Source: a virus. From it: DNA of 64,000 nt. The stretch lies in the IMG/VR virus record IMGVR_UViG_3300017917_004222, positions 62,001 to 126,000 of that record. One strand, 5' to 3'. A program made the position numbers and the translations under genes. This document shows, one piece after another, positions 1-64,000 of this stretch. Each line of letters opens with the position of its first letter. Within the stretch, counting starts at the first letter, position 1. Below the pieces are notes generated by a model. The model had not been told where the DNA came from, ran no database searches, and saw nothing but the letters and a program-made list of their open reading frames with translations.

Positions 1-368
1 GCAGCTACTGAACCTGCAGGCAACTGTTCACCTGTTACTGGGTCAAACACAAATTCAGGATTGTTTGGCACGCTGGCTGCGGGCACTGGCTGGGGCGTAC
101 TCACTTCTGCTGCTGGTGGCGGGGGCGCAGGCGGGGGCGGTGTTATTTGTGTGGTTGAGGGTGGTCTCACAGGATTTGCTGTGGTACCAGATGTGGCCCG
201 CAACTGCTGGTATAGCGATTGCAGTCGCTTGTCAAGATCAAAGATCTGCAGGGTCAGCTGTGTTTGAGTAGTGGACCCAGGAGGAGCCACAGCCAACTGT
301 TGCCGTAGCACTCGTAATGCATTCTCTATAGGAGTTATTTGTGATTCTATTTCTGAGCGTGTGGCCAT
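1..368 (-). CDS. Partial hypothetical late protein (3' end outside window)
   Basis: The minus strand is open from an ATG at 368 to the window edge, about 122 codons with no stop. The product begins MATRSEIESQ, has a short helical, Gln/Leu-rich segment likely to form a coiled coil (about residues 5-65), then a Pro/Ala-rich linker with runs of prolines (about residues 75-95). An AGGAA ribosome-binding site lies about 8 nt before the ATG and a late-promoter box (GGTAAATA) lies at 387-394. I do not recognise the family; the coiled coil plus proline linker and the late promoter suggest a virion or assembly protein. The plus-strand ORFs opposite it are shadows. Confidence 0.7.
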   Translation of the reverse strand, partial: MATRSEIESQITPIENALRVLRQQLAVAPPGSTTQTQLTLQIFDLDKRLQSLYQQLRATSGTTANPVRPPSTTQITPPPPAPPPPAAEVSTPQPVPAASVPNNPEFVFDPVTGEQLPAGSVA

Positions 369-386
369 GTCTAGTTTCCTGTATCT

Positions 387-394
387 TATTTACC
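387..394 (-). promoter_or_regulatory. Late promoter box (GGTAAATA)
   Basis: On the minus strand the box reads GGTAAATA, 18 nt before the ATG at 368. It matches the T4 late consensus TATAAATA in its last six bases and faces away from gene 55. Confidence 0.6.
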
Positions 395-424
395 CAAAAA
401 ATTTTCGGCGTAGATTATGAAAGG

Positions 425-452
425 TTGACAGCGCTTACTTTTGTGTTACAAT
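425..452 (+). promoter_or_regulatory. Sigma70-like promoter for gene 55
   Basis: TTGACA (425-430) and TACAAT (447-452) are separated by 16 nt. Predicted transcription starts near 459, leaving a short leader with an AGGAG ribosome-binding site before the ATG at 478. No late box is present, as expected if the late sigma factor is made before late transcription. Confidence 0.7.
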
Positions 453-477
453 AATTACATAGGAGATATCTCAACCC

Positions 478-1368
478 ATGACCATACCCAAGACCTCGCC
501 CCGGGTCAATTACCTCAACAACCGGGACATTCTCAAAGAAATTCACCTTAGCAAGAACACATACTGCTCATTCCTTGATCCTGTTAACGATCATCAATAC
601 GACATAATTCTTGCCAGCGTTGACATGATCGGCCCGCGCACAGTGGCAGAAGCACAAAGCAATCGTGCAGACCGTATCAAGCGCGAGACCGGCGAAGCGG
701 TTGACCCAGTTAGTATTCCCACCAGTGATCTAGTGTTTAGAGTCATGACCTGGGAACACATACCCATGGCGCCCAAAAAGCCGCCCAAGGCGGCCAACAA
801 AAAGCGCAAAGTAGAAGACATTTTGGATCTTGACGACATCACCAGCGATGTGGAAGATCTAGTTGACGAGCCCATTGGAGATCCCACTCATGTGCGAGTA
901 AACTTTCCGCCCTTTTTTCACTATCGGATTGACAGCAATCAACAGCCGTTCTTGGTTGGCAAGAGTCACTGGCAAGGCGATTTGCACACCGGGCACTACA
1001 GCCGAGAACATGGACAAATGACCAAGAAACTGGCCATGATGTTCATGAAGCTGTGCGAACGCTATGCCACTAGATCCAACTGGCGCGGTTACACCTACAA
1101 CGAAGAAATGCGCGGCCAGGCCCTGTTGCAGCTGAGTCAGATTGGCCTGCAATTTGACGAGAGCAAGAGTCAAAACCCCTTTGCTTACTACACCGCTGCC
1201 ATTACCAACAGCTTCACCAGGATCCTCAACATTGAGAAAAAGAATCAAAACATACGCGACGACATCTTGGAAATGAACGGGCTCAATCCATCATGGACTC
1301 GACAAAACTCCGGCGCACCCAGCATGGCTGACATGTCCGGACCGGTTGTTTCTAGCTTGGATGAGTAA
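478..1368 (+). CDS. 55: Late-transcription sigma factor gp55
   Basis: T4 gp55 is a minimal sigma factor that directs host RNA polymerase to TATAAATA late promoters, together with the gp33 co-activator and the sliding clamp. Here the N terminus has the family's N-Y-x-N-N signature (VNYLNNRDIL, residues 10-19), and residues about 175-285 carry the sigma-2-like core, including NWRGYTYNEEM and QFDESKSQNPFAYYTAA. At 296 residues it is far longer than T4 gp55 (185); the extra part, residues about 30-170, holds a Lys/Pro-rich stretch followed by an acidic one. The start is supported by an AGGAG site. It is the first gene of a plus-strand block with 47 and 46. The many late boxes in the window fit its presence. 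Confidence 0.9.
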   Translation: MTIPKTSPRVNYLNNRDILKEIHLSKNTYCSFLDPVNDHQYDIILASVDMIGPRTVAEAQSNRADRIKRETGEAVDPVSIPTSDLVFRVMTWEHIPMAPKKPPKAANKKRKVEDILDLDDITSDVEDLVDEPIGDPTHVRVNFPPFFHYRIDSNQQPFLVGKSHWQGDLHTGHYSREHGQMTKKLAMMFMKLCERYATRSNWRGYTYNEEMRGQALLQLSQIGLQFDESKSQNPFAYYTAAITNSFTRILNIEKKNQNIRDDILEMNGLNPSWTRQNSGAPSMADMSGPVVSSLDE

Positions 1369-1380
1369 TATACTGTTGTG

Positions 1381-2397
1381 ATGAGTAACCTATTCCGCAA
1401 AGCTGCTATCTTCACAGACATTCATTTCGGGCTCAAGTCAAACAGTGTGGTTCACAACGAGGACTGTTTGGCTTTTGTTCAATGGGCCACTGCCACTGCC
1501 CGGGCACAGGGGTGTGAAACCTGTCTGTTCCTGGGCGATTGGCACAACAACCGCAGTAGCCTGAACATTGTGACCCTGAACTACAGCCTAAGGGCTCTGG
1601 AGCACTTGAATGCCAACTTTGATCGAGTGTATTTTATACCTGGCAACCACGATCTTTATTATCGCGATCGGCGTGACATACAGAGCGTTGAGTGGGCTAG
1701 ACATCTCCCCAACGTGGAAATTTGTAATGATTGGGTCACTAGCGGCAACGTCACTATCGCTCCTTGGCTGGTGGGCGATGATCACAAGCGTTTGACCCGG
1801 ATGTCTGGACAATACTTGTTCGGGCACTTTGAACTGCCAGGTTACCTCATGAACGCCATGGTGGAAATGCCCGATCATGGCGAGGTCAAGAAAGAAGACT
1901 TGTCGGGCTTTGGTCATGTGTTTACCGGACACTTCCACAAGCGTCAGACCAAGCGCAACATCACCTACATTGGCAATGCATTCCCGCACAACTATGCCGA
2001 CGCTGGCGATGACGAACGCGGCCTGACCATCCTGGAATGGGGCAAAGATCCTGTGTACATGGCCTGGCCTGAACAGCCCACTTACCGTGTGCATGGCCTG
2101 GCCAACTTGATCGACAATGCTGCCACTCTGCTGCGACCCAAGATGCATGTGCGAGTGAACCTGGACATTGAGATCTCGTATGAAGAGGCCAACTTCATCA
2201 AAGAAACGTTTGTTCAACAATACAACCTGCGTGAAATGAGCTTGATCCCCAACAAAACACAGGGCGTGGGTGAAGACCTTGCACCCGGCGATGTCAAGTT
2301 CGAAAGCGTGGATCAGATTGTGACCGATCAGATCACCAACATCGAAAGCGAATTCTACGACAACCGACTGTTGTTGCAAATCTACCAGAACCTATGA
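1381..2397 (+). CDS. 47: Recombination endonuclease subunit gp47 (Mre11/SbcD-like)
   Basis: This is the metallophosphoesterase nuclease that works with gp46 to resect DNA ends during recombination-dependent replication. The five-motif calcineurin-type active site is visible: DIH (13-15), GDWHN (52-56), GNHD (88-91), GHFE (148-151) and GHFH (183-186). The length (338 aa) equals the usual family length. I chose the ATG at 1381; a GTG sits one codon upstream. The stop codon TGA overlaps an ATG (ATGA at 2394-2397) that looks like the original start of gene 46, now a remnant because an HNH endonuclease gene follows. Confidence 0.95.
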   Translation: MSNLFRKAAIFTDIHFGLKSNSVVHNEDCLAFVQWATATARAQGCETCLFLGDWHNNRSSLNIVTLNYSLRALEHLNANFDRVYFIPGNHDLYYRDRRDIQSVEWARHLPNVEICNDWVTSGNVTIAPWLVGDDHKRLTRMSGQYLFGHFELPGYLMNAMVEMPDHGEVKKEDLSGFGHVFTGHFHKRQTKRNITYIGNAFPHNYADAGDDERGLTILEWGKDPVYMAWPEQPTYRVHGLANLIDNAATLLRPKMHVRVNLDIEISYEEANFIKETFVQQYNLREMSLIPNKTQGVGEDLAPGDVKFESVDQIVTDQITNIESEFYDNRLLLQIYQNL

Positions 2398-2438
2398 TTC
2401 AATTTCAAACTCTCACAGTTTCTTCATTGGCTTGGTAA
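2394..2438 (+). pseudogene. Remnant of the original gene 46 start (15 codons)
   Basis: A 14-residue ORF, MIQFQTLTVSSLAW, starts at the ATGA overlap with the gp47 stop. Its first nine residues match the first nine of intact gp46 (MIEFKTLTV) at seven positions, after which it is unrelated and stops. It appears to be the displaced 5' end of gene 46, cut off by insertion of the downstream HNH gene. At the DNA level the two starts differ in nearly every third codon position. Confidence 0.75.
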
Positions 2439-2441
2439 ATA
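2434..2441 (+). promoter_or_regulatory. Late promoter box (GGTAAATA)
   Basis: GGTAAATA lies 29 nt before the HNH endonuclease ATG at 2471, whose leader has a GGAG site. The box overlaps the stop codon of the gp46 remnant, so the insert seems to bring its own late promoter. Confidence 0.6.
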
Positions 2442-2470
2442 CAGTAGCATTACCAACGGAGTAAGTAACT

Positions 2471-3334
2471 ATGACCAGAGAAATTGTTGAGAAGTATATC
2501 AAGACCAAACGATTCACAGATAAAGTTAACCGGCCGCTGCGGGAAGAAGAATTGTTGGCGCTTGACGAAGTAGTCAAGTACTATGGAATATCAGTGTTCA
2601 CTCGAAACAAAAGTCCACTAGAATCTAGGATAATCAATGATCGAATCCCCCTTATGATCAAACACAATGTGGTGACCATTGTTGAAAATTTAGAAAAGTC
2701 AAAACATGTTCGGAGAAACTCCTTAGAACACTATGAATTGATTTATGGGGACTTTGCTAAAGAGATTTATCTTGCGCGCACAAAAAAGTCATTGCAATGT
2801 GAAGATAACTTTGTTGCTCGACACGGCGAACAAAAAGGAAGGGAACTATGGAAAGAGTTCAGCGCCAAAAAATCCAAAACATCGGCGTTTACTAACTCAA
2901 GAGACTGGTACGTTAAGCAATTTGGAGAAGAAGTAGGAAACAAAAAATGGGATGAGGTGGTCCTCAAGCGCCATCGCAAAAGGTGGACTATAGAAGGGTT
3001 GATCGAAACACATGGTAAGAGCCTAGGTGAGCAGATTTACAAAAACATGCTACAGACCAGACAGAGTTATAAAGGTTATGCTAGGAGAGTTCATGCACTC
3101 AGTCATCAAGTGTACGAAGACAACATCGACATCATAAATCCTAACCGTTATCCAAGAACATTATGCGGTGTTGACGGCGGCTGGCAACTGGATCATATTA
3201 AACCCATCAAAGAATGTTACATTCAAGGTATGTCAGTTGAGGATGCATCCAAGTTGGAAAATTTAAGGATGTTGCCATGGAAAGAAAATTTAGCGAGAAA
3301 CAAGAAAGCAAGGAAACAGAATGATCGAGTTTAA
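2471..3334 (+). CDS. HNH homing endonuclease inserted between genes 47 and 46
   Basis: The C-terminal 50 residues carry an HNH nuclease motif: LDHIKP (H near residue 242), then ENLRMLPWKENLARNKK with the second Asn and the third-motif Asn. The N-terminal 230 residues contain several basic, repeated helical segments (such as RHGEQKGRELWKEF and QFGEEVGNKKWDEV) that probably recognise DNA. Base composition is clearly more AT-rich than gp47 and gp46 on either side, a sign of separate origin. The last 14 bases overlap the start of intact gene 46. It has its own late-type promoter and ribosome-binding site. Free-standing HNH genes of this sort normally spread by cutting a neighbouring gene in rival phages; 46 or 47 is the likely target here. 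Confidence 0.85.
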   Translation: MTREIVEKYIKTKRFTDKVNRPLREEELLALDEVVKYYGISVFTRNKSPLESRIINDRIPLMIKHNVVTIVENLEKSKHVRRNSLEHYELIYGDFAKEIYLARTKKSLQCEDNFVARHGEQKGRELWKEFSAKKSKTSAFTNSRDWYVKQFGEEVGNKKWDEVVLKRHRKRWTIEGLIETHGKSLGEQIYKNMLQTRQSYKGYARRVHALSHQVYEDNIDIINPNRYPRTLCGVDGGWQLDHIKPIKECYIQGMSVEDASKLENLRMLPWKENLARNKKARKQNDRV

Positions 3335-5399
3335 AACACTAACTGTCCGAAATTTTATGAGTGTGGGGAACTCAGTCCAAGCCGTGGACTTTGATCGTCG
3401 CGACCTCACACTGGTGCTGGGCGAAAACATGGACCTGGGTGGCGACGGTAGTCGCAATGGCACAGGCAAGACCACCATCATCAATGCCCTGAGCTATGCC
3501 TTGTATGGGCAGGCTCTCAGCAACATCCGCAAGGACAATTTGGTGAACAAGACCAATGGCAAGGGCATGTTGGTCAGTCTCAGCTTTGCCATCAACGGTC
3601 AAAACTATCGAATCGAGCGTGGTCGCAAGCCCAACGTGCTGCGATTCATTGTGAATGACCAAGTGCAAGGGCAAACCGGCGCCGACGAAGCACAAGGCGA
3701 CAGCCGTGAGACTCAAGAAGCCATTGAACGTGTGCTGAACATGAGTCACGACATGTTCAAGCATGTGCTGGCTCTCAACACCTACACCGAACCGTTCTTG
3801 AGTCTCAAGAGCAATGATCAGCGCACCATCATCGAGCAACTGCTGGGCATCACCATGCTGAGTGAAAAGGCCGAACGCATCAAGGAACAGTCGCGAGTGA
3901 CTCGTGATGCTGTGCAGACCGAAGAGCTGAGAATCCGCGCTGTGCAAGAAGCCAACAAGCGCATTGACGAACAGATCAACGGTCTCAAAATGCGTCAAAG
4001 CATGTGGCAGAAAAAACATGATGCTGATTTGAGTCAGTTGGTGACCGAGTTTGATGATCTGCAGCGCATCGACATCGACGCTGAACTGGCTGCACATGCT
4101 GCCTTGGCTGTGTGGTCCGAACAAAAGAAACGCCATGATGCATACATGGCCTTGGTTGCACGTCAACTGGCATGGCAACAGCGTCAGGCACGTGATATAC
4201 AAGCCCTGACGCAACAGCTGACTCAGCTGAGTCACATTGACTTTGATGCTGAACTGGCTGCACATGCTGCTCGGGCACAATGGCAGCGCGTGGTTGCCGA
4301 ACAGGCGGCTCTGCAGCGAAGCATGGCTGCCAACACTGCAGCGGTGGAAAAAGAGCGCCGCATGATCGAAAAGCTCACAGGCGAAATACAGACTCTAGAA
4401 CAACATCGTTGCTATGCTTGTGGCCAGGATTTCCATGATGACCAGCACACTCAGGTGCTGAACAGCAAGCGTGAGCAACTGGCAGAAAGCCAAGCACATC
4501 ACGATGCTGTGTTGGCCCGCATTGCCGAAGATCTCATGCTGGTGACTGATCCCGGAGAAGAGCCACGCACCTTCTACGCAACCGAAGCCGAAGCTGTGCG
4601 GCAAAGTGCAGAGATCGTGAACCTGCAGCAACAGATTGCCACACGTCAAAATGAAACTGATCCCTACTTAGAACAGCTGGCCGAAAGTGAATGCGGTGAC
4701 CCAGGTGCAGCACCGCGCACTCACTATGACTCTGAGCGTGAGGCAGTGGAGCATCGTTCCAGGGTCGAGACCTTGATTCAGCAGATTGAATCCCGAGCCA
4801 CGGAAACTGATCCCTACACTGATCAGATTCAAGACATGCAACAACGTGCCTTGCAGACTGTGGACTACACTGCTCTCAACGAACTCAATCGTTTACAAGA
4901 GCATCAGGAGTTCCTGCTCAAGCTGTTGACCAGCAAGGATTCGTTTGTGCGCAAGAAGATCATTGATCAGAACCTCAGCTATCTCAATCAGCGACTCACA
5001 CACTACCTGGATCGCATTGGACTGCCACACACGGTGAAATTTCAGAACGACCTGTCGGTCATGATTGAAGAGCTGGGACGTGAACTGGACTTTGACAACC
5101 TCAGCAGAGGCGAACGCACTCGCTTGATTCTCAGCATGAGCTGGGCATTCCGTGATGTGTGGGAAAGCCTGTACCACCCCATCAACCTGTTGTTCATTGA
5201 CGAACTCATGGACAACGGCCTTGACACCCAGGGTGTGGAAAACGGTCTGGCCCTGCTCAAGAAGATGAGTCGTGAACGCAACAAGAGCGTTTGGTTGGTG
5301 AGTCACCGTGATGAACTGGCCGGGCGTGTGGAGAATATTCTCAAAGTGGTCAAGGAGCGTGGCTTTACCAGCTACTCAACTGACGTGGAAACGCCATGA
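3321..5399 (+). CDS. 46: Recombination endonuclease subunit gp46 (Rad50/SbcC-like ATPase)
   Basis: The ATPase partner of gp47. Walker A is GSRNGTGKTT (43-52), the zinc hook is CYAC (C364, C367), the ABC signature is LSRGERTR (about 594-601) and Walker B is LLFIDELMD (about 623-631). Between them run two long coiled-coil arms. The protein has 692 residues against 560 in T4; part of the excess is internal repetition: the DAELAAHAA motif recurs 56 codons apart (DNA 4080 and 4248) and the DPGxxPRT motif recurs 50 codons apart (4548 and 4698), the second pair lying after the hook. The start overlaps the end of the HNH gene, so it is probably translated by coupling. Confidence 0.95.
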   Translation: MIEFKTLTVRNFMSVGNSVQAVDFDRRDLTLVLGENMDLGGDGSRNGTGKTTIINALSYALYGQALSNIRKDNLVNKTNGKGMLVSLSFAINGQNYRIERGRKPNVLRFIVNDQVQGQTGADEAQGDSRETQEAIERVLNMSHDMFKHVLALNTYTEPFLSLKSNDQRTIIEQLLGITMLSEKAERIKEQSRVTRDAVQTEELRIRAVQEANKRIDEQINGLKMRQSMWQKKHDADLSQLVTEFDDLQRIDIDAELAAHAALAVWSEQKKRHDAYMALVARQLAWQQRQARDIQALTQQLTQLSHIDFDAELAAHAARAQWQRVVAEQAALQRSMAANTAAVEKERRMIEKLTGEIQTLEQHRCYACGQDFHDDQHTQVLNSKREQLAESQAHHDAVLARIAEDLMLVTDPGEEPRTFYATEAEAVRQSAEIVNLQQQIATRQNETDPYLEQLAESECGDPGAAPRTHYDSEREAVEHRSRVETLIQQIESRATETDPYTDQIQDMQQRALQTVDYTALNELNRLQEHQEFLLKLLTSKDSFVRKKIIDQNLSYLNQRLTHYLDRIGLPHTVKFQNDLSVMIEELGRELDFDNLSRGERTRLILSMSWAFRDVWESLYHPINLLFIDELMDNGLDTQGVENGLALLKKMSRERNKSVWLVSHRDELAGRVENILKVVKERGFTSYSTDVETP

Positions 5400-5408
5400 A
5401 ATTTAAGT

Positions 5409-5454
5409 GTGTGCTGGGTCCGTGCATAATTACTTGCTCAAGGACCCAGCACAC
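5409..5454 (+). promoter_or_regulatory. 13-bp perfect hairpin overlapping the ribosome-binding site of the next gene
   Basis: GTGTGCTGGGTCC (5409-5421) pairs perfectly with GGACCCAGCACAC (5442-5454), with a 20-nt loop. The only ribosome-binding-like sequence before the ATG at 5457 is AAGGA at 5440-5444, half of which is inside the 3' arm. There is no T-run, so it is unlikely to be a simple terminator. The loop includes CATAATTA, six of eight matches to the late box TATAAATA. Confidence 0.7.
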
Positions 5455-5456
5455 TC

Positions 5457-5900
5457 ATGACATGGCTATACCAAGGATCACCAGTTGAAACATTACCGGA
5501 AGAGTGTGCAGGATTTGTGTACCTTATTCAAAACACTCTAACCGGTCGCAAGTACATAGGCAAAAAACTAGCAAAATTTTCTCGAACCAGGCAGCAGACA
5601 GTAAAACTCAAGAACGGCAGCAAAAAGAAAAAGAAAATTCGCACCAAGGTGGATTCGGATTGGCGTGACTACTACGGTAGCAGTCCCGAGCTCACCCGAG
5701 ACATAGAACAGTTAGGCAAAGAGCATTTCACACGAGAGATCCTGTACTATTGCGGCAGCAAATCTGAATGCAGTTATGTTGAAGCAAGAGAGCAGTTCAC
5801 TCGCCGAGTACTAGAGTCCGATGAGTACTACAACGGTCACATTCAAGTGAGAGTGCATGGGTCGCACATTAAGGGCAAGATGATTAATGAAGCGCAATGA
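5457..5900 (+). CDS. GIY-YIG nuclease (SegE-like)
   Basis: A small (147 aa) GIY-YIG protein. The two halves of the motif are GFVYLI (19-24) and KYIGKK (32-37); between this and the C terminus lie a Lys-rich tract (GSKKKKK, 54-60), WRDYYGSS (69-76) and an acidic helix with Glu109/Glu112 (VEAREQF) that would supply the metal-binding Glu. The pattern with DEYYNG and a final basic tail resembles the T4 SegE-type family. Substrate unknown; it could be a homing enzyme or a resident phage nuclease. The start lies just after a stable hairpin that may block translation on read-through transcripts. Confidence 0.75.
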   Translation: MTWLYQGSPVETLPEECAGFVYLIQNTLTGRKYIGKKLAKFSRTRQQTVKLKNGSKKKKKIRTKVDSDWRDYYGSSPELTRDIEQLGKEHFTREILYYCGSKSECSYVEAREQFTRRVLESDEYYNGHIQVRVHGSHIKGKMINEAQ

Positions 5901-6117
5901 ATTCTCATACACTCGAATGCCGTTTGGTCAATATCGTGGACGCTACCTGCGAGAAGTGCCCGACCAGTATCTGGCCTGGGCATCTGTTGCAGTGAGCGAT
6001 CAAGGGCTTGCACTCATGTTCCGTGCTGAACTGGCCAATAGACACACTGACTGGCAGCAACTAGAAGCAAACCTTCAAGCATCCACTAGAAACAAACACA
6101 GGCAACATCAGCGGTAA
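5887..6117 (+). CDS. Small DUF3820-like protein
   Basis: A 76-residue protein whose first half has the pattern MPFGQYRGR-LREVPDQYLAW (residues 11-31). FGKYKG-x-x-dVPdxYLxW is the signature of the DUF3820 family, a short domain found alone or next to nuclease domains in bacteria and phages; its biochemical role is not settled. The gene overlaps the end of the GIY-YIG gene by 14 bases and is probably co-translated. It is the last plus-strand gene before the convergent gap. Confidence 0.65.
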   Translation: MKRNEFSYTRMPFGQYRGRYLREVPDQYLAWASVAVSDQGLALMFRAELANRHTDWQQLEANLQASTRNKHRQHQR

Positions 6118-6610
6118 AGGCTTGCGCAGGCCAAATTCGTGCGCTCACGACAAGGGGTTTAACTACACCCGGACGGAAGACTCCAGCCGCCAGGAGCACT
6201 CAGCGACTATCCTTAACAGGACGACGATCGGATACGCCTTCGTACAACCGGTTTCGCTGTTTGAACAGAATTTTGAAAAAGGCTAAAAGACGCTGCCGCG
6301 AGGCAGCAGGTTTGTCGCATGCGCTGGTATGCATGTGGCAAGCTGCCGTTGTGAACAAGAACGAAACGAGCAGGTACCGGACAACCGCCTGTGCGTTTGC
6401 TAACAGCAAACATAGTTTTAATACCAGTGACTGCGCTACTCAGATGAAGTTCCAGTTTCTTTGCCCTGTGCGGGCAAAGTGTGACCACTTAATCTAGATG
6501 AATATTCTTTCGCTTCGCTTTGTTCAGTGCTGTTCTAAAACAAGTGTGAACGAAGTGAAACACAGATGTGCGTTAGCACATCTCCTGTGAGTGGGTGACA
6601 GTGACACTAC
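6118..6610. ncRNA. Hairpin-rich non-coding region, candidate structured RNA
   Basis: About 500 bases without a credible gene between convergent operons. Strong local helices include 6292-6307 (GCTGCC, GCGA tetraloop, GGCAGC), 6395-6411 (GTTTGCT/AGCAAAC), 6459-6479 (CTTTGCCC/GGGCAAAG) and 6565-6582 (GATGTGC, GTTA loop, GCACATC), the last enclosed by CACAG/CTGTG. TTCGCTTCG near 6509-6517 can pair with CGAAGTGAA near 6551-6559. No late box or sigma70-type promoter was seen inside, so it would be transcribed from the upstream operon or from a promoter I cannot see. No tRNA, tmRNA or RNase P signature was found. It could be a large ornate phage RNA (GOLLD or ROOL type) or a new class, but I could not match it to a known one. 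Confidence 0.4.
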
Positions 6611-6640
6611 AAATGAAAATCCACGTGTGTTACGTGGATT
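6611..6640 (-). terminator. Intrinsic terminator of the gp26/gp51-like operon
   Basis: On the minus strand a 9-bp stem (AATCCACGT/ACGTGGATT, 6618-6640) with a 5-nt loop is followed by TTCATTT. It lies 25 bases after the end of the 6665 gene. Confidence 0.65.
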
Positions 6641-6664
6641 GAGGGTTTGGTGTCTTGACCGACA

Positions 6665-6883
6665 TCAGAAGAATGGCAACTTGGAATTCTTGGTTGTTTC
6701 AATGTTCTCCTTGATCAGTTCATTGATCATGGTACGTTCAGCAGAGCTCATGTTCATAACGTCGTTGTAAGTGGCCCCTCCCCGCATGTGCCAGCTCATT
6801 TTGATGCAGCTCTTTCTGATGGTGTTGGCCTCCTGGTCCATCTGCTCAATCAAGGCCTGAATTTCGTCTGCTGCGTAATTCAG
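6665..6883 (-). CDS. Baseplate hub assembly protein, gp51-like
   Basis: A short protein of about 72 residues with the core KMSWHMRGGATYNDVMNMSSAE and the tail ETTKNSKLPFF. The W-x-M-R-G-G pattern followed by a helix is typical of the small protein that follows gp26 in T4-like phages and is usually annotated as the hub-assembly catalyst gp51; the same arrangement occurs in tail-assembly chaperones. The ORF is open back to a GTG at 6946, but a CTG at 6883 overlaps the gp26 stop (CTGA) and has GAGGA 6 nt upstream, so I place the start there; an ATG lies further in. Translation is probably coupled to gp26. Confidence 0.6.
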   Translation of the reverse strand: MNYAADEIQALIEQMDQEANTIRKSCIKMSWHMRGGATYNDVMNMSSAERTMINELIKENIETTKNSKLPFF

Positions 6884-7725
6884 GAGGCGTCCTCGAAAAA
6901 ACTTGATGCATCCAGTGAGATACCCTGCTGATATTCGTGTCCGCACTCGGGGCAGGCTAGATTCATTGGAGGAATGTCACTGCCGGATCTCAATTCAATC
7001 ACATGATCTTTTATGCGGTTGAACGTGATACGATCGCAGTGTTCCAGCCATTCATGAATGTGTTCACGTTCGGTGACCACAGCAGTTGGAGTCTTGATGG
7101 CGGCAACCGAATATGAAATGGCTTCACTGGTGATGTGAGTGAGATCAAGCAAGGTCTTTTGTAACAGCGCTACCTTTTCTTCTTCGGGCATGCTGCGATC
7201 TGCAGTCAGCATGGCTATGGTTTTTTGCTGTTCAAACTGTTTGATGTTGATCTGATTGATCACGTCAAAGGTCATGGGCTGGAAATAAATTTCCAGGTCT
7301 CCATGAATCATGGGCTGTTCAAAGTCAACTCTTTTCAAATTGCCCAGCATGATACGCATGTCCGCTGAGTATTCTTGCTCGTGTTTGCAATTGGGACACT
7401 TGCTGGACACTTCCAACTCATGTCCGCTGCTGGCAATGCGGATTCCCAACAAAATGGCGTTCAAATCCACGCTGGGTACTTTCCATGCATTTTTAATGGC
7501 AGGCACACAGCTTTGTACCACAGACACCACGGCTTGTCCGTTGTACAGCGCATCCGGTGTTCGATAAGTGATTTCGTCAATGGCAGTCATGGGATACACC
7601 GGAATCTCGCGGTTGGCAGGCATGTCCAGTGCGCCTTCGAGCCAATGGTTTCCTTCGCTGGGTAACTGCAAATAGATGGCCGGTTGACGGAAAAATTGTG
7701 CTAGTGGGTTGGCGGAATTGGTCAT
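6880..7725 (-). CDS. 26: Baseplate hub subunit gp26
   Basis: A 281-residue protein of the T4 gp26 baseplate family. Visible marks are the N-terminal LPSEGNHW and IPVYPMTAIDEI segments and two zinc-ribbon-like pairs: CPNC (C110, C113) and CPEC (C258, C261). It is longer than T4 gp26 (208 aa), as in other marine relatives. An AGGTG site precedes the ATG. The gene forms a two-gene minus-strand operon with the gp51-like gene and diverges from the tape-measure gene at 7765. Confidence 0.8.
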   Translation of the reverse strand: MTNSANPLAQFFRQPAIYLQLPSEGNHWLEGALDMPANREIPVYPMTAIDEITYRTPDALYNGQAVVSVVQSCVPAIKNAWKVPSVDLNAILLGIRIASSGHELEVSSKCPNCKHEQEYSADMRIMLGNLKRVDFEQPMIHGDLEIYFQPMTFDVINQINIKQFEQQKTIAMLTADRSMPEEEKVALLQKTLLDLTHITSEAISYSVAAIKTPTAVVTEREHIHEWLEHCDRITFNRIKDHVIELRSGSDIPPMNLACPECGHEYQQGISLDASSFFEDAS

Positions 7726-7733
7726 AAAACACC

Positions 7734-7741
7734 TATAAATA
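7734..7741 (+). promoter_or_regulatory. Late promoter (TATAAATA)
   Basis: A perfect TATAAATA box 23 nt before the tape-measure ATG. It is inside a near-palindrome (CTATAAATATAG), so polymerase might also start on the other strand towards gp26. Confidence 0.75.
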
Positions 7742-7764
7742 TAGTCTACTTATGGTGCAAAAAC

Positions 7765-10323
7765 ATGGCTGAACAAGATTTATCAAGAATGCAAGAACTT
7801 TTGGCGCAAGTCAATCGCGAATACGAGCAGTTTGGCCGTGTGCTGCCAGAAACACGTCGAGCACTGGATTCGGCTACAACTGGAGTCAAGAACTTTGACA
7901 TGCAACTGGACTTGGCTGCCAATGCAGCCCGCGGTGTTGTGGGGGCTGTGACTGGTTATACCAAGGCCATGTACAACGGTGAGCGCGGCATGCGAGCGTT
8001 CAACAGCAGTATCGACAGCATGGCTGGTGCAGTTCAGTCAGCATCGGCCAGTCTTGGCCAGGTGCTGCCTGGGGCAATAGGTATAGCAGTTTCATCATTG
8101 GGATTCCTAGCTGGCGAATTAATGAAGGCCAGCAAGGTAATAGGCGAGCAAGCGGACCTATCATACGACGCATACAAACAGTTGGCTCAAAGCGGCGCTG
8201 CCGCTGGCGATGGCATGACCGGGGTATTTGAAGGTCTGCAAAAAATGGGCCTGGGAGTCAAAGAAGCCGCCAGTTATGTGCAGTTGTTCAACAGCAATGC
8301 CGACACCATGGCCCAGTTTGGCAGTACCGTGGCCAACGGTCGAAAGATCTTTGAAAACACTGTGGCCGAGATGGTGCCGTTCCGTGAGCAATTGCGAGCC
8401 ATGGGTATAGAGCAAGAAGCTCAGAACGAAGCGGTCATGACCTATGTCAAGATTCAAAACCGCCTCAATATCCAAACTCGCGACAACACTGCCATAACTG
8501 GCGCTGCAGCCATGGCCTACATCAAGGAAATGGACCTGCTGACCAAGCTCACCGGCATGAGCGCCAAACAGCAGGAAGAGATTGTTAATGAGGCCATGCG
8601 GCACCAGGTGTTTGGCTCCGTGGTTGATCAAATGATATCAAACAACCAAGAAGACGCTGCCAAACTGTTGCAGGCGGGTTTGAAAATGGCCACTGCTATC
8701 GGTAATGATCTCGGAGAGGCTTGGAAAGGTGTAGCATCTGGAATGATCACTGACGAAGCTGCACGCAAAGGTATGATGAGTACCAACGCTGAAATTGCTT
8801 TCGTGATTGAACGAATCAAAACCGGGCAGATCAAGAACATGGAGGAACTGGCTCGCGCCTTCCAGGGCCTGGCTGGCACAATGGCTCAAAACAAAGAAAT
8901 AATGTCCGGTGCTTTCCAGACCAAGGCCGCTGAAGAGTTCTTTCTGTCATTTTCAAGCCACTCCAATGCTGTCAAGTTTGCAGCAAACAACTACTCCGAA
9001 GCTCTGCAGCAGGCCATGGATCAGCAAGATCGGCAAACAGGTGCAAATGGCCGCCAGATGGACGAAGCAACAGCCAATTACGCTCGTGCGCTGGCAGCAC
9101 AGCAAGAGGCCATGCTAGTTGAGCAAAAAACTGTGCAGTTGGCAGTGGGCGGATATGTTGAAGCAGCCGCGGCCACAGCCGAAGCACATGCAGAATTGGC
9201 ACATAAAGCATACGATGCAGCACGGGAATTGGCCAATCTGGGTCTAGGAGCAGATGCAACCAAAGAAAAAATCAAGGCACAGTCAGACCTCAACTGGGAA
9301 TCATTGACTGGTACGTCGCTGATAGTGAGTGGCATAGCTCGAACTGTTGAAAGGATTCTCCGAGTTACATCGGCTGTAATTGGGACGTTTAGTAGCAAGA
9401 TAGAAGAAGTTCTCGATGATCTTGCTGACACAGCAGAAAGAGAACGGGTCAAGTCAGAAAATATTGAACTCATGGGCCAAGGCCGGTTCGTTGAAGCCAA
9501 GCCTGAGTCATACAGCGCGGTAAAAGACGCTGGCGGCATGAGGGCAGCTGCTGATGCAACAGCCATGACCACCTCAGGACTCAAACAATACGGACTCAAA
9601 TTAAGAACTGATGCCCGCGGAAACCACGGTGATATACAAGTAGAAGGCGCACCAGTCAGCGCCAAGCTCTTGGATTTGGCAAGAAGCATACAAGGGAACA
9701 TCAAAGGTTTTGCACATTTTACTGGGTTCAACGATGCATATCATCAAAAACACAAGCCCAAAAGCAAGCACACTGCTGGCTTCGCACTGGATTTTGAATT
9801 GGCCGAAGGACAAAAACCATCTATTGAAGAAGGCAAGAAAATTGTTGAGGAACTCAAGCGCCTGGGTGCTGCATATGCCAAAGACGAGTACAACTTCCCC
9901 AGTGACGGCGCTGTAGGAAAAGGGCACTTTCACGTGGAAGTGGCTCTAGCCAAAGGTGGTTTGGTGCAGCAACCCACAGTGGCCCTGGTGGGAGAAAAAG
10001 GTCCCGAGGCTGTGGTTCCCTTGGATCGCATGTTTGACGACATCAAGGATCTCATGGAAGTGTCGAGACCACGAGTTGAAATGGCATCAGACTTCCCCGA
10101 CATGATGGCCGAAATAATGACAGTGGCCAATCAAAACGCTCCAGTTTTTGATACCGAAGGCATTACTGAATCGCTCAAGCAGACCGTGACAGACCTCACA
10201 AGATCCAACAGTCGCAGCATCAACGCTGGATTCGAAGCCTTGATTTCGGAGATTCGTGGATTGACATCGGTGAACAAAAATCTCGTGGATATCCAAGAGA
10301 AGATACTCCGCATGCAAACTTGA
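7765..10323 (+). CDS. Tail tape-measure protein with embedded M15-like peptidase domain
   Basis: An 852-residue, Ala/Gln-rich, mostly helical protein with a hydrophobic stretch near residues 95-125 and a typical tape-measure C terminus (AKGGLVQQPTVALVGEKGPEAVVPL, residues 732 onward, in two parts). Inserted before this is a domain with the metal site of M15/VanY-type murein peptidases: H669 and D676 in HTAGFALD, then H721/H723 in GHFH. Such domains cut peptidoglycan cross-links during DNA entry. Its place beside gp26/gp51 makes it the functional counterpart of T4 gp29. It has its own late promoter and no strong ribosome-binding site. Confidence 0.75.
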   Translation: MAEQDLSRMQELLAQVNREYEQFGRVLPETRRALDSATTGVKNFDMQLDLAANAARGVVGAVTGYTKAMYNGERGMRAFNSSIDSMAGAVQSASASLGQVLPGAIGIAVSSLGFLAGELMKASKVIGEQADLSYDAYKQLAQSGAAAGDGMTGVFEGLQKMGLGVKEAASYVQLFNSNADTMAQFGSTVANGRKIFENTVAEMVPFREQLRAMGIEQEAQNEAVMTYVKIQNRLNIQTRDNTAITGAAAMAYIKEMDLLTKLTGMSAKQQEEIVNEAMRHQVFGSVVDQMISNNQEDAAKLLQAGLKMATAIGNDLGEAWKGVASGMITDEAARKGMMSTNAEIAFVIERIKTGQIKNMEELARAFQGLAGTMAQNKEIMSGAFQTKAAEEFFLSFSSHSNAVKFAANNYSEALQQAMDQQDRQTGANGRQMDEATANYARALAAQQEAMLVEQKTVQLAVGGYVEAAAATAEAHAELAHKAYDAARELANLGLGADATKEKIKAQSDLNWESLTGTSLIVSGIARTVERILRVTSAVIGTFSSKIEEVLDDLADTAERERVKSENIELMGQGRFVEAKPESYSAVKDAGGMRAAADATAMTTSGLKQYGLKLRTDARGNHGDIQVEGAPVSAKLLDLARSIQGNIKGFAHFTGFNDAYHQKHKPKSKHTAGFALDFELAEGQKPSIEEGKKIVEELKRLGAAYAKDEYNFPSDGAVGKGHFHVEVALAKGGLVQQPTVALVGEKGPEAVVPLDRMFDDIKDLMEVSRPRVEMASDFPDMMAEIMTVANQNAPVFDTEGITESLKQTVTDLTRSNSRSINAGFEALISEIRGLTSVNKNLVDIQEKILRMQT

Positions 10324-10327
10324 CCAC

Positions 10328-10335
10328 GGTAAATA
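10328..10335 (+). promoter_or_regulatory. Late promoter box (GGTAAATA)
   Basis: GGTAAATA lies directly after the tape-measure stop, 7 nt before a short ORF (ATG 10343) and about 92 nt before gene 20. Confidence 0.65.
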
Positions 10336-10342
10336 ACTCACT

Positions 10343-10435
10343 ATGCTAGAGCAAAATTACGTGTGTCCACACCGGGTCAAGCCCCAGGCGATGCCCGTTG
10401 AAACAACAGAATTGATGGGGCAAACCAATGGCTGA
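10343..10435 (+). CDS. Possible 30-residue leader peptide before gene 20
   Basis: A 30-codon ORF (begins MLEQNYVCPH) that starts 7 nt after a late box and ends in a TGA inside the second and third codons of gene 20. No ribosome-binding site precedes it, so it would be leaderless. Its overlap with the gp20 start could couple the two. No family recognised; it may be chance. Confidence 0.35.
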   Translation: MLEQNYVCPHRVKPQAMPVETTELMGQTNG

Positions 10436-12236
10436 CAAGAAGAATGCCTCATGGCGCAAGTATTTCAAGGTCGCTGACACCTCAGGTGTGATGAGCCCAA
10501 TTTCGGGCAGTAACCAATATGGCCTTCCGGGCTATGGCAAAAACGACGGATCTGGCTCAACCACAGCTGATTTTACTTTCAAGAACTATGCCAGCCGCTT
10601 GCCTGAAGTGTATTCGGGCCACCCCAACCGTGTGGAGCGTTACAACCAGTACGAAAACATGGACATGGATTCGGAAATCAACGCCTGCTTGGACATCATT
10701 GCTGAATTCAGCACACAGATGAACCTGGACAACGGCACACCGTTTGAGGTCGAGTACACTGACAAGCCCACTGATCACGAAGTCAACATCATACGCAAAC
10801 AGTTGCAACAGTGGGTCAAGCTCAACCAGTTGGATCAGCGCATATTCAAACTGTTCCGCAACACCATCAAGTATGGCGATCAAGTGTTTGTTCGTGACCC
10901 CGAAACATTTGAAATGTACTGGGTGGACATGAGCAAGGTCATGCGTGTGATCGTTAACGAAAGCGAAGGCAAACGTCCCGAACAGTATGTGATTCGAGAC
11001 ATCAACCCCAATTTTCAAAGCCTCAGCATAGCGCAGAAAACCACCACGGACTACATGACCAATCCAGTTACTGGTACTATTTCGGGGTCAGCAAACTACA
11101 CCATGCCCAACGGCGGTGTTGGCGGCGGGGTAGGCAATTCACGCTTTATGACTGCCATGAACGAGACTTGCATTGACGCCAAGCATGTGGTGCACCTGAG
11201 TCTCAACGAGGGCTTGGATGTGTTTTGGCCGTTTGGTCGCAGTGTGTTGGAACAGATTTACAAGGTTTTCAAGCAGAAAGAACTGCTGGAAGACGCTATC
11301 TTGATCTATCGTGTGAGTCGTGCTCCGGAACGCAGAGTGTTCAAAATTGACGTGGGCAACATGCCTAGCCACTTGGCTATGGCGTTTGTGGAACGTGTCA
11401 AAAACGAGATGCATCAGCGTCGTATCCCCACTGTGGCCGGTGGCGGACAGAACATGATGGATGCCAGCTACAACCCGCTCAGCATCAACGAAGACTACTT
11501 CTTCCCCCAAGGTCAAGACGGCCGTGGATCTAGTGTTGATGTGCTGCCTGCTGGCGCAAACCTAGGCGAAATCGACGACCTCAAGTACTTCAACAACAAA
11601 ATGGCCCGTGGTCTGCGTGTGCCCTCCAGCTATCTGCCCACTGGTCCGGATGACTCAGATCGCAGTCTCAGCGATGGCAAAGTGGGCACAGCCCTGATTC
11701 AAGAGTATCGTTTCAACCAATACTGCGAGCGTTTGCAAGGACACATTGCACAGAAGTTGGACGACGAATTCAAGATGTTCTTGAAGTGGCGCGGTTTCAA
11801 TATTGATTCCAGCCTGTTCAACATCAAGTTTGCACCACCACAGAACTTTGCCAGCTATCGCCAGGCCGAGCTAGACACCACACGAATTCAAGCATTCAGC
11901 AGCCTTGAAGCACTGCCCTACATGAGCAAGCGTTTCTTGATGGAACGATTCCTGGGCTTGAGCGAGGACGAGATTAGAAAGAACGAAGAAATGTGGCGTG
12001 AAGAGCGAGATCAGCCCGAAGTGCAAACCACATCTGGACAAGATCTTCGCAGTATCGGTATCACCCCAGGCGGTATTGAATCTGACCTTGACATGGGTCA
12101 AGAAATGGCTGGCCTGGAGCAAGCTGGTGCCATGCCCGGTGCTGCGCCTGGCGCCATGCCCGGTGCTGCTCCTGGTGGCGCGCCTGGTGGAGTTTTGCCA
12201 GCATCGGGAACACCGCCAGCACCAGGTTCGGTATAA
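10428..12236 (+). CDS. 20: Portal vertex protein gp20
   Basis: The dodecameric portal through which DNA is packaged and ejected, and the nucleation point for the prohead. The 602-residue sequence carries the conserved gp20 features: YNQYENMDMDSEINACLDI near residues 83-101, a central clip/stem region (KYGDQVFVRDPETFEMYWVD) and, near residues 300-420, KEL-LEDAILIYRVSRAPERRVF and LPAGANLGEIDDLKYFNNK. The C-terminal tail is a Pro/Gly/Ala repeat (AMPGAAPG units). Length is a little above T4 gp20 (524 aa). The ribosome-binding site is a weak GGGG; it follows a late box at 10328. Confidence 0.95.
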   Translation: MADKKNASWRKYFKVADTSGVMSPISGSNQYGLPGYGKNDGSGSTTADFTFKNYASRLPEVYSGHPNRVERYNQYENMDMDSEINACLDIIAEFSTQMNLDNGTPFEVEYTDKPTDHEVNIIRKQLQQWVKLNQLDQRIFKLFRNTIKYGDQVFVRDPETFEMYWVDMSKVMRVIVNESEGKRPEQYVIRDINPNFQSLSIAQKTTTDYMTNPVTGTISGSANYTMPNGGVGGGVGNSRFMTAMNETCIDAKHVVHLSLNEGLDVFWPFGRSVLEQIYKVFKQKELLEDAILIYRVSRAPERRVFKIDVGNMPSHLAMAFVERVKNEMHQRRIPTVAGGGQNMMDASYNPLSINEDYFFPQGQDGRGSSVDVLPAGANLGEIDDLKYFNNKMARGLRVPSSYLPTGPDDSDRSLSDGKVGTALIQEYRFNQYCERLQGHIAQKLDDEFKMFLKWRGFNIDSSLFNIKFAPPQNFASYRQAELDTTRIQAFSSLEALPYMSKRFLMERFLGLSEDEIRKNEEMWREERDQPEVQTTSGQDLRSIGITPGGIESDLDMGQEMAGLEQAGAMPGAAPGAMPGAAPGGAPGGVLPASGTPPAPGSV

Positions 12237-12239
12237 ATA
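12232..12239 (+). promoter_or_regulatory. Late promoter (TATAAATA), 5 nt before a start codon
   Basis: A perfect box that contains the gene 20 stop codon. Exactly 5 nt separate it from the ATG at 12245, which by T4 geometry puts the transcription start on the A of the ATG. Confidence 0.7.
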
Positions 12240-12244
12240 TCAAC

Positions 12245-12478
12245 ATGCTGCTAAACGAATTTTCCAACTCTGGCGCCATCAGCAAAGAGCCCGATGCTTA
12301 CCAGGATCTTGCTGATGACAACAGCCAAGTCAAACTCAGTGACCTGAGAAAGACGCGCCTTACCCTGCGGCAACTGAACAAACTTCGCAAAATGAACGAC
12401 GTGCGGTCGGTGGAATACAAGGAAAAACTGAAACTGTTGCGTCAACAGTATGCACCGCCTGCTGCCCCAATGATGTAA
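12245..12478 (+). CDS. Small prohead core protein (gp67-like position)
   Basis: A 77-residue, highly charged protein (SDLRKTRLTLRQLNKLRKMNDVR and a QQYAPPAAP tail) directly after gp20. T4 has the small core protein gp67 at this place and size (80 aa), and related marine phages carry a similar Lys/Arg/Leu-rich protein here. The assignment rests mainly on position. The LLNE at residues 2-5 resembles a prohead-protease site. No ribosome-binding site is visible and the transcript may be leaderless. Confidence 0.6.
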   Translation: MLLNEFSNSGAISKEPDAYQDLADDNSQVKLSDLRKTRLTLRQLNKLRKMNDVRSVEYKEKLKLLRQQYAPPAAPMM

Positions 12479-12501
12479 AAATCGCAATTTATCGCAAATT
12501 T

Positions 12502-12526
12502 GACGCTGTAATCCGCGTCTTTTTTT
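12502..12526 (+). terminator. Intrinsic terminator after the gp20/gp67-like unit
   Basis: GACGC (12502-12506) pairs with GCGTC (12515-12519), followed by seven Ts. Confidence 0.75.
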
Positions 12527-12533
12527 GCTGCGA

Positions 12534-12541
12534 TGTAAATA
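12534..12541 (+). promoter_or_regulatory. Late promoter box (TGTAAATA)
   Basis: Lies 33 nt before the ATG at 12575, directly after the terminator at 12502-12526; an AGGAG site precedes the ATG. Confidence 0.65.
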
Positions 12542-12574
12542 TCAGTACACTTTACCTAACAGGAGTTTCCCCTT

Positions 12575-13354
12575 ATGAACAAATTTGAACAGTTGATTGA
12601 ATACGTGATCAACGATGAAGAAAGCAAAGCTCGCGAGCTGTTCCACGAAATCGTGGTTGAAAAGAGTCGTACCATCTACGAAAGTCTCATGGACGATGAA
12701 GACCTCGGCGGCGATGCTGCTGATGACTTGATTGATGAAGTTGAGTCTGAAGAAGAGTCCGACATCAACATGGAAGCCGAAGGCGACGAAGAGATCGATG
12801 ATGAAGAAATCGACATCGACATGGGCGACGACCTAGGCGATGACATGGGCGACGACCTAGGCGATGACCACCACGACGATGTGGGCGGTGACGAAGAGCT
12901 CGAAGACCGCGTGATGGACCTGGAAGACAAGCTGGACGAACTCATGGCCGAATTTGAAGAACTCATGGGCGACGAAGGTGGCGACATGGGCGACGGCGAT
13001 GACTTTGGCGATGACGAAGGCGGCGATGCCATTGAAATGGACGACACCGAAGAAATGGAGCCCATGGCTGAAGCCATCAGTCTCAAGGCCGCTCCCAAGC
13101 CAGTGACATCTGAACAAGGTGACGGAAAGGCAGGACCTGTTGCATTCAACAGCGGCGCTGCTGGTATGGCAGCCAAGCCTGTGCACCCAACTGGCACTGA
13201 AGCACAAGGCCGTGCAGCCCCCACAACCAAGGATCTGATTGGTGACTTCCAGAACAAAGCTGGCGCCAGCATGAAAGATCAAAAAGCGGCTCCCAAGCCA
13301 ACAACTGGTCAGGCCAGCGGCGTTAACACCCGCACACCTTTCCCGAAGGGTTAA
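12575..13354 (+). CDS. Acidic prohead core protein (gp68-like position)
   Basis: A 259-residue protein in three parts. The N terminus (FEQLIEYVINDEESKARELFHEIVVEKSR) is a helix pair conserved among T4-like core proteins. Residues about 40-165 are extremely acidic with tandem MGDDLGDD repeats. The last 95 residues are Ala/Pro/Lys/Gly-rich. MAEA near residue 167 fits a gp21 cleavage site between the acidic and basic parts. Lying between gp67-like and gp21, it matches the T4 gene 68 slot, although T4 gp68 is only 141 aa. Probably part of the scaffold core, removed or cut during maturation. Confidence 0.6.
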   Translation: MNKFEQLIEYVINDEESKARELFHEIVVEKSRTIYESLMDDEDLGGDAADDLIDEVESEEESDINMEAEGDEEIDDEEIDIDMGDDLGDDMGDDLGDDHHDDVGGDEELEDRVMDLEDKLDELMAEFEELMGDEGGDMGDGDDFGDDEGGDAIEMDDTEEMEPMAEAISLKAAPKPVTSEQGDGKAGPVAFNSGAAGMAAKPVHPTGTEAQGRAAPTTKDLIGDFQNKAGASMKDQKAAPKPTTGQASGVNTRTPFPKG

Positions 13355-13358
13355 TTGA

Positions 13359-14000
13359 ATGTCGTCTCGTTACCTAAGAGAAGATCTTACTTTTGTCCAG
13401 GCCAACATTCAGGTTCTTGAGGAATCTGATGCGGCCACCGGCGGTAAGAATCTGTATCTCAAGGGCATTTGCATTGAAGGCGACAAGCGCAATGCAAACG
13501 AGCGAATCTATCCACGCCACGAGATCATCAAGGCAGTTGAAACCATTAACGAACAAATCCGCAATGGCAACTCTGTATTAGGTGAAGTGGACCATCCGGA
13601 TGATCTCAAAATCAACCTTGACCGAGTGTGTCACTCGGTCGAGAGTATGTGGATGGACGGACATGCCGGCTGCGGCAAACTCAAAATATTGCCCACCCCC
13701 ATGGGCAACCTTATCAAAACATTGCTACAATCTGGCGTGAAACTGGGTGTTTCCAGTCGCGGTAGTGGCAACGTGGATGATAGGACCGGACATGTAAGTG
13801 ACTTTGAAATTGTCACTATAGATGTGGTTGCTCAACCCAGCGCCCCCAACGCATACCCAACCGCGGTGTACGAAGGACTCATGAACATGCGACACGGTCA
13901 CCGTGTCCTGGATATGGCTCGTGAAGCTGGTCAAAGTGACAAAGTGCAGAGATACTTGGCCGAGGAAGTAAAACGCCTTATCCGGGATCTCAAAATCTAA
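13359..14000 (+). CDS. 21: Prohead core protease gp21
   Basis: The serine protease that digests the scaffold and trims capsid proteins. At 213 residues it equals T4 gp21 in size. The active site is recognisable: GEVDHPD with the catalytic His at 79 and LGVSSRGSG with the catalytic Ser at 132 or 133; DFEIVTIDVVAQPSAP follows, as in the herpes-protease fold of this family. It starts 5 bases after the core protein gene and is followed 13 bases later by gp22 with an AAGGAGA site. Confidence 0.95.
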   Translation: MSSRYLREDLTFVQANIQVLEESDAATGGKNLYLKGICIEGDKRNANERIYPRHEIIKAVETINEQIRNGNSVLGEVDHPDDLKINLDRVCHSVESMWMDGHAGCGKLKILPTPMGNLIKTLLQSGVKLGVSSRGSGNVDDRTGHVSDFEIVTIDVVAQPSAPNAYPTAVYEGLMNMRHGHRVLDMAREAGQSDKVQRYLAEEVKRLIRDLKI

Positions 14001-14012
14001 GGAGAATCAGGA

Positions 14013-15110
14013 ATGTTTGATGCAATCAAACCCTTGCTTGAGAGCGGACTGATCAATGAGGACATCGGAAGAGAACTCAACGAAGCTTGGGAATCAAAAC
14101 TAGGCGAAGCCCGTGAACAAGTGCGTGCCGAACTCCGCGAGGAGTTTGCACAACGCTACGATCATGACAAGAGTGTCATGGTTGAAGCCTTAGATAAAAT
14201 GGTAACTGAAGGTCTGCAGGCAGAACTGCAAGCCTTTGCTGCTGAAAAGCAAGCATTGGCCGAAGATCGCGTGAAGTTCCAAGTCAAGATGAAAGAAAGT
14301 GCCACCAAGTTCAACAACTTCTTGGTCACCAAATTGGCTGAAGAAATCAGCGAGCTGCGCAAAGACCGCAAAGTGCATGCAGAAGGACTAGCCAAGCTAG
14401 AAAACTTCATGGTGCATGCGCTGGCTCGTGAAATTCAAGAATTCGCACAAGACAAGCGTGCAGTGGTGGAAACCAAAGTCCGCCTGGTGCGCGAAGCTCG
14501 TGAAAAACTTGAAACACTCAAGGCTCGCTTTGTAAAAGAAAGTGCTGCCAAGATGAGCCGTGCAGTTAGCCTGCATCTCAAGGCTGAATTGACACAGTTG
14601 CAAGAAGACATCAAGGTTGCTCGTGAGAACAGCTTTGGACGTCGTATCTTTGAAGCTTATGCTGCTGAATTTGGCGCTACTCACCTCAATGAGAAAGCCG
14701 AAGTCAAGAAGCTCTACAACATGTTGGCCGACAAGGACCGTAAATTGTCCGAAGCCATCAAACTCAGCGAGCGTGCGAGAGCCGTGGTTGAGTCCAAAGA
14801 ACGCGAAGTACGCATGCTTAAAGAAAGCAACGAGCGTGAAGCTACCATGCGTGAACTGCTGGCCCCTCTCAACAAGGACAAGGCCGAAGTCATGCGTAAT
14901 TTGCTCGAGAGCGTTCAAACTCCACGTTTGAAGTCAGCTTTTGAAAAGTATCTACCAGCAGTGTTGGAAGATCGTTCTGCAAAAGCCCGCAAAGTGATTG
15001 CAGAATCGGTTACCGAAGTAACTGGTGATAAAACTGTTCCCACCCAGCATGAAGCAGATCGCAATGCATCCAGCAACGTGATTGACCTTAAGCGCCTGGC
15101 CGGGCTATAA
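14013..15110 (+). CDS. 22: Prohead scaffold protein gp22
   Basis: The main internal scaffold around which gp23 assembles; it is degraded by gp21. The 365 residues are almost entirely charged helix (long heptad-like Glu/Lys/Ala/Leu stretches), with short unstructured ends. The N terminus MFDAIKPLLESGLINEDIGREL is typical of the family. Length is above T4 gp22 (269 aa). Order 21-22-23 is as in T4. Confidence 0.9.
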   Translation: MFDAIKPLLESGLINEDIGRELNEAWESKLGEAREQVRAELREEFAQRYDHDKSVMVEALDKMVTEGLQAELQAFAAEKQALAEDRVKFQVKMKESATKFNNFLVTKLAEEISELRKDRKVHAEGLAKLENFMVHALAREIQEFAQDKRAVVETKVRLVREAREKLETLKARFVKESAAKMSRAVSLHLKAELTQLQEDIKVARENSFGRRIFEAYAAEFGATHLNEKAEVKKLYNMLADKDRKLSEAIKLSERARAVVESKEREVRMLKESNEREATMRELLAPLNKDKAEVMRNLLESVQTPRLKSAFEKYLPAVLEDRSAKARKVIAESVTEVTGDKTVPTQHEADRNASSNVIDLKRLAGL

Positions 15111-15117
15111 TTAAATA
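15110..15117 (+). promoter_or_regulatory. Possible late promoter box for gene 23 (ATTAAATA)
   Basis: ATTAAATA ends 10 nt before the gp23 ATG and overlaps an AGGAG site (AATAGGAGAC). T4 gene 23 has its own late promoter in the same place. Weaker match than others here. Confidence 0.4.
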
Positions 15118-15127
15118 GGAGACTCTA

Positions 15128-16324
15128 ATGTCACAAGAACTACTCGAAAGTCGTTGGGATGAAACCAAAGAGGCCCTTCTCGAAGGCCTTAATGGTACCA
15201 AACGCAACAGCATGCGTGTTATCCTCGAGAACACACGCAAGTACCTGAAAGAAAACGCTTCTGCAGGTAGCACCACAGCTGGCAACATTGCCACCCTGAA
15301 CCGCGTGATCCTCCCAGTGATCCGACGTGTGATGCCAACCGTTATTGCTAACGAGTTGGTTGGTGTTCAGCCCATGACTGGTCCTGTTGGACAGATCCAC
15401 ACTCTGCGTGTGCGTTATGCCCAAAGCCTGACCGACACCAGCGCAGCCGCCACCAGCGTCACAGCTGGCCAGGAAGCTCTGAGCCCGTTCACCATCGCTA
15501 CTGCATACAGCACAGTGCCCAAAGACACTGCGTCTACCAACAGCTACACTGGTGGTAACACTGCTGTGATGGAAGGCAACGGCGGCAAGCAGATCTCCGT
15601 GCAGATCCTGAAGCAGGCTGTTGAAGCCAAGACCCGTAAGTTGCAAGCTCGTTGGACCTTTGAATCGGCCCAAGACGCTCAAGCCATGCACGGTATCGAC
15701 GTTGAAGCTGAAATCATGGCCGCTCTGGCTCAGGAAATCACAGCTGAAATTGACCAGGAAATCCTGTTGAGCCTGCGCTCACTGGCTGCTACTGAGTTCA
15801 CATACAACCAGGCTACCGTTAGCGGTACTGCTACTTTCGTTGGTGACGAACACGCCGCTCTGGCAGTTCTGATCAACCGCGTGGCAAACCTGATTGCTCA
15901 GCGTACACGTCGTGGTGCTGGTAACTACGCTGTGGTCAGCTCTGCTGCTCTCACAGTGCTGCAAAGCGCTACCACTTCGGCTTTTGCTCGTACCACTGAA
16001 GGTACTTTCGAAGCTCCTACCAACACCAAGTTTGTTGGTACACTGAACGGCGCAATGCGTGTGTTCGTTGACAGCTATGCCAGCGACACCACTCCTGTGC
16101 TGGTTGGTTACAAGGGCTCCAGCGAAGCTGACGCTCCTGCATTCTACTGCCCATACATCCCCTTGATGAGCAGTGGTGTTGTGTTGGATCCAACCACATT
16201 CGAACCAGTCGTGTCATTTATGACGAGATATGGGTACATCGAGTTGACAAATACTGCAAGTTCGTTCGGTAACGCGGGCGACTACGTGGGCGAAATTGCT
16301 GTTTCGAATTTGAGCTTCAGCTGA
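15128..16324 (+). CDS. 23: Major capsid protein gp23
   Basis: The hexamer-forming HK97-fold capsid protein. Family landmarks include ATLNRVILPVIRRVMPTVIA (residues about 57-76), ELVGVQPMTGPVGQIHTLR and the SFMTRYGYIEL segment near the C terminus. At 398 residues it is shorter than T4 gp23 (521), like other compact marine versions. A candidate gp21 site, LLE-G, lies near residue 19, implying a short propeptide. It has a strong AGGAG site and is followed by an intrinsic terminator. Confidence 0.95.
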   Translation: MSQELLESRWDETKEALLEGLNGTKRNSMRVILENTRKYLKENASAGSTTAGNIATLNRVILPVIRRVMPTVIANELVGVQPMTGPVGQIHTLRVRYAQSLTDTSAAATSVTAGQEALSPFTIATAYSTVPKDTASTNSYTGGNTAVMEGNGGKQISVQILKQAVEAKTRKLQARWTFESAQDAQAMHGIDVEAEIMAALAQEITAEIDQEILLSLRSLAATEFTYNQATVSGTATFVGDEHAALAVLINRVANLIAQRTRRGAGNYAVVSSAALTVLQSATTSAFARTTEGTFEAPTNTKFVGTLNGAMRVFVDSYASDTTPVLVGYKGSSEADAPAFYCPYIPLMSSGVVLDPTTFEPVVSFMTRYGYIELTNTASSFGNAGDYVGEIAVSNLSFS

Positions 16325-16331
16325 TCTTCGA

Positions 16332-16376
16332 TTGGTATTTTACCAACTCAGAAAAAGGGCCACAAGGCCCTTTTTC
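16332..16376 (+). terminator. Terminator after gene 23
   Basis: A small hairpin (TTGGTA/TACCAA, 16332-16346) is followed by a strong one: AAAAAGGGCC (16352-16361), loop ACAA, GGCCCTTTTT (16366-16375). Confidence 0.85.
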
Positions 16377-16430
16377 ATTGACTTCTTTTCTGTAATGTGT
16401 TATTGTTATAAGGTGAAATCGCAGTGAGAA

Positions 16431-16438
16431 ACTAAATA
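16431..16438 (+). promoter_or_regulatory. Late promoter box (ACTAAATA), 5 nt before a start codon
   Basis: Five bases separate the box from the GIY-YIG endonuclease ATG at 16444, so the transcript is expected to be leaderless or nearly so. Confidence 0.55.
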
Positions 16439-16443
16439 ACAAT

Positions 16444-17208
16444 ATGAAACCTTATACCTATCTAATCAAACATCGTCCTTCGGGCAAAGTCTATTACGGA
16501 TTCCGCTGTGCAAATCGAGTGGAACCGCACGAAGACTTGTGGAAACATTACTTTACCAGTAGCCCTAAAATTCAGCAACTTATAGAAGAAACAGGCGCAG
16601 ACAGCTTTGATACAGAAATACGTCGAGTGTTTGAAACCAAAGAACAAGCTGTGGCTTGGGAAACTCGTGTGCTGACTCGATGCAAAGTTCTACATGACGA
16701 TCGTTGGATCAATCAAAACGTAGCAGGGTATATTGTGCCCACCGAGGAAAGCCGAAAGAAGATCAGCGACTTCCACAAAGACAAACCCAAGAGCGAGGAC
16801 CATAAAGAAAAAATACGCCAAGGCAATCTTGGAAAAAAGAAGCCGCCTCGTAGCGAAGAATATAGAGCTCTGATGTCTACGTTAAAATCAGGAGAGAATA
16901 ATCCAAGGTACGGCAAAGAAGTATCAGAGGAAACTCGACGTCGAATCAGCGAAGCCAAGAAGGGCAAACAGGTAGCACATAACAAAGGACAGGCTATGAG
17001 TGAAGAACAAAAAGCCAAGATACGTGCCGCCAAAGCTGCTAACCCTGTCAAGATGAGTGCAGAATCAATTCAAGCAAGAGCTGATAAACTACGAGGACAA
17101 CGTCGACCCAAGCTGCACTGTGGTCACTGTGGTAGAGACATTGCAGCAGGCTGGTTTCACCGGCACGGTGATCAGTGCAAACACCGCGGCAGTAGCGCCC
17201 AGGACTGA
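16444..17208 (+). CDS. GIY-YIG homing endonuclease with NUMOD3 repeats and zinc finger
   Basis: The N-terminal nuclease domain has YTYLI (4-8) and VYYGFR (16-21), with a Glu in AWETRVL as the likely metal ligand. Residues about 105-210 contain the NUMOD3-type DNA-binding repeats common in phage homing enzymes (TEESRKKISDFHKDK, SEEYRALMSTLKSGENNPRYG, SEETRRRISEAKKGK). The C terminus is a zinc finger: C226, C229, H239 or H241, C245. It is inserted after gp23 and lies between two related terminators, with its own late box. It is more AT- and Lys-rich than the head genes. Confidence 0.85.
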   Translation: MKPYTYLIKHRPSGKVYYGFRCANRVEPHEDLWKHYFTSSPKIQQLIEETGADSFDTEIRRVFETKEQAVAWETRVLTRCKVLHDDRWINQNVAGYIVPTEESRKKISDFHKDKPKSEDHKEKIRQGNLGKKKPPRSEEYRALMSTLKSGENNPRYGKEVSEETRRRISEAKKGKQVAHNKGQAMSEEQKAKIRAAKAANPVKMSAESIQARADKLRGQRRPKLHCGHCGRDIAAGWFHRHGDQCKHRGSSAQD

Positions 17209-17225
17209 ATCAACCGCCAACAAAA

Positions 17226-17246
17226 AAGGGCCCGGGGGCCCTTCTT
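17226..17246 (+). terminator. Terminator after the GIY-YIG gene
   Basis: AAGGGCCC (17226-17233) pairs with GGGCCCTT (17236-17243), preceded by an A-run and followed by CTT. It resembles the gp23 terminator in sequence. Confidence 0.7.
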
Positions 17247-17253
17247 GTAACAA

Positions 17254-17308
17254 CCGTCGATGCGTTTGAAATGCATTGGCAGTTGATCAAGTAACTCAAA
17301 ATCGACGG
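17254..17308. other. Predicted three-way-junction element
   Basis: CCGTCGAT (17254-17261) pairs perfectly with ATCGACGG (17301-17308). Inside are two short helices, one around TGCG..TGCA and one AGTT/AACT. No ribozyme core (such as the hammerhead CUGANGA and GAAA) is present. Function unknown. The rest of the 17209-17600 gap is AT-rich with nothing recognisable until the late box at 17503. Confidence 0.4.
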
Positions 17309-17502
17309 AACATCAGTGCTGGTCAGGCAACGAGTGGCCCTTTGTTTCAATAATATTGTTGTTTAACGACCTTGTTTATTTATTTTCAATCTTGGTTACT
17401 TGGGTACTGCATCAAGTCTCAATATCATGCAGTGTGTGTATTTTACATGTCGCAGTTGGCAGTGTCAATGCATTTTGGATCCAGGCAAAAACACAGTTTG
17501 GA

Positions 17503-17510
17503 CATAAATA
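17503..17510 (+). promoter_or_regulatory. Late promoter (CATAAATA) with a long leader
   Basis: CATAAATA lies 90 nt before the ATG at 17601. The leader contains a CCGCA/TGCGG hairpin near 17517-17530, a CCCG/CGGG hairpin near 17570-17580 and an AAGGAG ribosome-binding site. This is the longest late leader in the window. Confidence 0.65.
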
Positions 17511-17600
17511 ATCAGTCCGCAATTGTGCGGCTTATGCTGAGATTAACACCCACAGCGTAGCGGTTAGAACCCGCATCGGGCTTCTTGAAGGAGAAAACAA

Positions 17601-18305
17601 ATGGGACGTCCACTCAAAATCAAAAAAACAACCACCGTTGACATCGGTTTCAATCCGTTCAGCGCACTGACCAATCCAATCTATCCTAGCGATCCAACCA
17701 CCTTTGATGGCACAGAATATCTGGGCGTGGTGGGCGGAGCCAACGCAGGTGTGGCCACTGCAGCATATCCAGTGGTCAAGGCTCGTGCCTACATCTCAGG
17801 TGCAGCTGCCGAAGACGATGCCTACATCATCACTCAACGCGGTACAACCAAGTACTTGGTGGCCACAGTGAGCGCTGTTAACGACGAAGACATGGTTGTG
17901 GGCAACACCTACCGTATTCTGTCAGTAGGCACCACCGACTGGGCCGCATGCGGTGCCACCCGCGCCAACGCTGCCGTGGGCGATATTTTCACTGCAACTG
18001 CCGCTGGAGCCGGAACAGGCACTGTGCAGCAGGTGGGAGTTTGTGTGCTGGCCAATCAAGCCGACGGCGCACTCACTGCTGGCAACATGAATATCACATT
18101 CAGCAACGGCGACAGCACTGTTCAACGGATCAGCAAGCTGACCAACAAATTTGCACTGGACTACAGCAATCCTCCGGTGCGCTACTTGGTCAACTTCTTC
18201 AGCGATGAAGGCTACGAAATCAAGTCTGGAACATCTGGCGCCACCAACGTGTCTGGACAACAGAACCAAGTGAGCTTGGCCATTGTAGAGAAGTTTACTT
18301 CTTGA
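17601..18305 (+). CDS. Virion structural protein (head-associated, unknown)
   Basis: A 234-residue, beta-rich protein beginning MGRPLKIKKT. Residues about 90-150 contain a module seen in many phage structural proteins, VVGNTYRILSVGTTDWAACG followed by VGDIFTAT and GTGTVQ. The C terminus has YLVNFFSDEGYEIKSG. It stands downstream of gp23 where T4 has the vertex protein gp24, but I see no gp23/gp24 homology; a decoration or completion role is a guess. It has a strong late promoter and leader and is followed by a strong hairpin terminator. Confidence 0.6.
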   Translation: MGRPLKIKKTTTVDIGFNPFSALTNPIYPSDPTTFDGTEYLGVVGGANAGVATAAYPVVKARAYISGAAAEDDAYIITQRGTTKYLVATVSAVNDEDMVVGNTYRILSVGTTDWAACGATRANAAVGDIFTATAAGAGTGTVQQVGVCVLANQADGALTAGNMNITFSNGDSTVQRISKLTNKFALDYSNPPVRYLVNFFSDEGYEIKSGTSGATNVSGQQNQVSLAIVEKFTS

Positions 18306-18325
18306 TCATTTGATTGAGCCACACG

Positions 18326-18358
18326 GTCCTCCCAGCTAATTACTGGGAGGACTTTTTT
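18326..18358 (+). terminator. Terminator whose 3' arm holds the next gene's ribosome-binding site
   Basis: GTCCTCCCAG (18326-18335) pairs perfectly with CTGGGAGGAC (18343-18352) and is followed by six Ts (18353-18358). The next ATG is at 18359. GGGAGG (18345-18350) in the 3' arm is the only ribosome-binding site for that gene, 8 nt from the ATG. Confidence 0.85.
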
Positions 18359-18946
18359 ATGAGCATGGCATTTGTATTGGGCAATGGCGTTAGTCGTCGT
18401 GCAGTTGATCCTGCAGCATTACTGGATTTGGCACCAGTTTACGGCTGCAACGCACTGTATCGGGATTTTGTGCCCACGGCCTTGGTGGCTACAGATCGTC
18501 CCATTGCTGAACAAATACAGAATTCGGGGTACAGTGCCCAGCATCGTTTCCACACTCGCAAGCCTTTGCCTGGTCTGGGTGCACTGGATGTGCCTCGCAA
18601 ATACTATGGATTCAGTTCAGGACCATTGGCTGTGGGCATCGCAGCTGGTGACGGATTTTCGGTGATCTACATGTTGGGGTTTGACATGGGCCCAACTGCA
18701 GTGGGACGATTCAACAACATCTATGCCGACACTGAGTTTTACAAACGCAGCGCTGACCTGCCCACATACACTGGAAACTGGACTCGACAGGTGATCACAC
18801 TGTGCCAGGACTTTTCGCAAACCCAATTCATTCGAGTTCAAGGCGAGACCACAGCAGACATCGCCGAGTTCCGCGGCATACCAAATCTAGCACACCTGCC
18901 CATGCAAGATTTCCAACAGCGCTTGGCCGCACGCCACGGTCTCTAA
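18359..18946 (+). CDS. Conserved phage protein, MptE/DUF115-like Rossmann type
   Basis: A 195-residue protein with the N-terminal pattern AFVLGNGVSRRAVD and VYGCNALYRDFVPTALVATD, then HRFHTRKPLPGLG and a later MLGFDMGP. G-N-G-x-S-R followed by YGCNALYRDF and an ATD motif occurs in a widespread phage family related to MptE/DUF115 Rossmann proteins; the substrate is unknown and I do not assign an activity. The reading frame is open to 18314, but the ATG at 18359 is placed 8 nt after GGGAGG, which sits inside the terminator stem. Confidence 0.6.
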   Translation: MSMAFVLGNGVSRRAVDPAALLDLAPVYGCNALYRDFVPTALVATDRPIAEQIQNSGYSAQHRFHTRKPLPGLGALDVPRKYYGFSSGPLAVGIAAGDGFSVIYMLGFDMGPTAVGRFNNIYADTEFYKRSADLPTYTGNWTRQVITLCQDFSQTQFIRVQGETTADIAEFRGIPNLAHLPMQDFQQRLAARHGL

Positions 18947-18977
18947 CCGCAGCCCAAAAGTTTAGTCTGCATCCTTT

Positions 18978-18985
18978 GATAAATA
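18978..18985 (+). promoter_or_regulatory. Late promoter (GATAAATA)
   Basis: GATAAATA lies 23 nt before the ATG at 19009 and drives the start of the fibre region. Confidence 0.65.
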
Positions 18986-19008
18986 CTCCAGAGGATCCAG
19001 ATTGAACC

Positions 19009-20169
19009 ATGACTCAAATTATTATCAATGTCGGTGAAATAGCCAATGATGGCACTGGTGAAGCCTTACGAGATGCATTTGTTGCGGTAAACGAGAACTT
19101 TACCGAAGTCTACACAGCCGGGCCAGTTGGCAGCAACGTTCGAATTGCCAACAACACCATCACCACCACTGTGGTCAATCAAGATCTTGTGTTGCGTCCC
19201 AACGGTATTGGCAACATACAAGCCAACGCCACCATCATGCCAGCACTGGACGGGGTGTACGACATTGGCCGCCCCAATCGACGATTTGACAGCATACATG
19301 CCGCTTACTTTTACGGCAACGGTGCGGGCATCACTGGACTGACGACTGGTGGCTTGGCCAACGGCACCACCACACTGAACACAGCATTCAACGGCAACAT
19401 CACTTTCAACATCAGCGGCGTGCCCAACGTTGCTGTGTTTTCGGCTAATGCTGTGTTGATCAACACTGGCTTGACAGTAACTGGCAACTTACAAGCCAAC
19501 AGCTTTGTGGGCAATGGTAGTCAGTTGACCGATGTTGATGCTGTGAGCATCAGCAGCGGAAACAGCAGTGTGCAATTTGACCAGGCCAACGGCAATGTCA
19601 ATATCAGTGTGCACGGCACAGCCAACGTGGTCACAGTCACGCCCAGTGGACTACAGGTACAAGGTAATCTTGTTGCTGGCAACATCATTGGCAATATCAC
19701 AGGTAATCTTGCAATATCGGGTGCCAACACCGGAGTGCTGTTCAACGACAGCGGTGTAGCCAACGCGGTGCCTGGCTTGTTGTTTGACAAGAACTCGGGC
19801 AATCTAACCGCTGCAGGCAACATTGCCGGCAACTATCTAGTGGGCAACGGTGTGGCCATTTTGGGAGTGTTGGCAGACCGTGGCAGCGATCCCAATAATT
19901 GGAACACCCTGACCCAAATGGGGGTGTATGCGGTAAATAGAACAAGTTGGGCTGGAACCATTGGCACACCAATCGACAGTCAGATATATGTTGGGTTACT
20001 GGAAGTCAAAAACAGTACCGGAAATGCATTGCAACAGACCTTTTACCCTGGACAGTACCAGTCGGGGGATGTCAAGACGCAATGGAATCGATCAAACTGG
20101 GCTGGATCATGGACCAGTTGGATCAAGGTGGTCAATGATGACCAAGTAGTTATAGGTGGGGAATTTTGA
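19009..20169 (+). CDS. Tail fibre / structural protein with pyocin-knob-like C terminus
   Basis: A 386-residue protein. The N terminus (INVGEIANDGTGEALRDAF) is the phage structural motif that often opens virion-bound fibres. Residues about 40-280 are Asn/Gly/Thr-rich short beta repeats (ITGL, NGSQLTDV, NITGN), as in fibre shafts. The C-terminal 90 residues (YAVNRTSWAGTIG, NRSNWAGSWTSWIKV) match the pyocin-knob type of receptor-binding domain, with its aromatic repeats. First of a run of four Asn/Gly-rich fibre proteins. Confidence 0.65.
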   Translation: MTQIIINVGEIANDGTGEALRDAFVAVNENFTEVYTAGPVGSNVRIANNTITTTVVNQDLVLRPNGIGNIQANATIMPALDGVYDIGRPNRRFDSIHAAYFYGNGAGITGLTTGGLANGTTTLNTAFNGNITFNISGVPNVAVFSANAVLINTGLTVTGNLQANSFVGNGSQLTDVDAVSISSGNSSVQFDQANGNVNISVHGTANVVTVTPSGLQVQGNLVAGNIIGNITGNLAISGANTGVLFNDSGVANAVPGLLFDKNSGNLTAAGNIAGNYLVGNGVAILGVLADRGSDPNNWNTLTQMGVYAVNRTSWAGTIGTPIDSQIYVGLLEVKNSTGNALQQTFYPGQYQSGDVKTQWNRSNWAGSWTSWIKVVNDDQVVIGGEF

Positions 20170-20191
20170 CCAAGTTGGTCGGAGATAAATT

Positions 20192-22879
20192 ATGTCAAAT
20201 ACAATTTTAATTAAGCGATCAGGCACACCAGGCGCCGCTCCAGCAGCTGGCAACATAGCCTATGGTGAACTGGCGATTAACTATGCCGACGGCAACTTGT
20301 TTTTCAAGAACAGTCTTGATTCTGTAACTGTAATTGCCAGCACACAGTTTGTGAACGTGACTGGCAACGTGTCGGGTGGCAACGTCACCACCACAGGTGT
20401 TGTGACTGCAACTGGTAATGTAACAGGTGGCAACATTATCAGCTTGGGCACAGTGGCTGCAACTGGCAACGTGTCGGGCAACTACTTCCTGGGCAACGGG
20501 CGATTCCTAACAGGTATTGACACCACACTGATCAGCAACGGCAACAGCAGTGTTCAAACACTGTCCAATGCCAATATCACAGTAAATCCTGCAGGCACAG
20601 CCAATGTGGCGGTGTTTGCCAGCACAGGCGCATATGTCACAGGTGTTGTTGATGTCACTGGCAACATTGTGGCCAGCGGCAATGCATCAGCCAACAACCT
20701 TTCGATATCCAATGCAGCCGCTGTGGGTACTCTGACATCTACTGGCAACATCACAGCTGGTGCAGGCGCTTACTTTATCGGTGATGGTAGCCTGTTGACC
20801 GGTATCGACGCCACATTGATCAGCAACGGAAATGCGTCGGTACAAACCCTGAACAATGCCAACGTGGAAATCAAAGCCGGTGCGAACGGCAACATTTCTG
20901 CAGTTTTCTATGATGGCGGGGCAACTGTTACTGGCAACGTTGCAGCAACTGGTATTTTGACCAACAACTATTACTATGCCAACGGTACCCCAGTTGATTT
21001 CCAGCAAGCAGCAGGATCCAACACACAAATTCAGTTCAACTCCAACAACAACTTTGGTGCCAGCGCTGCATTTACATTTGATTCTGCAAGCAATGTTTTG
21101 AGTGTGGGCGGCACCGCCAACGTGACTGGCAACGTCAATGCTGGCAATGTCAATGCTGGTATTGTGGCTGCTACCGCAGTGTCTGCAACTGGCAACATTA
21201 GTGGTGGCAACATCTCTACCGCTGGCACTGCCAGCGCAGCAACACTCAGCGCAACTGGCAACATTAGTGGCGGTAATATTGCAGTGACTGGCGCAGCCAG
21301 CGCAGCAACACTCAGCGCAACTGGCAACATTAGTGGTGGCAACATCTCTACCGCTGGCGAAGTCAGTACAGCTACACTCACAGTGTCGGGCGCAACCAAC
21401 GCCAACACCATTGCTGCCAACAGCATCACAGTATCGGGCAACATCCAGAGCAACAACACTGTGTTGGCCAACAGCATCACCAGCGTGAGTGGTGCACTCA
21501 CAATTGCACCAGCATCGGGCAACATCAACTTGTTCACAGCCAATGTGGGCGCAGTGGTGCTGCAAGACAACCGAATCACTGGCCTGGCCACTCCTACCTT
21601 TGCAACTGATGCAGTGACCAAACAGTATGTGGACGATGCGGTATCGACTGGCATCACCATCCACACTCCAGTGCGTGTGGAAACACCCACAGCACTGACA
21701 CCTGTGACATATGCACAAGGTGGCACAGTGGCCACAGTGACTGCAGTTATTTCTCCCAACACAGTCACCGTCAGCGGCAGTACACCCACAGTGAATGACC
21801 AGTATTGGTTTGCCAACACCTTCAACGGCATCCTGGCCAACACCTCTTACTTTGTGGTGGGCGTGAGCGGGCAAGATGCCACACTGAGCCGATCGTACGG
21901 CGGCGCACCTGTGACGAACTTGACTTCGGGAACCAGTCTCACACAGAGCGTGCGAGTCAACTCAGGCGTGGGCGCCACACTCACCAGCAACACCAACGGT
22001 GCACTGGTTGTGGACGGTGTGACCTTGAGCACAAACGATCGTGTGCTGGTATACAATCAGACTCCAGCATACCAAAACGGTGTGTATGTGGTTACTGATG
22101 CAGGTTCGGTCAGCACACCCTGGGTCTTGACACGTGCCACCGATGCCGACAGTTACATCCCCGACAACATCACCGGCATGGACTCGGGCGACTACTTCTT
22201 TGTTCAGCAAGGTGTTACTGGTGCAGGCGAAAGCTATGTGCTCACTGCACCTCCGGGACCAATCCTTATCGGTTACGACTCGATTACATATACCCAGTTC
22301 AGCGCCAGCCAGGTGTACAGCGCCGGCAGCGGTATTGCACTAACTGGTACCACATTCTCGGCCAACGTTGACAACGTCACCACAGCTATTGTGAGCGGCA
22401 ACATTGTGGTCAAAGCTAGTGCACAGCTGACCACTCCCAATATTGGTGCTGCAACCGGTACCAGCTTGAACGTTACCGGATCAGTCACAGCCACCAGCGT
22501 GGATGCAGGTTCGGGCAACATTGCAACCACTGGTAATGTGCTGGCTGGTACAGTAACTGCTACCACAGTGTCTTCGGGCACAGTGACAGCTTCGGGTAAT
22601 GTTGCTGGCGGAAATCTTACCACAGCAGGCCAAGTAGCCGCAACTGGCAACATCACTGGTGGCAATATTGCAACCACTGGCACAGCCAACGTGGCAACGC
22701 TGATTGTGACCACGGTGGCCAATATCACATCAACAACTCCCAGCTCAAATACCACCACAGGTGCGTTGATTGTGGCAGGTGGTTTGGGTGTAGCAGGCAA
22801 CATTTATGCTGGTGCACTGTATGACAACGGCACAGCGGTATTAACTATCAACTCGATTGTGGACGGTGGTACATACTAA
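20192..22879 (+). CDS. Large tail-fibre protein with repeated shaft
   Basis: An 895-residue protein. The N terminus (ILIKRSGTPGAAP, GELAINYADGNLFFKNS) is the virion-attachment module shared with the 22894 gene. The shaft (about 50-480) is built of TGNxSGGN/ATGNISGGNI repeats. About residues 480-700 form a distinct globular region beginning TKQYVDDAVSTGI, with a DGVTLSTNDRVLVYNQT segment typical of phage fibre domains; a second shaft stretch closes the protein. Related tail-fibre families are variable and set host range. Confidence 0.7.
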   Translation: MSNTILIKRSGTPGAAPAAGNIAYGELAINYADGNLFFKNSLDSVTVIASTQFVNVTGNVSGGNVTTTGVVTATGNVTGGNIISLGTVAATGNVSGNYFLGNGRFLTGIDTTLISNGNSSVQTLSNANITVNPAGTANVAVFASTGAYVTGVVDVTGNIVASGNASANNLSISNAAAVGTLTSTGNITAGAGAYFIGDGSLLTGIDATLISNGNASVQTLNNANVEIKAGANGNISAVFYDGGATVTGNVAATGILTNNYYYANGTPVDFQQAAGSNTQIQFNSNNNFGASAAFTFDSASNVLSVGGTANVTGNVNAGNVNAGIVAATAVSATGNISGGNISTAGTASAATLSATGNISGGNIAVTGAASAATLSATGNISGGNISTAGEVSTATLTVSGATNANTIAANSITVSGNIQSNNTVLANSITSVSGALTIAPASGNINLFTANVGAVVLQDNRITGLATPTFATDAVTKQYVDDAVSTGITIHTPVRVETPTALTPVTYAQGGTVATVTAVISPNTVTVSGSTPTVNDQYWFANTFNGILANTSYFVVGVSGQDATLSRSYGGAPVTNLTSGTSLTQSVRVNSGVGATLTSNTNGALVVDGVTLSTNDRVLVYNQTPAYQNGVYVVTDAGSVSTPWVLTRATDADSYIPDNITGMDSGDYFFVQQGVTGAGESYVLTAPPGPILIGYDSITYTQFSASQVYSAGSGIALTGTTFSANVDNVTTAIVSGNIVVKASAQLTTPNIGAATGTSLNVTGSVTATSVDAGSGNIATTGNVLAGTVTATTVSSGTVTASGNVAGGNLTTAGQVAATGNITGGNIATTGTANVATLIVTTVANITSTTPSSNTTTGALIVAGGLGVAGNIYAGALYDNGTAVLTINSIVDGGTY
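21185..21358 (+). repeat. 66-bp tandem repeat in the fibre shaft
   Basis: A 66-bp unit starts at 21185, 21251 and 21317. The first and third copies share 42 identical bases (21185-21226 and 21317-21358). It encodes the ATGNISGGN repeat and could change in copy number by recombination. Confidence 0.8.
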
Positions 22880-22893
22880 TTTAAAGACCACAC

Positions 22894-23934
22894 ATGACAA
22901 ATAGGGTACTTATAAAGCGCTCGGGAACGGCAAACGCTGTTCCTGGGGCAGCAAATCTTGAGCTGGGCGAGTTGGCCATCAACTATGCCGACGGTAACCT
23001 GTTTTACAAGGATGCTGCCGGAAACGTGGCTGTGATTGCCAGCAACCGATCTGCAGTCTACAGCGGCAACGTCACTGCACAGTATTTTATTGGCAACGGT
23101 AGCCAACTGACTGGCGTCACAGCCACTGGTTGTGTTGTGGTCAGTTCAAACTCACCTGGGTCGCCTAAAATTGGCGACATCTGGATTGATTCCGACGATG
23201 GTACTGAATACTTGTATTTCAATGATGGCACCAGCAATGTGTGGGCCGAAATGGCATCGGTCTACAGCTTCAGCTCGGGTGGCGGCGGTGCTAGTGTAGC
23301 TGGGGCAAACACTCAAGTTCAGTACAATTCCGACGGCGTGCTGGCAGCATCGGCCAACTTCACATTCAACGGGTCTAGTGTCACAGTTTCGGGCAACATC
23401 AATGGCGGAAATCTAGTCACTGCAGGCGCTGTAACAGCCACAGGCAACGTGTCTGGTGGCAACATCATCACCGCAGGCGCAGTATCAGCAACAGGCAACG
23501 TCACTGGCAACTACTTCATTGGCAATGGCTCACAACTGACTGGTATAGTTTCCAGCGCATATTCGGCCCAGTACACCCTTACTGCCACAACCTCTAACAA
23601 CACCGAAACCGAAGCGTTTGTAGGCGGAGTAGCTGGGACCAGAATCCCTGTACCGCTCAACACAACCGTTTATTACACAGCCGACATCGCCTGCCGCAGA
23701 ACTGATACAGCAGGAGATCATGCAGCATGGTTCCTCAAAGGTGTGGCCACCAACAACGCAGGCAACGTGACCGACGTGGGCTCGTTGTATGAAGTGATTG
23801 TGTCACGAACAGACACATCATTGACCGTGGATTTGCGAGCCGACAACACCAATGACAGCGTGGGTGTGTTTGTGACTGGTGCAACGGGTAAAACACTGTC
23901 GTGGCGTGTTGCAATAACTACAGTGGAGGTATAA
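22894..23934 (+). CDS. Tail-fibre protein, paralogue of the 20192 product
   Basis: 346 residues. The N terminus (VLIKRSGTANAVPGA, LGELAINYADGNLFYKDAAG) closely matches the 20192 protein, showing a duplicated attachment module. A short SGGN-type shaft (about 140-215) is followed by a different C-terminal beta domain of about 120 residues (YTLTATTSNNTETEAFVGG to SWRVAITTVEV). The tip, unlike the N terminus, is not shared. The stop is followed 1 base later by the next ATG. Confidence 0.65.
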   Translation: MTNRVLIKRSGTANAVPGAANLELGELAINYADGNLFYKDAAGNVAVIASNRSAVYSGNVTAQYFIGNGSQLTGVTATGCVVVSSNSPGSPKIGDIWIDSDDGTEYLYFNDGTSNVWAEMASVYSFSSGGGGASVAGANTQVQYNSDGVLAASANFTFNGSSVTVSGNINGGNLVTAGAVTATGNVSGGNIITAGAVSATGNVTGNYFIGNGSQLTGIVSSAYSAQYTLTATTSNNTETEAFVGGVAGTRIPVPLNTTVYYTADIACRRTDTAGDHAAWFLKGVATNNAGNVTDVGSLYEVIVSRTDTSLTVDLRADNTNDSVGVFVTGATGKTLSWRVAITTVEV

Positions 23935-23935
23935 C

Positions 23936-24409
23936 ATGCCAAGAACAAGAAGTGTGCTGGTTGACAACACAATCGGACGAATTTTTAGAAACGTGACCAC
24001 AGTTGCACAAGCCAGTGCAGCCAGTGTGATTGCAGGTGACCGTTTGACCACACGATCCATTGGGTCTGGGCAAGCCGCATTGATAAAAATTGCCAACAAC
24101 ATCGGTGGCAAGGGTTTGTTTTTTGTTACAGGTGCGTCTGTGACTCAGTTGCGAGTAAGTTTGATTCGTGCTCCGCGTGGGCGCGATGCATTGATCCAAG
24201 TGCGCAAAGGTCTCACGTATGCCACCTCTACCACAGTTGGAGAACCATACGCTATTCCTGCTGGCAATGTCAATGTTGCAGCCACAGCCACTTATACCGT
24301 TGCTATTACTCTAGCAGCTGGCGAATCGTTGTATTTCGATGTGGTTCAAGTGGGCAGTATGTTCGCCGGCACCGGGTTAACAGTCACTGTGAACCTTTAT
24401 ACAGTATAA
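23936..24409 (+). CDS. Hypothetical virion-type protein
   Basis: 157 residues, beta-rich, beginning MPRTRSVLVDNTIGRIFRN, with several Val/Thr/Ala strands and GESLYFDVVQVGSM near the C terminus. It starts 1 base after the 22894 stop and shares its operon. No known family recognised. Its position and composition suggest a small part of a fibre or a fibre-attached head domain. Confidence 0.5.
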   Translation: MPRTRSVLVDNTIGRIFRNVTTVAQASAASVIAGDRLTTRSIGSGQAALIKIANNIGGKGLFFVTGASVTQLRVSLIRAPRGRDALIQVRKGLTYATSTTVGEPYAIPAGNVNVAATATYTVAITLAAGESLYFDVVQVGSMFAGTGLTVTVNLYTV

Positions 24410-24412
24410 AAC

Positions 24413-24601
24413 ATGGAACAACAACTCAAACAACATTTTGGCGACGTTGACATTTACCGCTTCAATGGGCACCGCAGCCGCATTGGGGAATTGGGTATCG
24501 CTGTCAACTACGTGATTGTAGAAAACGAAATCTACTTTGTATCCGAACAAGTCAGTACCGACATTCGTGTTGAACTTGTGTATCCGAAAGGAACTGAATA
24601 A
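24413..24601 (+). CDS. Small hypothetical protein
   Basis: 62 residues beginning MEQQLKQHFGDVDIYRF. It lies 3 bases after the previous gene and its stop (TAA) overlaps the ATG of the next (TAATG). Translational coupling on both sides supports it as a real gene. No function recognised. Confidence 0.5.
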   Translation: MEQQLKQHFGDVDIYRFNGHRSRIGELGIAVNYVIVENEIYFVSEQVSTDIRVELVYPKGTE

Positions 24602-25629
24602 TGTATGCAAAACTCGTGGTAGGCGCAACTGCCATCAACGTGCATCAAGCCATGCGAGACATTGGCCGCTTGATCACATCTGAAACTCCATCAACTGCCC
24701 TGCTGGGCGCATTCAGTCAAGTCAACTCGGTGATTGTGGATGACACCCCAGCAGGCTGGACCTATGTGGGCAGTGTGAGTGCAGATGATCGTCCCACCAT
24801 AGCCGCGGTGGGCGCAGCCATCAACTATACCATTGATACCCACTGGAATCTGGCATTTTCAGCCCCGTGCCTGGAAGGAGAAGCCCTCAAGTACATGACA
24901 CTGAACGTGGCCTGGCGCGGACTCACTGCCAATAACAACCGCAACTTTACCATGACTGGTGCAGAGAGCGTGACTTCATTGGGTGTGGCCACTAACGAAG
25001 GCGGACGATACTTTTGGGGTTCTGCCGAAGGTGTAACCGAGCCAGACGCAGTGTCGCTACAGACCACAGCAGGATCTATCATTCATGTGATTGCCACACC
25101 GCGACATGTGACTTTGATCAATGAAGGTCGTGGCATGCAGGCCATCTGGGAAACCACCATGACTGATGTGCATCGTTTTTACGGTACAGCACCTTTTGTG
25201 CATTTTAGCAATGCCAGCAGCGTGACTGGCTTGGCCGGTGCAATCATCCCCACAGTGCAGACCACTGCAGCGGCCAACTCATTCCATGCCACTGTGTTTG
25301 CAATTACTGATCTAACCACAAGCACATTGTATGGCACATACGGCCCCACAGTGAATGACACACTGAATCAGACCTACTTCCGTCAGCAGTCGTCGAGTCT
25401 GCGTCGAGCCACAATCTCTGATACCGGAGCACCGCGATACCAAATCAGTCCATGCTTTTTCCAACTGGGCAACTTTGGGTATCCTACCCAATACGTCACC
25501 GGAGTGGTGCCCATGTACTGGACTGCTCCACAAATAGGAACCACTGGCGACACAATTGACATCAATGGCGACAGTTACACATTTTTCAACTCCGGCACCA
25601 TATTTGGTGTTGCAATGAAGACTTCGTAA
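24601..25629 (+). CDS. Virion structural protein (unknown)
   Basis: 342 residues, beta-rich with many Thr, Ala and aromatic residues, no signal peptide. The start overlaps the previous stop. Segments such as YMTLNVAWRGLTANNNRNFTMTG and GDTIDINGDSYTFFNSGTIFGVAMKTS suggest a beta-sandwich structural protein. I do not recognise the family; place and composition point to an adhesin or fibre-tip component. Confidence 0.5.
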   Translation: MYAKLVVGATAINVHQAMRDIGRLITSETPSTALLGAFSQVNSVIVDDTPAGWTYVGSVSADDRPTIAAVGAAINYTIDTHWNLAFSAPCLEGEALKYMTLNVAWRGLTANNNRNFTMTGAESVTSLGVATNEGGRYFWGSAEGVTEPDAVSLQTTAGSIIHVIATPRHVTLINEGRGMQAIWETTMTDVHRFYGTAPFVHFSNASSVTGLAGAIIPTVQTTAAANSFHATVFAITDLTTSTLYGTYGPTVNDTLNQTYFRQQSSSLRRATISDTGAPRYQISPCFFQLGNFGYPTQYVTGVVPMYWTAPQIGTTGDTIDINGDSYTFFNSGTIFGVAMKTS

Positions 25630-25631
25630 TC

Positions 25632-26546
25632 ATGGCCACCAACGCAGGACTTGTTTCATACATCAACTCTCTATCGCCAGCTGTGTACTGGCGACTGGAC
25701 GAAGCCAGCGGCACCTCTTTTGCGCAAACTGGTTCCAGCACAGCTGGGGCCATGACCGCATCGGGCACAGTCACTGCCAGCGACGCCACACTGATCCCAG
25801 GCGATGCAACAGAGTTTGTGACGTTCGGGGTAGGTGGGTATGCCAGCGCAGCTCGCGGCAACATCACAGTGCCCTTGACTGACGTGACCATTTCCTACTT
25901 GATTCGTTTCTATCCGCCCTACACTTCCTCGGCCAACATCTTTGCACTGAGTCTCATGGGCTCAGGCGACTCGTCGTCAACCACCAACGTGCAGACCTAT
26001 CAGTATTTCACACCCACCACCGGCATATTCAACGAAATCATGGAATATGGCACAGGTGTGAACGAGTTGATTGAATCCATCAGCCCCATGGATCCAAGAT
26101 TTGCGGTGAATGGCATTGACAACACTTTCATGATCACAACTGTGCGCAACAGCGTGGCCAAGCAACTGTCTACCTATGTGAATGGTGTGCTGTTTGACCG
26201 TCAAACATATGTCAACAATGCCACAGGCGGTACTGCAGCAGGTGTGGTATGGAGTCTAGGCAACAACACCGCTGTTGGTATTGCAGCTGGCGGCAGTGCT
26301 ACCAGCATGGGTCATGTGTGTGTGTTTACTCGATTGTTGAGTGAGCAAGAAATCCGTGACATGGCAGATGCCGCCGGACGTTTGGATGCCAGCCCAGGCC
26401 AGTTGAGATTTGACATGTCTGCAGCAACGGGCCCAGCAAGCAATTTCCTTGAAACCAATGTAGTCAAAACCTTACTGTGTGCAGTTGATCCGTTGGTGGA
26501 CATCAGTGTGGCATTTCCGAGCGAAGCCTACACAACCGAAGAATAA
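25632..26546 (+). CDS. LamG/concanavalin-like putative adhesin
   Basis: 304 residues. PAVYWRLDEASGTSFAQTG (about 16-34) is the standard opening of LamG-type jelly-roll domains, and TYVNGVLFDRQTYVNNATGG with SLGNNTAVGIAAGGSATSMGHVCVFTRLLSEQEI fits their closing strands (N-G-x-L, then G-x-V-x-x-F-x-R-x-L-S). This fold binds carbohydrates in many adhesins. The C-terminal 50 residues are separate. It starts 2 bases after the previous stop. Confidence 0.65.
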   Translation: MATNAGLVSYINSLSPAVYWRLDEASGTSFAQTGSSTAGAMTASGTVTASDATLIPGDATEFVTFGVGGYASAARGNITVPLTDVTISYLIRFYPPYTSSANIFALSLMGSGDSSSTTNVQTYQYFTPTTGIFNEIMEYGTGVNELIESISPMDPRFAVNGIDNTFMITTVRNSVAKQLSTYVNGVLFDRQTYVNNATGGTAAGVVWSLGNNTAVGIAAGGSATSMGHVCVFTRLLSEQEIRDMADAAGRLDASPGQLRFDMSAATGPASNFLETNVVKTLLCAVDPLVDISVAFPSEAYTTEE

Positions 26547-26549
26547 ATA
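26542..26549 (+). promoter_or_regulatory. Late promoter (AATAAATA)
   Basis: AATAAATA overlaps the stop of the LamG gene and lies 24 nt before the fibre gene at 26574. Confidence 0.6.
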
Positions 26550-26573
26550 CAAGATCAACAACGGTAACACAGT

Positions 26574-28883
26574 ATGGCTCTAAGTTTTCCAATTTCCCCA
26601 ACCCCAGGTCAAACCTATACCTACAGTGGTAGAACCTGGGTATGGACCGGGTCAGCCTGGAAGGTCAACGACACCGGCGCCATCAACGGCATCATAATTG
26701 GCAACACAACTCCAGCAGCTGGCTCGTTTACCACGCTCACAGCCAACGGAGAAGTCAATCTTGGCAACGTGGGCAACATTACCATACTGGGCGGCACCAG
26801 CGGCCAAGTGCTCAGTACAGACGGAGCAGGAAACTTGAGTTGGGCCGACGGCGGCGGAGGCAGCAACGTCACTTCTATTGTGGTGGACAATTTTACCGGC
26901 AATGGAGTGGCCAACAGCTTTGTGCTCACTACCACCCCCATCAGTGAAGACTGGGTCTCTGTGAACTACAATGGTGTGATGCAACAAACTGATGCATACA
27001 GCGTGAGTGGTAACACCATAACATTTGTTACCACCCCGGCCAACACCGCTGCTATTGAAATTCGCACAGTGACATTTGGGGGCACTGTGGCCCTGGCCAA
27101 CACAGCCGAAACCGTGACTGGCAACGCACAGGCCAACATCACCAGTGTGGGTACATTAACCAGTTTGACAGTGTCGGGCAATGTCACGGTGTCAGGTACC
27201 GGAAGTCGTATTGTTGGCGACTTCACATCCGCGGCCAACAACCGTCTTGCGTTTCAAACCAGCACAGCCAACTCACTTTCAATTGTGGCTGCATTGCCGT
27301 CTGGTACGGGTACCACATCAATTTTGCGGGCCTACTGCGGCTCAACCCCGTCTACAGCATCTTTCCTTGACATACGTGCCACATCCACTGCCACACAACT
27401 GTGGTCTGGCCGCGAAATCTCGTCCACATTTGGCTTCTTGCCACTGACTTTTCACACCAACAATGCGGAGCAGATGCGATTGGACACATCGGGTAACCTG
27501 GGTGTTGGTACCAATGCACCGTCGCAGCGTCTAGATGTAAATGGTAATGTTGCAATCACTGGCTCGGCGCGCCGGATCATTGGCGACTTTAGTGACGCTA
27601 CATTCTCAAATCGGCTTTTGTTTCAGACCAGTGTTGCAAACACAAACACAATAGTAGGAGCTGTACCGAGTGGAACCGGACAAATTGCCGGGTTCCGTGT
27701 GTTCAACAGCTCTGATTCGGTCAACGCATCTTTTGCCACACTGGCTTGCAATGCCACAGTGGCCTACATTGATTCATCTCTTTCGGGTACTGGGTCATAC
27801 TTGCCTTTAGCGTTCTTCACAGGTGGCAGCGAGCGCATGCGTATTGACACTGGTGGTAACTTGATTATTGGCGGCAGTTTTAGCAGCGATGCCGGCGCAG
27901 TCACACTAACAGGGGACGGAACTGTTCGGGCAATCCTTGCCAATGCAGCTGGCGGACAATCAATTATTGGTGCAGTTGGCGGGGTTTCAAACGGGTTTGA
28001 GGTATCAGTTGCTGCAACCAACGCAACAACATATAGGTGGAACAACCCTGCGGGCACAGTAATGACACTGGACGCCGCTGGCAACCTCGGCCTTGGAACG
28101 GTTCCGAGTGCGTGGTCTGCGCCCGCGCGGGCGATCCATCTCGGTAATTTTGGGGCAGTCTACCAGAACGCATCAGGCTATCCAGAACTGGCGTTCAACA
28201 CCTTCCAGAACACATCCAACGTCTACACCTACCGAAATACGGACGTAGCTACGCGTTACAGCCAAACCAACGGTCAACACCAATGGTTTACCGCCCCCTC
28301 CGGCACCGCGGGAAGCCCAATCACATTCACACAGGCGATGACGCTGTCTGCCGCTGGAGACCTGTTGGTGGGAACAACAGATACTGGTCTTACCACAGGC
28401 AACGGCTTTAAACTCTTAACCAGCGCAACTGGTCGAAACTTGGTCATAAATGCCCCAGCAAGCACAAACGCCAACGAAGGTTTTATGATGTACTCCACTG
28501 GCGCAGGTGCATATCGATTCTATGTACAATGGAACGGGCAAATTAATGCAACCAACACCAGTATTACAGCCATTTCAGATGTATCGCTTAAAGAGAACAT
28601 CCGCGATCTCGAAACTGGACTTGATGAAATCATGGCCTTGCGCCCTCGCCGGTTTGATTGGAAAGAAGAAACACACCTCGGTGAAAAAAATGTTGCTGGC
28701 TTCGTTGCTCAAGAGCTTGAGCAAGTCTTGCCAGATCTGGTGTACGAATACAAGTACAATGAAACTGGAACAAAAAAGTCAATCAAGATGGGCGACATTT
28801 TGCCTACGCTAGTAAAAGCGGTACAAGAACAACAGGCCATCATCCAACAATTACAAGCCCGTCTCGACGCCGCCAATCTTTAA
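26574..28883 (+). CDS. Tail fibre with C-terminal S74 self-cleaving chaperone
   Basis: 769 residues. The N terminus (FPISPTPGQTYTYSGRTWVWTGSAWK) is a common attachment module with repeated aromatic residues. The shaft is rich in Gly/Asn/Thr with two related GNLGVG-type stretches. The last 99 residues (from about 671) are the intramolecular chaperone of the endosialidase/S74 type: the SDVSLKENI site with the Ser-Lys pair, ALRPRRFDWKEE, VAGFVAQELEQVLPDLV and a final coiled coil. In this family the domain drives trimerisation, then releases itself by cutting before the Ser. It is the only S74 fibre in the window. Confidence 0.85.
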   Translation: MALSFPISPTPGQTYTYSGRTWVWTGSAWKVNDTGAINGIIIGNTTPAAGSFTTLTANGEVNLGNVGNITILGGTSGQVLSTDGAGNLSWADGGGGSNVTSIVVDNFTGNGVANSFVLTTTPISEDWVSVNYNGVMQQTDAYSVSGNTITFVTTPANTAAIEIRTVTFGGTVALANTAETVTGNAQANITSVGTLTSLTVSGNVTVSGTGSRIVGDFTSAANNRLAFQTSTANSLSIVAALPSGTGTTSILRAYCGSTPSTASFLDIRATSTATQLWSGREISSTFGFLPLTFHTNNAEQMRLDTSGNLGVGTNAPSQRLDVNGNVAITGSARRIIGDFSDATFSNRLLFQTSVANTNTIVGAVPSGTGQIAGFRVFNSSDSVNASFATLACNATVAYIDSSLSGTGSYLPLAFFTGGSERMRIDTGGNLIIGGSFSSDAGAVTLTGDGTVRAILANAAGGQSIIGAVGGVSNGFEVSVAATNATTYRWNNPAGTVMTLDAAGNLGLGTVPSAWSAPARAIHLGNFGAVYQNASGYPELAFNTFQNTSNVYTYRNTDVATRYSQTNGQHQWFTAPSGTAGSPITFTQAMTLSAAGDLLVGTTDTGLTTGNGFKLLTSATGRNLVINAPASTNANEGFMMYSTGAGAYRFYVQWNGQINATNTSITAISDVSLKENIRDLETGLDEIMALRPRRFDWKEETHLGEKNVAGFVAQELEQVLPDLVYEYKYNETGTKKSIKMGDILPTLVKAVQEQQAIIQQLQARLDAANL

Positions 28884-28898
28884 TTAAGGAACTCAGCA

Positions 28899-29243
28899 AT
28901 GGCAACATTCAAATGGATTATTTCTGCGCTGGATTGCGTGCCCTCACTTGACGGTCGCACCAACGTGGTACGCACAGTACACTGGCGCTGCACAGGGCAC
29001 GGCACTGTGGCGGATCGCGAATATATTGGCACAGTGTACAGCACTTGCACTCTTCCTGATCCCGCTGGTTCGGGCGATTTTGTTGCGTATGCAGACCTAA
29101 CGCAAGAACAGGTGTTGGCGTGGATTTGGGATAACGGAGTTGATCATGTGGCTACAGAAGCTTTGGTACAGCAACAACTGGATCTGCAAATCAATCCGCC
29201 TGTTGTACAACCACCGTTGCCATGGAATTCTACTGCCGACTAA
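28899..29243 (+). CDS. Small tail-fibre-associated protein
   Basis: 114 residues, beginning WIISALDCVPSLDGRTNVVRTVHWR, then a Pro/aromatic-rich tail. A short protein of this pattern (W-I-I-x-x-L-D-C, N-V-V-x-x-V-H-W) is common next to fibre genes of environmental myophages; its role is unknown. Its 16-nt spacing after the S74 fibre includes an AAGGA site. Confidence 0.55.
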   Translation: MATFKWIISALDCVPSLDGRTNVVRTVHWRCTGHGTVADREYIGTVYSTCTLPDPAGSGDFVAYADLTQEQVLAWIWDNGVDHVATEALVQQQLDLQINPPVVQPPLPWNSTAD

Positions 29244-29250
29244 AAAGCGG

Positions 29251-29258
29251 TGTAAATA
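29251..29258 (+). promoter_or_regulatory. Late promoter box (TGTAAATA)
   Basis: TGTAAATA lies 21 nt before the ATG at 29280; GGAG follows it as the ribosome-binding site. Confidence 0.6.
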
Positions 29259-29279
29259 TTCCCGTCAACGGAGACACAC

Positions 29280-29441
29280 ATGAACACTGAATCCACAATC
29301 TCAATCCAACTCACAGTGAACGAAGTCAATTTTGTTCTGCAAGTGCTAGGCGAGCTACCTACCAAATCTGGCGCCTGGCCTCTAGTTACCAAAATTCAAG
29401 GTCAAGCACAGAGCCAGGTAGAATCCCCTGCAGCAGAATAA
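29280..29441 (+). CDS. Small hypothetical protein (53 aa)
   Basis: A 53-residue ORF with its own late box (29251) and a GGAG site about 9 nt before the ATG. It contains LTVNEVNFVLQVLGELPTKSGAW and ends Gln/Pro-rich. Short proteins with a VNxVLQxLxxLP pattern are frequent beside phage fibre genes; function unknown. I regard it as real because promoter and ribosome-binding site are both in place. Confidence 0.65.
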   Translation: MNTESTISIQLTVNEVNFVLQVLGELPTKSGAWPLVTKIQGQAQSQVESPAAE

Positions 29442-29470
29442 GTCTGGCAACCCAGCAGGGTCGAGATCAG

Positions 29471-29478
29471 CATAAATA
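29471..29478 (+). promoter_or_regulatory. Late promoter (CATAAATA)
   Basis: CATAAATA lies 19 nt before the ATG at 29498. Confidence 0.65.
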
Positions 29479-29497
29479 CACCAAACAGTGAATATCT

Positions 29498-29932
29498 ATG
29501 TCTATCACCCTAGTTCAACCATTCAACATCGACACCAGCAAGACGTTTGAGTTTGCCAATGTATCAGTAACAGGCAACACAGTGATTGGTTCACAATCTG
29601 CTAATGCTAAACTAGACGTCAGTGGCAGCATTGCAGTCAACGTGGTAGCGGTGCCTGCGCTAGACATTGATTGTTCGCAAGGCACATTTTTCACAAAAAC
29701 CATCAGCAGTGCGTCGGAATTCACATTCAGTAATCCGCCAGCTGATCGCGCATATGGGTTTGTGCTTGAACTCACACTTACTAGTGGCACAGTGACTTGG
29801 CCAGCGTCGGTTCGTTGGCCTGGCGGCACCGCCCCCACACTCTCAACTGGCAAAGTTCAGATTTTGATTTTCATTACTGACAACGGCGGCACCACCTGGT
29901 ATGGTGCATCTAGCATCAATTACAACACGTAA
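29498..29932 (+). CDS. Small fibre-type structural protein
   Basis: 144 residues. The first half has fibre-like motifs (FANVSVTGNTVIGSQSANAKLDVSGSIAVN). The second half is a small beta domain (FTFSNPPADRAYGFVLELTLTSG, ILIFITDNGGTTWYG), the pattern of a widespread phage tail domain that often ends fibre proteins. It is followed 10 bases later by the giant repeat protein, so the two may work as one adhesin unit. Confidence 0.55.
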   Translation: MSITLVQPFNIDTSKTFEFANVSVTGNTVIGSQSANAKLDVSGSIAVNVVAVPALDIDCSQGTFFTKTISSASEFTFSNPPADRAYGFVLELTLTSGTVTWPASVRWPGGTAPTLSTGKVQILIFITDNGGTTWYGASSINYNT

Positions 29933-29942
29933 AGGCAGGTGA

Positions 29943-32900
29943 ATGCTTACTATTCCAAGTCAATTGCTTTTGGGTGCAGGAGCATCTGAACCCGCACCGA
30001 CCCCGGGGCAAAACTGGATACCCCGAATGCCCGGGGTATCGGCTTTCAACGTCAAGTCTACATATTCGCCCGAGCTGGGTATTTTTGTTGTTGTAGGCGC
30101 CAACGGAACAGTACTGACATCCCCGGATAATTTGGCCTGGACCAGGCAAATATCCGGAACCTCATTTCAATTGAACGATGTGGTCTGGTCAGGCACTCAG
30201 TTTGTAGCAGTGGGCAACACAGGTACAATCATCACCAGTCCCGATGGCGTTACATGGACCGCCAGAACTTCGGGTACCACTGTTACGTTGAACGGGGTGT
30301 CTTGGTCGGGTACTCAGTTTGTGATAGCAGAAGCCTTTAGCGCACGTTTTATCACATCAACTGACGGCATCACATGGCAACGAGTGCAGTTTTCACAGCC
30401 CTATGCTGGCATGGTATATGTGTCATCATCTAACCTGTTTGTGTCAGTAGGTACTTTCGGGGTAATTCAAACCTCGCCTGATGGCGACACTTGGACTATA
30501 CGCACCAGTCCAACTTCGCAGACGCTTAACTCAGTTGCATGGAATGGAAGCATTCTAGTAGCAGTGGGCAACTCGGGCACAATCGTCACCAGTCCCGATG
30601 GTGTCACTTGGACGGCTAGAACCTCAAATACCAACGTCACATTGTCGTCGGTCACATGGTCAAGCTCCAACAATCAGTTTGTGGTTGTGGGCAACAGTGG
30701 TACAGTGTTAACGTCACCCGACGGAGTATCTTGGACATCACAGTTGCTTGGCCAATCTATATTGGATGTGACCTACGCACCAACATTGAATACGTTTTTG
30801 GCAGTGGGCACAATTGGGCTAATTGCAACCAGCACCGACGGCGCCACCTGGACGCCGCAACAACCGGCCACACTCAACCAATTGAACGGGGTCACCTGGA
30901 GTGGCAGCCAGTTTGTGGCTGTAGGCAACTCGGGCACAATTTTGACCAGTCCCGATGGCACCACGTGGACTTTGAGGACCTCGGGCACAACTGCCATCTT
31001 GACTTCGGTAGTTTGGGGCAACAACATATTTGTCGCAACTGCGTTTGGTCAGGTGTTTACTTCTCCAGACGGCATCACTTGGACCCCACGAACAGTAAGC
31101 AGTGGTAATCAATTCACCAACATCACTTGGTCTGGGACTCAGTTTGTGGCTGTGGGCAACACTGGCATCGTGGCCACCTCGCCTGACGGAGTCACATGGA
31201 AAGTAGTAGGCCATAGCAATACGCTTTTGGGCAATATAGCATATTCATCCTCGCTGGGTGTGTTTGTGTCAGTGGGTGCAAACGGCACAATATTACGATC
31301 AACCGATGGCAATTTCTGGGAAAGACAGGTATCGGGCACTGCCAACCAATTGAACTCAGTCATATGGAACGGTACAAATTTTGTAGCGGTGGGAAACACC
31401 AGCACGGTGCTGATCTCGCCTGACGGTATAACATGGACCCTTAGGGGTGCCGCCGCACAGGATGTTCTGTGGATTGCACAATCGCCCAGTTTAATGGTTG
31501 CTGTGGGAACAACTGGCATGATTTCGACCAGCACCGACGGGCAGGCTTGGACTGGAAGAGTAACGGGCACTACCAACCGAATGACCTCGGTGGCCTGGAG
31601 TGGCAGCCAGTTTGCGGCAGTAGGAGCCGGGGGTACAGTTCGCACCAGTCCTGATGGCATCACGTGGACCGCACAAACTTCGGGAACCACTAGTCAATTT
31701 CAGGGCGTGGTGTCATCTGGAAGTCAGTTTGTGGCCGTGGGAGCCGGGGGTATGATTTCCACCAGTCCCGATGGCGTCACATGGACTGTACGAACTTCGG
31801 GAACTGCTAACCAATTGAACAGTGTGACCTGGTCAGGAACTCAGTTTGCGGCAGTGGGTGCCACAGGCACAATTGTTACCAGTCCAGATGGCATCACGTG
31901 GACCACCAGAACTTCGGGCACCACTGTTTCGTTAAACGGGGTATCTTGGATCGGCAGCCAGTTTGTGGCAGTGGGTGCCACAGGCACAATCCTTACCAGT
32001 ACCGATGGTGTGACCTGGACACTAAAATACCAAGGCATTACCAACAACCTTTTGGGAATCACTTGGGACGGTGCTCAGTTTGTAGCGGTGGGAGCCACCG
32101 GTATTATTCGTACCAGCCCCGACGGTGTCACCTGGACCACCCAGTCGTCGGGGGTTAGTACTCAGTTAAGTGGTATAGCTTGGACTGGAACCACTCTTGT
32201 GGCTGTGGGGGCCCCGGGTGTGATTCGCACCAGTCCCGATGGCATCACCTGGAGTGGGCGAGCCAGCGCCACAACCACAACATTGAACCGAGTCGTTTGG
32301 TCGCCACAGCAGTTTCTTCTTGTGGCTGTGGGCGCCCTGGCAGTTACCACAAGGTCGCCCACATCTAACGGAGACGGATGGATTGCCCAACCCACTGGTA
32401 CCTCTAGCAACTTGGTGGGAGTGACATGGTCAGGCACTCAGTTTGTGGCTGTGGGCGCGTCAGGTACAGTTAGCACCAGTACTGATGGTGCCGCGTGGAT
32501 TTTGAGAACGTCGGGTACTACTAGCCAATTGAACAGTGTGGTCTGGTCAGGCACTCAGTTTGTAGCAGTGGGCAACACAGGTACGATTGTTACCAGTACT
32601 GATGGTGCCGCGTGGATTTTGAGAACGTCGGGTACTACTAGCCAATTGAACAGTGTGGTCTGGACTGGCACCCGGTTTGTGGCAGTGGGCGTCAGCGGTG
32701 TCATACGTGCTAGTGACGATGGCAGTACCTGGACTGGTCCTTTTTACTCGCAAAACTTAACATACACCCCGGTGTATGCAAGTTCTCTAGGTTTGTATGT
32801 TGCAACTGGAGCCGGTGGAACAATAATCACATCTCCGGACGCAACGTCTTGGACCACACGTACAGTTGCCACCACGCTTGAACTATACATGACTGCATGG

Positions 32901-34955
32901 TCAGGTACCACACTAGTGGTGGTGGGGCAAAGCGGTGTAATTTTTACATCAACTGATGGCATCACATGGACCAGCCGCACTTCGGGCACCACCAACAACT
33001 TGTTGGCAGTGACTTGGAGTGGAACACAGTTTGTGGCGGTGGGTGTGTCGGGCACAATTCGTACTAGTCCAGACGGCACCACCTGGACCACTAGAACCTC
33101 GGGTACCACTACAACATTTCAGTCAGTAACATGGTCAGGCAGTTTATTTGTGGCCGTAGGCAACTCGGGAATGATTCGTACCAGTCCCGATGGCATCACT
33201 TGGACAGTTCGCACGTCGGGGACCTCTAACACTTTGACATCAGTGGTGTGGACTGGCAGCCAGTTTGTGGCAGTTGGCGCTTCGGGCACGGCTCTCACCA
33301 GCACTAACGGCATCTCTTGGACCATTAGATCCACAGGAACCACCAACCAATTGAACGGTGTGGCTTGGAGTGGAAGTCAGCTGGTGGCAGTGGGATCACT
33401 GTCTACAATAATAACATCCACCGATGGCATCACATGGCAACGTGTAAATCTCGGTAGTGAAGCGTCTGGTACTGGTGTGGCATGGGTCAACAGTCAATTC
33501 TTAACTGTGGGGCCCAGCGGGTTCGTTGCCACATCAGCCAACGGGTCTAGTTGGACAGTGAGGTCCTACAATCCCAGCCTCAGTACGCTGAACACAGTTG
33601 TGTGGTCAGGATCGAAGTTGGTAATTGGAAGCGTAAACGGGCGGGTATCAAACAGCAGTAATGGAATCAACTGGCAAACCACGTTCTTGGGTTATCCAAC
33701 TGACACTAGAGACATAGCGTTTGGTAACGGTCTTTATGTTGCTGTTAATGTTGGATCTGTTTTCACAAGCACTGATGGTGTAAATTGGACATTTGTGCCT
33801 ATTTTTGGGACCTCATCCACCAACCTAAATGCAGTGGTCTGGAGTGGCACTCAGTTTGTGGTTGTGGGTTCCACAGGCACAATTGTCACCAGTACCGATG
33901 GTGCCACCTGGACCATTAGAACCTCGGGCACTGTGCAGAATCTCAGCGGGGTGGTATGGAGTGGTACTCAATTTGTGGCCGTGGGGGTTAGCACTATTCT
34001 CACCAGCCCCGATGGTGTCACTTGGACTTCAAGAACCCCGGCTGCTTCCACTAGTTTTTTTGATGTATCGTGGTCAGGCAACCGATTCATAGCGGTGGGT
34101 CTCGACACGCTTATCACCACCAGCACTGACGGCATCTCTTGGATTGTAACCAAAACCAATCAGTCTTTGCTGGATACTGCTTATGCATCCTCTCTTGGTC
34201 GTATTGTGTCTGTGGGCAGCAACGGTGATGTGATGACCTCTGCTGACGGAATCACATGGACTGGTCGCGTGTCGGGCACAACCAATCAGTTGAGAAGATT
34301 GACCTGGACCGGCAGCCAGTTTGTGGCAGTAGGCGCGTCGGGCACAATTCGCACCAGTCCCGATGGCATCACTTGGACAGCTCAAACATCGGGAACTGCC
34401 AACTCTTTGATCGGAATTGCTTGGAGTGGTAGTTTATTCGTGGTTGTGGGCAACACAGGTACAATCATTACCAGTCCAGATGGCGTGACCTGGACCACCA
34501 GAACTTCAGGTACCACTGCCCAATTGTTTGATGTGGCCTGGGGCGGCGGCCAATTTGTAGCAGTGGGAGTAGCAGGGACAGTGCTTACCAGTCCAGACGG
34601 TGTGACCTGGACGTTACGAAATTCGGGATTAGCCAACGCGGCCCTGTCAAGAATAATTTGGGACGGTACTAGATTTTTAGCAGTGGCTTCCATATTGTAT
34701 TACAGTACTGATGGTATCACATGGCAAACATCAGCACCTCAAGACTCGGCATCGATAATATTGGGAGGCCTAACAAGTGGCAATCAGATTGTTGCCGTGG
34801 GCAGTAGTGGTCGCATTTATGTGTATACCGGAGTCTCATCCTGGACCAGGACACTAGCAACGCTCACTGGCGGCGAACTCAACTCAGTTCTCTGGACTGG
34901 TACACAATACGTAGCCACTGGACAAACTGCTGCAATACTAACCAGCAACAACTAA
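29943..34955 (+). CDS. Giant beta-propeller repeat protein (about 40 repeats), putative adhesin
   Basis: 1670 residues made almost wholly of about 40 repeats of roughly 42 residues. Each has the form W(S/T)GxQFVAVGxxGTIxTSPDGxTWTxRTSGTTxxLNxV. S-x-D-G-x-x-W is the Asp-box-like turn of BNR/sialidase and Ycf48-type propellers; the FVAVG strand and the Trp position fit four-stranded blades. Forty blades could make five to six propellers. Some repeats have diverged (YSSSLGVFVSVG type), perhaps marking propeller boundaries. No catalytic sialidase residues recognised. The Gly/Ser/Thr-rich composition and the fibre neighbourhood argue for a receptor-binding role. Confidence 0.75.
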   Translation: MLTIPSQLLLGAGASEPAPTPGQNWIPRMPGVSAFNVKSTYSPELGIFVVVGANGTVLTSPDNLAWTRQISGTSFQLNDVVWSGTQFVAVGNTGTIITSPDGVTWTARTSGTTVTLNGVSWSGTQFVIAEAFSARFITSTDGITWQRVQFSQPYAGMVYVSSSNLFVSVGTFGVIQTSPDGDTWTIRTSPTSQTLNSVAWNGSILVAVGNSGTIVTSPDGVTWTARTSNTNVTLSSVTWSSSNNQFVVVGNSGTVLTSPDGVSWTSQLLGQSILDVTYAPTLNTFLAVGTIGLIATSTDGATWTPQQPATLNQLNGVTWSGSQFVAVGNSGTILTSPDGTTWTLRTSGTTAILTSVVWGNNIFVATAFGQVFTSPDGITWTPRTVSSGNQFTNITWSGTQFVAVGNTGIVATSPDGVTWKVVGHSNTLLGNIAYSSSLGVFVSVGANGTILRSTDGNFWERQVSGTANQLNSVIWNGTNFVAVGNTSTVLISPDGITWTLRGAAAQDVLWIAQSPSLMVAVGTTGMISTSTDGQAWTGRVTGTTNRMTSVAWSGSQFAAVGAGGTVRTSPDGITWTAQTSGTTSQFQGVVSSGSQFVAVGAGGMISTSPDGVTWTVRTSGTANQLNSVTWSGTQFAAVGATGTIVTSPDGITWTTRTSGTTVSLNGVSWIGSQFVAVGATGTILTSTDGVTWTLKYQGITNNLLGITWDGAQFVAVGATGIIRTSPDGVTWTTQSSGVSTQLSGIAWTGTTLVAVGAPGVIRTSPDGITWSGRASATTTTLNRVVWSPQQFLLVAVGALAVTTRSPTSNGDGWIAQPTGTSSNLVGVTWSGTQFVAVGASGTVSTSTDGAAWILRTSGTTSQLNSVVWSGTQFVAVGNTGTIVTSTDGAAWILRTSGTTSQLNSVVWTGTRFVAVGVSGVIRASDDGSTWTGPFYSQNLTYTPVYASSLGLYVATGAGGTIITSPDATSWTTRTVATTLELYMTAWSGTTLVVVGQSGVIFTSTDGITWTSRTSGTTNNLLAVTWSGTQFVAVGVSGTIRTSPDGTTWTTRTSGTTTTFQSVTWSGSLFVAVGNSGMIRTSPDGITWTVRTSGTSNTLTSVVWTGSQFVAVGASGTALTSTNGISWTIRSTGTTNQLNGVAWSGSQLVAVGSLSTIITSTDGITWQRVNLGSEASGTGVAWVNSQFLTVGPSGFVATSANGSSWTVRSYNPSLSTLNTVVWSGSKLVIGSVNGRVSNSSNGINWQTTFLGYPTDTRDIAFGNGLYVAVNVGSVFTSTDGVNWTFVPIFGTSSTNLNAVVWSGTQFVVVGSTGTIVTSTDGATWTIRTSGTVQNLSGVVWSGTQFVAVGVSTILTSPDGVTWTSRTPAASTSFFDVSWSGNRFIAVGLDTLITTSTDGISWIVTKTNQSLLDTAYASSLGRIVSVGSNGDVMTSADGITWTGRVSGTTNQLRRLTWTGSQFVAVGASGTIRTSPDGITWTAQTSGTANSLIGIAWSGSLFVVVGNTGTIITSPDGVTWTTRTSGTTAQLFDVAWGGGQFVAVGVAGTVLTSPDGVTWTLRNSGLANAALSRIIWDGTRFLAVASILYYSTDGITWQTSAPQDSASIILGGLTSGNQIVAVGSSGRIYVYTGVSSWTRTLATLTGGELNSVLWTGTQYVATGQTAAILTSNN
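32475..32663 (+). repeat. 72-bp exact direct repeat in the propeller gene
   Basis: 32475-32546 and 32592-32663 are identical over 72 bp, offset by 117 bp (39 codons, one repeat unit). Most other repeats are clearly diverged, so this is a recent duplication of one unit. Confidence 0.9.
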
Positions 34956-34969
34956 TTTAAGGACAAAGC

Positions 34970-35527
34970 ATGTATCTAAAGATCACACAAAACCAAATGG
35001 TATACCCGTATGATGTTTCGCTCCTGCGAACTGAACACCCAAATGTGTCATTTCCGTCGGACTACAAAACCAATTATGCACTGCTGGCAGAGTTTGGAAT
35101 ACACTGGGCGACCGAAACCCCGCCGCCCCAAGTTGACAAATTCACCCACCGGGTTCAAGCAACAGACCCAGCCGAAGTCAACGGTGAGTATGTTCAGCAG
35201 TGGCAGGTTATAGAACTCTCGGAGCAAGAACAGCAAGACAAAATACGTGCGGCTCAGCGTGAGTTTGAAGCACTGGTGCAAGAACGGCTGAATGCATGGG
35301 CCATGCAGAAGGGCTACAACGGCATTGAGTCAGCTGTGTCTTACGTGTACAGCAAAGTAGCTAAATTCGCCGAAGAAGCAAGATATGCAGTTGATATGCG
35401 AGATGCTATGTGGGCTAAATTGTACGAGATATTTGATCAAGTGAATCAGGGCCAACGAGCCATGCCGCGATCACTTGCTAAAATCGAATCTGAGTTGCCA
35501 ACCTTGACCTGGGACACCGCAGAATAA
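34970..35527 (+). CDS. Putative tail-fibre assembly protein
   Basis: 185 residues. It begins MYLKITQNQMVYPYDVSLLR; the middle is a charged helix (EQEQQDKIRAAQREFEALVQERLNAWAMQKGYNG), and the C terminus ends MPRSLAKIESELPTLTWDTAE. A helix-rich protein with a Y/W-rich start and a short W-containing tail at the end of a fibre cluster fits the phage fibre-assembly chaperones (DUF4376 and related). AAGGA precedes the ATG. It converges on the Nudix gene with only 12 bases between. Confidence 0.6.
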   Translation: MYLKITQNQMVYPYDVSLLRTEHPNVSFPSDYKTNYALLAEFGIHWATETPPPQVDKFTHRVQATDPAEVNGEYVQQWQVIELSEQEQQDKIRAAQREFEALVQERLNAWAMQKGYNGIESAVSYVYSKVAKFAEEARYAVDMRDAMWAKLYEIFDQVNQGQRAMPRSLAKIESELPTLTWDTAE

Positions 35528-35539
35528 CTGCCACAGTGG

Positions 35540-35956
35540 TCAACTGATGCTGTGTTCCACCTGTTGCAGCTTGGCCTGCACAGCATCCACATTCACAGTG
35601 TTCCACAGGCCTGGGTGCAAGGGCCTGGGCCAATGCCCACGATCTATCCAAGCCCAGCCCAGGTGCTCGTGATTGAGAACCGGCACAAACTCCGAATCCA
35701 CCACGCACACCCAGGTGTGATATTCAAACATGCCATCGGCGCTGGTGAATTTTTCCAGGGGAACCAAGCGTTGGTAATCGGGGAAGAAGCCCAGCTCTTC
35801 TGTGCACTCTCGCTCCATGCCGCCCAGCAGGGTTTCGTTGAGTTCCAGTTTGCCCCCGGGCAAGGCCCAGGTGCTGGGGTGCCGTGGATCGTTGCGCAAC
35901 AAGAACAGGTAGCGTCCGGTTGCTGCGCTCTTGAACAGCACACCAACCGCTTTCAA
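35540..35956 (-). CDS. Nudix hydrolase
   Basis: The Nudix box is complete: G35-x5-E41-x7-R49-E50-C51-T52-E53-E54-L55-G56, at residues 35-57 of a 138-residue protein. Such enzymes hydrolyse nucleoside diphosphate derivatives; the substrate cannot be predicted. The ORF is open further upstream, but gp15 ends there; a TTG at 35956 overlaps the gp15 stop (TTGA), so I place the start on it, giving MKAVGVLFKS. Translation is probably coupled to gp15. T4 also carries a Nudix enzyme (NudE), elsewhere. Confidence 0.8.
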   Translation of the reverse strand: MKAVGVLFKSAATGRYLFLLRNDPRHPSTWALPGGKLELNETLLGGMERECTEELGFFPDYQRLVPLEKFTSADGMFEYHTWVCVVDSEFVPVLNHEHLGWAWIDRGHWPRPLHPGLWNTVNVDAVQAKLQQVEHSIS

Positions 35957-37356
35957 AGTACCAGACTCCAAAGGCCGCCGGGATAGACTCCTTGGTAACT
36001 CTTGATCCATGCCTCTCCGGTCCATTTGTATTGTGTTCCTGTGGTGATGTTGGTAACGTATTGAATGTCTTGCTGGTTTGTGCTGGCAAACACCACACGC
36101 CATCTTGTGCCATCGTACTCGATGATGTCGTTGGCCTGGGCCACCAAGGGCTGCCCTAGATCCCCGCGCCAGGCTTGGGGATTGTATGCGTTTATTGTAG
36201 CACCAGTGGGTTCAGTTAGCAAGTATCGTGTGCCAGCCGCAGCAGGCGGCAGCCCGTTGTCGGGTCCACTCACTTGAGGATCAATAATGGCATCAATTGG
36301 TGCCAGGGTATTTTGCGGAGCAGTATCTGGATCTGGCGAGAATATGATCAAGCGGGTGTCATTGGGATCCACAACAAACGTACCCACAATGGGAGACTCG
36401 TCGTTTTGGTCTCTGAACAGTCGAATTTGACTCACACCTGGGCGGTATACCCCGTATGCATCCAGCAGCGCTGGCCACAACAGCGGACTGTCGCCCACAA
36501 TTTCGGTGGGAGTCAGTGTGTCTAGGCTGCCGTTGGGTACCACAGCAGGGGCATACAAGCACTGAATCTTGTTGTCAATCACCACCAGTTTGTAGTTCCA
36601 GGGAGTGACCATGACTCGAGTGCCCAGCAACAGATCATTGTTGGTGATGGCGTCGCGCAGGTCGCCTTGAGCATCGTAGATGCCGGCCACGATGCGCTCT
36701 ACCACACCCAGCTTCTTGACCTTGGCCGGAGCGCTGATCCAAATGGGAATGTTGAATCTCAGGGTGGCAATGTCAATGGGATTTTCAGTACCAGTGGGTA
36801 TGGTTCTTGACGTCCAGGTTGTGGATTCAAGCTCAACTACCGAGAGACTGGTCCAGTCAATATAGTTGTCGGTGCTCTGTACTTCCAGGCTGGGGTTGAA
36901 CAAGGTCACAATCTGTTCCAGCAGTTGAAACTTTTGATTGGTGTTTGAAGTCCAAATATCCAAATTGATGGTGAGTTTGTAAGGCACTGGCATCAGCCGC
37001 TCGATTGTGAATGCATTGCCCTGTGTGGTTTCGTATGTTTCGGTCACGGGATCGTAAGTTCGCTGCCGTACATGCATCTTGCTCACATGATACGGCTCTT
37101 GCATCCTGGGGCGATCGTAGTCAAACCCAGTGATGTAGAAAGTCATGAGCGGTGTACTGGGCAGGTTGTTGGCCGAGTTTTCTTGCAGAATAGTTTGCGC
37201 ATTGCGGCTGGCATCGCCGTAGCGAATGGGCACACGAATCAGTGCAGCAGCCTGGGTATTGGGATCGATGCCATACTCCACTTGAAACCCGCTGAAGATT
37301 CGAGTGAACTGCAGCAGGAAACGTCGGATTTGTTCGTCGTAAAAGAAGGCTTGAAT
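35953..37356 (-). CDS. 15: Tail completion / sheath stabiliser gp15, probable AUU start
   Basis: The tail-terminator protein that joins the tail to the head. Family features include QIRRFLLQF (about residues 9-17), VPIRYGD, and PYKLTINLDIWTSNTNQKFQLLEQIVTLFNPSLE, which match T4 gp15's PIKMIYELSIFTR and VEQILPYFQPHF region. It has 467 residues against 272 in T4, with a longer C-terminal half of unknown role. The first standard start in frame is a GTG at 37281, but the strongly conserved FFYDEQIRRFLL segment lies upstream. AAGGAG (37364-37369) is 7 nt from an ATT at 37356, which I take as the start. It follows gp14. Confidence 0.8.
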   Translation of the reverse strand: MQAFFYDEQIRRFLLQFTRIFSGFQVEYGIDPNTQAAALIRVPIRYGDASRNAQTILQENSANNLPSTPLMTFYITGFDYDRPRMQEPYHVSKMHVRQRTYDPVTETYETTQGNAFTIERLMPVPYKLTINLDIWTSNTNQKFQLLEQIVTLFNPSLEVQSTDNYIDWTSLSVVELESTTWTSRTIPTGTENPIDIATLRFNIPIWISAPAKVKKLGVVERIVAGIYDAQGDLRDAITNNDLLLGTRVMVTPWNYKLVVIDNKIQCLYAPAVVPNGSLDTLTPTEIVGDSPLLWPALLDAYGVYRPGVSQIRLFRDQNDESPIVGTFVVDPNDTRLIIFSPDPDTAPQNTLAPIDAIIDPQVSGPDNGLPPAAAGTRYLLTEPTGATINAYNPQAWRGDLGQPLVAQANDIIEYDGTRWRVVFASTNQQDIQYVTNITTGTQYKWTGEAWIKSYQGVYPGGLWSLVL

Positions 37357-37376
37357 TTTGATTCTCCTTGATAGTG

Positions 37377-38747
37377 TCAGCTACTGGGCTGCCCAGGCTG
37401 TGTACCCGGCCTTGGTCTAGACGGCTTGTTGCCGCCTGCATCGCCGTTGTCAGCACGAGGCTTGAGAATTTCGCTGAGACTCTGACGGCTGGGAATGTTG
37501 CCCTGGTCAGTAGTGGGCACTGTGTAACTGTTGTTCACAAAGCCCGAACGCAAGGTGTTGTTGTTTGGACCGTTGTCAAGATTGGTTCGCACCTTTTCTT
37601 CGATCTTGATCCAAGTGGATCCGTTGTAACGGAACAGACGATTGGGGAAGTAATCCAAACGCAAGCAGTAGTCGCCGGCCACTGCATTGGGCGGAAAGCT
37701 CACACCTGGAGTCACTGGCAATCCGTTGGGAGGAATGCCGTCGCCTGTGAGGTAACCGGCTGTGTAACCATCGCTGCGCGGAGTCACGTTCATACCGCCC
37801 TGTGTGCCATCCACTGTGTCGGTATCTTCAGTTGTGAGAGAAACAGGGTTAGCCGGCTGCCCATCCACTGTGGTGGGCTCGATGTAGAACGACACAGTGT
37901 CGTAGCCACTTAGTGGTACCTCCACGTTGGCTTGTGTGACAATGGCATCGTTCAGTGCAGTGTCTTTGGCTCTGGTACCTTGCACTTCGCTGATGGTGGG
38001 CGGAGTGTATTCAGTCCAGTAACTGGGGTTGGAGATTTCAACGCCGGCAGGTACGTTTTGTGTGGCACGATAGTACACATCGCTGGAGTTCACAATGCTG
38101 CCAGCAGGATAGTAGTCACCCGGATCCCAGATGTATTCGCTCACAAACGGGCGATTGGTAATGGAGTTGTATTCTTGCGAGTCTGTCAATGGCGTGGCCT
38201 TTACTCTCCACAGGTGCGGAAGCCATGTTTGCGAGAACCCCTCGCTGGCAAATGCAGCATCCTGTATCACATAGTATTTGGGCAGGGGCAGCATGGCAGG
38301 GTTCAAGGGATTGTAATCCTTGAGATTGGGCAGTTCCAGCACATCACCGTTCATGAGCTTGCGCCCAATGGTGTCGATCATGCTGTTGTAGTGGAATGTG
38401 ATAAACAGGGTGTCGTTGTTGAGAAACAGGCCAAACTGACTGAGGTCAAAGTCCACGTCTTGTTGGTTGTAAACACCTCGCATGACATACACATCAGGCG
38501 CATACACCCGATCGCGGTTTTCCAACAGCAGCAAGTCTTGGATGTTCAACACGCTTTGTTCTTCGTACACCGGCTGTGTGGCATCAGCATTGCCCGAAAA
38601 TGCCGAATCCTCGCCCCCAGTTTGTGGACCTATGTAGCGATGAACATAGATATCCAGTCCGCCCACGGTGTATTGTTCTCTTATCGTCCGGTCAAGAAAC
38701 TGGTAGTCTCTTGTGCGGTTAGGCCGCCACAAACTTAATCTTGGCAT
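37377..38747 (-). CDS. 14: Neck protein gp14
   Basis: 456 residues. The core DLSQFGLFLNNDTLFITFHYNSM, followed by GRKLMNGDVLELPNLKDY, matches the T4 gp14 pattern (FSNFGMQVQDEVTLSI, then PKEGDLIYFPMDN), and an RDRVYAPDVYVMRG segment precedes it. T4 gp14 is 256 aa; the C-terminal 200 residues here (LTTEDTDTVDG onwards, ending in a Pro/Gly/Arg tail) are extra. The ATG lies inside the 3' end of the HNH gene, whose AAAGGA provides the ribosome-binding site. Confidence 0.75.
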   Translation of the reverse strand: MPRLSLWRPNRTRDYQFLDRTIREQYTVGGLDIYVHRYIGPQTGGEDSAFSGNADATQPVYEEQSVLNIQDLLLLENRDRVYAPDVYVMRGVYNQQDVDFDLSQFGLFLNNDTLFITFHYNSMIDTIGRKLMNGDVLELPNLKDYNPLNPAMLPLPKYYVIQDAAFASEGFSQTWLPHLWRVKATPLTDSQEYNSITNRPFVSEYIWDPGDYYPAGSIVNSSDVYYRATQNVPAGVEISNPSYWTEYTPPTISEVQGTRAKDTALNDAIVTQANVEVPLSGYDTVSFYIEPTTVDGQPANPVSLTTEDTDTVDGTQGGMNVTPRSDGYTAGYLTGDGIPPNGLPVTPGVSFPPNAVAGDYCLRLDYFPNRLFRYNGSTWIKIEEKVRTNLDNGPNNNTLRSGFVNNSYTVPTTDQGNIPSRQSLSEILKPRADNGDAGGNKPSRPRPGTQPGQPSS

Positions 38748-39439
38748 GTTGGATCCTTTGCTCGCATGCAGTTATTATTGTGCCATCTTTCAAGATTTGA
38801 TTTCCCGCCAACAGTCTTGCCACAATGCTGGCAGACATATTTTGGTTTTGGTGCACGAAGTTTCATTAGGGTGGCATCGGTGTGTGTTTTTCCGAAAAAC
38901 GAATTATCGACCCCAGTTTTTCTTACACCGTAAAAATGATTGTTCACCCCGGATTGATGTGGTCTTTTCTCTCCCTTGCGTCGCTGGTTGATCGCAATCA
39001 TGTTATTGCGTCTAATGGCTTTTTTGTCATCGCCTTCACTTTGGGCGCGGGCTTGTGCAGAGATTTTTAACTTTTCAATCCATTCGTCGGTGAATTTTCT
39101 GCCTTTAAGAGATGAGTTTAACGACTCTCTAAGGTTCTGATAAACTCGAGAACCAACTTTGTATCTGTCTTGTTTGGTGTTATTGCTATGCATCATTTTC
39201 TTGCATGCGTACACCATTTTTCTTTTAGGTTCCCCAGTTACCATCTTAGTAAGCAACCAGTGAGCAATAAAATGCTCGCGAGCTGTTAACCTAACCAAAT
39301 TCTCTGTATTATCGCTACCACCAAGTGACTTGGGGATGATGTGATGGCACTCGGAATAACACTCGTTGGGCAACTGACGTCCTTGTGCTCGGACAATTAT
39401 TTGGTAGTACCACTGAGTATATTTGTTATCACTGAACAT
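38735..39439 (-). CDS. HNH homing endonuclease upstream of gene 14
   Basis: 234 residues from the ATG at 39439 (MFSDNKYTQW); the frame is open 24 codons further back but the late box lies just before this ATG. The HNH motif is ECHHIIPKSLGGSDNTENLVRLTAREH near residues 28-56, typical of T4-group homing enzymes. Then come a NUMOD3-like stretch (SLKGRKFTDEWIEKLKISAQ, GVNNHFYGVRKTG) and a C-terminal CxxC zinc finger (CQHCGKTVGGKSNLERWHNNNC). It is AT- and Lys-rich compared with its neighbours. Its last 13 bases include the first codons of gp14. Confidence 0.85.
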   Translation of the reverse strand: MFSDNKYTQWYYQIIVRAQGRQLPNECYSECHHIIPKSLGGSDNTENLVRLTAREHFIAHWLLTKMVTGEPKRKMVYACKKMMHSNNTKQDRYKVGSRVYQNLRESLNSSLKGRKFTDEWIEKLKISAQARAQSEGDDKKAIRRNNMIAINQRRKGEKRPHQSGVNNHFYGVRKTGVDNSFFGKTHTDATLMKLRAPKPKYVCQHCGKTVGGKSNLERWHNNNCMRAKDPTCQD

Positions 39440-39446
39440 AGTGGTG

Positions 39447-39453
39447 TATTTAG
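39447..39453 (-). promoter_or_regulatory. Late promoter box (CTAAATA), 7 nt before a start codon
   Basis: On the minus strand CTAAATA precedes the HNH ATG (39439) by 7 nt. It may be the original promoter of gene 14, captured by the insertion. Confidence 0.55.
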
Positions 39454-39464
39454 CAACCGCTTGG

Positions 39465-39493
39465 TTGCTCAAAATCCTCACATGCGCTATAAT
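39465..39493 (+). promoter_or_regulatory. Sigma70-like promoter
   Basis: TATAAT at 39488-39493 in a GCGCTATAAT context, with a poorer -35 (TTGCTC, 39465-39470) 17 nt upstream. It faces the gene at 39526 and overlaps the divergent HNH promoter region. Confidence 0.55.
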
Positions 39494-39525
39494 ATGGTTT
39501 TGCAGCAACAAACCCCAGGATCACC

Positions 39526-39762
39526 ATGCCACAGTTCTACACAGACCAACAGGTGCGTGATCACGCACAGGCACAGGGCCTGCATGCCCGCAGCACTGAA
39601 CAGGAAATCCGTGCAGCGTTCCCCGATCTGCCAGCTGAAAGCGAAGTTTTTGGGCCCGAGGGGCGCCTGCGCATGGTTGACGGCATTCCGGGTTGGGTCA
39701 GCCCCCGTGCCGCACGCCCGGTTGACCATAAATCCGCCCTGTGCTACAATACAAGTTACTAA
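39526..39762 (+). CDS. Small hypothetical protein
   Basis: 78 residues (MPQFYTDQQVRDHAQAQG start), predicted helical at the N terminus with EQEIRAAFPDLP and RMVDGIPGWVSPRA later. AGGATC precedes the ATG, and a sigma70-like promoter lies 33 nt upstream. The coding part contains the -35 and -10 boxes of the next promoter. No family recognised. Confidence 0.55.
   Translation: MPQFYTDQQVRDHAQAQGLHARSTEQEIRAAFPDLPAESEVFGPEGRLRMVDGIPGWVSPRAARPVDHKSALCYNTSY
39722..39750 (+). promoter_or_regulatory. Sigma70-like promoter (TTGACC-17-TACAAT)
   Basis: TTGACC (39722-39727), 17 nt spacer, TACAAT (39745-39750), with TG two bases before the -10 (TGCTACAAT). It drives the gene at 39790. Confidence 0.7.
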
Positions 39763-39789
39763 ACAACTGAACCCTTTCAAGGAAACCAC

Positions 39790-40332
39790 ATGACACTGCG
39801 TTCTTTCTCCCACCCTGGTCTGGTTGATTACAAGTATGACACTGAAAAGCGTCAGGTCATCAGCTACAAGGTCAATGCCGCCGGTCAACCCCGCGCCTGG
39901 AGCTTTGACAACAGTCGCATCGCTCGCATGGGCCTGCGCACTCGCAGCGGCAGCACGGTGAACATCCGTCGGGACCAGATCGAGCAACACCTTGTTCCGG
40001 AAGCTCGCAAAACCACTGTGACCCGCATTGGCAGCGCCACCCAGCGCCAGATCAACGAAGCCCGCGACATCCGTGCCAAGATCAACTCTGGTGCCACTGT
40101 GACCAACAACCTGGACTTGCTCAAGCCCGACTTTGAATACGTGCTGTTCAGCGTGAAAAACCAGTGCAGCCAGTATTTCTTCCGTGGCACTTCGGTGGGC
40201 GATGCTCTGCGCATGTTTGCACGTCGTGGCGAACACATCGCGCCCAGCGACATTCGCATCCTCAACACCCGCACCAACACGGTGACGGAACTGCAAACCC
40301 AGGTGATCACCACCTACGTGCTGGCTGCGTGA
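39790..40332 (+). CDS. Hypothetical protein behind a sigma70-like promoter
   Basis: 180 residues, basic, starting MTLRSFSHPGLVDYKYD. It has a central RQINEARDIRAKINSG helix and a second half (YVLFSVKNQCSQYFFRGTSVGDALRMFARRG) that looks like a small alpha/beta domain. AAGGA is 9 nt before the ATG. No known family. The sigma70-like promoter suggests early expression, and the 180-residue basic profile would fit a host-takeover protein, but this is a guess. Confidence 0.55.
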   Translation: MTLRSFSHPGLVDYKYDTEKRQVISYKVNAAGQPRAWSFDNSRIARMGLRTRSGSTVNIRRDQIEQHLVPEARKTTVTRIGSATQRQINEARDIRAKINSGATVTNNLDLLKPDFEYVLFSVKNQCSQYFFRGTSVGDALRMFARRGEHIAPSDIRILNTRTNTVTELQTQVITTYVLAA

Positions 40333-40335
40333 TAC

Positions 40336-40362
40336 ACACTGCCCGGAGATCCCGGGCAGTGT
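40336..40362 (+). terminator. Strong hairpin after the 39790 gene
   Basis: ACACTGCCCGG (40336-40346) pairs perfectly with CCGGGCAGTGT (40352-40362), loop AGATC. No T-run follows, so it may be a Rho-type pause or an RNA-stability element rather than an intrinsic terminator. Confidence 0.55.
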
Positions 40363-40368
40363 CACGAC

Positions 40369-40397
40369 TTGACCCAAAATGGCAGGTGTGCTATAAT
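40369..40397 (+). promoter_or_regulatory. Sigma70-like promoter (TTGACC-17-TATAAT)
   Basis: TTGACC (40369-40374), 17 nt spacer, TATAAT (40392-40397) with TG two bases upstream. It drives the gene at 40428, which has an AAGGAG site. Confidence 0.8.
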
Positions 40398-40427
40398 TAC
40401 AGTGTTGACAACAAGGAGCCATCAAAC

Positions 40428-41570
40428 ATGAAAAGCACTGCAACAGTTCGAGCCCTGAATCCCCGCAATCCGGACACCAAATACATGGGCAACGAGCCCA
40501 CTTGGGAAGTCCAGCCCACTGCGGGCCGCATCACTGCCATGAGCCGTGCCTTCAACTGGTACAACTACTTCTACGGCAAAAAGGATGCCAAGGACTTTGT
40601 GGCAGCTTGGTTGGACAGCCAGGGTCGCACTGCAGATGCCAAGAAGATTCGTGCACTGTCTGACAGCCAGGTGCGAGCCACCACTGGCTGGTTGTGCCGC
40701 ATGGTCATGGTGGGTCTGGAACTGACTGAAGCGGAAAAGGTCAAGCTGTTGGCATCTGTGTCTGAACTCCTGATCAAGCACGATGAGCCCGCTGCAGAGG
40801 CTGAAGTGGTCAGCACCGAACCCGAAACACCGCGAGTGACCATTCAGGATCGCCTGCGTGAAAAGGTCAGTGAGTGCCTGGGCGAGCTGGACGGCTTGTT
40901 TGATGACTTTTTGGCGGCAGGCGCCAAGATGAGTGCAGATTACAAGCCCATTGCCACCATCCGTGGCATGAACGTGGCTCCGCAAATGATCAGCATGATC
41001 AGCGATCGTTGGAAGCAACGCCTGGCTGAATTCGAAGCGGTGCAAGCGGGCAAAGATGCCCAACTGGCGGAAGGCTATGGCAACTGGAGCAAGATCCAGG
41101 TGCGCAACATTGTCAAGTTCTGCGAGACTGTGGTGTCTGACTGCGGCGCATACGTGCAGATCAAGAAGGTGGAACGCAAGCCCCGCAAGGTCAAGCCCAT
41201 CACTCCGGAAAAACAAGCCAGCCGATTCAAGATCTGCGCTGAGTTTGCCGAACTCAAGCTCCGCAGCCTGCCAGCTGCACAGTTGGTGGACAAGACCGAA
41301 GCCTGGTTGTATGACAGCAAAAAGCGCAAGTTGATCCACTTGGTGGCTGACGAATACACCAAGACCTTCACTGTGAAAAACAACGCGGTGATTGGGTTCA
41401 GCACCACCGAAACTCAGCAGAAGACGCTGCGCAAACCTGCAGAAACGCTCAAATCCATCATGACCAGTGGCAAGCCCAGCTGCCGCAAGGTGTTCAAAGA
41501 CATCAAGGCCACTGAAACTGCCTGGAACGGGCGTGGCACTGAGAATCTGCTGGTGCTGCGAGTCTGGTAA
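40428..41570 (+). CDS. Hypothetical protein with sigma70-like promoter (380 aa)
   Basis: The start at 40428 is set by an AAGGAG site and the promoter; the frame is open upstream. The protein is Lys/Glu-rich and mostly helical. RAFNWYNYFYGKKDAKDFVAAWL, TADAKKIRALSDSQVRATTGWLCRMV and a C-terminal SGKPSCRKVFKDIKATETAWNGRG are its clearest segments. No family recognised. The helical, charged profile and sigma70-like promoter suggest an abundant early protein, perhaps DNA- or RNA-binding. It ends before a 26-bp palindrome. Confidence 0.6.
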   Translation: MKSTATVRALNPRNPDTKYMGNEPTWEVQPTAGRITAMSRAFNWYNYFYGKKDAKDFVAAWLDSQGRTADAKKIRALSDSQVRATTGWLCRMVMVGLELTEAEKVKLLASVSELLIKHDEPAAEAEVVSTEPETPRVTIQDRLREKVSECLGELDGLFDDFLAAGAKMSADYKPIATIRGMNVAPQMISMISDRWKQRLAEFEAVQAGKDAQLAEGYGNWSKIQVRNIVKFCETVVSDCGAYVQIKKVERKPRKVKPITPEKQASRFKICAEFAELKLRSLPAAQLVDKTEAWLYDSKKRKLIHLVADEYTKTFTVKNNAVIGFSTTETQQKTLRKPAETLKSIMTSGKPSCRKVFKDIKATETAWNGRGTENLLVLRVW

Positions 41571-41586
41571 GGTTGGGTGTTTTACA

Positions 41587-41614
41587 AAGTGGCGCTGAAT
41601 TCAGCGCCACTTCT
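41587..41614 (+). terminator. Palindromic hairpin between the 40428 gene and gene 13
   Basis: A perfect 26-bp palindrome (AAGTGGCGCTGAA/TTCAGCGCCACTT, 41587-41612). It would form a strong hairpin; the following TTCTC is a poor T-run. Confidence 0.6.
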
Positions 41615-41638
41615 CACATGTGTTCGGACAGGCACTCC

Positions 41639-41646
41639 CATAAATA
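41639..41646 (+). promoter_or_regulatory. Late promoter (CATAAATA)
   Basis: CATAAATA lies 17 nt before the gp13 ATG at 41664; GGAG sits between. Confidence 0.7.
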
Positions 41647-41663
41647 TAACATTGGAGCGCAAC

Positions 41664-42434
41664 ATGGCCGAGCAACAACAGGATACCCTATCTGTACTGA
41701 AACAACAACTGATTGACTACGTCAAGCTACAGCTGGGCGATCAAATCGTAGACATCGAACTGGACCCAGCCCACTACGAGGCTGCATACCAGCGCACCAT
41801 TGGCACTTATCGCCAACGGGCTAACAATGCATATGAAGAAAGCTACAGCTTCTTCATGCTGGTCAAGGATCAAAACGTTTACCAACTGCCGCAGGAAGTC
41901 ATGAGTGTGCGCCAGATTTTCCGCCGTACATTTGGTGATGCAACCGGACCCTACGCTTCAAACTTTGACCCGTTTGCACAGGCCAGTATCAATGTTTATC
42001 TCATGAACTTCAACGTGGCTGGCGGTCTTGCCACATACGACTTCTACAGTCAATACGTGGAACTGGCAGCCCGCATGTTTGGCGGTTATGTGAACTACAC
42101 TTTCAACCCAGTGACCAAAATGTTGCAAATCATTCGTGACCCCAAAGCCACTGGTGAAACTGTGTTGTTGTGGACCTACAACCTCAAGCCTGAAATTCAA
42201 CTGTTGAGCGACATGCAAATCCGGCAATGGATTCGTGACTACATGGTGGCCAACTGCAAGTTGATCATTGGTGAAGCTCGCGAGAAGTTTGCCAGCATTG
42301 CGGGCCCACAAGGTGGAACCAGCCTCAACGGTGCAGCAATGAAAGCTGAAGGCCAGGCGCAGATGGATGCCCTGATCGAACAGCTCAAAATGTATGTAGA
42401 CGGAAGCCAGCCGCTGACCTGGGTGATTGGATAA
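41664..42434 (+). CDS. 13: Neck protein gp13
   Basis: 256 residues from the ATG at 41664. The N terminus (DTLSVLKQQLIDYVKLQLGDQIVDIELDPAHYEAAYQRTIGTYRQRAN) and the VYQLPQEVMSVRQIFRR segment are typical of T4 gp13, which with gp14 closes the filled head. The start is preferred over the in-frame upstream extension because a late box and GGAG precede it. It is unusual in being separated from gp14 and gp15, which are on the minus strand. It ends 3 bases before the next gene. Confidence 0.85.
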   Translation: MAEQQQDTLSVLKQQLIDYVKLQLGDQIVDIELDPAHYEAAYQRTIGTYRQRANNAYEESYSFFMLVKDQNVYQLPQEVMSVRQIFRRTFGDATGPYASNFDPFAQASINVYLMNFNVAGGLATYDFYSQYVELAARMFGGYVNYTFNPVTKMLQIIRDPKATGETVLLWTYNLKPEIQLLSDMQIRQWIRDYMVANCKLIIGEAREKFASIAGPQGGTSLNGAAMKAEGQAQMDALIEQLKMYVDGSQPLTWVIG

Positions 42435-42437
42435 TTC

Positions 42438-42884
42438 ATGTACCCATTGACATTTTACATCAAGTCCAAGCAGGTTCTTCGTGGTTTTGCAGGACTGACT
42501 TTTGGTCCTGTGGTGCTGATTGACGAAGCATATCGCAGCGATCGCGGCCTGCTGGTGCATGAACTCACACATGTTCAACACTGGGCAGTGCTCACAGCAT
42601 TGTGTTGGGCTGTGTTGTGGTGGTTCATGCCTTACACCAGCCCTTGGATTTTGGCAGCCGGTGCCAGTTCAGGTTATGGAATCTTGTATCAGTTTGTGGC
42701 CCCATTCCGCATGTGGGCTGAAATACATTGCTACCGCCGACAGTTGGCAGTGTATCGGGATGAGGGCGCCAGCGCGGCCGAATTGGCACGCCGCAAGAGT
42801 CGCCTGGCCCAGATCATCATGACCAAATATGATGATGCTCACGGCAGCCGCTCGCAGTCGTGGATTGAATCTCAACTGCAATGA
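42438..42884 (+). CDS. Membrane-associated protein with HExxH metalloprotease motif
   Basis: 148 residues. H41-E42-L-T-H45 (VHELTHVQHW) is a classical zinc-protease motif. Directly after it are two hydrophobic segments (about 50-65 and 72-90), so the protein could be membrane-bound. The C terminus is charged (RRKSRLAQIIM). A third zinc ligand, perhaps Glu98 in AEIHCYRRQ, is plausible. The gene begins 3 bases after gp13 and ends overlapping the next start. The neck-gene position suggests a head-maturation or lysis-related function, but no family was recognised. Confidence 0.6.
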   Translation: MYPLTFYIKSKQVLRGFAGLTFGPVVLIDEAYRSDRGLLVHELTHVQHWAVLTALCWAVLWWFMPYTSPWILAAGASSGYGILYQFVAPFRMWAEIHCYRRQLAVYRDEGASAAELARRKSRLAQIIMTKYDDAHGSRSQSWIESQLQ

Positions 42885-43414
42885 GAGCCACGGAGTTTGC
42901 CAAAAACACTTGGCACATGTTGCTGAGCACCAGTGACAAAGAGGATGCAAGCGACCAGCTGATTGATCTGGTGCAAACTGCCTATGCCGCTGCACCACGT
43001 GGCAGCTTTGTTGCCAGTCTCGGTGATGTGTTGCCCAGCGACTGGCATGTGCTGGACTGGGACCAAGATCCCGACCTGGATTGTGCTGTGTTTTATCGTG
43101 GACCCCGGGCTCGGGAAACCTGGCGTGGATTCAAAATACAGGGCATTGGACACGATGGGCAGCCGGGCAGTCGCCGACGTGTGATCGAGCGTGTGCAGGA
43201 TCTGTTGAACCGCTCAGGCTGGTGGATTGAAACCTCAGATGCCATGCGATCGGCACTGTTGCGAGTGAACCAAACTCCTGTGACCGATGTGCGTGTGCTG
43301 CGGCGCCTGTTTCGTGATCCCGAGCTGGCGATGATTGACCGCGTGACCTACCGACGCAGGCTCAGTGACGGCAGCTCAGTGCTGGAAACTGTGTTCGGAC
43401 GGCCTGAGTTCTAA
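42881..43414 (+). CDS. Conserved phage hypothetical protein
   Basis: 177 residues overlapping the previous stop (ATGA). It begins MRATEFAKNTWHML, then has QLIDLVQTAYAAAPRGSFVASLGDVLPSDWHVLDWDQDPDLDCAVFYRG and WRGFKIQGIGHDGQPGSRRRVIERVQDLL. This GNAT-like alpha/beta profile with its conserved KIQGIGHDGQ is seen in many T4-like and environmental phages, function unknown. The N-terminal MRATEF-type helix resembles the capsid-targeting sequences of internal head proteins. Confidence 0.6.
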   Translation: MRATEFAKNTWHMLLSTSDKEDASDQLIDLVQTAYAAAPRGSFVASLGDVLPSDWHVLDWDQDPDLDCAVFYRGPRARETWRGFKIQGIGHDGQPGSRRRVIERVQDLLNRSGWWIETSDAMRSALLRVNQTPVTDVRVLRRLFRDPELAMIDRVTYRRRLSDGSSVLETVFGRPEF

Positions 43415-43429
43415 CACTTGCCTATTGTG

Positions 43430-43458
43430 TTGATCTCCCCTGTGATGTTTGCTACAAT
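43430..43458 (+). promoter_or_regulatory. Sigma70-like promoter (TTGATC-17-TACAAT)
   Basis: TTGATC (43430-43435), 17 nt spacer, TACAAT (43453-43458) preceded by TG. The predicted start of transcription falls on or next to the ATG at 43464. Confidence 0.65.
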
Positions 43459-43463
43459 GCAGC

Positions 43464-43985
43464 ATGCACTTGATGATCGACCTCGAAGGACTGGCAACTG
43501 GTCCCGACGCAACCATATTGACCATTGCTGCTCAGGCGTTTGACCCGTTTGGCAACAGCTATTACGATCAGCACTACTATGCTCGAATCACCTTGGAAAG
43601 CCAGGAAAATCGAGTCATTGACCAAGACACCATAGACTGGTGGGCCACACAACCAGCTGTGGTGCGCGATGAAGCCTTTGCCGAAGATGGGCGCATTCCC
43701 TTGGACCAGGCCCTGGACGAACTGGGGCGCTTGATTTGGCGCTCCCAAATGATCTGGAGTCAAGGCCCCACATACGACATGAACATCCTGGAGCATGCCT
43801 ACAAGAGCTATCACAAGTCCTTGCCCTGGAAATACTACATGGTTCGAGACAGCCGCACTGTGTTCAGTTTGTGGCCAGATCAGCCCATCCCACCCACCAC
43901 TCACCATGCGTTGGAAGACTGCCGCAGACAGATCGGTATGCTGCAGAGAACCCTGCGCCATCTCAAAGTAACAGCACTCAAATGA
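43464..43985 (+). CDS. 3'-5' exonuclease (DEDD type, Rv2179c-like)
   Basis: 173 residues with the DEDDh active site: D6 and E8 in MIDLEGL, D105 in YDMNILEH, then H147 or H148 and D152 in THHALEDCRRQ. WWATQPAVVRDEAF in the middle is typical of the Rv2179c-like phage and bacterial exonucleases, which act on RNA or DNA 3' ends. The start is at 43464 or 43473; no ribosome-binding site is present and the promoter is so close that the mRNA could be leaderless. The stop overlaps the next ATG. Confidence 0.8.
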   Translation: MHLMIDLEGLATGPDATILTIAAQAFDPFGNSYYDQHYYARITLESQENRVIDQDTIDWWATQPAVVRDEAFAEDGRIPLDQALDELGRLIWRSQMIWSQGPTYDMNILEHAYKSYHKSLPWKYYMVRDSRTVFSLWPDQPIPPTTHHALEDCRRQIGMLQRTLRHLKVTALK

Positions 43986-44551
43986 CCCTACCCAAGCTAC
44001 TAATCATTGGCCACGGACGCCACGGCAAGGATACCGTGTGCGAGATCTTGCGAGACCAGTTCGGATTCCGATTCCAAAGCAGCAGCGAGTTCTGCGCTCG
44101 GCAGTTCATCTACCAAGAGCTGGCACCCAAATACGGTTACACCAGCTATGAACAGTGTTATGCAGATCGACACAACCACCGTGCCGAGTGGTTTGACATG
44201 ATCTACAACTACTGCCGCGAAGACAATGCCCGGCTGGGCCGCGAGATCTTCGCTGAATACGACATCTACTGCGGCCTACGCAACCGGGCTGAGTTTCATG
44301 CCATGCGCAACACCGGTGTGTTTGACCATTGCATCTGGGTGGACCGTAGCAACCATTTGCCCCCAGAAAACGCCAACAGCATGAACTTGGAAATCTGGAT
44401 GGCTGACTATGTGATCGACAACAACGGCACCCTACAAGCTCTTGAACGCAACGTGTGCGACTTGGCTAGGCATCTGGTGTCAAATCACCTCGCCGCCACA
44501 CAGAATCAGACTTTGATAAATCGATCTCGCAGTTACGGCACACAGTTTTGA
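43982..44551 (+). CDS. Putative deoxynucleoside monophosphate kinase (gp1-like)
   Basis: 189 residues with a P-loop GHGRHGKDTV (10-19; the KD pair is typical of dNMP kinases such as T4 gp1). LGREIFAEYDIYCGLRNRAEFHAM contains the region that binds the monophosphate in that family, and IWVDRSNHLPPENANSMNLE resembles the gp1 lid segment. Such an enzyme would supply dNTPs for replication. The frame extends upstream within the exonuclease gene, but the ATGA overlap at 43982 marks the start. The end overlaps the converging HNH gene. Confidence 0.7.
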   Translation: MTLPKLLIIGHGRHGKDTVCEILRDQFGFRFQSSSEFCARQFIYQELAPKYGYTSYEQCYADRHNHRAEWFDMIYNYCREDNARLGREIFAEYDIYCGLRNRAEFHAMRNTGVFDHCIWVDRSNHLPPENANSMNLEIWMADYVIDNNGTLQALERNVCDLARHLVSNHLAATQNQTLINRSRSYGTQF

Positions 44552-44813
44552 GATTCTTGGCTTCGCAGTTGTTGAGATTGCCGTCCACATGATACACCAG
44601 GGTCTGCGCTGAATAACGTGCCCTGAAGCCACAGCGGTCACACACCATCTTTTTTCGATACCCAGCTGATTCCCAGTTGGGTTTTCTTTTGGGCAAATTT
44701 TTGTTCTTGCGAATGCAGTTCTCGCAACGGCTGCGATAGTGTACTACATCGCCCTTGCGATAGTTCACAGCACATGGTCGCTGGTTACAAACTGGACATG
44801 TGGGGCGGCTCAT
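44466..44813 (-). CDS. HNH-type zinc-binding protein
   Basis: 115 residues with several Cys pairs: CPVC (6-9), CENC (about 30-33), CDRC (about 58-61) and CRNC (about 92-95). VYHVDGNLNNCEAKNLKTVCRNC is an HNH-like zinc-finger core (H-x-D-G-x-x-N, then NL-x-x-x-C-x-x-C). Such small proteins are either HNH nucleases or zinc-binding regulators. It is on the minus strand, its 3' end overlapping the kinase gene, and has a perfect late box 4 nt before the ATG. Confidence 0.65.
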   Translation of the reverse strand: MSRPTCPVCNQRPCAVNYRKGDVVHYRSRCENCIRKNKNLPKRKPNWESAGYRKKMVCDRCGFRARYSAQTLVYHVDGNLNNCEAKNLKTVCRNCEIDLSKSDSVWRRGDLTPDA

Positions 44814-44817
44814 CAGG

Positions 44818-44825
44818 TATTTATA
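44818..44825 (-). promoter_or_regulatory. Late promoter (TATAAATA), 4 nt before a start codon
   Basis: On the minus strand TATAAATA is 4 nt before the ATG at 44813, so the transcript should be leaderless or start inside the codon. Confidence 0.65.
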
Positions 44826-44846
44826 GTCCGGACCTTGGCAAAGGGC

Positions 44847-44865
44847 ACCCTAACAGGGGTTTTTT
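44847..44865 (+). terminator. Weak terminator-like hairpin before gene 18
   Basis: ACCC (44847-44850) pairs with GGGT (44857-44860), followed by five Ts. Confidence 0.4.
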
Positions 44866-44875
44866 ACAAGAACCC

Positions 44876-44883
44876 AATAAATA
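44876..44883 (+). promoter_or_regulatory. Late promoter (AATAAATA) for gene 18
   Basis: AATAAATA lies 27 nt before the gp18 ATG at 44911, with AAAGGGA as the ribosome-binding site. Confidence 0.7.
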
Positions 44884-44910
44884 TCAATAACTTGAAAGGG
44901 AACCCATAAC

Positions 44911-47900
44911 ATGGCTCTAATATCACCTGGCGTAGAAGTTAGCGTAGTTGACGAAAGTCAATTCATTCCTTCTGCTGTTAACTCAGTACCATACTTCTTG
45001 GTCGCTACAGCGCAGAACAAAGTATCCAGCGACGGCGTCACTGTCGCAGCAGGAACCTTGGCTGCAAACGCAAACAAAACATACCTGATCACCAGTCAGC
45101 GAGATCTGGCTGCAACATTCGGCGTGCCATTCTTCTACAACACCACTACTGGTACTCCAATCAACGGTTACGAACTCAACGAGTACGGCTTGTTGGCTGC
45201 ATACAGCGCCCTGGGCGTTACCAATCGTGTGTATGTGCAACGTGTTGACGTTGATCTGACCCAACTGTCAGCAACACTGACTCGTCCAACTGGCAATCCT
45301 GCAAATGCAACTGCCTGGGTTGACCTGGGCGCAAGTCGTTGGGGTATTCAGGAATGGAACCGCGATACCAACACATTCACAGTCAAGACTCCACTGTTGA
45401 TCACCGAAGCAGCTGACATGGTTGATGCAGTCGGTGGTGACTTTACACCGCTGACCACTATTGGCAGCATTGGCGACTACGCACTGTCGTTCTATGATCC
45501 CAGCATTGTGGGCTACTACAAGAACAACAGCAACGTCTGGGTGAAAATTGGTAGCGATGCTTGGAAATTGAGCTGGCCAACTGTGCAGGGCTCGGCTACC
45601 CCCAACTCACTCACAATTGGCGCCAACCTCCTGATCAACGGTGTGTTGTGCACCGTGGGCGTGACAAACACCGTGAGCGGGTTTGTCGCAGTAGTCAACG
45701 GACTGTCCATTCCTGGTGTCACCGCAGCCAACGTGGGCGGCAAGTTCACTCTGTATGCAGACAGCACAGCAACCAACGATGGATCTTCAGCAGATGGCGG
45801 CATTGTCAGCATCGAAGCTGGCCCCAACAGCGGTGCTGCATTGTTGACCGAACTGGGCATGACTGCCAACGAATATGGTGCACCTGAGTATCTGCCCAGC
45901 TACAGCTATCAAGCTCCGCGCTGGCGCCTGACTGACACTCTGCCCAAGCCAACTGGCTCTGTGTGGAACAACATGAGTGCAGCCAACAACGGTATCAATC
46001 TGGTGTTCAAGCGCTATGATTCTACCTTGGGTGCATGGGTAGCACAGTCTACTCCGGCATACTACGACGATGCTGATGCATTGTTTGGCCTTGCTCCTGG
46101 ATCTGGCGGCGCCACACTGGCAGTGAATTCCACATATGTGTCGTTTGACGCCTACAGCCTAGGCGACACCGACGCCACACTGGGCTTCCGAATTCTGTCT
46201 CGCACAGCATCGGGTCCAACTGTGATCACCGGCAACGAGCAATTGAGCGGTACCCCGTTCATCGCTGGCAACCAGTTCACTCTATCTGCCACAGCAGCAG
46301 GGCAAGCAGCTCTGAACACAGCCACAGTCACAATTGGTGGCACTTCGGCGTCTGACTTTGTGGCAGCAGTGAGCGCAGCCAACGTGCCGTTTGTCAGCGC
46401 CAGCGTCAACAGCGATGGTTACATGGTTCTCACACACAGCCAAGGTGGCAACATGTACCTGGACAACATCCAGGGTCAAGGAACTCCAATTGAGGACGCA
46501 GGCTTTGTGGGCGGTCTTCCTGGTGTGCGCGTTGACACCCAGCTGAGTGCTTCTCCTGGCAGCTTGATTCTGTCCAACTGGGGTACTGCACCATATGTGC
46601 AATGGACCGCTGGCACAAGCGAGCCAACTGTGAACCCAGCTGACGGAACCCTGTGGTACTACAGCACCGCAACCGAAGCTGACATCATGATTCAGAACAA
46701 TGGTTCCTGGGTGGGATACAAGACTGTGACCAACGATGTTCGTGGTTACAACCTGAGCTTGACCAACGCAACTGGCCCAATCTTTGCAACCAGTGCCCCA
46801 ACCACACAAACCAACACAGCAGCAAGTCCGCTGGTACCTGGCGATCTCTGGATCGACACCAGCGACCTTGAAAACTATCCCAAGCTGTATCGCTGGGAAT
46901 TGGTGGATGCTGTGGGACAGTGGGTCGCTGTGGATGTTGCTGATTCTGTGACACAGAACGGCGTGCTGTTTGCCGATGCACGTTGGGGCACAAACGGGTC
47001 TGTAAACCCAATTGAAGACCCAATCCCCACCATCACAAGCCTGCTGACCAGCAATTATCTGGACCTGGACGCACCCGATGCTGACTTGTATCCACAAGGT
47101 ATGCTGTTGTGGAACACTCGTCGCAGTGGCTACAACGTCAAGAGCTTCCGTAGCAACTACTTCACACAGGCCAACTTCCCTGATGCGCCATCGTTGCCTG
47201 CTGAAGCCAACGCTTGGGTCACTGCCAGCGGCAACCGCCCCGACGGTGCAATGTATGCAGGACGCCTGGCTCAGCGACAAATGATCGTGAAAGCCATGCG
47301 AGCCGGTATCGACGGCAGCGCAGGAGCCCGAGAAGAATCCACAGAGTTCAACTTGCTGGCTTGCCCTGGCTATCCAGAGTTGATCACCAACATGGTTGCA
47401 CTCAGCAACGAGCGCAACAACACTGTGTTTGTGGTTGGTGACACCCCCATGCGCTTGCCTGGCGATGCAACTGCTATCACCAACTGGAGAAACAACAACG
47501 GTGGTGATGGATTGCCATCCGGTGACGGCCTTGATGTGTCTGGATCTACATCATTCAGTCAGTATCTGGCCACTTTCTGGCCCAGCTGCCAGACCAACGA
47601 CCTCAACGGCAACACTGTTGTGGCTCCTCCAAGCCACATGATGGTACGCACAATTCTGCGCAACGACGAGATTGCATATCCGTGGTTGGCTCCGGCTGGT
47701 ACACGTCGCGGTGTTGTGGACAATGCAAACGCTATTGGCTACATCGATGCAGCTACTGGCGAATTTGTGCAAGTGGGTGTGAACCAAGGCTTGCGCGATG
47801 TGCTGTACAACTTGTCGATCAACCCAATCACATTCGTGCCTGGTGTTGGTATCACCAACTTTGGTAACAAGACATCGACCACAATTGACAGTGCGCTGAA

Positions 47901-48222
47901 TCGCATCAACGTGGCACGATTGGTTGCGTTCCTGAGACAGCGTCTGGACCAAATTGGCAAGCTGTACCTGTTCGAACCCAACGATCAGATCACACGCAAC
48001 GAGATCACAAACACCATCAACAGTTTGATGATCGACTTGATTGCCAAGCGAGCAATTTATGACTACCTGGTGGTTTGCGACTTGAGCAACAACACACCAG
48101 CACGCATTGACCGCAACGAACTGTGGGTGGACATTGCTATTGAACCTGTCAAGGCCGTGGAATTTATCTATATTCCGCTGCGCATCAAGAACACAGGTGA
48201 GATCTCGGGAACAGTGGCCTAA
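44911..48222 (+). CDS. 18: Tail sheath protein gp18, greatly enlarged
   Basis: The contractile sheath protein. The N terminus MALISPGVEVSVVDES and the C-terminal region (RLVAFLRQRLDQIGKLYLFEPND, NELWVDIAIEPVKAVEFIYIPLRI) are typical of gp18. At 1103 residues it is much longer than T4 gp18 (659). The extra part, about residues 220-700, is beta-rich and contains two related segments (LTIGANLLINGVLCTVGVTNTVSGFVAVVNG and FTLSATAAGQAALNTATVTIGG with FVAAVSAANVP), as well as W-P-x-x-G-D-L-W-I-D type modules near 640. The inserted domains should face outward and could decorate the tail. Confidence 0.9.
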   Translation: MALISPGVEVSVVDESQFIPSAVNSVPYFLVATAQNKVSSDGVTVAAGTLAANANKTYLITSQRDLAATFGVPFFYNTTTGTPINGYELNEYGLLAAYSALGVTNRVYVQRVDVDLTQLSATLTRPTGNPANATAWVDLGASRWGIQEWNRDTNTFTVKTPLLITEAADMVDAVGGDFTPLTTIGSIGDYALSFYDPSIVGYYKNNSNVWVKIGSDAWKLSWPTVQGSATPNSLTIGANLLINGVLCTVGVTNTVSGFVAVVNGLSIPGVTAANVGGKFTLYADSTATNDGSSADGGIVSIEAGPNSGAALLTELGMTANEYGAPEYLPSYSYQAPRWRLTDTLPKPTGSVWNNMSAANNGINLVFKRYDSTLGAWVAQSTPAYYDDADALFGLAPGSGGATLAVNSTYVSFDAYSLGDTDATLGFRILSRTASGPTVITGNEQLSGTPFIAGNQFTLSATAAGQAALNTATVTIGGTSASDFVAAVSAANVPFVSASVNSDGYMVLTHSQGGNMYLDNIQGQGTPIEDAGFVGGLPGVRVDTQLSASPGSLILSNWGTAPYVQWTAGTSEPTVNPADGTLWYYSTATEADIMIQNNGSWVGYKTVTNDVRGYNLSLTNATGPIFATSAPTTQTNTAASPLVPGDLWIDTSDLENYPKLYRWELVDAVGQWVAVDVADSVTQNGVLFADARWGTNGSVNPIEDPIPTITSLLTSNYLDLDAPDADLYPQGMLLWNTRRSGYNVKSFRSNYFTQANFPDAPSLPAEANAWVTASGNRPDGAMYAGRLAQRQMIVKAMRAGIDGSAGAREESTEFNLLACPGYPELITNMVALSNERNNTVFVVGDTPMRLPGDATAITNWRNNNGGDGLPSGDGLDVSGSTSFSQYLATFWPSCQTNDLNGNTVVAPPSHMMVRTILRNDEIAYPWLAPAGTRRGVVDNANAIGYIDAATGEFVQVGVNQGLRDVLYNLSINPITFVPGVGITNFGNKTSTTIDSALNRINVARLVAFLRQRLDQIGKLYLFEPNDQITRNEITNTINSLMIDLIAKRAIYDYLVVCDLSNNTPARIDRNELWVDIAIEPVKAVEFIYIPLRIKNTGEISGTVA

Positions 48223-48230
48223 ACTGTAGG

Positions 48231-48248
48231 GGGCCGGGAAACCGGCTT
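48231..48248 (+). terminator. Small hairpin after gene 18
   Basis: GCCGG (48233-48237), GAAA loop, CCGGC (48242-48246), then TT. Too few Ts for a confident terminator. Confidence 0.4.
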
Positions 48249-48256
48249 CCACAATA

Positions 48257-48264
48257 GGTAAATA
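48257..48264 (+). promoter_or_regulatory. Late promoter (GGTAAATA) for gene 19
   Basis: GGTAAATA lies 19 nt before the gp19 ATG at 48284, which has a TAGGAG site. Confidence 0.65.
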
Positions 48265-48283
48265 AAGATATAGGAGATAACAA

Positions 48284-48925
48284 ATGGCAGTTTCATCACT
48301 ACAGAGAATGACAGTGCCCTTGGCAAGTGACCAGAGTGCAAGCACTCAGGGCTTGCTGATGCCCAAACTGAGATATCGCTTCCGCGTGTCCTTTGAGAAC
48401 TTTGGTGTAAGCAAACCCACAACTGAACTTACCAAGCAGGTTGTGAGCTTTGCTCGTCCCAACTTGAACTTTGAGCAGATTGCTCTTCCAGTTTACAACT
48501 CGACCCTGAAGTTGGCCGGACGTCACAGCTGGCAGCCAGTGCAGTGCGAAGTTCGCGACGATGCCAGCAACGCAGTTGCCAAGCTGGTGGGCGAACAGTT
48601 GCAGAAGCAGATGGACTTCTTGGAAATGAGCTCGGCCAGCTCGGGTATTGATTACAAGTTCCTGACCAAAGTTGAGATTCTCGACGGTGGCAACGGAGCT
48701 AACGAGCCGGTTGTGTTGGAAACCTGGGAACTGTACGGTTGCTACCTGGCCAGTGTGGACTACGGTCCCCTGAACTACGGTGCTAACGAAGCCGCTGCAA
48801 TCACCATGACCATCGAATATGACAATGCCAACCAGACTCCTAACGGAACTGGTGTTGGTACTGCAATTGGTCGTACCCTGGGTGACGTTGTAACTGGTGC
48901 TGGTACCACTCAGACTCAGGTCTAA
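48284..48925 (+). CDS. 19: Tail tube protein gp19
   Basis: 213 residues (T4 gp19 163 aa). It forms the stacked hexamer rings inside the sheath. PKLRYRFRVSFENFG (about residues 27-41), RPNLNFEQIALPVYNSTLKLAGRHSWQPVQCEVRDD and the C-terminal YGCYLASVDYG are the family signature. Order 18-19 is as in T4. It follows a late promoter and ends 15 bases before the next gene. Confidence 0.9.
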   Translation: MAVSSLQRMTVPLASDQSASTQGLLMPKLRYRFRVSFENFGVSKPTTELTKQVVSFARPNLNFEQIALPVYNSTLKLAGRHSWQPVQCEVRDDASNAVAKLVGEQLQKQMDFLEMSSASSGIDYKFLTKVEILDGGNGANEPVVLETWELYGCYLASVDYGPLNYGANEAAAITMTIEYDNANQTPNGTGVGTAIGRTLGDVVTGAGTTQTQV

Positions 48926-48940
48926 CACAAGGGGTAGCCC

Positions 48941-50080
48941 ATGAACGGTGGCGGCCCTTTCGGTCAACAAATTCTACAAGGGTTTTTTGGGTCAAGTAAC
49001 TTGCGTGATTACACTCACGCAAGCAAGACCTTTCTTACCAACAGCTACGAACTTAAACCTCGGTTCAAGTTCTTGTTTCACGTCAAATTTGTGCTCAACG
49101 TGGGTGAGATTCGCGGACTGCAAAATGCTGGCATTTTTCAACAGCAAGAAATAACAAATTTGAGCTTGGCAGTCAAGACCATTGATCTGCCCAAGTATTC
49201 GGTTGATACCGAAGTCATGAATCAATACAACCGCAAGCGACTGATTCAGACCAAGATCAACTACGATCCCATCAACATCACATTTCACGATGATGGTGGA
49301 GACAACATTCGTGAACTTTGGTATCAGTACTACAGCTACTATTACAAAGATCCCAGCTACAAACTGGACACCACTCCCAACACCAACGGGTCCATAGGCG
49401 AGATACAGCAACAACAGACTGGATTTGGCTATCAGCCGCGAGACATCTACTCTCAGCAGCGAACAGGCAATGTCAACGACTGGGGCTTTATTGGTGAAAA
49501 CTACGGCGATGCCAGCAGCGGCACCAGCGGCAAGCCACCTTTTTTCAAGCAGATTGAAATCTACGGTTTCGATCAGCACAAGTACGCCAAGTATGTGTTG
49601 TTCAATCCGCTGATTACCAACTGGTCGCATGACACTTACGACTACAGTCAAGGCAACGGTATCATGCAAAACTCCATGACTGTGCGATATGAGACTGTCA
49701 AATATTTCAGCGGTGCACTGAGTGAGTCCAAGCCTGATGTCAACATTGGAACCTTCCCGGATCCAGCACACTACGACACCACCACAAGCCCAATTTCCCG
49801 TCCTGGCTCAACTGCCACAGTGTTTGGTCAGGGTGGAGTGTTGGAAACCGCAGATGGTATTCTCAAGGACTTGCAATCGAACAGTGTCATGGGCCTGCTG
49901 GGCGCTGCACAAAAGGCCGGAACAGCATACAACACTTACAAAAACAAAAATCTTGCGGCCATTGCCAAGAGCGAAACAGTCAAATTGGGCACCAATGTGT
50001 TGATCAACAACTTGCCTGCAGCCACAAGAGCCATGACAAACAAAGCTGATGGGGTATTCTTCCCCAAGGAGAAAAAGTGA
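48941..50080 (+). CDS. Tail-tube-related baseplate protein (gp48/gp54-like)
   Basis: 379 residues. The segments RFKFLFHVKFVLNVGEIRGLQN and LSLAVKTIDLPKYSVDTEVMNQYNRKR, followed by INITFHDDGGDNIRELWYQYYSYY, resemble the tail-tube fold of gp19 and of the tube-initiator proteins gp48 and gp54. T4 gp48 is 364 aa. A role at the tube-baseplate junction is the best guess; it could instead be a second tube-like protein. GGTAGCC is a weak ribosome-binding site. The stop overlaps the GTG of the next gene. Confidence 0.5.
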   Translation: MNGGGPFGQQILQGFFGSSNLRDYTHASKTFLTNSYELKPRFKFLFHVKFVLNVGEIRGLQNAGIFQQQEITNLSLAVKTIDLPKYSVDTEVMNQYNRKRLIQTKINYDPINITFHDDGGDNIRELWYQYYSYYYKDPSYKLDTTPNTNGSIGEIQQQQTGFGYQPRDIYSQQRTGNVNDWGFIGENYGDASSGTSGKPPFFKQIEIYGFDQHKYAKYVLFNPLITNWSHDTYDYSQGNGIMQNSMTVRYETVKYFSGALSESKPDVNIGTFPDPAHYDTTTSPISRPGSTATVFGQGGVLETADGILKDLQSNSVMGLLGAAQKAGTAYNTYKNKNLAAIAKSETVKLGTNVLINNLPAATRAMTNKADGVFFPKEKK

Positions 50081-50436
50081 GCACAGTAAACAACACCAAC
50101 TATCAGTTGGATCAGAGCGTGAGAATCTTTGACGAATTCTACAACTACGATGCTCTGGTTCCGTCTGCCGAGTATGACCTGGTGTACAGTTTCTTCAAGA
50201 AAGAAATGCCCAGCGACACGGTGGCAGCAAACTTTGCTGCCAACTTGTTTAGGGTAGCAGACACCACTGGAGTTCCAGTCATGGATCTGCTCAAGAGCAT
50301 ACAAGGATCCACAGGACTGCAACTCACTGCCAGCTTGGCCTACTATCTCAACAACATTCGAAGCAATGCTACTCTGCTGGGCGTGAACACCGCCACCAGC
50401 CCCAATCTCTATGCTGCACGGGCTGTGATCACATGA
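50077..50436 (+). CDS. Conserved virion-associated hypothetical protein
   Basis: 119 residues, starting on a GTG (50077) that overlaps the previous stop (GTGA). It includes VRIFDEFYNYDALVPSAEYDLVYSFFKKEM, a helical pattern often found between tail-tube and gp4 genes in related phages. Function unknown. The ATGA overlap at the end couples it to gp4. Confidence 0.55.
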   Translation: MSTVNNTNYQLDQSVRIFDEFYNYDALVPSAEYDLVYSFFKKEMPSDTVAANFAANLFRVADTTGVPVMDLLKSIQGSTGLQLTASLAYYLNNIRSNATLLGVNTATSPNLYAARAVIT

Positions 50437-50867
50437 GCAACAACTGGGCACAGGGCTTTTACGAAGTCATGAACCCGCAAAAATATGTGGGCAATCGCCG
50501 CCCACGATATCGTTCGGGCTGGGAACTGGGATTCATGCGCTTCTGTGACACCAACGATCACATACTGCAATGGGCCAGCGAAGCCATCCAAATCCCATAT
50601 CGACACCCGCTCACTGGCAAACAAACCATCTATGTGCCGGACTTTTTGATCACTTACCGAACTCGCAACAACACAGTTCGTGCCGAATTGATCGAAATCA
50701 AGCCCAAAAAACAGAGCGTGCTAGAGTCAAAAATGAGCAGTCGAGACCGTGCTGTGGTTGCAGTCAACTACGCCAAGTGGGATCAAGCTGCCAAGTGGTG
50801 TGCTGCACAAGGCATTCACTTTAGAATCCTAACCGAAGACCAGTTGTTTCACCAAGGCCGAAAATAA
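50433..50867 (+). CDS. 4: Head completion protein gp4
   Basis: 144 residues (T4 gp4 150 aa). The N terminus PQKYVGNRRPRYRSGWELGFMRFCD, the WASEAIQIPYRHPLTGK segment and the nuclease-like core YVPDFLITYRTRNNTVRAELIEIKPKK (D and E/IK residues as in TnsA/Holliday-junction-type nucleases) identify the family. It is needed to make filled heads able to join tails. ATGA overlap with the previous gene. Confidence 0.9.
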   Translation: MSNNWAQGFYEVMNPQKYVGNRRPRYRSGWELGFMRFCDTNDHILQWASEAIQIPYRHPLTGKQTIYVPDFLITYRTRNNTVRAELIEIKPKKQSVLESKMSSRDRAVVAVNYAKWDQAAKWCAAQGIHFRILTEDQLFHQGRK

Positions 50868-50872
50868 TATCC

Positions 50873-50880
50873 TATAAATA
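50873..50880 (+). promoter_or_regulatory. Late promoter (TATAAATA) in an inverted repeat, 4 nt before a start codon
   Basis: Perfect TATAAATA; the surrounding 18 bases (ATCCTAT-AAAT-ATAGGAT) form an inverted repeat whose right arm runs into the ATG at 50885. A transcript starting at the normal distance would be leaderless. Confidence 0.7.
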
Positions 50881-50884
50881 TAGG

Positions 50885-51382
50885 ATGACTTTATCCAACA
50901 AACGACTCGAACAATTGTTTGATCTGCCTCCCACAGAGTCAACTGATCAGGACAATGCACCTGCGCTGCCGCCCTCAACTGAGACTATCGAAGCCATTGA
51001 CCAAGCCATTGACAAGATCGACAGTGCATTGCCTGCAGTGCGCGGTCTAGATGCCAGTGACAGTGAGATGGACGAATTGGCGCAGTTGGCCACTGGCAGC
51101 TACAAAGATCTCATGGAGCTAGGCATGCAAGTTGACTCGAGATTTGCGTCAGACATATTCAGCGTGGCATCCAACATGCTGGGTCATGCCATCACTGCCA
51201 AAACAGCCAAGCTGGACAAAAAGCTCAAAATGATTGACCTGCAGTTGAAAAAGGCTCGTCTGGATCAATCACAGCCGGAAGGTGCTGCACAGCCGCAGCA
51301 GGGCACTGGTCATGTGCTGAGTCGCAATGAACTGTTGGAAAAAATACTGGCCGGTACCCGTCAAAACGGTACAAATGAATAA
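50885..51382 (+). CDS. 16: Terminase small subunit gp16
   Basis: 165 residues (T4 gp16 164 aa). The C-terminal half, LATGSYKDLMELGMQVDSRFASDIFSVASNMLGHAITAKTAKLDKKLKMIDLQLKKARLDQ, is the coiled-coil ring-forming core of gp16. It recognises concatemeric DNA and regulates gp17. The N-terminal region is acidic and Pro-rich. gp17 lies 8 kb further on, with seven genes between, unlike T4 where 16 and 17 overlap. Confidence 0.85.
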   Translation: MTLSNKRLEQLFDLPPTESTDQDNAPALPPSTETIEAIDQAIDKIDSALPAVRGLDASDSEMDELAQLATGSYKDLMELGMQVDSRFASDIFSVASNMLGHAITAKTAKLDKKLKMIDLQLKKARLDQSQPEGAAQPQQGTGHVLSRNELLEKILAGTRQNGTNE

Positions 51383-51385
51383 ATA
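51378..51385 (+). promoter_or_regulatory. Late promoter (AATAAATA)
   Basis: AATAAATA overlaps the gp16 stop and lies 17 nt before the ATG at 51403. AGGATAC is the ribosome-binding site. Confidence 0.65.
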
Positions 51386-51402
51386 TAAAACAGGATACTG
51401 AT

Positions 51403-52011
51403 ATGAAACCATTTGCAAAATATCTTGCCGAGAGCGAACGCACATACGATTACAGGATCAAAATCCTGGGCCGTGTCGGCGACGATCTTGTGCGACAACT
51501 CAAACAAAAACTGGCACAATTTGATCCAGTCTCGGTGGGGGAGTTGAAATCAACTCCCATACAAAAAGTACCTACCGATTTCCCGGGCAGTCAAAACGAA
51601 GCAGTGAGCATGTTTGACGTCAAGTTCAAGTATCCTGCAATTGACGCACAGATCAAACAGTTGTGGCAGTTGCTGGGCCAGAACCCCAACCACATCATCA
51701 TGGGCACGGTCAAGCATGCTGAAGGTCTTGCAAAAGAATATCAACGCATCGAAGATGAAAACAAAGACCTGATCAACGATACTGATTACCCCGAACCCGA
51801 TAGCGAGCAAAAATCACTCAGCCGTGACTATGCTGCAGAACCGCATGACCATGTGGTACTAAAAAATGCTTATCGAAGTGATTTCACCATTGCCGGCGGC
51901 CGCACTCCTGCTGCCAAAACCACCAATGACATTGCGCAAGGTACCAAGAGTCCAATGACCAATGTCAAGCGTCCAGCCAAGCCAGCTACTGGCCGTAACC
52001 CAAGAGGATAA
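51403..52011 (+). CDS. Hypothetical protein with internal-head-type N terminus
   Basis: 202 residues. The first ten, MKPFAKYLAE, resemble T4 capsid-targeting sequences (MKTYQEFIAE), which gp21 removes after the Glu. The body has RIKILGRVGDDLVRQLKQKLAQFDPVSVGELKSTP and NHIIMGTVKHAEGLAKEYQRIEDENKD; the tail is basic and disordered. No family recognised, but this gene and its next neighbours form a block of probable packaged proteins between gp16 and gp17. Confidence 0.55.
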   Translation: MKPFAKYLAESERTYDYRIKILGRVGDDLVRQLKQKLAQFDPVSVGELKSTPIQKVPTDFPGSQNEAVSMFDVKFKYPAIDAQIKQLWQLLGQNPNHIIMGTVKHAEGLAKEYQRIEDENKDLINDTDYPEPDSEQKSLSRDYAAEPHDHVVLKNAYRSDFTIAGGRTPAAKTTNDIAQGTKSPMTNVKRPAKPATGRNPRG

Positions 52012-52016
52012 ACCAA

Positions 52017-54521
52017 ATGTCATTTTTTTACGATCTCAACAAAAAACTACAGCAAGTGCTGGAATCCCCCAAGAGCGAGCACAAACAACTGAACGAGGGC
52101 TGGAAGGGCGGCGCAGCTGGTGCTGGCGTGGGTGCAGTGGCTGGCGGGCCAGTTGGTGCTGCCATTGGCTCGGTGCTGGGCGACAAAATTGGCGATGAGC
52201 TGGGCGAAACTGGCTACAGCGCCCGGGCAGCCAGTGCTGGACGAGACATTGGCAAACCCGGCAAGAACTTTGCCAAAATTGCCAAAAGTGCTGGCGAGCG
52301 CTACGGCTCTAAAGAACGCGGCGAAGCTGTGGCAGGCGCTGTGCTCAAGAAGCTGCGAGCCAAAAACGAAGGTGTTGATTCTGACGCTGGCGATGACAAC
52401 CGAGTGTCCACAGTGGTCCGACTGTTGAAGCGATTGCTGACTTCGGAAGCACTACGTGACGCCTACGACATTGGCGAAGATGATGTGTTCCAAATTGAAG
52501 AGCTGGCAGCTGCATTGGAAAACAATGACATGGAAGCAGCACAAGACGCATGGAGCGTGTTTGATGTGAACGAGCTGGACAATGCATTGGACAGTTATGT
52601 GGCCGACAATGGGCTCGAAACCGGTTACTTGTTTGACCTACTGGGCCACAATGTGAACGAAGGCTCCAAAGTTCCAACAGACTGGATGGGAGTCCCTACT
52701 AAGCTGGGCAAAAATGACAAGAAGCCAATCCAGTTCCCAGCAGGGTATGATGAATATATCAAGCAGGGTGCCAAGCATGGATTCCAAGATGATCCCAACA
52801 ATCCTCTGCGTAAACGAGTCAAAAAAGCAGGCGTAGCAGAAGGCCGCCATACTCAATCCAACGCACTGGAACTGAACCCTGACCTCCGGGCCCAGGCCAA
52901 CAAGCCCACAGTGGCCGGCCGCATTGGCAGCGCAGCCAAGCGGGTGGCAAACGCCATCACTGGTGGCAGCGATGAAGACGCCAAGAATCGTTTGCTGAAC
53001 CGCATGGGCGGCCGCCGCACTCCCCTGGCACGTGATGACATGTCCGAAGCCACTAAAGAAATCCCGGGCGGTCGTCGTCACACATCTGAGCCAGGTGGCT
53101 ACGGTCGCAAGGACGACGACGAAGCCCCCAAGGCAAAAACTCAGCGTGGTCGTGGTCGTCCCAAGAAGGGCGGCGACAGCGAAACAGGTGAAGTCAAGAA
53201 GTACGACTGGAGCGCATTTGGTGCAACTGGCAAGGATGTCAAGTTGCCCAAGCACTCGGGTACCGTTACCAAGCACAAAATGAGCGACGAAGAACCCAAA
53301 AAGAAAGTCAAAGAAGCCACCAAGGAAATCCCAGGTGGACGTCGTCACACTGCTGATGCAGGCGGCTATGGTCGCCGAGACGACGAAGATGACAAGGGCA
53401 AGCGAGTCGCAGCTCAAGTCAAACGTGGCCGTGGTCGTCCCAAGAAGGGCGGCGATAGCGAAACAGGCGAAGTCAAGAAATATGACTGGAGCGCATTTGG
53501 CGCCACAGGCAAAGAAGTCAAACTGCCCAAGCACAAGGGCAATGTTACTCGGCACAAGATGGACGAGGCTGTGAGTGAAGATGATCTTGCAGTTCTTGAA
53601 CGACTCATGGACCAGGCGTTTGCCGAAGGCAACACTGCCCTAGGCAATGATATTCAGGGTGTGATCGAGCGCATCCAGGGCGATCAAGACGAAGGCCAAT
53701 ACGATGACGAGCCGGTGAACGAAAAAGCTGTGAGTAAAAAGCAGCAACGGTTCATGGGCATGGTGCATGCTGCACAAAAAGGTGAAAAGCCTGCGTCAAA
53801 AGAAGTGGCCAAAGTGGCCAAGGAAATGCCCAAGAAGGAAGCTGAAAAGTTTGCCAAGACCAAACAAAAAGGCCTGCCCGAGAAAAAACAAGCCACTGAC
53901 GAAACATCAGACAGCAAGCCAGCCAAAGGCGGCATGACTTTTGGCAAGGGCATTTATGACAGCATGAATCGTGAGCTAGAGAGCATGATTGCTGAAAGCA
54001 TGAGTGTTAACTTGAGCATGAATGATGACGGCCATGGCGGTCCACGCCGCAGCCTCACAGTGACTGCCACTGACGACGATGCAACCAAGCTGGCTGAACT
54101 ACTGAAAATGGCTGGCATTGGCGACGAATCATCTGCTGAGTCAAGTGACTGTGGCTGCGACGAGCTTGAGGAAAACCAAGCCGATTGGCCAACTGATGCT
54201 GAAACCAGCAATGATCCGTTCCAGTACTCGGGAGGACTCAATGGTCCCAAGAGCACAGGACAGACCACTGGTGCTCCGTTCAACCGTCAACCGCAGCGCC
54301 AGGGCGCCATGGTAGACGAAGAGGACGAATTGGCTCGCATGATGGAAATGGCTGGTGTCAAGAAAGGCAGCAAGCCCGACTATGTTGACCTTGACAAAGA
54401 CGGCAACAAAACCGAGCCCATGAAGCAAGCGGCCAAAGACGCCAAGGAAGACAGTGCAGATCAAGTGGACGAAGGCATCCTCGGCGCCACTCGCAATCTG
54501 TGGAAAACCTATCAAGGCTGA
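52017..54521 (+). CDS. Large modular protein with AT-hooks, probable internal head protein
   Basis: 834 residues. In order: an N-terminal helix ending LNEG (about residue 28); a glycine zipper (GGAAGAGVGAVAGGPVGAAIG); an acidic domain; two copies of an 80-residue module (DNA 53046-53282 and 53313-53561), each with an AT-hook core RGRGRPKKGG; a DUF3008-like basic module (KKQQRFMGMVHAAQKGEKPASKEVAKVA); a DxDxDG-type calcium-binding-like loop (DLDKDGNKTE); and a final helix. Short x-E-G/A motifs (NVNEG, GVAEG, MSEA, VKEA, VDEG) lie between modules. AT-hooks suggest binding to the packaged DNA. No family covers the whole protein. Confidence 0.6.
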   Translation: MSFFYDLNKKLQQVLESPKSEHKQLNEGWKGGAAGAGVGAVAGGPVGAAIGSVLGDKIGDELGETGYSARAASAGRDIGKPGKNFAKIAKSAGERYGSKERGEAVAGAVLKKLRAKNEGVDSDAGDDNRVSTVVRLLKRLLTSEALRDAYDIGEDDVFQIEELAAALENNDMEAAQDAWSVFDVNELDNALDSYVADNGLETGYLFDLLGHNVNEGSKVPTDWMGVPTKLGKNDKKPIQFPAGYDEYIKQGAKHGFQDDPNNPLRKRVKKAGVAEGRHTQSNALELNPDLRAQANKPTVAGRIGSAAKRVANAITGGSDEDAKNRLLNRMGGRRTPLARDDMSEATKEIPGGRRHTSEPGGYGRKDDDEAPKAKTQRGRGRPKKGGDSETGEVKKYDWSAFGATGKDVKLPKHSGTVTKHKMSDEEPKKKVKEATKEIPGGRRHTADAGGYGRRDDEDDKGKRVAAQVKRGRGRPKKGGDSETGEVKKYDWSAFGATGKEVKLPKHKGNVTRHKMDEAVSEDDLAVLERLMDQAFAEGNTALGNDIQGVIERIQGDQDEGQYDDEPVNEKAVSKKQQRFMGMVHAAQKGEKPASKEVAKVAKEMPKKEAEKFAKTKQKGLPEKKQATDETSDSKPAKGGMTFGKGIYDSMNRELESMIAESMSVNLSMNDDGHGGPRRSLTVTATDDDATKLAELLKMAGIGDESSAESSDCGCDELEENQADWPTDAETSNDPFQYSGGLNGPKSTGQTTGAPFNRQPQRQGAMVDEEDELARMMEMAGVKKGSKPDYVDLDKDGNKTEPMKQAAKDAKEDSADQVDEGILGATRNLWKTYQG
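53046..53561 (+). repeat. Duplicated AT-hook module in the 52017 gene
   Basis: Two tandem copies, 53046-53282 and 53313-53561, encode EATKEIPGGRRHT to KHKM. They share most residues, including GRGRPKKGGDSETGEVKKYDW, but differ in the middle. Confidence 0.85.
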
Positions 54522-54523
54522 TC

Positions 54524-56167
54524 ATGAAATCATTTCGCGAACATCTAAGAGAGACACAAGAAACATTTGATCGCCCGGCAACGGGCGATGACTTCGCCAT
54601 CAACATTCGTGAAGAATGCTTGATCGAAACCTATGTGGTCGACGAGACAGCCGACGGCATTGTGCTGCATGCTGACGAGCGCATGATGCGATTGCTAGAA
54701 TCTTACGGTTACGTGCAAGAAGGTGGCGTCAAGGAAATGTTGATTGGTGCTGCCGAGCGCATGACACTTGATGAGTTCATTGATGCCTACGGCAGCCAGT
54801 TTGGACCCGACGAAGCAGAAGAATTCTGGCACACTGTGAACGACGAAAATGAAGTTGAACAGTCTGGTCCGGGACACTGGATGCACGAGGAAACTTTTGT
54901 TGCGGCAAACAGTGATGGTATATCACACCAGGATGCTGGCGAGTACGATTACGAAGGCGACATGGCCAAGGATGACTTGAGCACAATCATTCGTGCTGCT
55001 CGTCGACTCACAGGCATGCTGGACGACAACGAAAACATGCCCGAGTGGGTGCAGAGCAAAATCAACAAAGCCGCTGACTATGTGGACACAGCCGCCGATT
55101 ACATCGAGTCCAACAAAGAACGCGGTGTCATGGAAGGCGGTGATCCTGCAACTTACCGGGCAAAAGCCCAAGAGGCACACGCCAAATATCTCAAGTACGA
55201 AGACTTGGTTGATCAGGAGTTGAGAAAACTAGGTGAGCGTCTGCCTCGGTCCTGGGATGCCAACGCCTTTCAAAACAAGTTGTCCAGCGACCCCAAGTAT
55301 GCCCAGGCCTTGAAGTATTACAAACTCAGCGAAAAATTTGGCGGCCTAGCCGTTCGTTATAAAGAACTGTCCAAGAAGCGGGGCATGGCAGAAGGTCAGT
55401 TGGCCAACCCAGACAACCAAGACTCGCCTGTGGCCCGAGCAATCACACACCGCATCCTTATGCAACACACTGGCCTGTTGGCCAAATACGGCCCCGAGCG
55501 GGTCATGGACGCTGTGGATGAAGTGGCTGATTTTGTCGGCGATGTAGAAGAAATTGGGTCAAGCGATGTGTCGGGCTGGGTGCGTCATGTGGAACAGATG
55601 CTGACCAACATGCCCGACAGCTTGGATGAACAATATGGCGACGAGTTTGACAACGAAGAGGACGAAGAAGACGAAGCAAACGGATTCTACGTGGTAATTG
55701 CCAGCGAAACCAATGGCGTGTTTATTGGCCAAGTGATCAAGGACGGCAGCAAGTGGCGCGAAATGGGCGGGGTTGGTAAACAGCCCTACAGCTGGGGCGG
55801 AAACTACATGGGCTATCTTTCCCCGGATGACGTGATCAGCTGGATACGTAAAGACTACCGCAATGCTGAGGTGGACGGCCCGTTCTCAAGCGAGGACGAA
55901 GCACAACAAGCTGCTGACAATTTGAGCGAAGCCAAATACCAAGGACGTGAAGTTCCACTAGGCAAACCCATGCAGGGCGATGTCAAGAAGAGCAAAGTCT
56001 ACGTCCGCGGACCCAAGGGCAACGTGGTCAAGGTCAACTTTGGCGACCCCAACATGCGCATCAAGAAAAGCAACCCCGAGCGTCGCAAGAACTTCCGTGC
56101 GCGCCACAACTGCGACAATCCAGGTCCACGTTGGAAAGCACGCTACTGGAGTTGCCGCGCCTGGTAA
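54524..56167 (+). CDS. Modular protein, probable internal head protein with conserved RARHNC tail
   Basis: 547 residues from the ATG at 54524 (an in-frame alternative lies earlier, inside the previous gene). It begins MKSFREHLRETQE, like a capsid-targeting helix. The body contains several separate modules joined by RGVMEGG, RGMAEGQ and LSEAK motifs. The C-terminal 80 residues, VYVRGPKGNVVKVNFGDPNMRIKK, RRKNFRARHNCDNPGPRWKARYWSCRAW, form a small Cys/Trp-rich domain known also as a separate protein in other phages; its function is unknown. Starts 2 bases after the 52017 stop. Confidence 0.6.
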   Translation: MKSFREHLRETQETFDRPATGDDFAINIREECLIETYVVDETADGIVLHADERMMRLLESYGYVQEGGVKEMLIGAAERMTLDEFIDAYGSQFGPDEAEEFWHTVNDENEVEQSGPGHWMHEETFVAANSDGISHQDAGEYDYEGDMAKDDLSTIIRAARRLTGMLDDNENMPEWVQSKINKAADYVDTAADYIESNKERGVMEGGDPATYRAKAQEAHAKYLKYEDLVDQELRKLGERLPRSWDANAFQNKLSSDPKYAQALKYYKLSEKFGGLAVRYKELSKKRGMAEGQLANPDNQDSPVARAITHRILMQHTGLLAKYGPERVMDAVDEVADFVGDVEEIGSSDVSGWVRHVEQMLTNMPDSLDEQYGDEFDNEEDEEDEANGFYVVIASETNGVFIGQVIKDGSKWREMGGVGKQPYSWGGNYMGYLSPDDVISWIRKDYRNAEVDGPFSSEDEAQQAADNLSEAKYQGREVPLGKPMQGDVKKSKVYVRGPKGNVVKVNFGDPNMRIKKSNPERRKNFRARHNCDNPGPRWKARYWSCRAW

Positions 56168-56177
56168 GGAGAAACAC

Positions 56178-56348
56178 ATGGAACATTACAAACCCTACAA
56201 CCCTGCACCACTCACAACACCTCCGGTGCAAAACCCGCACTCGCCTGCTGGCAGCGGATATCGTCAACAGCCAGTGAACATCCCGGGTGTGCTGGACCAA
56301 ACACGAAACATGTTTCAACCATACCAACCCAAGGATCCTAACAAATGA
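56178..56348 (+). CDS. Small Pro/Gln-rich protein (56 aa)
   Basis: Starts at 56178 after an AAGGAG site (the in-frame ORF extends upstream inside the previous gene). The product is rich in Pro, Gln, Asn and Tyr (NPAPLTTPPVQNPHSPAG). It ends by overlapping the ATG of the next gene (ATGA). No family recognised. Confidence 0.6.
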   Translation: MEHYKPYNPAPLTTPPVQNPHSPAGSGYRQQPVNIPGVLDQTRNMFQPYQPKDPNK

Positions 56349-56632
56349 GCAGTCAAGCCAACGTTTACACCTCGGTCAGCAGCCAAACTTGGTTCACTGA
56401 CAAAGTTTTGATATCAACTGGCAACACCGCAGTCACATACAACGTGGCTCTGGCCCCAGCTTTCTCCGACACCATTTATTCCAATGCTGTGAGCGTGCCG
56501 GCATTTGACAGCACCTATGCCTATGTTGGTGTGGGCAACAAGCTCACTATCACTGGCAGCAATTTCACAGCAGCCGAAGCTGGCACAGCATCGTCGGGCA
56601 CAGCCGGTGTGTCGGGCGGCGGCAGCTACTAA
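56345..56632 (+). CDS. Small hypothetical protein, Thr/Ser-rich
   Basis: 95 residues, beta-rich, without a clear domain (SSQTWFTDKVLISTGNTAVTYNVALAPAFSDTIYSNAV). It overlaps the preceding stop. The composition resembles fibre or decoration proteins; function unknown. Confidence 0.5.
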   Translation: MSSQANVYTSVSSQTWFTDKVLISTGNTAVTYNVALAPAFSDTIYSNAVSVPAFDSTYAYVGVGNKLTITGSNFTAAEAGTASSGTAGVSGGGSY

Positions 56633-56638
56633 GGAGTC

Positions 56639-57016
56639 ATGGTGCGAGCAAGAGAATTTTTAGGCGAAGAAAAGGTTGGAAAAATTTCCAAACGACTGCA
56701 ATCGGCCACCCGCGGTCTCAACAAGTTTAGAGACCGCTCATTCTCTGACCGCGTGTACGAACTGAACCGTGTGATGATGGCAGCCGCATGCAACGACGGT
56801 GATGATTTTGCCCATCCAGTTGACGCTGAATCCTGGGCTGGACGCCACGACATTGCGGCACCTTATACCGAGGTTGAGCAACGCATGCTGGAAAAAGCAT
56901 ACAAGGCTGTTGGATCTTTGTATCAAGACATCAACCACGGCAACATGGACAGTGAAGAGCACCCAGCTGTGAACAAAACAAGTCCTATAAATAGTTTCAA
57001 AGGATACCCAAGATGA
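56639..57016 (+). CDS. Conserved hypothetical protein, helical
   Basis: 125 residues, mostly helical, starting MVRAREFLGEEKVGKIS, again like a capsid-targeting helix with an internal GEE. It has RSFSDRVYELNRVMMAAACNDGDDF and a second part ENKA YKAVGSLYQDINHGNMD-like. AAGGAG precedes the ATG. The last four bases overlap the next gene. Confidence 0.5.
   Translation: MVRAREFLGEEKVGKISKRLQSATRGLNKFRDRSFSDRVYELNRVMMAAACNDGDDFAHPVDAESWAGRHDIAAPYTEVEQRMLEKAYKAVGSLYQDINHGNMDSEEHPAVNKTSPINSFKGYPR
56986..56993 (+). promoter_or_regulatory. Late promoter (TATAAATA)
   Basis: Perfect TATAAATA inside the end of the 56639 gene, 19 nt before the ATG at 57013; AAGGATA serves as the ribosome-binding site. Confidence 0.7.
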
Positions 57017-57393
57017 AAATTGCTGAAGTGCTTAGAGCATTGCTTGATGTTATTGATCGTGCAGAAGTTGCTGGCTCAGTGCCACAAATGCGCAACGATG
57101 TGCAGAATCTGTCAAGTCCAGAACAGGTAGAACCTGCCAATGTTGAAGACCCGCACGACCTGTTCATGCCCCCTTTGCAAATGAAACTGGAACTGTTGAA
57201 AAAAGCAGTGGGTGTGGAAAACGTGTACGATGATGGTACCGATGCTGATCGTGATGAATGCAACGAAGTTGGTGATCCCAGTAGTGAAACCGAAACTGAC
57301 TTTGAAGTGGAATTGAACAACATCAAAAAAGCTGCAGGTATCAATCCTGTGGTGCTATCTGATCTTGGCGACGATGAGCCATTGGACAACTGA
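57013..57393 (+). CDS. Small acidic hypothetical protein
   Basis: 126 residues, acidic. It begins MKIAEVLRALLDVIDRAEVAG, with a helix and later ELNNIKKAAGINPVVLSDLGDDEPLDN. KKAAGI and KKAVGVENVYDD segments repeat a short motif. Function unknown. Confidence 0.5.
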   Translation: MKIAEVLRALLDVIDRAEVAGSVPQMRNDVQNLSSPEQVEPANVEDPHDLFMPPLQMKLELLKKAVGVENVYDDGTDADRDECNEVGDPSSETETDFEVELNNIKKAAGINPVVLSDLGDDEPLDN

Positions 57394-57398
57394 TACAC

Positions 57399-58889
57399 AT
57401 GGCCATTCAGAATTTCTTTACCAGTCGCGACAACAAACTTGACGGCAACACGTATGTGGGGCAGTTGGGTCGCCTTTGGTACAACCCCGATACCAACAGC
57501 ATATATGCCAGCGATGGCAGCACCGTGGGCGGAATCCCAGTAGCGCTGGCCACCAACGCCAACATCTTGGCCAACAATATCACTGTGAGCACAGTGACGT
57601 CCACCAGTGGCAACATCACCGTCAACGGCAACTTGGTCATCAATGGCAACATTTCGCCAGCCACCGACGTCAAGATTGGCGGCATCAAGGCCGGCCCAGG
57701 CGCCAACATATCAAATGATGGCACACTCACGATTGATACCACTGGCTTGCCACTCAGCTTTGGCAACTTCACAGCCAACAACAACATACTCACTATTGTC
57801 AACGTAGACGAGGACATGATTCTCGAAACTTCGGGCAATGCCGAAATACAATTGGTGGGCAACATCGGGTTCTACAAACCCAACGGTGGCGGAGTTCCTG
57901 AACCCAGTGCAAAATATTTCTTTGCCCGAGACGATGGGCAGATTACTATCTTGGTTCCTGTCGAAGACCCATTTTTGGGCGCAGTGGAGATCATAGGATC
58001 TTCCACAGGCAATGTTATATCGCCTGGCGCGCCTGGCGCCATGCTGCATCTCACTGGCAATCCTAGTGTACCAACTCGCCTGTACATGGACGGCAACAAC
58101 AGCTATGCCAGTATTGTGGGCCGCCGTTGGAACGGAAATGTAGCCACGCCCACACAGGTTTTGGCCGGCCAAGATGTGTTGCGTATCAATGCCACCGCAG
58201 CCACTGATGCAGGCAGCAGCAATGTGGGCAACGTGGCATTTGCTCAAGTGCGTATGACAGCCTTGGAAACCCAAACTGCCGCAGCACAGGGTTCACAAAT
58301 AGTGTTTACAGTGACTCCGGTGGGGCAGCCTGCTACCAGTCGTGTGGATGTGGCCAACATCACAGTGGCTGATGGAGTATGGGCTACTAAGTTTACCACC
58401 ACAGGCAATGTGTCAGCGGCCAATGCCATAATCTCGGGCAACATTTCGGTTGCCGGCAGCATTCTAGGCAATGCAGTGACCACCACCGCCACAATTGGGA
58501 CTGGCAACATCACCACATTGAATGTGAGCGGCAACGCCACTGTGGGCGGCAACATTCGTTACAACATTGCCAACAACAACGCCACGGTGACTCAGGCCAC
58601 CAGCAAGGCCACTGCAGTGACCTGCAACGGCAGGACTGGCCAAATCACCACCAGCAACAGCTCAATCGCCAAGGGCGAAGCAATTACATTCACTGTGAAC
58701 AACAGTTACATCACAGCAGCAACCGACGTTCCTGTTGTGGTTTTGCAGTCTGGTGCCACCGCCAACAGTTACTCAGTGTCGGTCACGCGGGTTCAGCCCG
58801 GCAGTTTTGCCATCACATTGGTCAACAACGGCACAGGCCCTTTGTCTGATACCATTGTCATCAACTTTGCTGTGATCAAGGTGAGCTAA
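57399..58889 (+). CDS. Fibre-type structural protein
   Basis: 496 residues. The N-terminal FTSRDNKLDGNTYVGQLGRLWYNPDTNSIYASDG, followed by an Asn/Gly/Thr-rich GNISVAGSILGN-type shaft, matches the fibre proteins of the 19-29 kb region, although it lies far from them between the small packaged-type proteins and the terminase. The C terminus (VTRVQPGSFAITLVNNGTGPLSDTIVINFAVIKVS) forms a beta domain. It may be a head fibre or a second tail fibre. Confidence 0.6.
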   Translation: MAIQNFFTSRDNKLDGNTYVGQLGRLWYNPDTNSIYASDGSTVGGIPVALATNANILANNITVSTVTSTSGNITVNGNLVINGNISPATDVKIGGIKAGPGANISNDGTLTIDTTGLPLSFGNFTANNNILTIVNVDEDMILETSGNAEIQLVGNIGFYKPNGGGVPEPSAKYFFARDDGQITILVPVEDPFLGAVEIIGSSTGNVISPGAPGAMLHLTGNPSVPTRLYMDGNNSYASIVGRRWNGNVATPTQVLAGQDVLRINATAATDAGSSNVGNVAFAQVRMTALETQTAAAQGSQIVFTVTPVGQPATSRVDVANITVADGVWATKFTTTGNVSAANAIISGNISVAGSILGNAVTTTATIGTGNITTLNVSGNATVGGNIRYNIANNNATVTQATSKATAVTCNGRTGQITTSNSSIAKGEAITFTVNNSYITAATDVPVVVLQSGATANSYSVSVTRVQPGSFAITLVNNGTGPLSDTIVINFAVIKVS

Positions 58890-58933
58890 ATTGCTCACTG
58901 GGCAGCAGCCCTAGCACACGTTTGGAGATTCTC

Positions 58934-60520
58934 ATGATCGCTAACAAAGCCAGTTCACTAGAAACGGTATTGGTCAAAACCCCACACCGTCGTGAAACCT
59001 ATACAGACCAAGAATTGATGGAGTTTGCCCGATGTGCAGACCCAGTCAACGGCCCCATGTATTTCATGGACCACTACTTTCACATTCAGCATCCCACACG
59101 TGGCAAGATGCTGTATCAGCCGTTTCCGTACCAAAAAAAGCTGATTGAAACCTATCACCGTTATCGCTACAGCATCAGTCTCATGCCGCGACAGACTGGT
59201 AAATCAACATCAGCTGCAGGCTATCTGTTGTGGTACGCCATGTTTGTGCCCGACAGCACCATTCTCATTGCGGCACACAAGTACACAGGTTCACAAGAAA
59301 TCATGCAGCGCATTCGATTTGCCTACGAGCTGTGCCCCAACCACATACGTGCAGGTTGTACCAGTTACAACAAAGGCAGCTTGGAATTTGAGAACGGCAG
59401 TCGTATTGTGTCGGCCACCACAACAGAAAACACTGGTCGTGGTATGAGTATTTCGCTGTTGTACGCTGACGAATTTGCGTTTGTGCGACCCACCATTGCG
59501 CAAGAGTTCTGGACTTCTATTTCGCCCACGCTGGCCACAGGTGGTAAGGCCATCATCACATCAACTCCCAACAGTGACGAAGACAAGTTTGCTGAGATTT
59601 GGAAAAGCGCCAACAAGTGTCTTGACGAAAACGGCAACACCACTGAACTGGGCATCAACGGCTTCAAGGCTTATCGTGCTTACTGGAATGAACATCCGGA
59701 TCGTGATGAAAAGTGGGCTGCAGAGCAGCGGGCTCAGCTGGGCGAAGAACGTTTTCGTCGTGAGATGGATTGCGAATTTGTTATCAATGATGAGACCTTG
59801 ATTTCGCCTATCAAACTGTTGGATCTTGAGGGCGTGGAACCTCGATACAAAACCGGACAGGTGCGCTGGTACAAACCATTGTCCAAGGACCGGATGTACA
59901 TTGTGGCCCTGGATCCCAGCCTGGGCACTGGCGGCGACCCAGCAGCCATACAAGTGTTTGAAGCTGAAACAACCGAACAGGTGGCCGAGTGGAAACACAA
60001 TCGAACTGACATTCCCACGCAGATTCGCATCATGGCCGACATAGTGAAAGAAATCCACGACGTGGTCAAGGACAGCAAAAAAATCTACTACAGTGTGGAA
60101 AACAATACCCTGGGCGAAGCTGCACTGATATCTATTGCTGAGTACGGGGAAGAAAGCATTCCGGGATACTTTCTAAGTGACAACTCGGTCACAGGCTCGG
60201 GAACTCAACGATTCCGCAAAGGCTTTAACACCACCCACAAGGCCAAGGTCACTGCCTGTAACAAGTTCAAGATTCTTGTGGAATCGGGGCGTATGAAACT
60301 GCACAGCAAGCCCTTGATCAGCGAACTCAAAAACTTCGTGGCCAAGGGCAACAGTTTTGCTGCCAAACCTGGCGAGACTGACGACCTTGTGATGGCCAGC
60401 CTCTTGATTATTCGCATGTTGATGTTGTTGCAAACTTACCATGCCGAATTGGACCAGCACATCAAAGATCACAATGATGTCATTGTGGAACCTTTTCCCT
60501 TTATATCTGTCATGCGCTAA
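58934..60520 (+). CDS. 17: Terminase large subunit gp17
   Basis: The packaging motor and nuclease. 528 residues (T4 610). Walker A is MPRQTGKST (84-92), Walker B is SLLYADEFAF (about 174-183), and the C-terminal nuclease domain has YIVALDPSLGTGGDPAA (about 321-337) and DDLVMASLL (about 484-492). GGAG (58924-58927) 6 nt before ATG 58934 sets the start; the ORF opens earlier. It is preceded by no late box. gp16 is 8 kb upstream. Confidence 0.95.
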   Translation: MIANKASSLETVLVKTPHRRETYTDQELMEFARCADPVNGPMYFMDHYFHIQHPTRGKMLYQPFPYQKKLIETYHRYRYSISLMPRQTGKSTSAAGYLLWYAMFVPDSTILIAAHKYTGSQEIMQRIRFAYELCPNHIRAGCTSYNKGSLEFENGSRIVSATTTENTGRGMSISLLYADEFAFVRPTIAQEFWTSISPTLATGGKAIITSTPNSDEDKFAEIWKSANKCLDENGNTTELGINGFKAYRAYWNEHPDRDEKWAAEQRAQLGEERFRREMDCEFVINDETLISPIKLLDLEGVEPRYKTGQVRWYKPLSKDRMYIVALDPSLGTGGDPAAIQVFEAETTEQVAEWKHNRTDIPTQIRIMADIVKEIHDVVKDSKKIYYSVENNTLGEAALISIAEYGEESIPGYFLSDNSVTGSGTQRFRKGFNTTHKAKVTACNKFKILVESGRMKLHSKPLISELKNFVAKGNSFAAKPGETDDLVMASLLIIRMLMLLQTYHAELDQHIKDHNDVIVEPFPFISVMR

Positions 60521-60523
60521 ATA
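60516..60523 (+). promoter_or_regulatory. Late promoter box (GCTAAATA), 7 nt before a start codon
   Basis: Overlaps the gp17 stop. Seven bases separate it from the ATG at 60531. Confidence 0.6.
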
Positions 60524-60530
60524 ACTGACT

Positions 60531-63500
60531 ATGGCAACAAGCAACAATATTGGCAAAGATCTCGTGGATTTGCTGGCCACCCACAACTTTGATGTTGAAA
60601 CATCCAGCGCCAAAAACCCATCGGCCACCCCCGACGAAGCCACAGTGTTCAAGTTTGATTACGTGAGTCAACACAATCGCAACTACGGCACTGCAGTTAT
60701 CGTGATTGGTGACGACAATGACCTCATTTTGTTCTACGGTGACAATCTGGGACGGGGCATGGAACCCGAGGACAAGGACGAATGGTTTGCGTTCATGAAA
60801 GAGCTCAAGGATTTTTCAGTACGCCACAACTTCAAAACATTCAGCCCCAAAAACCTCAATCAACTCAAGCACACCATGCAAGGCATGGCAGCCATCAAAG
60901 AAGGCTTGTTTGAAGGCTACTATGGATCTCGACGGGTCAGCTACATGGGTCCGGCTACCGAAGCACGACTGGTGATCAATCACAATCGGCTGATTGGCGA
61001 AAATGACAAGCGATTCCGTTATATCGAAAGCCTGTTTATCGAGACTGTGGAGGGCGAACGATTCCGCTTGCCGTTCAAGCACATGGCCGGAGCTCGAGCC
61101 ATGCTGGAGCATGTGCGCCAAGGTGGTCGTCCGTATGACATTCGGGGCCAGCACATTGCTGATGTTGTGAACGAGATGTCGGTGTTGTCACGTTTTCGAC
61201 GTGCGCAACAAGGACGAGTGTTTGAGGGAGTGACACGGGAGTTGGTAGAGCAGGCCAACCAGTATTACCAGTCGTTGCACACCAATCTCAAGCACATGTC
61301 CAGCAATCGCGGGTACCGTTCGTATTTTGAATCCTGGACTCCGGCCGACATTGGGCCAGAAGAATCCCTAGTGGAAGATCTGCGAACCATGTTTGTGGAA
61401 CAAACCATAGACAGCAGAATTGAACAAGCATTGCCTACCCTGGCCAAGCTAAAAGGAAAAACAATGAAAGAAGCTGATATTTTTGAATCATGGGCCAACC
61501 GGTTGACCGAAGGCACTTGGGCACTGCCCGACAATCCCGAAGCACAAGAAAAGCTCAATCAACTCATGAGCAGTGAGCTGATTGTGGGGCCAGATGCAAC
61601 CAATGCCACAGAACTGTTGTACGATGTTGTGGGCGACGATGAGCTGTATGACATCCTTGACGATTTGGCCGCAAGGAACCCTAGAGCCAACATCTGGGAC
61701 GATTCTGATGTGATTCAGCGCATGCAAGAACTAGGCATTCAGCTGCCCAACGGCGATGAAGAACCCAACACCAACATGGATATGCCAGCGCCTGGCGACG
61801 CTGCCGAGGTCAGAGAAGGCGACAACCTGGCGACATTTGTCGAAGGCAGCTGCAATCACACCCGGGAAGGCGAATACTGCCCCGAGCATGGACTCATGGA
61901 ATGCGGCATGTACGAAAGCATGGGCGGCACAGTGGCTGGCGCTGTTGCTACTGGAGTGCCGCATGCGTCAGAAGGTGTGGAGGAAGGCTCCGCAAAGTAT
62001 ATCAAGCGCAGCGTGGCAGGTTGGGGCTGGTACGACAAAGACAAGCCTAAAGATGTGGTGAATAAAGTCAAGGGTCAAGACACAGATGTGCTAAAAAGGC
62101 TGCATGAACCTGACACCAAAAAAGGCAAGGGTTCTCCTGCTGAACTACAACAAAAAGCCATCAGTCGTGAGTTGAAGAGGCGTGGTAAGCAAGGTGTAGG
62201 GGAAGCTGAATATGATTCTAGAAAACCCTATGGGGTTCGTTATAGAGTATTTGCCGGGCGTGACGGCAGATTAACTACTAAAGAATTTTGGACTACCTCG
62301 TCGGAAAAATTAAAAAAGGCCGTTGCCAAAATTGAAGCCTTGGGCAACTTCTACGAAATTGACGGATATAGCTATCCCAAAGAACAGCCGGGCGTGTCAG
62401 AAGAATATACGCAAGTTCACGAACTAAGTAAAGACACTCTGCAATCATATCGTGACCGGACAAAAGAAAAGCGAGCTGCATACAACGCTGCAATCCGGCA
62501 CGCCGGCGATCCGCCACTGGGCATGACATCTACCCACTCTAGTGATGAAGTAGACCGGTGGATTAAAAAGTATGATAAAATGGGCGGCGGTATGAAAAAG
62601 GCTGCCAACAGAATCAAAAATTTAGATAAGCAAGGCGTGTCGGAAACCAATGTTGCAAAATACCGAGACCTGGGCGCTACTGCAGACACTACCCACTTTG
62701 TCAAGAACGTCACCACAGGCAAGATTGTGAGTCCACATCGCAGCCGTCAAGATGCCGAAGACGCCCTGGTTGCGTTGCAGCGTCGCCCTGACGGCAACGA
62801 ATACAAGATTGTTCGTGCCAGAAAAGATGTGACCGAAGGTGATGATCGTGGCGATTATCACTCTACTGCCCGCGCTGCCGAACAAGCCACAAGGCAAGCC
62901 AAGGACCCTGCAGGCCACCGAAAGGCAGCAGGTTTGCATGACCGTGCAGCAACTTATGCGCTATCGGCCGGTCACGACAGCAGTGTTGTCCACGATCACC
63001 AAATGGCAGCACGGGAACACACCCGAGCAGCCCGAGGATTGACTAAAAGCTCGTTGGAAGAAGCCGGCGGAGCAAAACAATACAATGAATTCAAGCGTGA
63101 ATGGCGTGCAAAACACGGTGCTGATGCCAAAGTTCCCGGCTATGATAGCCGAGAATATACATCCTACTGCTATCGTCAACTTGATAAAAAGCATGGTGTG
63201 TCAGAAACCCGAGCTGATCCCACCAGCACCTGGGTGGTGTATGACGGCAAAAAAGTTCAGCGTTTCAAAACCCACGCTGGTGCCAAGGCCTATGCTGAAA
63301 AGCACGGCGGCAAAGTTGCAAGCTCGGCGCACTATGCCGATCGCATCCAAAAGTCCGAAGTAAAGGAAGGCTTGGACATCGAAGCCGCTCGTGAACGACT
63401 TGCATCACTGCAGAGGGACCTGAAGGCAGTGACCGGCAATTATCCCGGCGATGATCGTAATCGCATGATCCTGCGCAGGCAAATATTTGATCTGAAGGCA

Positions 63501-63998
63501 CAAATCAAATCAGCAGGCAGCAAGAAATCTGAGGTGAAGGAAGGCCAACTCAACGAATATCTAGTGAACGAAGGAGAACCGTTTTCTGAGGTATTGAATC
63601 TGAATGTGTTTATGGACACCAGCCCAGATGGTCAAGTAGGGATGGATCATGATCCTCAATGGCAACAACTAATGGCAAAATATCAACCCATTGCCAAACA
63701 GTTAGAGCAACAAATACAAGCACTTGACGAGTACGAACTCTCGCCCAAAGAAGTAGACGCAATTCACAATGTTTGGTATGATGGATCAGACGCCTATGAT
63801 GACATGGAAGTTGATGTTCTAGCCAGGCTCTACGACCAGCAAATCAAGTTGGTCAAACGAATGATAACCGTTAGATTGAGAAAGCAAGGTGTGTCTGAAG
63901 ACTCAACTGACCCCATGGACCATCGTGGTGCTGTGACCGACAGCTTCCGTGAAAGTCTGGATCGCATAAAAACTCTGGCACAGATTCGCAAGAGCTAA
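60531..63998 (+). CDS. 1155-residue modular protein with repeated GVSE/VKEG linkers
   Basis: The N-terminal half (to about residue 475) contains helical segments such as DKDEWFAFMKELKDFSV and NEMSVLSRFRRAQQGRVFEGV, a region resembling phage head proteins of unknown function. From about residue 480 on it becomes a string of short (50-90 residue) basic modules separated by near-identical motifs: GVEEG (DNA about 61975), GVGEA (62193), GVSEE (62392), GVSET (62634), DVTEG (62826), LEEAG (63054), GVSET (63195), VKEG (63360 and 63534), VNEG (63567) and GVSED (63888). None has a recognised family. The motifs fit the gp21 consensus (hydrophobic-x-E before G, A or S). It directly follows the terminase and ends at the window edge. 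Confidence 0.6.
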   Translation: MATSNNIGKDLVDLLATHNFDVETSSAKNPSATPDEATVFKFDYVSQHNRNYGTAVIVIGDDNDLILFYGDNLGRGMEPEDKDEWFAFMKELKDFSVRHNFKTFSPKNLNQLKHTMQGMAAIKEGLFEGYYGSRRVSYMGPATEARLVINHNRLIGENDKRFRYIESLFIETVEGERFRLPFKHMAGARAMLEHVRQGGRPYDIRGQHIADVVNEMSVLSRFRRAQQGRVFEGVTRELVEQANQYYQSLHTNLKHMSSNRGYRSYFESWTPADIGPEESLVEDLRTMFVEQTIDSRIEQALPTLAKLKGKTMKEADIFESWANRLTEGTWALPDNPEAQEKLNQLMSSELIVGPDATNATELLYDVVGDDELYDILDDLAARNPRANIWDDSDVIQRMQELGIQLPNGDEEPNTNMDMPAPGDAAEVREGDNLATFVEGSCNHTREGEYCPEHGLMECGMYESMGGTVAGAVATGVPHASEGVEEGSAKYIKRSVAGWGWYDKDKPKDVVNKVKGQDTDVLKRLHEPDTKKGKGSPAELQQKAISRELKRRGKQGVGEAEYDSRKPYGVRYRVFAGRDGRLTTKEFWTTSSEKLKKAVAKIEALGNFYEIDGYSYPKEQPGVSEEYTQVHELSKDTLQSYRDRTKEKRAAYNAAIRHAGDPPLGMTSTHSSDEVDRWIKKYDKMGGGMKKAANRIKNLDKQGVSETNVAKYRDLGATADTTHFVKNVTTGKIVSPHRSRQDAEDALVALQRRPDGNEYKIVRARKDVTEGDDRGDYHSTARAAEQATRQAKDPAGHRKAAGLHDRAATYALSAGHDSSVVHDHQMAAREHTRAARGLTKSSLEEAGGAKQYNEFKREWRAKHGADAKVPGYDSREYTSYCYRQLDKKHGVSETRADPTSTWVVYDGKKVQRFKTHAGAKAYAEKHGGKVASSAHYADRIQKSEVKEGLDIEAARERLASLQRDLKAVTGNYPGDDRNRMILRRQIFDLKAQIKSAGSKKSEVKEGQLNEYLVNEGEPFSEVLNLNVFMDTSPDGQVGMDHDPQWQQLMAKYQPIAKQLEQQIQALDEYELSPKEVDAIHNVWYDGSDAYDDMEVDVLARLYDQQIKLVKRMITVRLRKQGVSEDSTDPMDHRGAVTDSFRESLDRIKTLAQIRKS

Positions 63999-64000
63999 AT

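What the first reader, a model, noticed from the sequence alone, without database searches (positions are those of the whole stretch)
2394..3350. HNH insertion left a remnant of the gp46 start, and the functional start is synonymously recoded
Directly overlapping the gp47 stop is MIQFQTLTV, nearly the same as the gp46 start MIEFKTLTV at 3321. Between them lies the HNH gene. The two nine-codon starts differ in almost every third position (ATT/ATC, CTC/CTA, ACA/ACT, GTT/GTC), so they are not a recent copy. Most simply, the HNH gene came in together with a gp46 start from another phage, or the functional copy was recoded so that the endonuclease no longer cuts it.
Basis: partly seen in the sequence, partly recalled or inferred. 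Interest (0 to 1): 0.75.

Follow-up and report, generated by a model that had tools for sequence, protein, structure and literature searches.

The report
Phage endonuclease carrying a spare gene start
A selfish DNA-cutting gene in a T4-like phage seems to jump into the start of an essential recombination gene and to bring a replacement start with it, altered at the likely cut point, leaving the victim's old start behind as a scar; the same arrangement recurs across dozens of related phages.

Summary
A truncated gp46 start (R, MIQFQTLTV, 2394-2420) overlaps the gp47 stop, an HNH-type gene follows (2471-3334), and the working gp46 start (F, MIEFKTLTV, 3321) overlaps the HNH stop. It is not a one-off: 39 non-redundant IMG/VR loci have an HNH of this family abutting gp46, and 17 carry a significant R copy (0.4 expected). 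In empty relatives gp46 starts exactly where R lies. One near-isogenic trio shows the direction: R of the HNH+ phage L099 equals the intact start of HNH- L344 (27/27), while its F differs and matches L282, which has the F-type start but no HNH. R breaks off after gp46 codon 9-10, next to a TAAATA late-promoter box. F avoids GT[T/A]AA[A/G] at those codons (2/19 versus 160/260; tree-independent pairs, median p 0.016). Several HNH- relatives keep only HNH-tail scars.

Best reading: a homing element cuts gp46 at codons 9-11, leaves the resident start as R, and supplies its own start with an altered cut site. The closest precedent is fungal mitochondrial HEGs that carry a spare gene 3' end; this mirrors it at a 5' end. 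No cleavage was tested. In the window itself, 'foreign F' is supported and 'recoded F' only by analogy.

The parts
1381..2397 (+). gp47 (SbcD-like subunit); its stop overlaps the ATG of R
   Evidence: phrog_100 E 3.6e-57, Pfam Metallophos
2394..2420 (+). R: truncated former gp46 start, codons 1-9 (MIQFQTLTV); the frame runs on to a TAA at 2438 (MIQFQTLTVSSLAW*)
   Evidence: intact HNH-less starts match it 25/27 (L079/L439, L440, L441)
2434..2442 (+). GGTAAATAC, late-promoter-like box (T4 type TATAAATA) 29 nt before the HNH ATG; left end of the inserted element
   Evidence: box between R and HNH in nearly all relatives; TATAAATA 5 in the window against 0.36 expected, ATAAATAC 4 against 0.6
2432..2456 (+). 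possible leader hairpin TTGGTAA...TTACCAA before the HNH ribosome-binding site
   Evidence: sequence; folding not better than shuffles (z -0.4); weak
2471..3334 (+). HNH-type endonuclease gene (287 aa); C-terminal nuclease domain about residues 195-287
   Evidence: phrog_5104 (unknown function)
3310..3314 (+). AAGGA, ribosome-binding site of gp46 lying inside the HNH coding end
   Evidence: sequence; the HNH tail is retained in loss scars
3321..3350 (+). F: working gp46 start, codons 1-10 (MIEFKTLTVR), altered cut-site codons GTC CGA
3351..3410 (+). gp46 codons 11-30: tract with no close match among relatives, possible right-hand co-conversion tract
   Evidence: best match 0.78, lower than all 57 HNH- controls; next 60 nt 0.90
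3321..5399 (+). gp46 (SbcC-like subunit)
   Evidence: phrog_77 E 3.4e-105

Best explanation
It is a free-standing HNH homing element that targets the start of gene 46 and carries a spare start for it. The endonuclease cuts an uninterrupted gp46 start at about codons 9-11 (inferred). Repair from an HNH+ phage pastes in the unit [late promoter - HNH gene - substitute gp46 codons 1 to about 10] at the break. The resident's first 9-10 codons stay in place upstream, fused to the promoter, and become the dead remnant R (shown in L099 against L344). The substitute start F, whose ribosome-binding site lies inside the HNH 3' end, joins the downstream gp46 body and keeps the essential gene working (shown by anatomy). 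Because F rebuilds the target, its codons 9-10 are altered (family-level statistic; protection from cutting inferred). When the HNH decays, its last codons and F are kept because they start gp46 (shown by scars).
For: Empty relatives: gp46 ATG overlaps the gp47 stop exactly where R lies (202 HNH- loci with no insert). R recurs in 17 of 39 non-redundant HNH loci at p<=0.01, including T4-like lineages with quite different gp46 starts (L407/L410, L421). R follows an SGNH gene instead of gp47 in L032 and L108, so the target is the gp46 start. Near-isogenic trio: R of L099 equals intact L344 27/27, F differs and matches L282 26/27, right-hand divergence for about 210 nt then near identity. R breaks at codon 9-10 in most HTH-type elements, and F loses GT[TA]AA[AG] exactly there: 2/19 against 160/260, 12 independent pairs, median p 0.016, with codons 11, 13 and 15 not significant. 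F differs synonymously from the nearest natural starts more than matched controls in codons 2-9 (0.64 against 0.45+-0.06) but not downstream. HNH presence changes at least 15 times on the gp47 tree; HNH distances follow gp47 poorly (r 0.48 against 0.97 for gp46/gp47). Loss scars: L078, L116, L248, L269, L310, L312, L317. Own late promoter.
Against: No cleavage or homing was tested. The protein has no named family, no PDB sequence hit and no significant fold match. The codon 9-10 effect was first seen in the data, several positions were tried, and import of a foreign start could produce part of it. L101 and L096 have nearly identical R and F around the break; L113 keeps GTTAAA in F. Window-type HNHs other than the window carry only partial or no R (L113, L395, L415). 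Phages here are mosaic, so tracts of divergence in L099/L344 may have other causes. The window's F is close to the natural start of HNH-less L007 (23/27), so its donor was a near relative or cannot be told. The AU test does not reject one clade for the HNHs of window, L009 and L032 (p 0.075).
Confidence: 0.75

Rival explanations
1. Plain duplication: the HNH gene was inserted in the same lineage with a long duplication of the first codons, and R and F drifted apart afterwards; no foreign start and no recoding.
For: In L101 and L096 R and F share nearly identical DNA up to the break; R and F of one locus often share lineage-specific residues.
Against: In L099, R equals the empty relative and F does not. 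In most loci R is closer to some natural start than F is. Drift would hit the dead copy R, but in several loci F is the one that departs from natural starts. HNH cutters leave overhangs of a few nt, not about 27 bp (general knowledge).
Confidence: 0.12
2. The HNH gene is ordinary cargo at a recombination hotspot: the 47/46 junction takes in many genes by homologous or illegitimate exchange, and the endonuclease plays no part in its own insertion.
For: 98 of 300 HNH- junctions hold other insertions (SGNH-like, P-loop-like, radical-SAM-like and other genes) of 0.04-2.8 kb.
Against: Those insertions hardly ever leave an R copy (clear only in L049) and directly abut gp46; the R copy, the break at codon 9-10 and the altered codons go with the HNH.
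Confidence: 0.1
3. R is kept for a job: as a half target site beside the late promoter it works as an operator for the endonuclease (as with I-TevI), or as a short leader ORF coupling HNH translation to gp47.
For: R always lies directly beside the TAAATA box. I-TevI represses its own late promoter through a homing-site-like operator (PMC2988022). R often keeps its ATG overlapping the upstream stop.
Against: R is decayed or absent in several loci with intact HNH (L089 with a stop inside, L110, L111, L114, L395), so it is not required. Not exclusive of the best explanation.
Confidence: 0.1

Closest known systems
Fungal mitochondrial mobile ORFs with a duplicated gene end (Allomyces macrogynus atp6, Paquin et al. 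1994; Glomus atp6, atp9, cox2, nad3, PMC3630166)
   Same: A homing endonuclease gene inserts into a protein gene and brings a diverged substitute for the displaced end; the displaced native end remains and matches the endonuclease-free relative.
   Different: There the 3' end of the gene is replaced, in mitochondria, by LAGLIDADG or GIY-YIG elements; here it is the 5' end, in phages, by an HNH-type element whose own 3' end supplies the ribosome-binding site.
Free-standing homing endonucleases of T4-like phages (Seg, Mob families; PMC2988022)
   Same: Phage-borne, intergenic, own late promoter in some, essential signals of the next gene embedded in the endonuclease gene, co-conversion of flanks.
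   Different: Known ones lie beside an intact target; none described there leaves a truncated resident start or carries a substitute start.
phrog_5104 proteins between gp18 and gp19 of T4-like isolates (Sinorhizobium phiM12, Acinetobacter AB-Navy1, Escherichia vB_EcoM_005)
   Same: Same C-terminal nuclease-like domain (32-52% identity).
   Different: Different site, and no duplicated start of gp19.

Membership tests
Free-standing HNH homing endonuclease | HNH (beta-beta-alpha metal) nuclease motif | tested here: inconclusive
   Invariant GGWQLDH, N, N spacing and predicted strand-strand-helix order, but no Pfam/NCBIfam/PDB/Foldseek hit.
Free-standing HNH homing endonuclease | Present or absent at one conserved site in otherwise syntenic relatives | tested here: met
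Free-standing HNH homing endonuclease | Moves between lineages independently of the flanking genes | tested here: met
   Distance correlation 0.48 against 0.97; at least 15 changes of presence on the gp47 tree; AU test of one grouping p 0.075.
Free-standing HNH homing endonuclease | Cuts the endonuclease-free allele at or near the insertion site | not testable with these tools
   Needs purified protein.
HEG with substitute gene end (fungal mORF type) | Gene end present twice, on either side of the endonuclease gene | tested here: met
   17 of 39 loci at p<=0.01.
HEG with substitute gene end (fungal mORF type) | Displaced copy matches the endonuclease-free relative, functional copy is foreign | tested here: met
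   L099/L344/L282; for the window only indirectly.
HEG with substitute gene end (fungal mORF type) | Replaced end is the 3' end of the gene | tested here: not met
   Here the 5' end is replaced; so it works like these elements but is not one of them.
T4-type regulated HEG | Late promoter directly upstream | tested here: met
   TAAATA box in nearly all; box enriched in the window.
T4-type regulated HEG | RNA hairpin that hides the ribosome-binding site | tested here: inconclusive
   Plausible in L087, L089, L103, L108, L109; not significant in the window.
Group I intron or intein | Insert removed by splicing | tested here: not met
   R is out of frame with stops, and F has its own start and ribosome-binding site.

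The most novel reading that the evidence does not exclude
A widespread lineage of phage homing elements specialised on the start codons of gene 46, one of the genes for the recombination nuclease. It makes every insertion harmless by carrying a replacement start with a cut-proof codon 9-10, and changes its DNA-binding half while keeping both site and nuclease half.
Probability: 0.55. Interest if true: 0.75.

Novelty: new variant of a known kind. Interest (0 to 1): 0.66.

Why it matters
It shows how a selfish nuclease gene without an intron or intein can interrupt an essential gene: it carries the piece it destroys. That gives phages the counterpart of the fungal mitochondrial elements, at the opposite gene end, and offers a natural series (empty site, insertion, decay with scar) in which cut site, immunity codon and loss can be read directly and tested. 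It also warns annotators that a short start-like ORF after gp47 is a fossil, and that the target gene is itself a recombination gene that may be used in homing.

Tried and rejected
Direct relatives of the window's HNH by single-protein scan: none found; solved by profile queries. Duplicated gp19 starts beside the phiM12, AB-Navy1 and vB_EcoM_005 homologues: none. Intron or intein: rejected, since no splicing is needed. Global recoding of F: rejected as a general claim, since the excess is confined to the first codons and above all codons 9-10. A whole-gene foreign gp46 in the window: not supported, since the ends are as similar to relatives as usual. Leader hairpin in the window: not significant. 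Foldseek and PDB sequence searches: uninformative. Literature searches found no phage element described as carrying a substitute gene start; the library holds open papers only.

Full report
WHAT IS THERE. At the gp47/gp46 junction of this T4-like phage (gp55-like sigma factor, gp47, gp46) the sequence runs: gp47 stop overlapping ATG 2394; nine codons of a gp46-like start (R, MIQFQTLTV); five more codons and a stop; GGTAAATAC; a ribosome-binding site; a 287-codon HNH-type gene (2471-3334); and the working gp46 start (F, MIEFKTLTV, 3321), which overlaps the HNH stop. Five of the six codons that encode the same residue in R and F differ synonymously.

EMPTY SITES. A scan with gp47 gave 80 relatives, and three more scans brought the total to 340 junctions. 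In 202 of the 300 HNH- junctions gp46 follows gp47 with no insert, typically with ATG overlapping the gp47 stop. That is the place and register of R, so R is the in-situ old start. Intact HNH-less starts match the window's R at 25 of 27 nt and continue straight into NFMSVGN (L079/L439, L440, L441). The other 98 carry other insertions of many kinds, so the junction is a general insertion hotspot.

A FAMILY OF ELEMENTS. Profile scans with the HNH C-terminal domain gave 39 non-redundant loci with the HNH gene abutting gp46. In 17 the peptide just upstream of the HNH resembles that locus's own gp46 start better than 99% of permuted peptides (0.4 expected). More are recognisable by position (L009, L032, L107, L420). 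R is found in lineages with quite different gp46 starts (L421: LHFEKLRWE against LHFEKLRWK). In L032 and L108 R follows an SGNH gene rather than gp47, so the target is the gp46 start. In most elements R breaks after codon 9-10 (TV[N/K/T/I/M]) and runs at once into GGTAAATAC or a variant. TATAAATA, the T4-type late box, is enriched in the window (5 against 0.36 expected), so the element seems to bring its own late promoter. In the HTH-type elements the HNH coding end (for example LMRQYDN*) contains the GAGG ribosome-binding site of gp46.

DIRECTION OF TRANSFER. The best evidence is a near-isogenic trio (gp47 98-99% identical). L344 is empty: ATGTTTAAGATCAAAGATTTAACTGTAAAGAAC. L099 has the HNH; its R is identical to L344 up to the break, and its F (ATGACTTTCAAGATCAAAGATTTAACCGTGAAGAAT) is not. 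L282 has no HNH but has the F-type start. Right of the insertion, L099 and L344 differ at 10, 10, 9 and 5 sites per 60 nt, then at 1, 1, 0 and 1, like a co-conversion tract; mosaicism elsewhere in these genes tempers that. In the window itself, gp46 codons 11-30 have no close match (0.78, below all 57 controls), and similarity returns to 0.90 in the next 60 nt.

IS F RECODED? Against the nearest HNH- start, F has more synonymous differences than matched natural pairs in codons 2-9 (0.64 against 0.45+-0.06), slightly more in the next eight, and no excess beyond. The signal is strongest at codons 9-10: GT[TA]AA[AG] in 160 of 260 HNH- and 2 of 19 HNH+ starts. Over 12 independent pairs on the gp47 tree it is lost in 7.8 and gained in 0.4, median p 0.016; codons 11, 13 and 15 show nothing significant. 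Solutions vary (GTG AAG, GTC CGA, GTT CGN, GTC ATG, TTG AAA, TGT AAA, CTN), including changes of an otherwise nearly invariant valine. This is what immunity of a rebuilt target would look like, at the place where R breaks. Caveats: the site was found in the data and 11 site tests were run; import of starts explains part of it; L101 and L113 do not fit.

MOBILITY AND LOSS. HNH presence needs at least 15 changes on the gp47 tree. HNH distances correlate 0.48 with gp47, whereas gp46 and gp47 correlate 0.97. The window's HNH has a different N-terminal half from those of L009 and L032, though its gp47 is their close kin; the AU test for separating them is not significant (p 0.075). HNH-less loci with HNH-tail scars directly before gp46 (L078, L116, L248, L269, L310, L312, L317) show decay in which the tail with the gp46 ribosome-binding site is kept. 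Some of these still hold R and F, which explains most cases of 'both starts without HNH'; L049 is the exception.

MECHANISM. Shown: R is the resident start, F is foreign in the clearest case, the insertion point is fixed, F is fused to the HNH end, the element carries a late box, and losses leave tails. Inferred: the HNH protein cuts at codons 9-11, repair pastes the unit, and altered codons 9-10 protect F. Gene 46/47 exonuclease itself is listed as possibly used in T4 homing (PMC2988022), so the element sits in a gene it may need.

KNOWN KINDS. The logic is that of fungal mitochondrial mobile ORFs that carry a substitute C-terminus (PMC3630166; Allomyces atp6 cited there): displaced copy like the relatives, functional copy diverged. 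Here the other end of the gene is replaced, in a phage, by an HNH-type element. T4 Seg and Mob endonucleases share late promoters, embedded signals and co-conversion (PMC2988022), but no substitute start is described there. I therefore rate it a new variant of a known kind. The nuclease identity rests on motif and predicted topology only.

Noticed in passing
window 5457-5900: A SegE-type GIY-YIG endonuclease gene (PF19835, E 3.2e-33) lies on the other side of gp46, so gp46 is flanked by two putative mobile endonucleases.
   Followed up: no
gp47/gp46 junction of L002-L081 and others: The junction is a cargo hotspot: about a third of HNH- loci carry SGNH-like, P-loop-like ('YPSGGFG'), radical-SAM-like or other genes there, usually with the stop overlapping the gp46 ATG.
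   Followed up: partly
L049, about 1227 nt after the gp47 stop: An R-like gp46 start (MIHIENLTV) precedes a roughly 500-aa non-HNH gene; no HNH tail is seen, so its origin is unexplained.
   Followed up: partly
L089, L108, L087, L109 leaders: Inverted repeats span the late box, ribosome-binding site or start codon of the HNH gene (L089 AATATTAAG-GAGA-CTTAATATT), resembling the T4 endonuclease leader hairpins that block translation of early transcripts.
   Followed up: partly
window 2432-2456 and L395: The TTGGTAA/TTACCAA arms of the window leader appear as TGCTAA/TTAGCA in L395, a possible compensatory change; not tested on an alignment.
   Followed up: no
window 7734, 18979, 26543: TATAAATA or ATAAATAC boxes about 25 nt before structural-gene ORFs, consistent with a T4-type late promoter read by the gp55-like sigma factor at 478-1368.
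   Followed up: partly
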